From IMG/VR virus record IMGVR_UViG_3300009034_000142, positions 1 through 33,005 of that record: DNA of 33,005 bases. One strand, written 5' to 3'. The notes under the pieces were generated by a model. It saw only the letters and a program-made list of their open reading frames with translations, made no database searches and was not told the origin of the DNA. Within the stretch, counting starts at the first letter, position 1; each line of letters begins with the position of its first letter. This document shows, piece after piece, positions 1 to 33,005 of this stretch. Source of the DNA: a virus. Position numbers and translations under genes: made by a program.

Positions 1-52
1 ATCATTAGAGAAAAAAGAGGCAACATTTTTGGGTAAATATGTTGCCAGTTCA

Positions 53-119
53 TAACCCCTTGAAATCATTAGCTTTTTGGGATTTAACTACCATCAGCTA
101 ACCCATTGAAATCATTAGC
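53..119 (+). repeat. 21-bp direct repeats TAACCC(C/A)TTGAAATCATTAGC
   Basis: Two copies (53-73 and 99-119) differ at one base. The first eight bases of the window (ATCATTAG) match the 3' part of the same unit, so at least one more copy probably lies just upstream. Start-to-start distances would be about 64 and 46 bp, which is irregular. An 8-bp inverted repeat (GGCAACAT 19-26 / ATGTTGCC 39-46) lies between the partial and first full copies. They could be iterons or protein-binding sites. Confidence 0.6.
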
Positions 120-279
120 AATCCCCCCCATTTTCCTATATGCAAGCCAAATACCCCGACCAAAACCGGCGTACTGTATGGACTAGGGAAATTTCAACAA
201 AATCCAAAACTTAACAAGAGTGTGTCAAAAAGAACACACTTCCTTATCAGTAATGATTCGCAAAAGCCATTTTCTGTAG

Positions 280-693
280 GTGTTCAATTGAAAACGGTTT
301 CTTTAAATATACCCTATACTTACCTCAAAAAAAACCGACTTCAATTGAAGTCTAAATGTCAATCCTCAAAAAAAATGTAAGCCCTTAAACCCTTACTGGG
401 ATTATGTTTCAACAATTTAACAGATATATATATATATTTAATAATAATAATATTATTTATTTATTTATTTATATACATATATATAGGCTCTTCTCTATTT
501 ATATATTTTTTTATATTTCTATATGTATCTATCTTTTTCGGCTAAATTTCTGTCAAAATGTTGTAAGTCCCTCGTAGTAAGGCCATGCTTTGAATTGTAA
601 AATGTAAGTCTTGACAGTTAGTTTTCAATTGAAGTCGAAAAAAATTAAGGTAATTATTTAATATGATTAAAAAAAACGAGTTCAATTGAACAC
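280..693. promoter_or_regulatory. Four copies of palindrome GNNTTCAATTGAANNC
   Basis: Sites at 280-295, 337-352, 621-636 and 678-693 all share the perfect 10-bp core TTCAATTGAA with a G and C at the outer ends. The 337-352 copy (GACTTCAATTGAAGTC) is a perfect 16-bp palindrome. They occur as two pairs (starts 57 bp apart in each pair) flanking an A/T-only tract. This spacing and symmetry indicate recognition by a dimeric DNA-binding protein, such as a repressor or replication initiator. No candidate protein in the window can be assigned to them. Confidence 0.65.
420..530. other. A/T-only low-complexity tract
   Basis: This segment consists almost only of A and T, with runs of TA, TAA and TTTA repeats. 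It lies between the two pairs of TTCAATTGAA palindromes. Such a tract would melt easily and could serve as a DNA-unwinding element if the region is an origin. It carries no reading frame. Confidence 0.5.
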
Positions 694-733
694 TTACACA
701 ATTTGCCTTTTGATAATCATTCCTAATAATAAG

Positions 734-763
734 GTGTAATCACTTTATAAGATGTGATAACAC
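734..763. promoter_or_regulatory. Inverted repeat GTGTAATCAC / GTGATAACAC
   Basis: Two 10-bp arms (734-743 and 754-763) with one mismatch are separated by 10 bp of A/T-rich DNA. The arms are one helical turn apart centre to centre times two, which suits binding by a dimeric regulator. No poly-T run follows, so a terminator is less likely. Confidence 0.4.
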
Positions 764-879
764 TTTTTCTTAAAAAGAAACATACCCACGCCCTCCTGGG
801 CGCATATACCAATTAGGTCCAAGGTGCCTGAGATGGTATTTTGGGACACCACCGGGGCCAGATTTTTGATCTTCTTTGT

Positions 880-893
880 AGGTCATATGACCT
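880..893. promoter_or_regulatory. 14-bp perfect palindrome AGGTCATATGACCT
   Basis: A perfect palindrome with no spacer in gene-free DNA. It is an operator-like site by symmetry only, and no binding protein can be named. Confidence 0.35.
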
Positions 894-1010
894 TTTAGGG
901 GTAGAGTCTCATAAATGATAGTAGTAAAAACTTCCTCAATTTCTCAGGATCTATACCAAATAGATAGATTCTTTACAAAAAGGGGTGTGGGTGGAAGGGA
1001 GAGGGGTTAA

Positions 1011-1045
1011 TGTTCACTATTTTGTGAACATCCATTATTAATGGA
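1011..1045. promoter_or_regulatory. Two abutting inverted repeats
   Basis: TGTTCAC-tatttt-GTGAACA (1011-1030) is directly followed by TCCATTA-t-TAATGGA (1031-1045). The 7-bp arms are perfect in both. A further CATTATGGA half-site follows. They lie about 150 bp upstream of the first gene and look like operators of its promoter, although the promoter itself is not evident. Confidence 0.45.
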
Positions 1046-1109
1046 CATTATGGATTTGTGGGCAGAAAGGGGTATTTTCTACCTTCCTAGTATTAAAAAC
1101 AAATATAGC

Positions 1110-1138
1110 TTGTTAACCAAATATATAGTGGTTAACAA
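1110..1138. promoter_or_regulatory. Inverted repeat TTGTTAACCA / TGGTTAACAA before the first gene
   Basis: Perfect 10-bp arms (1110-1119, 1129-1138) are separated by 9 bp of A/T-only DNA, 48 bp upstream of the first start codon. Each arm contains the palindrome GTTAAC. The same hexamer pair recurs in the hairpin at 21310-21333, so one regulator could act at both places. This is inferred from symmetry and position. Confidence 0.45.
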
Positions 1139-1186
1139 AATCTATTTCCCCTTGATTTTTAATAAACACTTTGTTAAGAATAAATC

Positions 1187-2065
1187 ATGAATTTCAATAA
1201 ATTTTGGTCAAAGAGGCCAATAGTAAAGAGGGAGGGTGATAGGGTTTATGTATCGGTGGTTTTTACTTGGCACCTTCCCGATATGATAAGGCTTAAAGAT
1301 TATTATGAGGATCAGGGTAAGGAAGTAATTATTGGGGGACCCGCCGCGAAGCTTTATTACAATCTGGATGAAGCATCCCCCATCAACTTCTTAAATATAC
1401 ATAATCCCTATGCCACATTTACCAGCAGAGGATGCCCCGAGAGCTGTAATTTTTGTGCCGTACCTAAAATTGAAGGACCCTTAAGAGAATTAAGGGTATG
1501 GGAACCTAAATCCATTATCTGTGATAATAATTTTCTAGCTTGTTCCAAGAAACATTTTGATGGGGTTATAGACAAGCTTAAATCATTGGAATGGATAGAT
1601 TTTAATCAAGGCCTAGATGCTAAATACCTGACTGATTATCATATATCCAGGATCACCGAACTTAAACTCCACAAACTGAGACTAGCTTGGGATGATATAA
1701 ATGACGAAGTGCAGTTTATGGATGCTGCCCAAAAGCTCATAAAGGCAAGGATTCCCAAAAGAAAGACCTCGGTCTATGTTCTGATCGGTTTCACCGACAC
1801 CCCGGAAGATGCACTTTATAGATTAAAAATGGTTAAGGATTTGGGATTCTATACAACTCCAATGAGGTATCAACCCTTGGATTGCTTGGAGAAAAATAGC
1901 TATGTGGGAAAAAACTGGACCAATGAGTTACTTACAAAATATATGCGATATTGGAGCAATCGGAGGATTGTGGAAACAATACCCTTTGAAGAATTTGATA
2001 ACACAAGGAGGGGTACTTGCTGGAAGAAGAAGGGGCAACTGGATCTATTTCCCCTTGACACCTAA
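1187..2065 (+). CDS. Radical SAM superfamily protein
   Basis: The 292-residue product carries a CxxxCxxC cluster at C83, C87 and C90 (RGCPESCNFCAVP), the signature for binding the 4Fe-4S cluster that cleaves S-adenosylmethionine. It is preceded by a short domain (VIIGGP near residue 50) that resembles the Rossmann-like N-terminal part of B12-binding/radical SAM proteins. The substrate cannot be read from the sequence. Phage radical SAM proteins are known in nucleotide or tRNA modification, but this one is not a recognisable QueE. The start is ATG without a good ribosome binding site; it follows the operator-rich region and is probably the first gene of the rightward transcript. Confidence 0.8.
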   Translation: MNFNKFWSKRPIVKREGDRVYVSVVFTWHLPDMIRLKDYYEDQGKEVIIGGPAAKLYYNLDEASPINFLNIHNPYATFTSRGCPESCNFCAVPKIEGPLRELRVWEPKSIICDNNFLACSKKHFDGVIDKLKSLEWIDFNQGLDAKYLTDYHISRITELKLHKLRLAWDDINDEVQFMDAAQKLIKARIPKRKTSVYVLIGFTDTPEDALYRLKMVKDLGFYTTPMRYQPLDCLEKNSYVGKNWTNELLTKYMRYWSNRRIVETIPFEEFDNTRRGTCWKKKGQLDLFPLDT

Positions 2066-2115
2066 TTAATAGTTTGTTAGTAATTGTAAAAATATCAATA
2101 AAGGAGAAAAGAACT

Positions 2116-2316
2116 ATGATTTTAACTGAACAACATATATTGGAATTCCGAATTGAGCTTGAGGAGCTAATAACAAAAAGGGAGGGATGGGTTGTCACCA
2201 ATCAAGAAGACGAATTTCATCGCAGGCTCCCAAGTTTTAATCAATATGATTTTGAAAACCTTGAGCAACAAATGCGTGAGTTAAGGCAAAGACTGATAAG
2301 TTTAGGTGAAAAATAG
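2116..2316 (+). CDS. Small helical protein, unknown function
   Basis: A 66-residue acidic product, mostly predicted helix with a heptad-like C-terminal half (ENLEQQMRELRQRL). I chose ATG at 2116 because AAGGAG lies 8-9 bases upstream; an in-frame TTG at 2074 would add 14 residues but lacks such a site. I do not recognise the family. The position directly after the radical SAM gene suggests co-transcription. Confidence 0.6.
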   Translation: MILTEQHILEFRIELEELITKREGWVVTNQEDEFHRRLPSFNQYDFENLEQQMRELRQRLISLGEK

Positions 2317-2394
2317 TCCAAATAAAGGAAGCACCCCAAAGATGTATCGACATCCTTACATAAACCCCGATATTTTAATACAGGAGCATTATAG

Positions 2395-2859
2395 ATGAAG
2401 CAGGCCAAGGGTTCTCATGATTGTGTAGCTGCTGTGGCTGCCATGGCAACTAGCACTACGATTGAAAAATTTAAGGAATTTTTCGGTCAAAAGGATGCCT
2501 ATTCTGACTGGGAAGCCTATATTTACTTCATGCTTCACGGCTATACCTTGGGGGTTGGGGTAAATATTGAAAATGGTGTAGATCCAAACAAGGTGGTATT
2601 TCGGATAGATTTAGACATAATACAGTTCCCAGCCTATATTGTTGTTGAATCTGAAACCATTGAGGGGGCAACACACGCCATTTATTGGGACGGAGAGATT
2701 CATGATCCCAATCCCGACTCACCGGATGGACGCTCTTTTTCCAGTTATAAAATCAAAAAAATCATGCCGATTAGTAAGGTAAAAGATTTCACAAACTGTG
2801 AGAGAAACAAAATTATAAGTTTAGCCACGTGCCTGTATCATGGGGAAGTAGGTGGGTAG
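2395..2859 (+). CDS. C39-like papain-fold cysteine peptidase
   Basis: The 154-residue product begins with HDCVAAVAAMA, matching the catalytic-Cys helix of C39-like peptidases (C10). It later has GATHAIYWDGEIHDPNP, the typical His strand followed by DPNP, giving a Cys10/His94/Asp104 triad. No signal peptide or leader-transport domain is visible, so it acts in the cytoplasm or is a stand-alone fold member. AGGAG precedes the ATG by a good distance. Phages often encode such small proteins; the substrate is unknown. Its 3' end overlaps the proposed structured RNA at 2842-2931. Confidence 0.65.
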   Translation: MKQAKGSHDCVAAVAAMATSTTIEKFKEFFGQKDAYSDWEAYIYFMLHGYTLGVGVNIENGVDPNKVVFRIDLDIIQFPAYIVVESETIEGATHAIYWDGEIHDPNPDSPDGRSFSSYKIKKIMPISKVKDFTNCERNKIISLATCLYHGEVGG

Positions 2860-2931
2860 GTTAAGAGCCATGGGAACCTTAGCCGAGAGGCCGATTGGAA
2901 AGTGGGTGTGAATCCCACCTTCCCCTACCCT
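2842..2931 (+). ncRNA. Candidate structured RNA, tRNA-like or bistable
   Basis: The gap between the peptidase stop and the next gene can fold in two exclusive ways. Fold 1 is tRNA-like: GGGGAAG (2842-2848) pairs with CTTCCCC (2919-2925), TA fills positions 8-9, and GTGGG-tgtgaat-CCCAC (2902-2918) imitates a T-arm. Fold 2: GGGTAGG (2854-2860) pairs with CCTACCC (2924-2930), enclosing the same local hairpin, followed by a T-rich tract. Also GGTGGG (2851-2856) can pair with CCCACC (2914-2919). No proper anticodon arm is found and the T-loop lacks the conserved TTC, so a functional tRNA is unlikely. A regulatory RNA or tRNA remnant is possible. Confidence 0.35.
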
Positions 2932-2951
2932 ATTTTTTATATGTGTGTTAA

Positions 2952-3677
2952 ATGAAAAGAAGTGGGTGGCCTGAATCCGAAATAGAATTAGCAAAACCAG
3001 TGATTCAATGGCTTCAAGATCACAAATGGGAAGTGTATCAAGAGGTTCAGATTTCCGCCTATGGTAATATTGCAGATATCGTGGCAGTTCAAGGGATAAT
3101 TGTATGGATAATAGAATGCAAGCGGTCATTAAGTATTGCCGCTATAGGACAGGCTTTTCATTGGAAGTATACTGCCAATTATATCTCTATAGCAACTCCA
3201 TCTCGTTATATAAGACGGGCTACTTTTGGGCCTGAGATACTTCAGGTATTTGGCTTTGGGCTTTTAAGGGTGCATAAAACTTGGGATAGTTTTGATATTC
3301 ATGAAGTTGTTCGGCCACAATTAAATCGGAAAAGAAATGATAAGGTCCTTAACTCTAAATGGCTTCGGGATAAATTGGTAGAGCCTCAAAAAACCTTTGC
3401 TGAGGCAGGTAATCCGAATGGCCAACGCTGGACACCCTTTCAAGAAACTTGCCATAAGATTTTACGAGAGGTTGAAAAACAACCAGGATTAACTATGAGG
3501 GAGCTTTTAGAGAGAATAAATACACATTATAACTCTATATCTACGGCTCGCACAGCCATTGTTAATTGGGCAAAGCAGGGTGTGATAGATGGTGTTTGTG
3601 TGAGATATGAAGGTAGAAAAATAAGACTATTTCCGACTTCAACATTTCCTCTTGACAACGAACAAAATGTTTGTTAG
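2952..3677 (+). CDS. PD-(D/E)XK nuclease-like protein with C-terminal winged helix
   Basis: In the 241-residue product the first 80 residues show the restriction-endonuclease-like core: a helix, NIADIVAV with D42, and IIECK with E55 and K57, which together form the D-ExK catalytic motif. A C-terminal region (about 160-235, TMRELLERINTHY) looks like a winged helix for DNA binding. Such proteins cut or process DNA, for example in recombination or host-DNA attack; the precise role is not shown. The ATG at 2952 lacks a strong ribosome site and follows the structured RNA, which may control its translation. Confidence 0.6.
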   Translation: MKRSGWPESEIELAKPVIQWLQDHKWEVYQEVQISAYGNIADIVAVQGIIVWIIECKRSLSIAAIGQAFHWKYTANYISIATPSRYIRRATFGPEILQVFGFGLLRVHKTWDSFDIHEVVRPQLNRKRNDKVLNSKWLRDKLVEPQKTFAEAGNPNGQRWTPFQETCHKILREVEKQPGLTMRELLERINTHYNSISTARTAIVNWAKQGVIDGVCVRYEGRKIRLFPTSTFPLDNEQNVC

Positions 3678-3685
3678 ATACTAAT

Positions 3686-3868
3686 ATGGTCTATATGAAA
3701 AGAGAAGAACTTGTTAGTGAAATCAGGCAATTAAAGAAAGAGGTTGAATACTGGAAGAAACGCACAGAATACTGGAAGACAAGGGCTACTGAGCTTCAGA
3801 AAAGTTTAGGTGTAGAGGTCATCCAACGATTGAAAAAGATCAAGGAGGAGAAGATACGAAAAGCATAG
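3686..3868 (+). CDS. Small coiled-coil protein
   Basis: A lysine/glutamate-rich coiled coil of about 60 residues with a WKKRTEYWKTR repeat. The start is uncertain: ATG at 3686 or 3695, or TTG at 3671 overlapping the previous stop; none has a clear ribosome site. Near its end the in-frame heptamer G-AAA-AAG (3832-3838) could allow -1 frameshifting into the next open frame, which has no standard start codon. Function unknown. Confidence 0.45.
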   Translation: MVYMKREELVSEIRQLKKEVEYWKKRTEYWKTRATELQKSLGVEVIQRLKKIKEEKIRKA

Positions 3869-4065
3869 TTGAAGAATTTGGGGAGTTTTTAGATCTGAGG
3901 CTTGAGGCAAATAAGACTTTGTGTAAATCCTCAACTGAAACTGGGGATAAAGAGCTTAGGCGGAAGGCCATAACTCGGTGTATAGAAATAGAGCGCATTA
4001 AAGAGAAATTTCGGGAACTATTTTATAAGGAGTATAGGGAAAATGAAAATCCTTACGATTTCTAA
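3838..4065 (+). CDS. Frame -1 extension lacking a standard start, small basic helical protein
   Basis: From the TGA at 3790-3792 to the stop at 4063-4065 the frame stays open but contains no ATG, GTG or TTG. The translated part has normal coding character (RRKAITRCIEIERIKEKFREL). It may be reached by -1 slippage at G-AAA-AAG (3832-3838) in the preceding gene, by initiation at a rare codon (an ACG lies 7 bases after the strong AAGGAGGAG at 3842-3850), or it may be a decayed gene. The coordinates given start at the first codon after the slippery site. It overlaps the next gene by 23 bases. Confidence 0.35.
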   Translation, partial: DQGGEDTKSIVEEFGEFLDLRLEANKTLCKSSTETGDKELRRKAITRCIEIERIKEKFRELFYKEYRENENPYDF

Positions 4066-4396
4066 TAAAGATGTCTTCAAGAAAGACCCTGCCGAACTCA
4101 AGGCCTATATCCAAGAGAAACTAAAGGAGGCCGGATTCAACCTGACAAGGCCCATAAAACCAGAGCTTCTATCCGACAGTTGGGTTTATAAGCAGGAGGA
4201 TGACCCAGAGGTCTGTGCCATTGATCCCCATAGTTCATGTGAAGGTATCATTCCTAACGACTATTGTGAAGATTGTGAGACTCCCTGTTGCACCATGGCG
4301 GAACTAAAGTCCTCCGCAAAAGAGCAATATAAGGAAGATGGAAAAAGGATTGGTGCGAAAGTAAAATGGGTAGAAATTAATGATAAAAAATCCTAA
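4043..4396 (+). CDS. Cysteine-rich hypothetical protein
   Basis: A 117-residue product with seven cysteines clustered between residues 58 and 83 (for example CEDCETPCC), which could bind zinc or an Fe-S cluster. The N-terminal 40 residues look like an alpha/beta fold. AAGGAG lies 10 bases before the ATG. No family recognised. Confidence 0.55.
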   Translation: MKILTISNKDVFKKDPAELKAYIQEKLKEAGFNLTRPIKPELLSDSWVYKQEDDPEVCAIDPHSSCEGIIPNDYCEDCETPCCTMAELKSSAKEQYKEDGKRIGAKVKWVEINDKKS

Positions 4397-4438
4397 TTTT
4401 TTGTAAATATTCGTCAAGAATTGCACAAATTGCATAAA

Positions 4439-4615
4439 ATGCCTGGAATAACGATAAAAATGGAACTTGATAAGAAAACTCCTAAAAGGATTCGTTATAG
4501 GGCTTCTCAAAAGAGGATGTCAAAGCATACCCTGCTTTCTATCCAGAAAGATATCCTTATGGATGCTTTCGGCAATGATATACCTGAGAAAATCAAGGTA
4601 TGGGTGGAGGGATAG
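4439..4615 (+). CDS. Small basic hypothetical protein
   Basis: A 58-residue lysine/arginine-rich product (KKTPKRIRYRASQKRMSKH) that could bind nucleic acid. ATG 4439 was preferred over TTG 4421; a third choice is the methionine near 4460. No clear ribosome site. Its stop overlaps the next start as TAGTG. Function unknown. Confidence 0.45.
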   Translation: MPGITIKMELDKKTPKRIRYRASQKRMSKHTLLSIQKDILMDAFGNDIPEKIKVWVEG

Positions 4616-4791
4616 TGGCTGCTAAGGTTTATTTCATTCTATATCTGGCTCTTTTTCTAAAAGGGAATTATGACATTTTATCTAACACCCATAGATATGC
4701 ACCTAAGGTCCTTTTCTGGTTTCAATTAGTGGTTACCTCTCTGTGTTTACCGATCATATATTGGGCGTTTCGGCACCTTTGGGAGATGTGA
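4615..4791 (+). CDS. Small two-span membrane protein
   Basis: A product of 58 residues with two hydrophobic segments (about residues 4-18 and 35-52) joined by a short charged loop. The GTG at 4615 is preferred over ATG 4600 because GGAGGG lies just upstream and the start overlaps the previous stop. It could be holin-like, but it is far from the main lysis cassette. Function unknown. Confidence 0.45.
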   Translation: MAAKVYFILYLALFLKGNYDILSNTHRYAPKVLFWFQLVVTSLCLPIIYWAFRHLWEM

Positions 4792-5099
4792 TGCGGTGTA
4801 ATTTCTGTGATGATAAGACTTTTCAGGGACATAGGATTTGTACCCTAAAAAAGAACCACTTTGCTATGTGTGATGGGGATAGGTGTATCCTACCATTTAT
4901 AAGAGAAGTGCTTTTAACCCCAAAAGAACCAACCTATCCAGCGTCAAAGAAGAAGCTTATTGATTATAAATCTCTCCAGTCCCATTTTGAGACATTCTTC
5001 AGTAATCTTACTGTAAGATACGGGACAGAACTATTTCCCATAAAAGAATTGGCGAAGAGTCTGGTTAATTTGGTGAAGAGCCATGAAATGGAAAAGTAA
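4791..5099 (+). CDS. Small protein with N-terminal Cys cluster
   Basis: The 102-residue product starts with MRCNFC and has further Cys/His residues to about position 32 (RICTLKKNHFAMCDGDRC), suggesting a zinc-binding module followed by a helical tail. ATG 4791 overlaps the previous stop as TGATG with GGGAGA upstream, so the longer GTG start at 4743 is not needed. No family recognised. Confidence 0.5.
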   Translation: MRCNFCDDKTFQGHRICTLKKNHFAMCDGDRCILPFIREVLLTPKEPTYPASKKKLIDYKSLQSHFETFFSNLTVRYGTELFPIKELAKSLVNLVKSHEMEK

Positions 5100-5634
5100 A
5101 CGAACCATCAAACAACATCCTAAAGAGCCAAGTGTAAAACGAAGTGTTATTAAAAAGGCAGTTAAAGAGGTAATCTCTCGTAGAAACAAAACGAAAATCT
5201 ATTTTGCTGCCCCATTCTTCACTATGGCCGAAAGGCTATGGAACAAAGAAGTGGCAACCCGTCTTCGCAACCATGGGTATGATGTTTTTCTTCCACAGGA
5301 ATCAGAGGCTAATGTTGCGAAAGAAGACGAGAGAGAAATCTATTTAAGTGATGTCAAGGCTATTGATGAAAGTGATATCATCGTGGCCGTCATGGATGGT
5401 TCAGACCCAGATTCCGGCACCTGTTGGGAACATGGTTACGCCGTTGCAAAGGGAAAGCTTGTTATATGTATTAGGACTGATTTTAGACGAGTGGGGCATA
5501 CTTCATTTTTCAATCTAATGATGGAACAATCAGCTAATATGATAGTTTTTGGATGGGATGACAACATTAATCAGTTGGTTGAGCAGATCGTTGTCAGTCT
5601 TAAAATCTTTAGTAGGAAGGAGGTAAGGAGATGA
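5083..5634 (+). CDS. Nucleoside 2-deoxyribosyltransferase
   Basis: After a lysine-rich extension of about 37 residues, the 183-residue protein shows the family core: KIYFAAPF at the start, DESDIIVAVMDG in the middle, and SGTCWEHGYA, where E116 is the expected nucleophile. These enzymes swap bases on 2-deoxynucleosides or hydrolyse them, thereby shaping the phage nucleotide pool. It overlaps both neighbours, pointing to a shared transcript. The basic N-terminal extension is unusual for the family. Confidence 0.8.
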   Translation: MKWKSKRTIKQHPKEPSVKRSVIKKAVKEVISRRNKTKIYFAAPFFTMAERLWNKEVATRLRNHGYDVFLPQESEANVAKEDEREIYLSDVKAIDESDIIVAVMDGSDPDSGTCWEHGYAVAKGKLVICIRTDFRRVGHTSFFNLMMEQSANMIVFGWDDNINQLVEQIVVSLKIFSRKEVRR

Positions 5635-5915
5635 CAATTTCAGAGGCTTTGGGCTGGATCAAAACTTTGAAGGCACGCCATAGCGAGTTGGTAAATCTCA
5701 GGGACCAGAATAGCTGGCGGGAGACCAGACGCTTAGGTGCTAATGCTGACAAAGAAGTTACCCAGGAACCCACTTACGATGTGAAAGAACTGGATCGTGG
5801 CGTGGCCAAGATTGCCCGGGAAATCAGGCGACTTGATGAGGCTATTAAAAAGACGAACGCTACCACTGAGGTAACAAGTTACACCAAGGATGAGAGTGTA
5901 CTGGATGTCTTTTAA
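5631..5915 (+). CDS. DIP1984/septicolysin-like helical protein
   Basis: A 94-residue, highly charged, two-helix protein. The pattern ELDRGVAKIAREIRRLDEAIKKTNATTEV resembles the end of DIP1984-family proteins, where a long helix closes with a (R/K)xNxxT motif. The ATG overlaps the previous stop (ATGA) behind a strong AAGGAGG. The function of the family is unknown; assignment is from memory of its pattern. Confidence 0.45.
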   Translation: MTISEALGWIKTLKARHSELVNLRDQNSWRETRRLGANADKEVTQEPTYDVKELDRGVAKIAREIRRLDEAIKKTNATTEVTSYTKDESVLDVF

Positions 5916-5942
5916 TTTTGGCCTATTTATCTACATTGAGGC

Positions 5943-6132
5943 GGGGTGGAGCGAAGTGGCTAGTCTCCTAAAGCGATCTGGGGAGACGATAATAAAACTA
6001 AGGGATGCAATTATAGCATGGGCAAGCCAGCTCTTTGTGTGTTGTGAATTATGGCCGGGTTTGCCGGAGCAGGATTATGGATTGTACCTATAGAGTTGGT
6101 TATAAATTATTGACCAGCCACTTGACCACCCC
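5943..6132 (+). ncRNA. Candidate structured RNA upstream of the RuvC-like gene
   Basis: A 241-bp gap contains a long-range helix: GGGGTGG (5943-5949) pairs with CCACCCC (6126-6132) and, after a small internal loop, AAGTGGCT (5954-5961) pairs with AGCCACTT (6116-6123). Inside are local hairpins GTCTCC/GGAGAC (5963-5968/5982-5987), ATGC/GCAT (6005-6008/6016-6019), GCTC/GAGC (6030-6033/6067-6070) enclosing CCGG/CCGG (6055-6058/6064-6067). This is a branched, about 190-nt fold ending 24 bases before the next ATG. It may be a stand-alone RNA or a 5' leader control element. No family recognised. Confidence 0.5.
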
Positions 6133-6156
6133 ATTTATTATTTATTTCGATAGGTT

Positions 6157-6645
6157 ATGAACAAACTGTTTGTTTTCATTGGCGTAGATCCTGGATGGAA
6201 AGGGGCTGCGGCCTGTTCTATAGGAAAGCTTACTTTTGTTCAAGATTGCCCAGGCGATCCCGGGGGCATTGGTTTTATAGTAGGCCAATGGACAAAATAT
6301 CAAAAGACCCATGAAATCCATGTACTTGTAGAGAGGGTTCATCAAAGCCCCACATTTGGAGCGATAGGAAATTTTCGCCTTGGTCAAAATCTCGGGTCGT
6401 GGGAAACGGCTCTTGCTATCTATAATATTAGCTATGAAACTGTCACACCATTAATATGGCAAAAATTAGTTACCCATGAGGCAGGGGCTAAAATCAAAGA
6501 AAAGGCATGGCGCTTCGCAAAAAGGAAATTTCCATTATTGGGCGATAAGCTCGGCAATAAAGTTCCAAGTAAAACAGCCAAGGCTCAGGGTTATGCCGAT
6601 GCCCTATGTATTATGGCTTATGCCATGAAGGAATTTAACTTGTAA
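6157..6645 (+). CDS. RuvC-like Holliday junction resolvase
   Basis: The 162-residue product has the RNase H-like RuvC motif IGVDPGWKGA (D11), a central acidic residue in VLVERVH (E59) and GYADALCIM near the end (D148), giving the metal-binding acidic triad. Its length fits stand-alone phage or bacterial RuvC, so it is not an IscB/TnpB-type protein with inserted domains. It would resolve branched DNA before packaging. No strong ribosome site is seen; the preceding RNA-like leader may control it. Confidence 0.8.
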   Translation: MNKLFVFIGVDPGWKGAAACSIGKLTFVQDCPGDPGGIGFIVGQWTKYQKTHEIHVLVERVHQSPTFGAIGNFRLGQNLGSWETALAIYNISYETVTPLIWQKLVTHEAGAKIKEKAWRFAKRKFPLLGDKLGNKVPSKTAKAQGYADALCIMAYAMKEFNL

Positions 6646-6674
6646 ATCCGAGGGTGAGAACAGGGGTTTCAAGG

Positions 6675-6758
6675 ATGGATATTTTTACTTTCTGGTTAGC
6701 TTATATCGTGCTGATAGTTGTAACTATTATTATTCTTTTGCATAGGAGATTAAAATGA
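6675..6758 (+). CDS. 27-residue single-span membrane peptide
   Basis: ATG at 6675 opens a short frame coding one hydrophobic helix (about residues 5-22) followed by HRRLK, a positive-inside tail. AGGGG lies about 8 bases upstream, and the stop overlaps the next ATG as ATGA, so translational coupling to the next membrane protein is likely. Function unknown; such peptides may be holin or antiholin partners. Confidence 0.5.
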   Translation: MDIFTFWLAYIVLIVVTIIILLHRRLK

Positions 6759-7162
6759 CTTTCATAGAAAGATATCTGGAGTCGGTCCATCCTGCCAAGA
6801 TAGGGATATCCTTTCTTTTTATAATAGTGGGTGTGTTGGCCATGCTTGTGGAGATTGGGATACCCATGAGATTGAAAGAGCTTGTTATGTGGCAGGGCTG
6901 TATAGGCCTTGTGCTGATATTATTGGGTAATAGTTGTATTGTTTACCACCTTCTCCAGTGGAGGGGTCTTGATTTACCATTTCCATTATCTAAGGGAGAA
7001 CACTTCGGGGGACATGAATATTATGGGGGGATACTATCTGTAATTGGGGCTGCCATCATATCGGGACAATATATTGGATTGGGTATTATTTTATTGGGTT
7101 TTGTCTTAGGATTTAGAAGGGGATGGAATTTTGGCTCAATGGAGAAAAGGATATTAGAATGA
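6755..7162 (+). CDS. Integral membrane protein, about four spans
   Basis: A 135-residue hydrophobic protein with segments near residues 15-35, 45-68, 88-106 and 107-120. Rich in Gly and Ile, with no catalytic motif. It lies between a one-span peptide and a SleB-like hydrolase, all overlapping by 4 bases, so the three may act together at the envelope. Family unknown. Confidence 0.55.
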   Translation: MTFIERYLESVHPAKIGISFLFIIVGVLAMLVEIGIPMRLKELVMWQGCIGLVLILLGNSCIVYHLLQWRGLDLPFPLSKGEHFGGHEYYGGILSVIGAAIISGQYIGLGIILLGFVLGFRRGWNFGSMEKRILE

Positions 7163-7566
7163 TCAACAACATGTCTGTACCATTATTACTTACTCTTTTC
7201 CTCTGGCATACCTGTAGAGACGAGCCCGTAGAAGCACAAATCGCGATGGCCAATATGATCAAGAATAGAATCGGTCATTATGGTAATGATGCTATATGGA
7301 GACATGAATTAATTAAGGCTTTCAAGGAATTTAGCATTAAAGAAGTATCGGAACTGCCCAGAAATACGGATGGTCTTTTAAATCAACTTACATGGGTTGC
7401 CAATGGGGTTCTTTATAAGCTCTTATTGGACAACACCAACGGTGCTTTGTACTGTCTTACCGGAAAGGAATACTATGGCAAAGTTGATCATCCTTCATGG
7501 GCTAGGGTAGGTAATATGAAGGGTGCTTATAAGAATTTGGTATTTTTTGGAGGGGAAGATGGATAA
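7159..7566 (+). CDS. SleB/CwlJ-like cell wall hydrolase (Hydrolase_2)
   Basis: The 135-residue product aligns by eye with SleB-type hydrolases: RDEPVEAQIAMANMIKNRI near the N-terminus, then GALYCLTGKEYYGK and SWARVG. These enzymes cleave peptidoglycan glycan strands. In typical members the first motif reads GEARGEP; here it is HTCRDEP, so the first glutamate, expected to be catalytic, is replaced by threonine. The protein may be inactive or use another acid. ATG 7159 overlaps the previous stop; a longer ATG at 7123 is less likely. Confidence 0.6.
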   Translation: MINNMSVPLLLTLFLWHTCRDEPVEAQIAMANMIKNRIGHYGNDAIWRHELIKAFKEFSIKEVSELPRNTDGLLNQLTWVANGVLYKLLLDNTNGALYCLTGKEYYGKVDHPSWARVGNMKGAYKNLVFFGGEDG

Positions 7567-7732
7567 GGGACATTGGTTTGCAGTGGGTATTATAATCGGT
7601 GTCATTCTTATGGCACTTATTATTACTTGTAGTCATGACAATAATACGGTGAGAGTAATAACAGACGATAACATAGCCATAGTCAAATGGGATGATACAC
7701 TTTATAAGCTTGAAAAGCTGGCAGGGGATTAA
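7559..7732 (+). CDS. Small single-span membrane protein
   Basis: A 57-residue product with one hydrophobic segment (about residues 6-23, ending ITCS) and a polar C-terminal half. GGAGGGG directly precedes the ATG at 7559, which overlaps the SleB-like stop. It belongs to the same membrane-associated cluster. The segment could be a lipoprotein-like or signal anchor, but no proper lipobox is present. Confidence 0.5.
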   Translation: MDKGHWFAVGIIIGVILMALIITCSHDNNTVRVITDDNIAIVKWDDTLYKLEKLAGD

Positions 7733-7746
7733 GAAGGGGAAGGTAA

Positions 7747-8028
7747 ATGGATTTAAAACAAGCTTCAATAGAAGAGCTAAAGGCAGAACTGGAAAGAAAA
7801 CAGAAAGAGAAATTAAAACCTCCTGAGCAATTAGAAAAAGTTAGTTTAGGATCCCTACGAAAGATTTGTGAGGACTATATTAATTTCGTTGCTACTGATG
7901 ATTACCATGAGGATGATGAATGGCTCAAAATAGATTTCGGCAACGATTACGAACGTTACATTTACGAAACTGCACTAGAAACCTTTTATGGCCCAGAAAT
8001 CTGGGATTTTATTAACAAGGAGAAATGA
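7747..8028 (+). CDS. Hypothetical acidic protein
   Basis: A 93-residue protein with an N-terminal helix (SIEELKAELERKQKEK) and an acidic aromatic-rich C-terminal half (DDYHEDDEWLKIDFGNDYERYIYE). AAGGGGAAGG lies upstream of the ATG. The stop overlaps the next start by 4 bases. No family recognised. Confidence 0.55.
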   Translation: MDLKQASIEELKAELERKQKEKLKPPEQLEKVSLGSLRKICEDYINFVATDDYHEDDEWLKIDFGNDYERYIYETALETFYGPEIWDFINKEK

Positions 8029-8747
8029 ATCGAACAAAAATAGAATGGACTAATTACACATGGTCCCCCATTGTGGGCTGCTATGGACCCAGTGGTTCAA
8101 AAGAACATCCAAATTGCTGTTCATACTGCTATGCCAAAGCCATCGCCAGACGCTTCGGCAAAACCGATGCAGAGCGTAATTTCGAACCCACATTCTATCT
8201 CGAGCGCATAAAGGAGCCCTACAAACTGAAAAAACCTTCTAAGATTTTTGTCTGTTCAATGTCGGATATGTTCGGTGACTGGGTGCCAGGGTATTGGGTA
8301 ACTGAGATTCTGTGGGTTATTTTAGAGAATCCACAGCATATTTTTCAGATATTGACTAAAAATCCCAAGGGTTTGATTCACGACTTTTGGCCATTTCCGA
8401 AAAATCTTTGGGTAGGCATAACAGCAGACACCAGAAAACATTATGAAGAATTCTATCCTTTATTATTCACATCCACCCCCAGAACAAAATTTATTTCCTT
8501 CGAACCCCTATTGGAGGATATGCCCCATCCTTTGGATTTGAGACGAATTAATTGGGTGATTATCGGATCAAAAACGGGTCCGAAACCCCTCATTCCATAC
8601 CCAGCAATGGTGGAAAATATCATTGATCAGGCGATAGAATACAATATCCCAGTTTTCTTAAAAGACAATTTAGGCAATGTCCGCCTTGCAATGCAGGATA
8701 AATATAATAGAGAGTTTAGGGAGTTTCCATGTGCGGAAAATAGATAA
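8025..8747 (+). CDS. Gp37/Gp68 family (DUF5131) radical SAM-like protein
   Basis: The 240-residue product opens with KIEWTNYTWSPIVGC and SYCYAKAIARRF, the hallmark of the phage Gp37/Gp68 family, with C19, C31/C32 and C35 as cluster ligands, and continues with KIFVCSMSDMFG, ILTKNP and the IIGSKTG segment. The family is thought to belong to radical SAM enzymes, but its reaction is unknown. It is one of two radical-SAM-type proteins here (the other at 1187). Overlaps both neighbours. Confidence 0.85.
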   Translation: MNRTKIEWTNYTWSPIVGCYGPSGSKEHPNCCSYCYAKAIARRFGKTDAERNFEPTFYLERIKEPYKLKKPSKIFVCSMSDMFGDWVPGYWVTEILWVILENPQHIFQILTKNPKGLIHDFWPFPKNLWVGITADTRKHYEEFYPLLFTSTPRTKFISFEPLLEDMPHPLDLRRINWVIIGSKTGPKPLIPYPAMVENIIDQAIEYNIPVFLKDNLGNVRLAMQDKYNREFREFPCAENR

Positions 8748-9072
8748 GATTTATTTGGATATTCTTAGTCGGCTAAAAAATCCCAAAACTAAAATTGAAT
8801 GGAAATGGCTACAGGGATGTGAAGGTGAGGTTGAAGAGGCAGGCAATGATAAATTTGATAAAATATTTATCACCCCAGGATTGATTATAAGGGTACTTAT
8901 CCATGAAGCATTACATTTAGAGTTTCCCGAGTGGAGCGAAGAACAGGTTTTATATTATGAACGCAAATTAATGAGCCGCCTAATTCTTCGGCGTAGGAAT
9001 GCCCTATTTCAAGAAGCATGGAAAAAAATAAAAGTTTTTGGTGGGGCTGGAAGAACCAGAAGCATGATGTGA
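8731..9072 (+). CDS. Small HExxH putative zinc metallopeptidase
   Basis: The 113-residue product contains RVLIHEALHLEFPEWSEEQV: H58, E59 and H62 form an HExxH zinc motif, with E70 or E71 as a possible third ligand. GTG 8731 has GGGAG upstream and overlaps the previous gene by 17 bases; an upstream ATG at 8677 would overlap more. Its last codons lie in the first copy of the repeated 54-nt motif (9047-9100). Function unknown; small zincins in phages may act on host factors. Confidence 0.6.
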   Translation: MRKIDKIYLDILSRLKNPKTKIEWKWLQGCEGEVEEAGNDKFDKIFITPGLIIRVLIHEALHLEFPEWSEEQVLYYERKLMSRLILRRRNALFQEAWKKIKVFGGAGRTRSMM

Positions 9073-9100
9073 GGAACCAAATTTCTTATGTCCAGCCCCC
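9043..9100 (+). ncRNA. Copy A of a two-copy 54-nt conserved motif
   Basis: GGGGCTGGA (9043-9051) pairs perfectly with TCCAGCCCC (9091-9099). Between them are the conserved blocks AGAACCA, GATGTGA and GAACCA, separated by variable 7- and 8-nt stretches. Positions 9047-9100 match 15877-15930 at 44 of 54 bases without gaps. The shared blocks are read in different frames by the overlapping genes, so conservation acts on RNA or DNA, not protein. It ends 12 bases before the next ATG, which has no ribosome site of its own. Riboswitch, protein-binding RNA or a small mobile repeat are options. Confidence 0.55.
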
Positions 9101-9112
9101 GGGATTTTTCCA

Positions 9113-9499
9113 ATGAGCGGATTACGAGGCTACGATTTAACTATTAAGGACGTTATAGACATCCTTTGTCATTATAATATGAAGCACTGTGAGTTCCCCT
9201 TGTCCTTTATTTTAGAAAACCATCCAGATTTCGAAAATGAGTATTTTGGTGGTTGTGCCATAGATGATAAGAAGACAATTTATATAAATTCGGATAGCTC
9301 CCTAATAACTAGAAGAAAGGCTATCATACACGAACTTTACCATGCCTATGCCTATTTAACAGCAAAACACGATTTGTATTCTTTTAAAAAAATGGAACAA
9401 GATACCAAGAAGGCAACGGAGAGGTTTTATAAGAAGCTATATTCTAATGCCAATAAAACTAACAAAAAGTTAGTTAATAAAATAGGAGGTGTGTCATGA
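9113..9499 (+). CDS. ImmA/IrrE-like HExxH metallopeptidase
   Basis: The 128-residue protein has KAIIHELYHAYAY, with H73, E74 and H77 as the zinc/catalytic motif, followed about 25 residues later by ATERFYKKL, resembling the third-ligand helix of ImmA/IrrE (DUF955) peptidases. These cleave repressors or stress regulators in known cases. The start ATG lies right after the repeated motif and has no Shine-Dalgarno sequence. Next to another HExxH gene and a serine protease gene. Confidence 0.6.
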   Translation: MSGLRGYDLTIKDVIDILCHYNMKHCEFPLSFILENHPDFENEYFGGCAIDDKKTIYINSDSSLITRRKAIIHELYHAYAYLTAKHDLYSFKKMEQDTKKATERFYKKLYSNANKTNKKLVNKIGGVS

Positions 9500-10326
9500 C
9501 ACTAGACGAGGAGATCAAAGAAAAACATCAAAAAATGCTCTATACCGTTGTTCGTGTTAGAGCCAAGGAAGCCGGTGGTTCGGGAACTATAATCTATTCC
9601 GAATCAGATCCGAGGGAGGAAGATGCCTTTGAAACCTTTGTCCTGACCAACCACCATGTCATTGAGAAGAATATCGAACAGGGCAAGGAGTGGAATCCTC
9701 TCTTACAAAAAGATGAGAAAAGGGATGTCTTTTCCTTGGTTATGGTGGAACCCTTCAATTACAAGTATGTATCGGAGTGTATTGGTACGAAGGGGGGGGT
9801 GCAGGCGGATATAGTTGCATACAATAGGCGGATGGATCTTGCACTTCTTAGGTTGAGGGATATCGAAAAATACAGGTATGTGGCTAAGATGTTAGCAAAA
9901 AACAAGATTAGAGAACTTAAGCGGTTCGTAAGGACCTATGCTGTGGGTGCTACCCTTGGCCACCCTCCATTGGCAACGCCAGGGGAGATTACTGGTCTTG
10001 AGGATGAAATTGATAACTATATTTATTTTTGCCAATCGGCCCCTACAAGTTTTGGAAATTCTGGTGGAGCTACCTTCCGTGCTGATACCATGGAGTTTAT
10101 CGGTATTCCTTCCCGGATCAGTGTTATAGGTTGGGGTAGTCCTATTGACTTCATGTCGTATTTCATTCCCATGCCAACCATCTACAAGTTCTTTGACATG
10201 AATTATTACCAGTTTCTCTACGACAAGAAATACGATTCCGTCAAATGCGAGCAATTGAGGGAGGAAGCTAGGGAGGAAGCTAAACACGAAAAAGAGACCA
10301 GGGCACTAAAAGAAGAAGAAGATTAA
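9496..10326 (+). CDS. Trypsin-like serine protease
   Basis: The 276-residue protein shows a complete catalytic triad: H54 in LTNHHVIEK, D114 in RRMDLALLRL and S189 in SFGNSGGATF, typical of the chymotrypsin/HtrA fold. No signal peptide or PDZ domain is present; the C-terminal 30 residues are a charged helix (EEAREEAKHEKE). ATG overlaps the previous stop behind GGAGG. It probably acts in the host cytoplasm; the target is unknown. It is not near the head genes, so it is unlikely to be the prohead protease. Confidence 0.8.
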   Translation: MTLDEEIKEKHQKMLYTVVRVRAKEAGGSGTIIYSESDPREEDAFETFVLTNHHVIEKNIEQGKEWNPLLQKDEKRDVFSLVMVEPFNYKYVSECIGTKGGVQADIVAYNRRMDLALLRLRDIEKYRYVAKMLAKNKIRELKRFVRTYAVGATLGHPPLATPGEITGLEDEIDNYIYFCQSAPTSFGNSGGATFRADTMEFIGIPSRISVIGWGSPIDFMSYFIPMPTIYKFFDMNYYQFLYDKKYDSVKCEQLREEAREEAKHEKETRALKEEED

Positions 10327-10802
10327 TGGCCGTCAAATCCGATAGTCTCATTATGGTGGTGAGTAATCAATTGTATAGGTATGTCCCCATTTATCATATG
10401 GCACCAAATTATGAAATTCTGTGTTATTCCAACGGGTATACTGAGATAGTTCGAATAAACAAGAACGAAACATATTATTCCATTAAGCTGGTTGGGATAC
10501 TTGTTAGTCGCTGTCATGGGGATAAATGCAAGGTTAATGAGATCTGGGGAACGGAAAATCAGTTAATGGCTGAGGCTGTTTTTGTTGGTGATTCTGATAT
10601 GTGGACCATCTTATGGAAACCAATTTCGGACTTGCATGTAGGAAAACATTTAGTGCTTTGTAATTTTAATGAAAATGGTTTTACGGGACTTGAACATGGG
10701 CGGATTGATGTGTTGGGAGAAGCATATGGGACTTACGATGCCTGCCATATTCAGGTTGATAAGCCTTGGGCATATGTGGTGAATGATTTTTTAGTGGTTT
10801 GA
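10326..10802 (+). CDS. Hypothetical beta-rich protein
   Basis: A 158-residue protein whose alternating hydrophobic pattern and many Gly/Tyr suggest beta strands. ATG overlaps the protease stop (TAATG), so it may be a partner, substrate or inhibitor of that protease. No motif or family recognised. Confidence 0.5.
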   Translation: MAVKSDSLIMVVSNQLYRYVPIYHMAPNYEILCYSNGYTEIVRINKNETYYSIKLVGILVSRCHGDKCKVNEIWGTENQLMAEAVFVGDSDMWTILWKPISDLHVGKHLVLCNFNENGFTGLEHGRIDVLGEAYGTYDACHIQVDKPWAYVVNDFLVV

Positions 10803-10817
10803 TAGGAGGAGGCTGTT

Positions 10818-10988
10818 ATGAAATTTGTCAAAACCCCGAGGGGAGATCTTAAGGAGGTACTCTATTTATATGTCAGGAACAGGCCACAGCTCTGGGTTGT
10901 GGTTGAGGAAAACAGGGATTTTGCCGAATATCCCCTATATAAATGCAAGCGTGTAAAAAGCGACATACCCGAAACCAAGGAGGTTTAA
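10818..10988 (+). CDS. Small basic hypothetical protein
   Basis: A 56-residue frame (MKFVKTPRGDLKEV...) with a very good AGGAGGAGG ribosome site 5-6 bases before the ATG; its stop abuts the next ATG directly. Probably a small beta-rich protein. No family recognised. Confidence 0.55.
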   Translation: MKFVKTPRGDLKEVLYLYVRNRPQLWVVVEENRDFAEYPLYKCKRVKSDIPETKEV

Positions 10989-11297
10989 ATGGAAACAGGT
11001 AATGTAGAAATTTTGAATTGCAGTATTGATTATAGCGATTATGGCCATGCCACTGGGGATAGCACTGGGCAAGTAACATATCATGTGGGTGATATTGTCT
11101 GGCCCTGGTACGAACAAAATATCTATTATCCGGTCTATCCCAACTGTTATACCTATGTCTATGGTACTTGCGAAAAATCCAAGATCGAACAGGCCTTCAA
11201 AGTGGTGCAGAAGTTGCTGGAGATGAAGATGATTAAAGAGCCTAAGAAAATCAAGGATTTTGTGGAAGTAGTCAATAAGATAGCCGAAGTTTTGTAA
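10989..11297 (+). CDS. Hypothetical protein with aromatic N-terminal half
   Basis: A 102-residue product. The first 60 residues are rich in Tyr, Trp and Cys (WPWYEQNIYYPVYPNCYTY); the last 40 form a lysine-rich helix. AAGGAGG precedes the ATG. Its stop overlaps the next start. No family recognised. Confidence 0.55.
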   Translation: METGNVEILNCSIDYSDYGHATGDSTGQVTYHVGDIVWPWYEQNIYYPVYPNCYTYVYGTCEKSKIEQAFKVVQKLLEMKMIKEPKKIKDFVEVVNKIAEVL

Positions 11298-11989
11298 TGA
11301 AGGTTTCTGCCATCAAATGCCCGATCTGTAAGGATATTGTTTTTTCGAGGGCTAGGCATGACTATAGATCCTGCACCTGTGGATACTGTGCTATTGATGG
11401 TGGCTTCAGTTATAAAAAAGTAAGTTGGGGGTCACCCGCCTCGCATGGTGGGGGAGAACCACCGATTGATCTGGACATTGAGGTTGATGCTACCCAACAA
11501 GAGCTTTTTGATGACTGGAATCACAGAAAAGATAAATACGGCTTGATACAGTTAAAAATATATATAGCCTCATCTTGGAAAAATTGGGAGATGGTTCGGG
11601 CAATAGCCTATTTTTTAGAAAAAAGAGGTTATCAAGTTGATGATTTTACTAATTCAGATAAGGGCAGATATGTATTTGATTATAGAGAAATAGGTAATAA
11701 GGATTCTTTCAACGCTATAACATTCTTAGAGGATATTCGTAGTCAGAGGGCGTTTAAGGAAGATAAGAAGTGGCTTGATTGGGCCAATACTTGTATTTTG
11801 GTTTTGCCAGCAGGCAGAAGTGCTCATCTTGAAGCTGGTTACATAAAAGGCAAGGGTGGGTATTTAATTATTTACCATATCGGGGGCTTCCCACAGGGCG
11901 AATTTGATGTGATGTATGGTTTTGCCGATGTATTAACTCCTAATATAGATTACTTGCCATATGCGTTGGAGAAAATAAGTAAGGAGTAG
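11297..11989 (+). CDS. Zinc-ribbon fused to nucleoside 2-deoxyribosyltransferase-like domain
   Basis: The 230-residue protein starts with a Cys cluster (C8, C11, C26, C28, C31) of a short zinc-ribbon type known from small phage proteins. From residue 88, KIYIASSWKNWEMVRAIAYFLEKRGYQV begins a Rossmann-like domain of the deoxyribosyltransferase/TIR-like superfamily; CILVLPAGRSAHLEAGYIKG places a candidate catalytic glutamate at E179. It is the second such domain in the window after the gene at 5083. The fusion is uncommon to my knowledge; substrate unknown. Confidence 0.6.
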   Translation: MKVSAIKCPICKDIVFSRARHDYRSCTCGYCAIDGGFSYKKVSWGSPASHGGGEPPIDLDIEVDATQQELFDDWNHRKDKYGLIQLKIYIASSWKNWEMVRAIAYFLEKRGYQVDDFTNSDKGRYVFDYREIGNKDSFNAITFLEDIRSQRAFKEDKKWLDWANTCILVLPAGRSAHLEAGYIKGKGGYLIIYHIGGFPQGEFDVMYGFADVLTPNIDYLPYALEKISKE

Positions 11990-11991
11990 TT

Positions 11992-13257
11992 ATGGCCAAA
12001 TGGGTTAGTACAGAACAGCTTAAAGACATCTTCAATTATACCCGAACCGACTCCGTGGTGAGATTTGCTAAAAACAAGAATGTCCAGAATAAAGTTATAA
12101 AAGGTATTATCCATTGGGACTTTGAGCAATTCAAAGAGGCATACGAGTCAAAAACTACTATCATTACTGGAGACTTTGAAAGAGACAAGGAAGTTATCAG
12201 GCTCAGGGACGAGAATAAGCAACTCAGAGCATTATATAAGAAGGTCCAGAGTAAGGAGGCTTTTCAAGATGAGATACTAAAAATTATAAAAAGCGATGTC
12301 CAAGCCCTTCCTCTGGCCCCCTGGAAAGAAGTGCCTATTTTAGAAAAAGGGGTAGATCCAGAAGAAGCTGTATTGTTTGTTAGTGATCTACATACAGCAG
12401 AGGTTGTTGATTATCAACAAATGGGTGGACTTAATCAATACAACTTCCAGCTTTTCCTAAAAAGGCTCCAATGGTTATCGGACAGCGTAAGGCATATATC
12501 AAGAACACATTTATCCAACTATAAGTTCGAAAAATTACATTTGTTATTGGGAGGAGACTTTGTGTGCGGAGACATCCATGATGAGCTAATAGAAACATCG
12601 GAAATGAATGTCATGGATGCATCTTTAGCTTGTGGTTTAATCATGGCCCAATTTATCCGAGAATTCTGTGCTGAATTCAAAAAGGTCGAAGTAGATGGGA
12701 TTGTGGGCAATCACGGCAGGATAAGAAAGCAGAAATATTATAAAAATAAATATGCGAATTGGGATTATGTGACATATCAAATTATTGGTGCTTTATTGAA
12801 GGATCAACCAAATGTGAAATTTAACTTTCCCAAATCCTTTTTTCTTATTAAGAAAATCAATGGATACAATTTCCTATTGTTGCATGGTGATGATATTAGA
12901 TCATGGATGGGTATCCCGTGGTATGGGGTTAATAGGATGGTGGCACAGTTGACTGAAATCTTGGCTAGTAGGTCTATATTTATTGATTATGTCTGTCTAG
13001 CCCATTTTCATAATACTGCCACATTGGATAAGTGTATTGGGGAAAAGATGATTAATGGTAGTTTTGTCGGTGGATCTGAATTTAGTTTGGGTAAAACATT
13101 CCAAACTTCTGATCCCAAACAACTTTTTTGGGGTGTCCACGAGAGGCAAGGCGTGACTTGGAGATTTCCCATAAATCTAAAATTCGGGGATACTAGAGTG
13201 AAGAATATTCGCTATATTTGGGATAGCAATATACCCATAGGGGAGCAGATGAGATGA
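11992..13257 (+). CDS. Calcineurin-like metallophosphoesterase
   Basis: The 421-residue product has the five-part metallophosphoesterase signature: SDLH (D132, H134), GGD (187-189), GNH (239-241), LLHGDD near 300 and AHFH near 340. The first 110 residues contain a possible helix-turn-helix and coiled coil, so it probably acts on nucleic acid. Family members include phage DNA repair or end-processing phosphoesterases. It lies two bases after the previous stop. Confidence 0.75.
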   Translation: MAKWVSTEQLKDIFNYTRTDSVVRFAKNKNVQNKVIKGIIHWDFEQFKEAYESKTTIITGDFERDKEVIRLRDENKQLRALYKKVQSKEAFQDEILKIIKSDVQALPLAPWKEVPILEKGVDPEEAVLFVSDLHTAEVVDYQQMGGLNQYNFQLFLKRLQWLSDSVRHISRTHLSNYKFEKLHLLLGGDFVCGDIHDELIETSEMNVMDASLACGLIMAQFIREFCAEFKKVEVDGIVGNHGRIRKQKYYKNKYANWDYVTYQIIGALLKDQPNVKFNFPKSFFLIKKINGYNFLLLHGDDIRSWMGIPWYGVNRMVAQLTEILASRSIFIDYVCLAHFHNTATLDKCIGEKMINGSFVGGSEFSLGKTFQTSDPKQLFWGVHERQGVTWRFPINLKFGDTRVKNIRYIWDSNIPIGEQMR

Positions 13258-13271
13258 AGGAGGGATAAGTC

Positions 13272-13463
13272 ATGAAACCAAAGACAGGGATTATGTGGAC
13301 AAATGAATCAAGAAGCCGAGGGTTTGAGGTTTTTATTGTTGATATGTGTACTGATGAGGCACATAAAGATTGCGTGCAAGAAAAGGAATGTATCTTTACT
13401 GGTGATGAGGATGGCCTTAAAAAGTGCAGGGCTTTCAAAGTAACCATAGAGGATGCAGGTTAG
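13272..13463 (+). CDS. Small Cys-containing hypothetical protein
   Basis: A 63-residue product with four cysteines (CTDEAHKDCVQEKEC and KKC), possibly metal-binding. AAGGAGGGA precedes the ATG by a good spacing. No family recognised. Confidence 0.5.
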   Translation: MKPKTGIMWTNESRSRGFEVFIVDMCTDEAHKDCVQEKECIFTGDEDGLKKCRAFKVTIEDAG

Positions 13464-13484
13464 TTTTGCCCCGGGTCTATACAA

Positions 13485-13658
13485 ATGGTTAGTTCAGATG
13501 ATTTTAGGGTAGGCGATACCGTAGCTCCTTTAAGCAAGAAAGGATGGTCCTATGGAAAGGTAATTAAAGTAAACCCAAGGACCGTGCTGATTCGAGTTGA
13601 GCATCCGGTAGGTGGCTTGATTAAAGAAAAGAAGGTGAGGTTAAGAAAAATTGGCTAA
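13485..13658 (+). CDS. Small SH3/KOW-like beta protein
   Basis: A 57-residue frame: FRVGDTVAPLSKKGWSYGKV resembles the first strands of a KOW/SH3-like barrel and the rest is basic. No ribosome site is evident and the start is uncertain. Its stop overlaps the TTG start of the next gene, which supports a coupled, real gene. Confidence 0.45.
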   Translation: MVSSDDFRVGDTVAPLSKKGWSYGKVIKVNPRTVLIRVEHPVGGLIKEKKVRLRKIG

Positions 13659-15918
13659 ACTCAAATGTCCCATTTGCAATTACGAAAAGTCCAACCTTGT
13701 TAACCATGTAAAGCGAGTTCATGGTCTATCGCCAGAGGAAGTCAAAGAACAATACCCCGATGATCCGTTGACTTCCGAGGAAGCCAAGGCCATGGCAAAG
13801 AAAGCAAAAGCACTTTTTCAAGATTTAGAAGGAGAACGCAAGCCCGATATAACGAAAAAGCAAAGGGGCAGAAGGGTGCCTGTGGCCATGTCCGAGAAAC
13901 AAGCCGAGGAACTTCTAGCCGAGATAGAAAAATTTGATGCCCAGAAACGAAAAGAAATGGCGGATATTGAAGAAGAACTTAAGAAATATCCCGACTGTAC
14001 TCAGAGGGATATGGTAAGAGATTTAGTTTTGCATTGTTTTTTGGGTGATCAATTAATTAATTGTCCAAATGGAGAACAAAAATGTATTAAGGATATACGG
14101 GTGGGAGATTATGTTTTAGATTCTAATGGGTTACCGCAACAAGTTATGAAGACAAACAAAAGAAGATATATAGGTAACATGTTAGTGATTAACACTTATT
14201 ACAATCCTAATAAGAGTTTTTTACTTACTCCGAATCATCCAATATTATCAATCAAACGGAATAATATTAAATGTAAAAAATATCCTTCTATTATGCAGAT
14301 GTGTCCGACCAAACAAAATATAGACACAGAACAGTTATGTATAGATTGTAAATATAAACAACAACCCATTGGCGGTGTAGCATATTCTATTGCCAGTTGT
14401 TTAGAGGTAGGTGATTATATTGCAACACAAGCAGAGGCCCTAAATAATAAAAGCTTATTGTTGTTAGGTTTAAAACCATTAATTGTAAATAATGTTAAAG
14501 AAATGAAAAACATTAATGGTTTTTTAGGTGGATATGGTACAAGAAACCCTCTTAAAAAAAGAATACCCTCACATATAGAATTATCTAATAGAGTTTTAAG
14601 ATTGTTTGGTCTTTATTTGGCAGAAGGTTATATTATTAAAGAAAATGATTTGTTTGGTGGGGTTGGATTTGGATTTCATATTTTAGAAGATAATTTGGCT
14701 AAAGAAGTTTTAGATACAATAAGTAGTGTTTTTAAAATAAAGGGGAAAATATACAAAAAACCAAAAACAAATAGTCAATCTGTAGTTTTTTATAGCCGTT
14801 TACTTGCTGAAGTATTTTATAATCTTTTAGGTAGTGATGCACAGTATAAAAAGATATCAAAAACTTTATTTTTGGGTTGTTCCGCTAAACAATTGTTACA
14901 AATAGTGAGTGGCTTTATTGATGGCGATGGGCATATATATAAGAGGGCACGTAAGGTTTTATGTGCATCCATATCAAAAACCCTAATTTGGCAATTGTGG
15001 ATTATTTTACGCAACAATAATTTTGTTCCATCCTTAAAACTATTTTCTAATAAGGTGAATAAGAGACAGGCATGGTCGCTTTGTTTGTATGGCGATGATG
15101 CTTTGAAGTTTAGCAAACTGGCAGGAAATGATAATTATAACAATGTACAAAAACATCCACGTAGTTCCCTATATTTTTGTTATATGAATAAGGTTTTTGT
15201 TCCCATAAAATCAATTCAAATTAAGGAGTTTAATGGTTTTGTTTATAATTTGGCGGTTAGAGATAATCCAACATATTTAGCGAGTAATTGTGTAGTTCAT
15301 AACTGTCGTATTGAGTGGAAATCCTATATGGCTTTCAAGAGGCAGTTAATAGATATGAGAACATTTACCAGTGATTTCGAGCGCGATAAACACTCGTCAA
15401 TAATGGCTGCCCTCGATCATCTGCGAGATGCCATGAAGCAATTAAATATTTTCTACAAAGAGGGTCAGGAGCAGGAAAAGACCTCAGATATTGTCTATAA
15501 AGTCTTTGATGATATGGAACGATTTGTTCAATCCCATGTGGGAGAATTTTCGTTCAGGTGTAAGAATTGTAACCATATAATTGAGGCAGGGGGGTTACCT
15601 AAAGTCTATTACGAATACACAGATGAAAAGGGAGACACTCAGTATCATGTTTGGAGTGAGAGATTATATAAATTATTCAAGAAGGGTATTATTGAATACT
15701 GGACCATACCATATATATTTAATCAAGGAATTCTTAGTGTGATTTATACTTTTATGATTAGAAATTCCATTAAAGATACTGATATTGGCTTGCGTCAATT
15801 TGGGTTTACATGGGAACAGTTAGAAAAAGAAGAAAAATTGCTATTAAAATTTAGAAAGAAAGATGAGGTGGGGAGGCTGGAAGAACCAAAATTAAGATGT
15901 GAAGAACCAGATGAGTAA
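13651..15918 (+). CDS. Small-terminase-position zinc-finger protein containing an intein
   Basis: The 755-residue precursor consists of an N-extein (1-128), an intein (129-551) and a C-extein; spliced length is 332 residues. The N-extein begins with a CxxC...HxxxH zinc finger (C6, C9, H19, H24) and a charged helix; the C-extein has a second CxxC (FRCKNCNH). Position upstream of TerL and a DNA-binding N-terminus suggest the small terminase subunit, but I do not recognise the family. Start TTG 13651 has AGGTGAGG upstream. The 3' end contains copy B of the conserved 54-nt motif. Confidence 0.6.
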   Translation: MAKLKCPICNYEKSNLVNHVKRVHGLSPEEVKEQYPDDPLTSEEAKAMAKKAKALFQDLEGERKPDITKKQRGRRVPVAMSEKQAEELLAEIEKFDAQKRKEMADIEEELKKYPDCTQRDMVRDLVLHCFLGDQLINCPNGEQKCIKDIRVGDYVLDSNGLPQQVMKTNKRRYIGNMLVINTYYNPNKSFLLTPNHPILSIKRNNIKCKKYPSIMQMCPTKQNIDTEQLCIDCKYKQQPIGGVAYSIASCLEVGDYIATQAEALNNKSLLLLGLKPLIVNNVKEMKNINGFLGGYGTRNPLKKRIPSHIELSNRVLRLFGLYLAEGYIIKENDLFGGVGFGFHILEDNLAKEVLDTISSVFKIKGKIYKKPKTNSQSVVFYSRLLAEVFYNLLGSDAQYKKISKTLFLGCSAKQLLQIVSGFIDGDGHIYKRARKVLCASISKTLIWQLWIILRNNNFVPSLKLFSNKVNKRQAWSLCLYGDDALKFSKLAGNDNYNNVQKHPRSSLYFCYMNKVFVPIKSIQIKEFNGFVYNLAVRDNPTYLASNCVVHNCRIEWKSYMAFKRQLIDMRTFTSDFERDKHSSIMAALDHLRDAMKQLNIFYKEGQEQEKTSDIVYKVFDDMERFVQSHVGEFSFRCKNCNHIIEAGGLPKVYYEYTDEKGDTQYHVWSERLYKLFKKGIIEYWTIPYIFNQGILSVIYTFMIRNSIKDTDIGLRQFGFTWEQLEKEEKLLLKFRKKDEVGRLEEPKLRCEEPDE
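14035..15303 (+). other. Intein with LAGLIDADG endonuclease (423 residues)
   Basis: Begins at C129 of the precursor (CFLGDQL), has block B TPNHP (T193, H196), two LAGLIDADG motifs (LYLAEGY around E325, and GFIDGDG around D424) and ends VVHN before Cys+1. All splicing residues for a class 1 intein are present. The DNA is clearly more A/T-rich than the flanking gene, with codons such as TTA, ATA and AAT enriched, which points to separate ancestry. The extein junction is ...LVLH|CRIEW.... Confidence 0.9.
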
Positions 15919-15933
15919 TGTCCAGCCCCCACC
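15867..15933 (+). ncRNA. Copy B of the two-copy conserved motif
   Basis: Outer stem: GGTGGG (15867-15872) with CCCACC (15928-15933) and, after a two-base bulge, GGCTGGA (15875-15881) with TCCAGCC (15921-15927), 13 pairs in all. Positions 15877-15930 align with copy A without gaps. The copy lies in the last codons of the terminase-region gene and 20 bases before the next ATG, which here has a normal AAGGAG. Because pac sites of some phages lie in the small terminase gene, a DNA recognition role is another option. Confidence 0.55.
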
Positions 15934-15952
15934 AAAAAGGAGATCAAACAAA

Positions 15953-16324
15953 ATGAGCGAGATATCCAATCGGGTAATGTTGCAGGAAAGATTTGATGAC
16001 GGCTCGTCTTGGTATTGTGCAAGTTGTGCTTGTGGCCACCAAGACTGTAATTTGACCCTATGGTTTGAACACAGCGAAATAACGCCAAACATGATAGACC
16101 TTATCATGTATGAAAAATTAAAATATTCATCCTATTGGGCAATCCCGGATACATGGTGGAATAGGCTTAAGGCAAGGATGTCCGGTGTTTTGAGAATCCT
16201 ATTCACGGGTTATGTGGAGGTTGAAGAAGGCTTTGTATTCCACGGTGAGGAGCAGATTAGTACATTTATCCAAGCGTTAGAGGAAGGGAAGAGAAGATTA
16301 AAAATCAAAAAGTCAGTGATTTAA
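15953..16324 (+). CDS. Hypothetical protein with Cys/His cluster
   Basis: A 124-residue product with SSWYCASCACGHQDCNLTLWFE near the N-terminus, a possible zinc site, followed by a Trp-rich helical region. ATG 15953 is chosen because AAAGGAG lies upstream; earlier codons overlap the repeated RNA-like motif. Near the end C-AAA-AAG (16306-16312) could allow -1 slippage into the next frame. No family recognised. Confidence 0.55.
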   Translation: MSEISNRVMLQERFDDGSSWYCASCACGHQDCNLTLWFEHSEITPNMIDLIMYEKLKYSSYWAIPDTWWNRLKARMSGVLRILFTGYVEVEEGFVFHGEEQISTFIQALEEGKRRLKIKKSVI

Positions 16325-16368
16325 TAGTTCACAAGACAAAGAGGCTTATCCGACAACATGTTTGCCCC

Positions 16369-16770
16369 ATGTGTGGCAATACCATGGTGGATGGATCCGA
16401 TAAGAATAATACAATGTTTTGGAAGTGTAGGCATTGTGGCTGGTCTGTGTATGACTATCACCTAGATACATTCGAAACTGCTCTGGAAATGGTTGGGTTA
16501 ACAATAGAGTCAAAAATCGAACAGGCCAAGAAGAGTCGATATGTTCAAAAAAGCCGTTTTAATGGATATGACTTTAAAAAGGCGGATAAGGAATGCAAGG
16601 AATGTCTTGGCCGAGGCCATCTGGATTTTCAAAAGATATGTTCAAGATGCGAGCTACGAATGAGGATATTAAATGACCATGATAGACGAGATAATAGCGG
16701 TAATAAAGCAATACGACCCACCGGAAAAGGTACTGGAGAAGGTACTAAAAATGGTCACGACACGGCTTAA
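16369..16770 (+). CDS. Zinc-ribbon protein, start uncertain
   Basis: From ATG 16369 the product has 133 residues with MCG...KCRHCG and, later, CKECLGRGH...CSRC. The first zinc-ribbon cysteine (CPMCG) lies two codons before this ATG, so the true protein starts further upstream, yet that frame has no ATG, GTG or TTG back into the previous gene. It may be made by -1 frameshifting at C-AAA-AAG (16306-16312) or from a rare start such as ATT near 16296. The tail after residue 100 is low in hydrophobics and overlaps the next gene. Confidence 0.45.
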   Translation: MCGNTMVDGSDKNNTMFWKCRHCGWSVYDYHLDTFETALEMVGLTIESKIEQAKKSRYVQKSRFNGYDFKKADKECKECLGRGHLDFQKICSRCELRMRILNDHDRRDNSGNKAIRPTGKGTGEGTKNGHDTA

Positions 16771-16900
16771 AAGGGAACATACCCTGCTTCCACTGGATGG
16801 CAATATTTGCTGTGGTACTTGCCCGGAATGCTCTGGGGTTTTGCATAGTGATGGTGGGTGCCTTTTTTGTGAAAATTGTGGTTTTTCGAAGTGCGGGTGA
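16673..16900 (+). CDS. Small zinc-ribbon protein
   Basis: A 75-residue protein: a helical half, then CGTCPECSGVLHSDGGCLFC and CGFSKCG, resembling the C-terminal zinc ribbon of class II ribonucleotide reductases, but with no catalytic part. It overlaps the preceding frame by 98 bases, so one of the two 3' or 5' ends may be wrong. It lies directly before TerL and may assist packaging or transcription. Confidence 0.5.
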   Translation: MTMIDEIIAVIKQYDPPEKVLEKVLKMVTTRLKREHTLLPLDGNICCGTCPECSGVLHSDGGCLFCENCGFSKCG

Positions 16901-16915
16901 CAATTGTAACAAACA

Positions 16916-18535
16916 ATGTCCAGATTAAGCCTTAAACAAAAACTAAAAAAATTCAGATCCACATCTCTACCTGAAGGATGGAAGAAGGAATACACATCCT
17001 ATTCTGTATTGCGTGGCAACCGAACCATGTTCAGTGATTTCTGGGGGCCGAGAATCTTTGGGGTCAACTTTACCGAAACCCGATATTATCAAATCCCATG
17101 GTTATTGGTTGATGATGGAAATGTCAGTAGTGGAAGGCAGACAGGAAAATCGAAGGTTTTGAATCTGAAGTTACTTTATGATGAGATCAACACAACAAAT
17201 GAGGAAAGATTTCTTGCCACATTCCGTGATGCCCATGTCAACGACCGCCAGAGAGACCTTGAGATGGCCCACAACCAGGAGCCATTCTTTATGGGATTCT
17301 TGATGACAGGTAAAATCAGGGGTTCTGTCATAAAGGAGGCTGTAAAGGAATGGAGGTTTATACATGGTGGCTATCTCTTTCTGGCAAATGTGGGAGATGC
17401 GAAGGTTCCAGCCTCAATACTGGGCAAATCGCCAGTGAAAAGGTATCTTGAAGAGGCTGGTGTCTTCCCGAGTAGTGCATGGAGTAAGTTTTTTCACACT
17501 AGGTCTCCAAAAGGATGTAATGATTTCTTTGTAGGGACATGTGATGTAGTGATGACGGGTAGTCCGCTTTATTTGGCTGATACTATTTATGATAAGTTTA
17601 AGGGTGGGCGCTTCCATACATCAAAAAGAATGGAAGCTAATTTTTCTATCAGTGATTTCAATGAAGCTAAAAAACAAGGTGGCGAACACAGCGATAACTT
17701 CAAGAGTCTGATAGATGCCGAATTCACCACATTATCGACCTATGCTTGGGATATAAGGGCCGTGGAGAAATGCTTCAAGGATGTGCCGGAATACAGGAGA
17801 ACCACACTTAATCCCGAAACCATAGGTGACAAGAAACCACATCAATTATTCTATGATCTGCCACAGTATATTGAGGGAGATACCTATACCATCTTCATGG
17901 ACCCTGCGGGAACCCAGGCATCATTGATTGGGGTTTTTAGGGGGGAACGATTAATTTTTAGGGTTGAGCTGATTGAGAAAGTGATTTTGCCCATTCAGGC
18001 CGACATACTTGATTACCTCATGACATACTATAATGCGAACTTTGCTGGGATTGACTGTACTTGGGATCCGAGCATAGCGGATTCTTTAATTGCCGAGGTT
18101 AAGGATGAGTATAAGGGCAAGAATTATAAGGATAGGATTGTTAGCTTTACCTTCCAGCAGAGGGTGGTTACGGGATACGATATACATCCAGACGATGGGG
18201 ATAAGCTTGAGCATATGCAACGGATGGTGGAAAAGAAAGAGATGGTTAAGGATTTGGCCATAAGGCTTTTAGCAAACGATCTAGCTAATGGAGTTCCCGT
18301 ATTGCCTAGAAGCGATGAGGCTGAGATCAAGGCCGATTTTGAGTCTGAGGTAGAAAAAAGGTCCATACTGACTGGCAAGCCGTTGCTATATACCCCTTCA
18401 AATGTGCATTTTCCTGAGATGATGAGGGTGAGGGCTTATACCCGTTGGGTCAAGACTGGTCAACAGCCCGAAAAACCAGGGAAGAAGTCTAGTGGTATTG
18501 CGATGCCGGAGTTTGGGAAAAGAATATGGGGCTAA
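16916..18535 (+). CDS. terL: Terminase large subunit
   Basis: The 539-residue protein has the packaging ATPase Walker A SSGRQTGKS (71-79) and the RNase H-like nuclease domain with IFMDPAG (D329) and AGIDCTWDPS (D380), then HFPEMMRVRAY near the C-terminus. It drives DNA into the procapsid and cuts the concatemer. Length is normal for the family. The ATG has no strong ribosome site. Flanked by small zinc-ribbon genes rather than immediately by the portal, which is 3.6 kb downstream. Confidence 0.9.
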   Translation: MSRLSLKQKLKKFRSTSLPEGWKKEYTSYSVLRGNRTMFSDFWGPRIFGVNFTETRYYQIPWLLVDDGNVSSGRQTGKSKVLNLKLLYDEINTTNEERFLATFRDAHVNDRQRDLEMAHNQEPFFMGFLMTGKIRGSVIKEAVKEWRFIHGGYLFLANVGDAKVPASILGKSPVKRYLEEAGVFPSSAWSKFFHTRSPKGCNDFFVGTCDVVMTGSPLYLADTIYDKFKGGRFHTSKRMEANFSISDFNEAKKQGGEHSDNFKSLIDAEFTTLSTYAWDIRAVEKCFKDVPEYRRTTLNPETIGDKKPHQLFYDLPQYIEGDTYTIFMDPAGTQASLIGVFRGERLIFRVELIEKVILPIQADILDYLMTYYNANFAGIDCTWDPSIADSLIAEVKDEYKGKNYKDRIVSFTFQQRVVTGYDIHPDDGDKLEHMQRMVEKKEMVKDLAIRLLANDLANGVPVLPRSDEAEIKADFESEVEKRSILTGKPLLYTPSNVHFPEMMRVRAYTRWVKTGQQPEKPGKKSSGIAMPEFGKRIWG

Positions 18536-18720
18536 CAAAAGATAAAGATTTTCAGAAGGCGGATCTGAGAACCAAGGGGGATCTTCTTGAAGAGGCAATT
18601 TCGAGGCTTAGAGAGTTTTTTGACGAGCAGGAAAGAGAATCATCTTCGGGTAGTATAGCTTTCCATGGCAGATATGGCAAGCCATTAAGATATAAAACAG
18701 ATATTACGAGGGATTTATGA
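18526..18720 (+). CDS. Small hypothetical protein after TerL
   Basis: A 64-residue charged helical product (KGDLLEEAISRLREFFDEQE) whose ATG lies inside the last codons of terL in another frame, so it is probably coupled to it. No family recognised. Confidence 0.5.
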   Translation: MGLTKDKDFQKADLRTKGDLLEEAISRLREFFDEQERESSSGSIAFHGRYGKPLRYKTDITRDL

Positions 18721-18742
18721 AGGTCCAGTTTGAGGGGGATAG

Positions 18743-19114
18743 ATGAGAGGTTATGGGAAGGAGTTAATATTAGATTTACATGAATGTGATGTTTCCTTAT
18801 TTAATAGAAACGATCTTAAGAAATATTTTAAGGCAGTGTGTAGGTTAATTGATATGGAGCAAGCTAAATTAGTATGGTGGGATTATTATAATGAACCAGA
18901 AAATTATAAAATAGCACCTCCACATTTAAAAGGCACAACTGCTGTTCAATTCATAATGACCAGCAATATCACCATTCATACCCTAGAGTTACTTAAAAGG
19001 GTTTATGTCAATATCTTTTCCTGCAAGGATTTTGAGGCACACAAAGCGAGGCGATTTACTGAAAAGTGGTTTAAGGGAAAGATTGTAAGGAGTCATACGA
19101 TAGAAAGGGTTTAG
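18743..19114 (+). CDS. S-adenosylmethionine decarboxylase-like protein
   Basis: The 123-residue protein matches the bacterial SpeD/SpeH fold: GKELILDLHECD at the start, then FIMTSNITIHT and VYVNIFSCKDFEAHKA. By alignment to the ESHISIHT region, the serine that becomes the pyruvoyl group (S74), the histidine (H79) and the cysteine (C94) are kept, while the glutamate before the serine is threonine. The enzyme family decarboxylates SAM for polyamine synthesis after self-cleavage; homologues may act on arginine or ornithine. Lies directly before the DUF3326 gene and behind GAGGGGG. Confidence 0.7.
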   Translation: MRGYGKELILDLHECDVSLFNRNDLKKYFKAVCRLIDMEQAKLVWWDYYNEPENYKIAPPHLKGTTAVQFIMTSNITIHTLELLKRVYVNIFSCKDFEAHKARRFTEKWFKGKIVRSHTIERV

Positions 19115-19116
19115 AA

Positions 19117-20100
19117 ATGAATGTTGTTCTTATTGTTCCAACTGGTATAGGAGCTGAAATTGGAGGTCATGCTGGTGATGCGAATCCCGTTGCAAAATTG
19201 GTGGCTTCTGTTTGTGATATTCTTATTACCCATCCTAATGTAGTGAATGCATCAGATATAAATGAAATGACAGAGAATACTTGGTATGTTGAAGGAAGTA
19301 TGCTGGATAGATTCCTTTGGGGAGAAATTCAACTTCAGAGGGTTAAAAGCAATAAGGTTATGGTTGTTGTGAATCCACCCGTGAAGAATGAAACAATAAA
19401 TGCAGTTTCGGCTGCTAGGACAACCATTGGTCTTGATGCTTATATTGTTGAATTAAAAACACCCTTGCAATTAATAGCGACCATGGAGGATGGTAGAGCT
19501 ACTGGCCATGTATTAGGATATGAGGAATTAATAGAACAAGTTCGTGGTTATGATTTTGATGCATTGGCTATTACAACCCCTATTATGGTTGAGAAATCAG
19601 TTGCTTTAAATTATTTAAAGAACGGTGGGGTAAATCCTTGGGGAGGAGTAGAAGCAAAGGCTTCTAAGTTAATTTCTCTAGCATTGAATAAACCCGTGGC
19701 TCATTCCCCAGTGGAGGATACACTTAATTTTAATGAAGTTGTAGATCCAAGGATGGCTGCCGAAGTTGTTTCAAAGTGCTATTTGCATTGCATATTAAAA
19801 GGTTTGCACAGAGCACCGAGAATTGGCACTGGTTTATCTTTTAGAGATATAGGTTTTTTGATTACACCAATTGGTTGTGTGGGCGAACCCCATAGAGCTT
19901 GTCTAAAGGCAAACATCCCCATTATAGCAGTTCAAGAAAACAAGACTTGTTTGAATGATAAGATGCCAGATGAATTTATTCTTGTAAAGAATTATTTGGA
20001 GGCTGTTGGGATAATACAGACTGCAAGGGCTGGAGTGACTTTAGAATCTGTCCGTAGGCCTGTTTCTTATACGAAGGTTAAAAGAATCGGAAATATATGA
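19117..20100 (+). CDS. DUF3326 family protein
   Basis: The 327-residue product opens with VVLIVPTGIGAEIGGHAGDA and continues ITHPNVVNASDINEM, EGSMLDRFLWG, then NPWGGVEAKAS and HRAPRI, the conserved pattern of DUF3326 known mainly from cyanobacteria and plastid-bearing organisms. The function is unknown; the glycine-rich start suggests nucleotide or cofactor binding. It overlaps the next gene by 4 bases and follows the SpeD-like gene by two bases. Full family length is kept, so it is likely functional. Confidence 0.8.
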   Translation: MNVVLIVPTGIGAEIGGHAGDANPVAKLVASVCDILITHPNVVNASDINEMTENTWYVEGSMLDRFLWGEIQLQRVKSNKVMVVVNPPVKNETINAVSAARTTIGLDAYIVELKTPLQLIATMEDGRATGHVLGYEELIEQVRGYDFDALAITTPIMVEKSVALNYLKNGGVNPWGGVEAKASKLISLALNKPVAHSPVEDTLNFNEVVDPRMAAEVVSKCYLHCILKGLHRAPRIGTGLSFRDIGFLITPIGCVGEPHRACLKANIPIIAVQENKTCLNDKMPDEFILVKNYLEAVGIIQTARAGVTLESVRRPVSYTKVKRIGNI

Positions 20101-20315
20101 AAGGCTTTAGAGAACAACTCTTGGAATGTGAGAAATCTGGTAACCTGAAAGAGATAGAGGTAAGTTTTCCCTGTTCAGTCTTACCCCATAAAGGACCTTT
20201 GATCTATCTTTGTAAGCAGAAATTGTCTCTATGTATTAAATATCTTGAGCCATGCCATTCCGGTGTGTGTTATGCCGAACGAGAAAAGGAGATATTGGAT
20301 GGACGAAAGCTATAA
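20097..20315 (+). CDS. Small Cys-containing hypothetical protein
   Basis: A 72-residue product with five cysteines spread from residue 10 to 58. ATG overlaps the DUF3326 stop (ATGA), suggesting coupling. No family recognised. Confidence 0.5.
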   Translation: MKGFREQLLECEKSGNLKEIEVSFPCSVLPHKGPLIYLCKQKLSLCIKYLEPCHSGVCYAEREKEILDGRKL

Positions 20316-20544
20316 AACAATCAAAGTTACAGTGGATAAGTGGATTAAGGCAAAGATGGAGGGTAATTATACTTGTCCCGAATGTGGAAGTATTTTGTTA
20401 ATAGTTTCTTTCGTTGGAGGTGCTTATGCTTTTTGTTCCAAGTGTAAGGAATATTTCGTAGAAGCAACGACTTGTCAGAAATGTGGGATGGATTATGCTC
20501 CCCTCCAATTACATATGTGTGAATCACTAAAAGATGCAAGATAG
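20299..20544 (+). CDS. Small zinc-ribbon protein
   Basis: An 81-residue protein with CPECGS, CSKC and CQKCG pairs, consistent with one or two zinc sites. ATG 20299 has AAGGAG 8 bases upstream; a longer start at 20245 overlaps the previous gene more. It is one of several zinc-ribbon mini-proteins in the packaging region. Confidence 0.55.
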   Translation: MDESYKTIKVTVDKWIKAKMEGNYTCPECGSILLIVSFVGGAYAFCSKCKEYFVEATTCQKCGMDYAPLQLHMCESLKDAR

Positions 20545-21103
20545 AAAATTACAAAAAGAATACAAAGATCAATTAGCCAAGGGCTATACAGTCGAACCCT
20601 TCTATGCTGAGACGGCTGTGGCCGACATTGATGGAGGTGTTGCTAGGTGGGGTGATTTTATTATCATGCCACCCTTTCTTAAAAAACCACGCATATGTAC
20701 CATTACTACCATTAAACAATGCGAAATGGAACGGGCGTGGAGCTTGCAATATAATGAACAGAATAAGGGTAAGAAAAACAAAGAGGTCTATTCGCGGGGT
20801 GATTGGTTGATTGAGAATATACTTAAAGATTTAGATCCAGATGCCTTATGGGAACCCATGGAGCTTGAAACTATCCCGCTTACGGGCATTGATGCAACTG
20901 ATAAAGATATCCAGTTTTGTATCATGGCTGAGAGATTAACATTGGAGGTTTTGAAACAAATAGCAGACTGGGCTGAACAATATAAGCACATTATTATAGA
21001 GAATAAGAAAATCACCATAGACCAAGGCTATATTCCACCCACAGATGAGGAATTAATAAAGATGGAGGTAAAAGAAAGCGGAAGCGTGGTCTGCTTGATA
21101 TAA
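20534..21103 (+). CDS. Hypothetical protein
   Basis: A 189-residue soluble product, mixed alpha/beta, with a helical C-terminal half (AERLTLEVLKQIADWAEQYKH). Overlaps the previous gene by 11 bases. No motif recognised. Confidence 0.55.
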   Translation: MQDRKLQKEYKDQLAKGYTVEPFYAETAVADIDGGVARWGDFIIMPPFLKKPRICTITTIKQCEMERAWSLQYNEQNKGKKNKEVYSRGDWLIENILKDLDPDALWEPMELETIPLTGIDATDKDIQFCIMAERLTLEVLKQIADWAEQYKHIIIENKKITIDQGYIPPTDEELIKMEVKESGSVVCLI

Positions 21104-21104
21104 A

Positions 21105-21317
21105 ATGGCCAAAAGAATCAATATTGTCGTAAATGGATGTTTTGAATGTCCATATTACCATTGTGATGAACTTGGATGGGTATGTGCCAAGTCAGATAAG
21201 TTGTTGGAACTTGGATATATAGAGAGGCTTGAACCTAATCAGATACGTGATTCAAAATATAAATATCCTAAATGGTGTGAATTAGAAGAATATATGGATC
21301 AAAGTACGGTAAGTTAA
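21105..21317 (+). CDS. Small phage protein with CxxCPYY...WC pattern
   Basis: A 70-residue protein with CFECPYYHCDE, WVCAKSD and PKWCELEE: a spacing seen in small phage proteins of unknown role, probably zinc-binding. Its stop codon lies inside the hairpin-forming inverted repeat at 21310-21333. Confidence 0.6.
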   Translation: MAKRINIVVNGCFECPYYHCDELGWVCAKSDKLLELGYIERLEPNQIRDSKYKYPKWCELEEYMDQSTVS

Positions 21318-21333
21318 CAAAAATGTTAACTTA
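21310..21333. promoter_or_regulatory. Perfect inverted repeat TAAGTTAACA / TGTTAACTTA
   Basis: Arms of 10 bp with a 4-A loop, covering the stop codon of the preceding gene. Each arm has the GTTAAC hexamer also found in the inverted repeat at 1110-1138. It could be a hairpin at the end of the transcript or an operator for the gene at 21407. Confidence 0.45.
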
Positions 21334-21358
21334 TTGAATTTAGGGTTATCGTAACAAG

Positions 21359-21400
21359 AGCCCGCTTAATCCTTTGAGATTTGGCGGGCTTTTTTATTTT
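21359..21400 (+). terminator. Rho-independent terminator
   Basis: AGCCCGC (21359-21365) pairs with GCGGGCT (21384-21390), followed by TTTTTATTTT. Typical intrinsic terminator; it ends the transcript carrying the terminase, SpeD-like and DUF3326 genes. Confidence 0.8.
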
Positions 21401-21406
21401 GGAACC

Positions 21407-21814
21407 ATGATGTTTTGTAAAAACTGTAAAAACAGAGATTCCTGCAAAAAAGCTTGTCACGACCTGAATAAATACCTCAGTAAACTGACAAAGAAGCAGT
21501 CAAGAAAAACTGTTTTGTTTTCTTCCGTACCCGGGAGTGATGGAGAATCACCATTGGAATATATCATTTTTAAAGAGGGGAATCCTTCATTCTGGCCCAG
21601 TGGAGATTACGATACACATATTATCCTTGACCGATTGAAGCCCCAGATTATGTCCCGCCTTTCGCCACGACAAAGGGAATGCGTGGATCTCCATTACTAT
21701 CAGAATTTATCTACTTATAAGATTGCGACAATACTTGGCATCTCACAGCCCTGCGTCATGAATTACCTCAAAAAGGCCAAAAACAAGCTTAGGGGGTTAT
21801 TACCTGACGGATAA
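21407..21814 (+). CDS. Sigma-70 region 4-like transcription regulator
   Basis: The 135-residue product begins with a Cys cluster (FCKNCKNRDSCKKAC) and ends with LSPRQRECVDLHYYQNLSTYKIATILGISQPCVMNYLKKAKNKL, here listed only in its key parts: a sigma region-4 helix-turn-helix. It may redirect host RNA polymerase or act as a late regulator. The start is ATG 21407 just after the terminator, so it must have its own promoter or be reached by read-through. I cannot see a clear promoter. Phage late regulators often sit next to structural genes. Confidence 0.65.
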   Translation: MMFCKNCKNRDSCKKACHDLNKYLSKLTKKQSRKTVLFSSVPGSDGESPLEYIIFKEGNPSFWPSGDYDTHIILDRLKPQIMSRLSPRQRECVDLHYYQNLSTYKIATILGISQPCVMNYLKKAKNKLRGLLPDG

Positions 21815-21990
21815 TGAGAGCGTAAGCCAAGATGCCCGTTCAGGATAAGCGGGCTTGGTTATTAAAAATCCTACAATAACTTGTATGATTCCAGTCAAAA
21901 AACTGTATGAATTCATACAATTCACCCCATCCGAGATAGTATCTCGGATCAATGCTCCGCAACGGAGCATTCATAAATAGATATGTCGAT
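21815..21990. other. Hairpin-rich gene-free segment with four inverted repeats
   Basis: Gene-free DNA between the regulator and the RNA-like element. In order: a stem CCAA-(gat)-GCCCG / CGGGC-TTGG (21827-21858), a 16-bp perfect palindrome TGTATGAATTCATACA (21904-21919), ATCCGAGATA-g-TATCTCGGAT (21929-21949) and AATGCTCCG-caa-CGGAGCATT (21951-21971). Arms are perfect in the last three. None is followed by a poly-T run, so ordinary termination is unlikely; they may be operators, processing signals or a cos/pac-like site. Confidence 0.6.
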
Positions 21991-22148
21991 GCCGATTTTC
22001 TGCCCCGATGCTCACGGGGAAAAAGAAAGTAGTATGTCCGCAGGCAAACTCATTATAAGAAGTGCCTGCGGTAGTTGCAACCTACTTTCTAGGAGCCAGA
22101 AATCGGTACTATTACAAGCTGGGAGGGTGTTCGGCCACTCGACCCAGC
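21991..22148 (+). ncRNA. Candidate branched structured RNA upstream of portal
   Basis: A closing helix CCGATTTTCTG (21992-22002) / CAGAAATCGG (22097-22106), 10 pairs with one bulged T, encloses two arms: CCCCG-atgctca-CGGGG (22003-22019) and AGAAAGTAG/CTACTTTCT (22024-22032/22082-22090) crowned by CCGCAGGCA/TGCCTGCGG (22038-22046/22063-22071). A further hairpin follows, GCTGGG/CCCAGC (22118-22123/22143-22148) continued by GGGTG/CACTC around TTCGGC. The last hairpin is flanked by direct repeats TACTATTAC (22107-22115, 22154-22162). Almost every base is in a helix or its loop; it ends 17 bases before the portal ATG. Family unknown. Confidence 0.65.
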
Positions 22149-22165
22149 ATTTCTACTATTACTAA

Positions 22166-23755
22166 ATGCCTAAAAAATTAACTGGTGTTAAAGCACCCTT
22201 CATACCCCAAGGTTCCCCAAAGAGCTTTTTTGGCTCTGCCAACCGAACTTCCTATACCGATCAGATTCAAATAGATTATTCCATTCCATCCTCCTATTAC
22301 GAAAAAGTCAAAAGGATACGTACCCACTATAAGCGTGATCCCCTGTTCAGATTCTTGATTGACAGGACAATCCAATTTGCCACTACACAGTCCGAATTTG
22401 AAATTGGCATTGAGGATACATCGTTCTGGCAGAAGTTAAAGGATAAAATTACTAGGAAGGAAAAACAGAGAAGGAATGAGGAAGATGTCTGGAACCTCTG
22501 GCCCACCAAAATCAATGCCATCATACCCCTTGTACCCAACGGACTAATCCATGTGCAGCGATGGTTCTATAAACATCTTCTCTTAGACGGTATGGTGGTG
22601 CCGGAGTTTAAATGGAATAAAATTCAACTGGGCAGAAAGGAATACAAACTTCCCACACAGATCACCGTGCATAAGCCCACTACCATACAAATTCTTCAAA
22701 AGAATGAATATTTTGGGAGTGAGCAATTGATCAAAAATGTGGGTCGAATCACGAAGCGAACACTGGATAAGGACGGTAATATACATACCGAACAATCTAC
22801 CCAGGACAAATATGAAACCATACATCCTATTGGACAGAGCAAAAATGACCTTGAGGGTTGTTGTATCCGTTTCAACTGGACACCCGGGGATCTTTCTGAT
22901 GCGGATTTAGGCATAAAAAAATCCAACTCCGCTGACAATAATTATCCCGACATCCCCTTTATTGATCTGCTTCCCGTGCTTATTCTCAGGGAGGCCTTAT
23001 TTGCCTCAGACCTTTCCATACTGAATGGGGTTATTGAGTATTTAATGCTTTGGAAATTAGGAGACAAAGATAACCCTCCCGAGCCAGCCAAAAGGGATCC
23101 AACTTCCGGTCAGGTCATACAGGGCAAGGAAGGGGATATTTATTGGTTTAAAAAGGCAATTGAGGGACAACTTGCCAATGTCATGCAACTTTTTGTGGAT
23201 TATCGTGTTAATCTGGAAATCAAGACCCCACCCGTGGAAACATTAATTAATAGAGATAAATACATTCCTTCCACAGTAGAAATATTGCATAGGTTCGGGA
23301 TATTTGGGCTTTTGGAGCAGGCCGATGACGAGGTGTGGGAATTTAACATTGCCAATTTCGAGGAATTATTGAAGGATTTAAGGATGTTATGGATTGGATT
23401 TGTGGATCTTCTTAAAGGGGAGATCTTAAAACGCAATCCAGAGCTAACAAATGAGCCGAGACATGTCATGAGTCCGGTTAATACACAGACAACAGAATTT
23501 AAAAATGCCCTTCTCCAACTTCGGAAGTTGGGCCAGATATCATGGGAAAGCACCCTAAAGGGCTTTAATTTGAGCGATAAGGTTGAACAAACAAGGATTG
23601 CCAGAGAACTTTCTACTGGCATTAAAGAAATGCTTGATGAAACCTCGCCCATCCAATTTGCACAACGCACAGTAGATCCTTCGGGCAAGGTTACTGAAAA
23701 CAAAGACAAATCCCCCAAAAGGGGTAGACCAAAAGAAAAACTTGAAAAAGAGTAA
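22166..23755 (+). CDS. Portal protein
   Basis: The 529-residue product has the size and order expected for a portal: SSYYEKVKRIRTHYKRDPLFRFLIDRTIQFA near the N-terminus, a central region with ALFASDLSILNGVIEYL and a charged C-terminal tail (KRGRPKEKLEKE), directly upstream of lysis and head genes. The dodecameric portal is the DNA entry vertex of the capsid. Assignment is by pattern and context. ATG has no obvious ribosome site, but a structured RNA precedes it. Confidence 0.7.
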   Translation: MPKKLTGVKAPFIPQGSPKSFFGSANRTSYTDQIQIDYSIPSSYYEKVKRIRTHYKRDPLFRFLIDRTIQFATTQSEFEIGIEDTSFWQKLKDKITRKEKQRRNEEDVWNLWPTKINAIIPLVPNGLIHVQRWFYKHLLLDGMVVPEFKWNKIQLGRKEYKLPTQITVHKPTTIQILQKNEYFGSEQLIKNVGRITKRTLDKDGNIHTEQSTQDKYETIHPIGQSKNDLEGCCIRFNWTPGDLSDADLGIKKSNSADNNYPDIPFIDLLPVLILREALFASDLSILNGVIEYLMLWKLGDKDNPPEPAKRDPTSGQVIQGKEGDIYWFKKAIEGQLANVMQLFVDYRVNLEIKTPPVETLINRDKYIPSTVEILHRFGIFGLLEQADDEVWEFNIANFEELLKDLRMLWIGFVDLLKGEILKRNPELTNEPRHVMSPVNTQTTEFKNALLQLRKLGQISWESTLKGFNLSDKVEQTRIARELSTGIKEMLDETSPIQFAQRTVDPSGKVTENKDKSPKRGRPKEKLEKE

Positions 23756-25508
23756 AAAAATAATTGTTCTTGATCCTGGTCATGGGGGAGCAGACACGGG
23801 GGCTAGGTTTAAAATGCCTCCGATTTTGGGAATATCTGAAAAACCTGCATTTATATATGAAAAAGATATTGTTTTGAACATTGCCCTACTTTGTCAAAAT
23901 TATATGGAAACTTTGTTCAAGAATGTGGAGGTGTATCTGACTCGATCTGGAGACAACTATCTCAAATTAAACACCCGCACTATAAAGGCAAGAAATTGGG
24001 GGGCCGATGCCTTTGTCAGCGTACACTGTTTTCCGGCTGGTACAGAAATTACTATGGCCGATGGAGTTATAAAACCCATTGAAGATGTTTTGGTAGGAGA
24101 ATATGTGATGAACTCCTCTGGGATGCCGACCAGAGTGAAATCTACATACTCTCGGTACTACTCAGGACCATTGGTCAAAATTAAACCCTATAAAAGTAAT
24201 CTTGAATTGTTGCCTACCCCAGAGCATCCGATAGCTTCGGATTATGGGGGCAGTTCGAAACAATGGGGTTATATTAAAGCGAGAGATCTCAAAAAAACTC
24301 AACGTGTTGCTTTGCCGATTCACTCTTTTACTGTTCCAATTTCGGAAATTGACCTTGCTCAGATCTTAAGGCCTATTTACCATTTTGATGTAGAAGATGA
24401 GCAAATTTGGATAAAAAGAAGTCTATTTACTAAAAAGCCACGCAATAACAAAGCAATTCCAAGATATGTCCATATTGATAATGATTTATTATGGCTCTTG
24501 GGTATCTTTTCTGCTGATGGTTCAAATCAATTGATTAGACATTATGGCAAGATGAGTTTTGGGTTCAACCGAGACAAAGATAGGAACAAAGCTACAAGGT
24601 GTGCAGAAATATTCAAAAAGATATTTGCAATTGATATGGTTCTTAATGATCGAAAAACAGCCCATGTGATTGACGGATACATCCTCTCCTCGGTTGTATG
24701 TCAGTTGTTTGATTATCTGGTTTCTGGCAAAGCCGAGCATCGTCATTTGTCTTCCTTGCTGATGTTATTGCCACAAAAACAACAGCATCATCTGCTTAAT
24801 GGATGGCTTGATGGTGATGGAACAATATATCCAGATAGATTGAAGGGAGATTCAATTTCCCGAAGTATGCTTAACCAGTATTATCAAATTGCCTTGCGAT
24901 GCGGAATGCATCCTAGTTACCAAAAAATTGAATTCACATCGGGTTACGGGAGTACTAAGCCAAACCACAGGCTGTCATGCTCCGCCCACGACTTATGTGG
25001 AGAAACACCAAAAGCGAATGTATTTTATAGACAATATCCAAAAGGGCTTGCGGTAGAACTTAAAGACCTGAGTAGACTTGATTTTGAGGGTGATGTGTAT
25101 AATCTCGAAACTGATACAAAATCTTATGTTGCTAACAAAATTGCAGTCCACAACTGCAATGCTGATCCCGATGAGGATTTTCCAGATATGCCGGAGGCCA
25201 GTGGTGAAGAAATCTGGGTTTATAGCAAAGAAAGTAAGGGTTATGCACTGGCGCAATCAATAGAGAAATATCTTAAAAATATTTTCCCCAAATCTCCATA
25301 TAGGGGCATTAAGGAAAGTAAGAGTCTTTATGTACTCAGGGAAACCGCTATGCCAGCCTGTCTGGTGGAGTGTGGCTTTATAGATGCGGTAAAACGAGGA
25401 GACCTCAGTTATCTTATTTCAGGCGAAGGACAGACCGAGATAGCGGTAGCCATAGCAGATGGCATAACGGATTATTTATTGGAAATGGATGTTCAAAGCC
25501 AAAATTAA
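23742..25508 (+). CDS. N-acetylmuramoyl-L-alanine amidase interrupted by an intein
   Basis: The 588-residue precursor is an Amidase_3 endolysin: IIVLDPGHGGADTGA at the start (zinc ligand H14), E40 as a likely second ligand, VSVH with H95, and VECGFI with catalytic E543. The intein (96-471) sits exactly between H95 and the conserved CNAD; splicing restores SVHCNAD and leaves 212 residues. Thus the unspliced protein should be inactive. The start is TTG at 23742, overlapping the portal end by 14 bases. No signal peptide, so it needs a holin for export. Confidence 0.85.
   Translation: MKKSKKIIVLDPGHGGADTGARFKMPPILGISEKPAFIYEKDIVLNIALLCQNYMETLFKNVEVYLTRSGDNYLKLNTRTIKARNWGADAFVSVHCFPAGTEITMADGVIKPIEDVLVGEYVMNSSGMPTRVKSTYSRYYSGPLVKIKPYKSNLELLPTPEHPIASDYGGSSKQWGYIKARDLKKTQRVALPIHSFTVPISEIDLAQILRPIYHFDVEDEQIWIKRSLFTKKPRNNKAIPRYVHIDNDLLWLLGIFSADGSNQLIRHYGKMSFGFNRDKDRNKATRCAEIFKKIFAIDMVLNDRKTAHVIDGYILSSVVCQLFDYLVSGKAEHRHLSSLLMLLPQKQQHHLLNGWLDGDGTIYPDRLKGDSISRSMLNQYYQIALRCGMHPSYQKIEFTSGYGSTKPNHRLSCSAHDLCGETPKANVFYRQYPKGLAVELKDLSRLDFEGDVYNLETDTKSYVANKIAVHNCNADPDEDFPDMPEASGEEIWVYSKESKGYALAQSIEKYLKNIFPKSPYRGIKESKSLYVLRETAMPACLVECGFIDAVKRGDLSYLISGEGQTEIAVAIADGITDYLLEMDVQSQN
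24027..25154 (+). other. Intein with LAGLIDADG endonuclease in the amidase (376 residues)
   Basis: Starts CFPAGTEITM, has block B TPEHP (T159, H162), two endonuclease motifs (GIFSADGS around D259, GWLDGDG around D357) and ends AVHN before Cys+1. All class 1 splicing residues are intact. It is only loosely similar to the intein at 14035-15303, so the two were probably acquired separately. Insertion at a catalytic motif is typical of inteins. Confidence 0.9.
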
Positions 25509-25677
25509 AAGAGAAAAAAATCAGGGGTTTATCTTTTTATGGATATATCCCCGGAAAATCGGCAAGTTGTATATCTTCAGGATTACATTTTGCAACATAA
25601 GCCTTCGTCTGACTTGGTTTAATAGCCCGAAATTCCAATGGTTTAATAGCTTAGAAATAAAAAGATAGGGAGATTTC
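25509..25677. other. Gene-free 169-bp spacer with 11-bp direct repeat
   Basis: Between amidase and holin-like gene no frame with coding character is seen. GGTTTAATAGC occurs twice (25616-25626, 25640-25650). GGGG and CCCC blocks near 25523-25550 may form a weak hairpin. GATAGGGAG near the end serves as ribosome site of the next gene. I see no clear promoter or terminator. Confidence 0.5.
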
Positions 25678-25887
25678 ATGAATCTTAGGGATCTTATTGT
25701 TGATGAACATGGCAAGCTTTCGCAGACTAAAATATGTTATTGGGCTAGTTTTATCGTTATTATGTATGCCTTTCTAAAAGATCCTTCATTGGATTTTGCT
25801 ATAGTTCTAAGTATATATGCAGGTTTAGGCAGAGTAGCTAGTAAGACCCTCCAGACAAAATATGGTCAAGTTATACCAAATGGTTAA
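25678..25887 (+). CDS. Holin-like small membrane protein
   Basis: A 69-residue protein MNLRDLIVDEHGKLSQTK... with hydrophobic segments about residues 19-33 and 39-53. The N-terminal motif LRDLIVDExGKLS occurs in small phage membrane proteins of the holin type (for example DUF2644-like). Its place right after the amidase supports a pore-forming role in lysis. GGGAG precedes the ATG. Confidence 0.55.
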   Translation: MNLRDLIVDEHGKLSQTKICYWASFIVIMYAFLKDPSLDFAIVLSIYAGLGRVASKTLQTKYGQVIPNG

Positions 25888-26218
25888 TTTCTTTAAGAAA
25901 TTTTGGAAATTCGTGGGTGTGGCCTTTGCCTTTCTGCTCATTCTGTGGGGTGTGTCCAAAGTTAAGAATAAGCAGACCAAAAAGGCCGAGATTGAACAGT
26001 TAAAAAATAAGGCCAGAACCCTTGAGAATATTAGACTGACGGATGAGCAACGCAAAAAAGTTGCCCAGAAGATAGGCAAACTAGACAACGAATTGAGAAA
26101 GATTGATCGGGATATTGAGACAACCGAGGCCAAGAAGAAGGATAGAGCAAAAAAGATTTTAGATATTGAGGATGCCCAAGAAGCTGTGGATGAGCTTCAA
26201 GGGGTATGGGATAAATAG
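25880..26218 (+). CDS. Membrane-anchored coiled-coil protein, i-spanin-like
   Basis: A 112-residue product with an N-terminal transmembrane anchor (about 10-27) and a long coiled coil (KAEIEQLKNKARTLE...DNELRKIDRDIETTEAKK). This layout matches inner-membrane spanins (Rz-like), and it is followed immediately by a lipoprotein gene. ATG 25880 overlaps the holin-like stop; ATG 25862 is an alternative. Function inferred from layout. Confidence 0.5.
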   Translation: MVNFFKKFWKFVGVAFAFLLILWGVSKVKNKQTKKAEIEQLKNKARTLENIRLTDEQRKKVAQKIGKLDNELRKIDRDIETTEAKKKDRAKKILDIEDAQEAVDELQGVWDK

Positions 26219-26721
26219 TGTATCGTTTTTTCCTATCCATAGTTTTAATTTTTACCCTAATTGGGTGTGGCCCAAAACTTATCAAGTATGATCCTAAAGA
26301 GCCACAATCATTGGGAAGAATAGAATCCTATACTTTAGAACTTGAAAACCTGAAGATTGATAAGCCCATTCCTATTTTTCTAACAAGGGATGGACAATTA
26401 ATAGATGCTAAAAATGCAGAAATTATCGGTTATCTCATAAAAGAACATAACAAGATAACTGCCAAGATTCTTCAAGGAAATGAGTACCGGAAGATAATTG
26501 ATTTATTGGTTAAAAAAATTAATGTGCAAATAGAGATAATAAATAGCACCCGTGAGTTTGTGGAACTTGAGCAGGTTCAAAAGGAAGCATATCGGAAATT
26601 ATGGATTGATAGTCAGAACATGGTCATCACATTAGAACACCAGAGAAAATGGGATGATATCATCCATAAGGCCACGACTATTCTGATGGCCATAGGGATG
26701 ATAGCTATAGGAGTATTGTAA
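26218..26721 (+). CDS. Lipoprotein with C-terminal membrane segment, u-spanin-like
   Basis: The 167-residue protein starts with GTG 26218 and has a lipoprotein signal (hydrophobic stretch, then LIGC, C17). A periplasmic part with helices follows, and the last 18 residues are hydrophobic (ATTILMAIGMIAIGVL). An outer-membrane lipid anchor plus an inner-membrane C-terminal segment is the arrangement of unimolecular spanins. That would link outer and inner membranes for the last lysis step and implies a Gram-negative type host. Confidence 0.55.
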   Translation: MYRFFLSIVLIFTLIGCGPKLIKYDPKEPQSLGRIESYTLELENLKIDKPIPIFLTRDGQLIDAKNAEIIGYLIKEHNKITAKILQGNEYRKIIDLLVKKINVQIEIINSTREFVELEQVQKEAYRKLWIDSQNMVITLEHQRKWDDIIHKATTILMAIGMIAIGVL

Positions 26722-26964
26722 ATGGACCCAATAATCCAACAGATTTTGGAACATGTAGCAAAGATTAATGATGAGCTAGGTGGTGTACAGAAAGAGATGG
26801 GAAACATTAAGGCAGATGTTGCAGTCCTAAAAGCCCAAATTAATGAAATCATTTGGTTACTTAGGGCATTGGGAAGTGCAGTTCTACTTTGGTTTATAAC
26901 ACGCCTTGGCTCGGTAACACGTTTTTTTAAAAATCTAAATTTAAACAATTCTTCTCAGGTATAA
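26722..26964 (+). CDS. XhlA-like hemolysin/holin-associated protein
   Basis: An 80-residue protein: heptad helix (INDELGGVQKEMGNIKADVAVLKAQINEI), then one membrane segment (about 44-62), then a basic tail. This is the pattern of XhlA-type cell-surface or lysis proteins. It directly follows the spanin-like gene (adjacent stop and start). A second membrane component of the lysis cassette. Confidence 0.5.
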   Translation: MDPIIQQILEHVAKINDELGGVQKEMGNIKADVAVLKAQINEIIWLLRALGSAVLLWFITRLGSVTRFFKNLNLNNSSQV

Positions 26965-27000
26965 CTAAAATTCGCTTGGGAGGAGAAGGAGAGAAAAGAA

Positions 27001-28107
27001 ATGCCAAGACCACATAGTAATTTAGAACCCAGAAAGGATCCTTTTGAGATTAAAGTAAGAAGCCATCTCAGAATTAAACCCGTTTCTGGTGGTGTAAGGA
27101 TTTATGAGGATGGTGCGACTACAGACTACATTGAGATCAAGCATGATGGGACAGATTTTAAACTTACCCTTAATGCAGGCGCCGTGAAGCTTCTTCCAAA
27201 GTCTGGTGGAGTGATAGTTTTCGAGGATAATGGCACAGCCGATTATATTACCATTAAAGATACCGGAAGTGCTGCCTCTATAGAAACAAGTGCCAATGCC
27301 CTGAGTATTAAAGTTGGTGCCAATACTGTAGATATCCAGCCCAAGTCTGGTGGAGTGATTATTTATGAGGATGGTGCTGTTGTCGACAAAATTACCATCC
27401 AGCATGATGGTACGGATGCCAAGATTTCATGGAATGCTGGTGCAGGGAAATTCTATCCTACCTCGGGCGGTGTGGTTATCTTTGAGGACGGTGGAACTGC
27501 TGATAAAATTACCATTCAGGATACAGGCACCGCGGCTGCTATCACGGCAAGTGCCAATCCATTGACTGTGGAATCAAAAGGTAAACTCACCCTCAAACCA
27601 GATTCTACTTCTAAGGAAGTAGTAGTTGGTGCTGGCGTGGACGGCGATCTTTTTGGTTTTAATGACACCGAGAATATGGTCCAGGAAATCAAAATCAAAA
27701 AGACCATTGATATGGGAACCGCAGCAGATGCCTTTACGGTATATACCGTTCCGACTGGCAAGACCCTTTTGCCCCTATGTGTTCAGGTCAGGTGTGATAC
27801 CGATATCACAGCTACCGACAACAAGTATATGGGTGTGGGAGTAGATGGAGCTAACAGAAGGAGAGATTTTGGAATTTCAGCAGCAGCCGCATCTAGCAAG
27901 TTTGCAAAGAATGTCAAAATTACATTCTTCAATTCTCCCGAGAATACAAGCCAGGTAGTTGTTGCAGCCGAGGTAATTAGCCTTATTTCATGTACCGATA
28001 CTACAGATGCCACAGCCAAGGATGCAGCCACCATGGGTGGAACTGGCGAACAATGCACCGTGATTATAACTGGATGGTTAGTTAAGGCCCTAGAAGACGC
28101 AGCTTAA
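27001..28107 (+). CDS. Repeat-containing structural protein (head or tail fibre-like)
   Basis: A 368-residue protein with four beta-rich repeats of about 40 residues starting SGGV(R/I/V)(I/V)(Y/F)ED. Repeats 1 and 3 share HDGTD and NAGA; repeats 2 and 4 share DTG(S/T)AA and TADxITI, so the unit duplicated is an A-B pair. The C-terminal 150 residues form a distinct domain. Such proteins decorate phage heads or form fibres. A good AGGAGAAGGAG precedes the ATG. Virion role is inferred from context. Confidence 0.6.
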   Translation: MPRPHSNLEPRKDPFEIKVRSHLRIKPVSGGVRIYEDGATTDYIEIKHDGTDFKLTLNAGAVKLLPKSGGVIVFEDNGTADYITIKDTGSAASIETSANALSIKVGANTVDIQPKSGGVIIYEDGAVVDKITIQHDGTDAKISWNAGAGKFYPTSGGVVIFEDGGTADKITIQDTGTAAAITASANPLTVESKGKLTLKPDSTSKEVVVGAGVDGDLFGFNDTENMVQEIKIKKTIDMGTAADAFTVYTVPTGKTLLPLCVQVRCDTDITATDNKYMGVGVDGANRRRDFGISAAAASSKFAKNVKITFFNSPENTSQVVVAAEVISLISCTDTTDATAKDAATMGGTGEQCTVIITGWLVKALEDAA

Positions 28108-28139
28108 TAGTGCGTAATTAATGAACAAAGTGTTTGTAA

Positions 28140-28394
28140 ATGAATCGAATAGTCTGGCAGTGCCGTGGATGTAAACATGTCATATCCACGGCCTGTCAAG
28201 CCATATCTTATTGTGAGATTTATGCCTATCCATTGAGTAGGTGGCGATTGGGAAAGTGTCCCATGGCGACTCACATTGAGATTAAATCACAAAAAGGCAA
28301 ATTTATGAACCCGTTAAAGGCATCTAAGAGAAAGGCTAAGATAAGCAAGAAGCAACAAGAGGCTTATTCGAGAATAGGGAGTGGGCAGAAATAA
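28140..28394 (+). CDS. Small Cys-rich basic protein
   Basis: An 84-residue product with CRGCKH, CQAISYC and GKCP, a possible zinc site, and a lysine-rich C-terminal half. No clear ribosome site. Lies between structural genes; no family recognised. Confidence 0.5.
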   Translation: MNRIVWQCRGCKHVISTACQAISYCEIYAYPLSRWRLGKCPMATHIEIKSQKGKFMNPLKASKRKAKISKKQQEAYSRIGSGQK

Positions 28395-28545
28395 AACAAT
28401 ACGATTAGAACTAGCCCATAACTTTCGGCTGGTAATTCTACCACCAATTGAAGAATCAAAAAAGGGTTTAAATACTGGGGATAACCAAAAGAAATTGCTT
28501 TCACTTATCAGGGAATCCTCAGAATTGGTTAAGAAGAAGAGGTAA
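28381..28545 (+). CDS. Small hypothetical protein starting with GTG
   Basis: A 54-residue frame from GTG 28381 (GRNKTIRLELAHNFRLVILPP...) overlapping the previous stop and ending three bases before the next ATG. AGGGA sits directly before the GTG, so the ribosome site is poor. The absence of other frames and the coding-like composition support it moderately. Confidence 0.4.
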   Translation: MGRNKTIRLELAHNFRLVILPPIEESKKGLNTGDNQKKLLSLIRESSELVKKKR

Positions 28546-28547
28546 TC

Positions 28548-30221
28548 ATGCCAGAGGCCGTAGAAAAATGCGTTGAAGATCGCATGGGCGATCCCAAATT
28601 TAAGACATACTATAATAAATTAAAGAAGAAGAAAGGCAAGGATTGGGCAAAGCAATATCCCGATGCCAGATCCCTTGCGTGGGCAATATGCCAATCCTCA
28701 TATCAGAAAAGTAAGGAGGGTAATATGGACCCCCAAGGTTATAAATTCCAAGTCTTAGGTTCTATTCAGGAGGCCGATCCTGCCGAGATAGATTTTGTTG
28801 ATAAAGATACCATTGAGCAAATCAAGGGCTATGGTGGGGTTAAGATTTTAGTTTCGGATCTTATGATGCTAGAAACTCCAAGCCAGCACGAAGGCAAATC
28901 ATTCTGGTTTTCAGAAAAGGCCATTCGACCCATTTTGGGATCGCTGATTACAAAACCCGTTGTGGTTAATAACGATTTTACTGGCCACAGAGATGAAGAC
29001 GGTGGCTTCACCGTGATTGGAACGAAACTGGGTGCGACTATCAAGAAAGATGAGCGTGGCAAGTTTGTCAGAACCGCTACCGTTATCTGGACTGATAGAT
29101 ACCCTCGAATAATTGAACAATTAGAGAAATTTTCTGATCTAATCGGTGAATCCTATGAGCTTTCTATTCCTTTATCCGGGGTAGAAGAAACTAAAGATAT
29201 GTATAAAATCATGGAAGCTACTTCCTTTGATGGAAGTGCCCTTTTACGGAAAGATCATGCAGGTTTTGAGAATACTCAGCTTGTACTTTGGGCCAGCAAG
29301 GATGGTGTGGCAATGGATATAGATCAGGATAAAGACAAGGTAGGTATCAAGTTCATATCGGACAAGGGGGCTTCGGATATGGAAGGACGTGCATTACAGG
29401 ATGGGAGTTTTGAAAAGGTTATCTATGATATTCGGATGGCGGCTAGTAAGCAACAAATTGTCTGTAATCATGCCAGAGAAGACTATTGCCCCGAGAGCGT
29501 GGCCACGGATCCGAATAATGTAATTCTTCATTGCTGGAGAGACAGCAAATACTGGAAGGTTTCATATTCCATAAAGGACGGCGAGGTTTCCTTCGGGAAG
29601 CCGAGCGAGGTCAAGGAGGTTTGGGTAAAAGCGAATTTTAAAGAAGAGATTGCTCTTAGGGGGGCGACCCTTCGACATACTAGAAAAACAAAAAGACCAA
29701 TGAAAGGAGGTAAGAATATGCACTATCTGGAACTGAAAGCAAGCCTCTGTGAGGAGTGTTCACCTAAGCTGGAAGGCTCAATCGAAGCTGGCGAACTTAT
29801 CCCGAAAGATAAGGTTCAAGAACTTGAAATTGTGACCAATGCTAATACTGAAATTGATAGTCTAAAGAATCAGGTGAATACCCTTACGGAAGAACGCGAT
29901 AATTTCAAGACTGAGAATGAGACCCTGAAATCCGAGAAGGAGTCTCTTGAGAAAGAAAAGAATGACGCCATAGTTGCCAAGAATGTGACCGATGAATGGG
30001 AAAAAATCAAGGCCAACTATAAGGCTGAGGATGAAAAGAAGGTAAGGGAGATTCTGGACAGGAAGTTCAAGGGCGAGGCCAAATTCGAAGACGGCCAGAC
30101 CTTAGAGGCCATTAAGATCAAGGGGTCTGATGATCCTGGAATTTCTCAGGGCAATAGTTCAAAACCCGGAACAATCACACAAGAGCAAGCCAAGAAGATG
30201 GCTTCTAATGTGAAATGCTAA
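28548..30221 (+). CDS. Prohead maturation protease fused to scaffold
   Basis: The 557-residue protein has an N-terminal module MPEAVEKCVEDRMGDP...AWAIC often seen in phage head proteins, then a domain with GVKILVSDLMML, IRPILGSLITKPVV and IGESYELSIP that resembles phage capsid proteases, and a C-terminal scaffold-like coiled coil (about 405-500) with disordered tail. A strong internal ribosome site allows separate production of the scaffold (see nested gene). It precedes the decoration and capsid genes in the usual order. The active-site residues cannot be assigned with certainty. Confidence 0.65.
   Translation: MPEAVEKCVEDRMGDPKFKTYYNKLKKKKGKDWAKQYPDARSLAWAICQSSYQKSKEGNMDPQGYKFQVLGSIQEADPAEIDFVDKDTIEQIKGYGGVKILVSDLMMLETPSQHEGKSFWFSEKAIRPILGSLITKPVVVNNDFTGHRDEDGGFTVIGTKLGATIKKDERGKFVRTATVIWTDRYPRIIEQLEKFSDLIGESYELSIPLSGVEETKDMYKIMEATSFDGSALLRKDHAGFENTQLVLWASKDGVAMDIDQDKDKVGIKFISDKGASDMEGRALQDGSFEKVIYDIRMAASKQQIVCNHAREDYCPESVATDPNNVILHCWRDSKYWKVSYSIKDGEVSFGKPSEVKEVWVKANFKEEIALRGATLRHTRKTKRPMKGGKNMHYLELKASLCEECSPKLEGSIEAGELIPKDKVQELEIVTNANTEIDSLKNQVNTLTEERDNFKTENETLKSEKESLEKEKNDAIVAKNVTDEWEKIKANYKAEDEKKVREILDRKFKGEAKFEDGQTLEAIKIKGSDDPGISQGNSSKPGTITQEQAKKMASNVKC
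29718..30221 (+). CDS. Nested scaffold protein from internal start
   Basis: AAAGGAGG (29703-29710) stands 7 bases before an in-frame ATG at 29718. Translation from there gives 167 residues: a short Cys pair (CEEC), a long coiled coil and an acidic tail, i.e. a free scaffold. Nested scaffold genes inside protease genes are known from lambda (C/Nu3) and others. The site is stronger than that of many real genes here. Confidence 0.6.
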   Translation: MHYLELKASLCEECSPKLEGSIEAGELIPKDKVQELEIVTNANTEIDSLKNQVNTLTEERDNFKTENETLKSEKESLEKEKNDAIVAKNVTDEWEKIKANYKAEDEKKVREILDRKFKGEAKFEDGQTLEAIKIKGSDDPGISQGNSSKPGTITQEQAKKMASNVKC

Positions 30222-30239
30222 TTAAGGAGGTGAAAATAA

Positions 30240-30914
30240 ATGATACTAACGAAATTAGGTGGTTATAAGCGAGTTGATTTCCCTTGGAGGGGGAATGTAT
30301 CACGCAAGGAAATCACCATTGCCAACGACAGAGCTATGGTTATCCCCGAATTCTGTCTCATGACCAGAGAGAAGGGAACCAATAAATACAAGTATATGCC
30401 GTTTATACCGGCTGCGGTAATTACAACCGTTACCAATACCACCAACTTCATCTGCGACATAAAGAACGAATATAAGCAGTTCTTCAAGGTTGCTGATACC
30501 GTGGTAGTTCTGGATGTCAGCGATGACACCTATGCCACATTTATAGATGAAGAAGCTGCTGGTACATACACTGGCATCACCATAGATGCCATTTCCGCAA
30601 AGGACGGTGGAGCAGGCGGAACTGGGTACACACTTATAACCTGCACTGGACAAGTGCTTGATGCTGGCTGGACAGCAGCCGCAGGCGATATACTTTGCTT
30701 GTCCGAATTCAGCTATCTTGGTGGAAAGGAGCTAGTTCTTACTGACCATGCCATAATATGCGATGGCGAAGGCGGGGAGATTAATGCCGCTGCCATTTAT
30801 ATCGCCGACCGCATCATAGCAAGTCAGGTGTGGAATAGTAAGTATGTGCTGAGAACCGAGCTTGGAGCCGCTGGTAGAAAATTTTTCTTAGATTTTAACT
30901 ACTATGAGGCTTAA
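30240..30914 (+). CDS. Head decoration/structural protein
   Basis: A 224-residue beta- and alanine/glycine-rich protein placed between scaffold and major capsid genes, the usual position of decoration proteins. AAGGAGG precedes the ATG. Segments such as GGKELVLTDHAIICDGEGG and the Thr/Val-rich middle fit a jelly-roll-like or barrel protein. No family named. Confidence 0.55.
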   Translation: MILTKLGGYKRVDFPWRGNVSRKEITIANDRAMVIPEFCLMTREKGTNKYKYMPFIPAAVITTVTNTTNFICDIKNEYKQFFKVADTVVVLDVSDDTYATFIDEEAAGTYTGITIDAISAKDGGAGGTGYTLITCTGQVLDAGWTAAAGDILCLSEFSYLGGKELVLTDHAIICDGEGGEINAAAIYIADRIIASQVWNSKYVLRTELGAAGRKFFLDFNYYEA

Positions 30915-30944
30915 CAAATAGTCAATTAAGGAGGTGAAAAATAG

Positions 30945-32216
30945 ATGAGCTATCTTGAAAACGAGATATTTCAAAAAGCAGTAATGGATGCGATATTTGA
31001 CGAGATCGTTCCTGCCGACCCCAATGTGACCAGGATTCAGGAGGCGTTCTATCCTGAGAAAGCCTACGATAACATGGATCTTCTGGCATATTTCAATCCT
31101 ACCACATCAGGTATGACTCTACCTACAGAGCCAGGTGCAGACCCTCGTTTTGTCAATTTGCCCGCAGGTTGGTATCGTAAGTACACCGTAGGGTATTTTG
31201 GTGAGGGTATGAAATGGGATAATAATCAACTCACAAAGGTAAAGAATCCCACCAAACCCGATCAGCTCTGGGGTCAGGAAATGGTTGCCAGAGGACTTGC
31301 ATATCTCAAGTCCCGTTGGTTGGTGAGGAAAGAGTGGATGGCTTCCAAGATTTTGGATTCGGGGACATTTACTCTACAAGACAATGATATATACTTCAGA
31401 TACAACCAAGGCAGTGATGTTGTAGCTACCCATTTGCGACTGGACGGTTCCGTTGCAGCCAATATTACCCATGAGGATTGGAGTAATGGTGGAACATGGG
31501 CTACAGCAGCCGATGCTACTCCATTTAAGGATATAGTTGGTATGCTCAATCTTTTGGCCGATTACGGACATGAGGTGGAAAGTATCTGGATGCGGAGAAA
31601 ACTGGCCAACTACGCCATGAGATCGGCAGAGGCCGAATCATGGGTGGAGAAGGTTCCTGATTTTGCCGCAGGGATGCTGGCCTTCAACATTGAGAATTTG
31701 ATGAAGAAGGCGGTCAGGGACGGCGTTGCACCGATTATTGATGATAGGGTGTATGAGCAGACTGCCATTATCCAAAATCAGTGTATAGGTGGAACCGATA
31801 CTACAATTACAGTAGATAACGACCGTTGGTTTGCCAATGGAGATAAGGTTCTGCTTAGAAACTCCGATGGCGACCGCGAGTATGTTACCCTGACATCTTC
31901 ACCATCAGCCAATGTTCTGACATTTAGTGGTGGATGCACCAACAATTACGGCAAGGGCGATAGCGTTTCCGTATATACGAAGTATATGCCTGCAAAGAAG
32001 ATCATCTTCAAGTTCAGAAAGAGCGAGAATACCACAGCTATACTGCCTGGTGCTGTAGAGTTGGTTAAGAGCGAATCCGATATGGAAGCAAGAGTACACA
32101 CCTACTCGGTTGAAGCGGGTGAAATTCCCAACAAGTATCTTAAGATTGGGTTGTTCGTACACTGTGGGTTGATCCATTTTTATGATAATTTTGCCACGCT
32201 CACCGTGTTAGTATAA
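30945..32216 (+). CDS. Major capsid protein, HK97-like
   Basis: The 423-residue protein lies after protease/scaffold and decoration genes behind AAGGAGG. Its pattern (an N-terminal helical arm, MKWDNNQLTKVKNP, VRKEWMASKIL, ESIWMRRKLANYAM) fits gpE-type HK97-fold capsid proteins. A segment near 280-330 (GGTDTTITVDNDRWFANGDKV, FSGGCTNNYGKGD) looks like an inserted beta domain on the outer face. Length is somewhat above the typical 340-400. Assignment by pattern and context. Confidence 0.7.
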   Translation: MSYLENEIFQKAVMDAIFDEIVPADPNVTRIQEAFYPEKAYDNMDLLAYFNPTTSGMTLPTEPGADPRFVNLPAGWYRKYTVGYFGEGMKWDNNQLTKVKNPTKPDQLWGQEMVARGLAYLKSRWLVRKEWMASKILDSGTFTLQDNDIYFRYNQGSDVVATHLRLDGSVAANITHEDWSNGGTWATAADATPFKDIVGMLNLLADYGHEVESIWMRRKLANYAMRSAEAESWVEKVPDFAAGMLAFNIENLMKKAVRDGVAPIIDDRVYEQTAIIQNQCIGGTDTTITVDNDRWFANGDKVLLRNSDGDREYVTLTSSPSANVLTFSGGCTNNYGKGDSVSVYTKYMPAKKIIFKFRKSENTTAILPGAVELVKSESDMEARVHTYSVEAGEIPNKYLKIGLFVHCGLIHFYDNFATLTVLV

Positions 32217-32233
32217 CTCCTTGGTGATTGTTT

Positions 32234-32270
32234 ACTAGGAGGGCAGGATTTCTATGCCCTCCTAGTTTCT
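32234..32270 (+). terminator. Long hairpin after capsid gene, likely terminator
   Basis: ACTAGGAGGGCA (32234-32245) pairs perfectly with TGCCCTCCTAGT (32255-32266), loop of 9, followed by only TTCT. The stem is strong but the T-run weak. It separates the capsid gene from the endonuclease gene and probably stops or stabilises the head transcript. Confidence 0.65.
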
Positions 32271-32276
32271 AAAATT

Positions 32277-33005
32277 ATGGGCAAGTGGAGACAAGAAGAA
32301 TATAAGACAGCAATGCAATTGCGCTCACAGGGATTAGGACCAACAGCCATTACTAAAATCATGGATATTCCCAGAAAGACAGTTGATGCTTGGTTATATG
32401 GAAGATCACCGACATATGATATGTCCAAAGCAAAACGGAAATATACATGCGATGAGGATTTTTTTAATATTATTGAAACCGAAGAACAAGCCTATTGGTT
32501 AGGTTACATACTGGCTGATGGTTGTGTTTATAAAAACCATACTAGGAAAGGATCAATGTGTCTTATTCTTCACAGTAGGGATAAGGAGCATCTTCCAAAG
32601 TTTAAAAGATCTATCAATTCAACTTATCCAATACACCCTAATGAGATACGTATATATTCGGATCGGCTTTGTAATGGATTGATCTCACATGGAATAGTAC
32701 CACGGAAAAGCTGGGAAAAGACACTGAAAATTCAAGTACCGGATGGAATTTTAGCACACCATTTTTATCGTGGTTGTTTTGAAGGAGATGGCTGTTTTTG
32801 TTTTACCCAGGGTTCATGGTATATGAATTTTTATAATGCGTCTCTTAATTTTATTATTGAATTTCGAGATTGGCTATCTCAAAACATATTAGATAGGATC
32901 AAAGAAAATAAGATTTTTAATCATCGAAACGCATTTTATTTGATCTTCGGGGGCAATCGTATAGTCCTTAAAATAGCTCGGGCTTTGTATGAAGATGCAG
33001 ATATT
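32277..33005 (+). CDS. LAGLIDADG homing endonuclease, free-standing, partial
   Basis: Open from ATG 32277 to the window end (243 residues, incomplete). The first 45 residues form a helix-turn-helix (GLGPTAITKIMDIPRKTVDAWL). Two endonuclease motifs follow: YWLGYILADG (79-82) and RGCFEGDG (169-172). No splicing residues are visible, so this is a stand-alone homing gene placed after the capsid terminator. It probably cuts capsid-gene alleles lacking it and spreads by repair. No ribosome site is obvious. Confidence 0.8.
   Translation, partial: MGKWRQEEYKTAMQLRSQGLGPTAITKIMDIPRKTVDAWLYGRSPTYDMSKAKRKYTCDEDFFNIIETEEQAYWLGYILADGCVYKNHTRKGSMCLILHSRDKEHLPKFKRSINSTYPIHPNEIRIYSDRLCNGLISHGIVPRKSWEKTLKIQVPDGILAHHFYRGCFEGDGCFCFTQGSWYMNFYNASLNFIIEFRDWLSQNILDRIKENKIFNHRNAFYLIFGGNRIVLKIARALYEDADI

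Follow-up and report, generated by a model that had tools for sequence, protein, structure and literature searches.

The phi29 pRNA is encoded near the end of the phage genome, while the element considered here lies between genes. That pRNA is a phage RNA of comparable size that is likewise built on a three-way junction, in a phage with a gp16-type ATPase; the features of phi29-type pRNA used for comparison are those given in PMC12670572. The put RNA of HK022, ~70 nt long, folds into two stem-loops that form a V; its stem II is irregular, and the RNA makes specific contacts (PMC9378689). It suppresses termination in cis through binding to the beta' zinc-binding domain of RNA polymerase. ROOL and GOLLD are large structured phage RNAs of unknown function (PMC12286853); they are several hundred nucleotides long, often located near tRNA islands and backed by covariation. 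The general class of structured 5' leaders offers a further comparison.

The locus compared with these systems lies in a window of 33,005 nt, which is the whole stretch of viral DNA analysed (positions 1 to 33,005 of the IMG/VR record IMGVR_UViG_3300009034_000142). An initial annotation had described a large branched RNA-like structure at 21991-22148, and the sequence and the coordinates of this element are as described there. The element forms the 3' half of a structured gap between a gene coding for a sigma-70 region 4-like HTH protein (21374-21814, + strand, likely start ATG 21407 or 21410) and a putative portal gene (22166-23755, + strand, 529 aa). All main genes of the window are on the + strand.

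The stretch 21991-22148 is a strong RNA-like structure far beyond chance. Its minimum free energy (MFE) on the + strand is -64.7 kcal/mol (z -4.9), a value matched by none of 200 shuffles. The first claim of a fold beyond chance is also borne out in the larger test, in which none of 3000 shuffles was as low and the shuffle minimum was -59.4 kcal/mol; the AT-rich background invoked with it is just moderately so, as the GC content of the contig is 40%. In a scan of the + strand over the whole contig (823 windows of 158 nt), no window has a lower energy than this stretch, and only one, with a palindrome and terminator at 21281, has a lower z. Lying immediately before the sigma-like gene, that region (21310-21400) combines the long palindrome TAAGTTAACAAAAATGTTAACTTA with an intrinsic terminator that has a T run, and its z is the lowest of the contig. 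The 158-nt extent given initially holds for the element itself, but the structure extends over more than double that length, since the whole gap (21815-22165, 351 nt) folds with a z of -7.7. The fold of the element stays the same when the beginning of the downstream coding region is added.

The predicted fold contains a three-way junction (21990-22108, + strand) and a separate hairpin, which we will call hairpin D, and the junction is present in both the MFE and the centroid predictions. The junction is closed by a stem with one bulge, as first noted, but the stem begins at 21990 and has 12 pairs rather than 10 (21990-21998/22100-22108 and 22000-22002/22097-22099). It carries the 5-pair arm of the first description (22003-22007/22015-22019) and a long arm of 9+3+9 pairs. 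Both helices of what had been called a two-storey 9+9 arm are predicted (22024-22032/22082-22090 and 22038-22046/22063-22071), with three further pairs between them (22035-22037/22077-22079). Hairpin D (22118-22148, + strand) has 11 pairs with an internal loop (22118-22123/22143-22148 and 22125-22129/22136-22140) and the terminal loop TTCGGC, and the pair probability is high in hairpin D as in the closing stem and both arms. The hairpin is bracketed, as reported initially, by the two copies of the direct repeat TACTATTAC on the + strand, the first at 22107-22115 and the second at 22154-22162, within an unstructured 17-nt tract before the start codon. The earlier statement that nearly all of the 158 nt are paired agrees with a junction and a hairpin that fill almost the entire stretch, and the predicted fold together with the window scan supports a branched RNA-like fold rather than a set of terminators. 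An alternative, AU-rich pairing between AGUAGUA (22028-22034) and the UACUAUU repeats was weighed by eye as a putative switch.

Because the helices are mostly Watson-Crick, both strands fold about equally, and the same 158 nt on the - strand have an MFE of -64.1 kcal/mol (z -5.2). Three internal wobble pairs, 21991-22107, 22037-22077 and 22126-22139, pair on the + strand only and become A-C mismatches on the other strand, and no wobble pairs favouring the - strand were found in the main helices of the 21990-22148 element. The G-U pairs confined to the + strand therefore favour an RNA transcribed in the direction of the genes, for which this small count of three to none is modest evidence. An open reading frame of 60 aa covers the element (21983-22165), but its codon score is below the 1st percentile of the true coding chunks of the contig, which rules it out as a gene, and no coding signal was found in the gap. 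The sole + strand promoter-like match near the element is at chance level, and the interval between hairpin D and the downstream gene contains no + strand terminator-like sites.

The 5' half of the gap has a different layout. Just 3' of the sigma-like gene is a weak terminator-like, G+C-rich hairpin of 7 pairs (21834-21854, + strand), which is extended by pairing of 21825-21830 with 21855-21860. An operator-like inverted repeat follows at 21881-21920 and consists of a perfect 16-nt palindrome, TGTATGAATTCATACA (21904-21919), and a half site, TTGTATGA, at 21881; the palindrome has no second copy within the window. Hairpin A (ATCCGAGATAGTATCTCGGAT, 21929-21949, 9-10 pairs) and hairpin B (AATGCTCCG-CAA-CGGAGCATT, 21951-21971, 9 pairs) are both perfect and are separated by a single base.

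On its 3' side, the element ends 17 nt 5' of ATG 22166 with no alternative in-frame start nearby, which agrees with its original placement directly before the next gene. The intervening tract (22149-22165, + strand) is mostly unpaired and has no Shine-Dalgarno (SD) motif. Among the 36 genes tested, ATG 22166 has the weakest anti-SD pairing (+1.7 kcal/mol), and several other genes of the contig likewise have no SD. For the product of the downstream gene, searches of PHROGs, Pfam, NCBIfam, PDB and phage genomes gave no match, so the name portal, used from the outset, reflects gene order only. An AlphaFold model of this protein made from one sequence had a pLDDT of 33 and was unusable. The putative terminase (16916-18535) is also without a match in PHROGs, Pfam, NCBIfam or PDB; by eye it has a Walker A motif, GRQTGKS, and a nuclease-like FMDPAG motif, and these motifs suggest a large terminase of the nuclease-bearing kind and not a gp16-type ATPase. 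Among PHROGs, the capsid protein matches one of major head proteins (7e-8), and it gives a weak match to a solved phage major head protein (E 0.14).

We consider the chances about even that the gap combines a control region with a structured 5' leader that works in cis on the operon of the head genes, which begins with the putative portal gene. The transcript would start from a promoter around the operator-like palindrome at 21881-21920, and its first ~240 nt would form hairpins A and B, the three-way junction and hairpin D as they are transcribed. The short unstructured, SD-less tract and then the start codon would come after hairpin D. Most probably such a leader would govern in cis the expression of the gene or genes after it, through the access of ribosomes or the stability of the mRNA, and a phage protein may bind the junction or hairpin D. 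What the sequence shows is the potential to fold, the layout and the absence of a coding signal and of an SD, from which we infer the promoter, the transcript and the control. The locus resembles structured 5' leaders in general in its location, in the same-strand genes and in the unstructured start region that comes after a folded leader; it differs from them in matching none of the known leader families, in having no known ligand or regulator and in the absence of an SD. The proposal in the initial annotation of a leader controlling portal synthesis is kept as the best reading for the downstream gene, with the portal identity given by gene order only.

Structured leaders before phage head genes have been little studied. 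If the fold is real in cells, the RNA element would belong to no family described so far, and the phage lineage that carries it has an unmatched terminase and portal. A broader proposal is tentative: in an undescribed phage lineage, the three-way junction and hairpin ahead of the portal gene would represent a structured phage RNA of a new class that controls head assembly or takes part in it. A portal-linked RNA would let one ask how phages tune the dose of the portal, which forms one ring per head. As a single sequence without relatives, the element amounts to a well-supported prediction, not to a functional finding.

Instead of a cis-acting leader, the element may be a discrete trans-acting phage RNA, for example a stable one processed from the leader or one of the packaging type, that stands before the downstream gene by chance, which we regard as rather unlikely. 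Its compact, highly paired form would suit such an RNA, and large structured RNAs such as ROOL and GOLLD are known from phages (PMC12286853), but there is no above-chance promoter directly upstream and no terminator after hairpin D to delimit a transcript of its own. A search of the whole window against Rfam 15 gave no match at gathering, and shorter stretches searched at E up to 10 gave chance-level matches to eukaryote-type families, far below gathering, so the earlier remark that the family was not recognised still stands. The Rfam models without a match include those of ROOL and GOLLD, group I and group II introns and known ribozymes, as well as phi29-type pRNA (Phage_pRNA), which had no match at gathering or at E up to 10. 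ROOL, GOLLD and the element are alike as ornate structured RNAs of phages with an unknown function, but the element is ~160-240 nt long and stands before a head gene, in a window where no tRNA or tmRNA was found.

The packaging RNA raised in the initial annotation is not sustained by these comparisons. The element lies beside a putative portal gene and has the three-way junction of the phi29 pRNA, but whereas the left and right loops of pRNA are complementary and serve ring assembly, no complementary 4-mer of this sort links the arm loops here. The sole 4-mer from any arm loop joins the loop of arm 1 to a junction strand, and by eye there is a 3-mer AUG/CAU complementarity, with loop pairing absent at 4 nt or more. 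As to a gp16-type ATPase and a gp10 connector, the putative terminase and portal are without a family match, and the nuclease-like motif seen by eye in the putative terminase speaks against gp16. Two other named systems were also considered and rejected. The closing stem and arms suggested a retron ncRNA, but no reverse transcriptase was recognised among the main proteins of the window; TTAC repeats suggested an IS200/IS605-type end, but no transposase or matching ends were seen.

It is unlikely that the gap works at the DNA level, its inverted repeats serving as operators, as an origin of replication or as a site of recombination or packaging, and that the RNA fold is incidental. The 5' half of the gap is made of perfect palindromes, the fold is about equally good on both strands and DNA folding parameters give a z of -8.2. 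The 158-nt part, however, has bulges, internal loops, unequal arms and + strand wobbles, unlike a DNA palindrome. A DNA element fits the 5' half better than the 3' half (21991-22148), and hairpins A and B and the palindrome, which show no strand asymmetry, could act as DNA. The GC skew falls from ~+0.2 to slightly negative between 21.25 and 23.1 kb, but this dip is local, spans two genes and involves no lasting change of sign, and no iteron-like repeats were found there. In the window, the dip extends over ~1.8 kb (21250-23100) and takes in the sigma-like gene, the structured gap and the 5' part of the putative portal gene, after which the skew recovers.

We think it quite improbable that the leader is of the HK022 put kind, modifying RNA polymerase for processive antitermination along a long head-gene operon. 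Both are structured leaders near the start of a phage operon, here ahead of a run of same-strand genes, and hairpins A and B, adjacent and one base apart, recall the two put stem-loops (PMC9378689). In put, however, the irregular stem II contacts RNA polymerase, whereas hairpins A and B are perfect and short (21 nt each), form neither a V-shaped pair of ~70 nt nor an irregular stem II, and are followed by a 119-nt three-way junction. In the next 10.8 kb, + strand terminator-like sites are not enriched, accounting for 3 of 14 sites (shuffle mean 9.4, both strands), so that the window offers little for an antiterminator to overcome. Finally, it is highly improbable that the gap is intergenic sequence that evolves fast and has no present function, its inverted repeats being remnants of template switching or of a lost mobile element. 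No known relative keeps the element, and a 9-nt direct repeat flanks the hairpin as after some insertions, but the direct repeat does not abut matching inverted ends, and in the absence of selection one would expect decay of the five nine-pair helices in the 351 nt.

Relatives of this locus were sought at both the protein and the DNA level. Scans of viral contigs and of genome contigs, together with phage and plasmid BLAST, gave no relative of the portal, terminase and capsid proteins or of the DNA of the element. By these searches, the virus is an orphan among the collections covered. The single-protein contig scans rely on exact short peptides, which detect close relatives only, so that more distant ones may well exist. 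A terminase pattern match in one contig (L010) was rejected as a chance match.

An adjacent pair of genes coding for SpeD (S-adenosylmethionine decarboxylase) and a DUF3326 protein, at 18743-20100, is common to seven viral contigs (L003-L009), with identities of 45-59% and 54-68%, respectively. Among 50,697 phage records, none matches DUF3326. The seven contigs were rejected as sister phages, as they have only SpeD-DUF3326 in common with this virus, and tblastn and whole-record portal and capsid searches gave no head genes; one of them (L007), which encodes a portal-like protein of 711 aa, seems by eye to be an unrelated phage. LAGLIDADG intein-like insertions are found in two proteins of the window, a zinc-finger protein encoded upstream of the putative terminase (13651-15918) and an N-acetylmuramoyl-L-alanine amidase (23742-25508). 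The intein-bearing zinc-finger protein has a weak match to SP-15 but reached no relatives; the match lies under an SP-15 gene annotated as a putative endonuclease, inside the major capsid gene.

The window contains other repeats. A 62-nt element with inverted ends (GGCTGGA...TCCAGCC) occurs in two copies, 9039-9100 and 15869-15930, which are 81% identical and are each located at a gene end. The copy at 15869-15930 folds better than nearly all its shuffles, whereas the copy at 9039-9100 does not. A partly palindromic 19-nt motif, ACGAACAAAATGTTTGTTA, is present in five copies of at least 84% identity, at 3658, 6157, 9458, 11110 and 28121.
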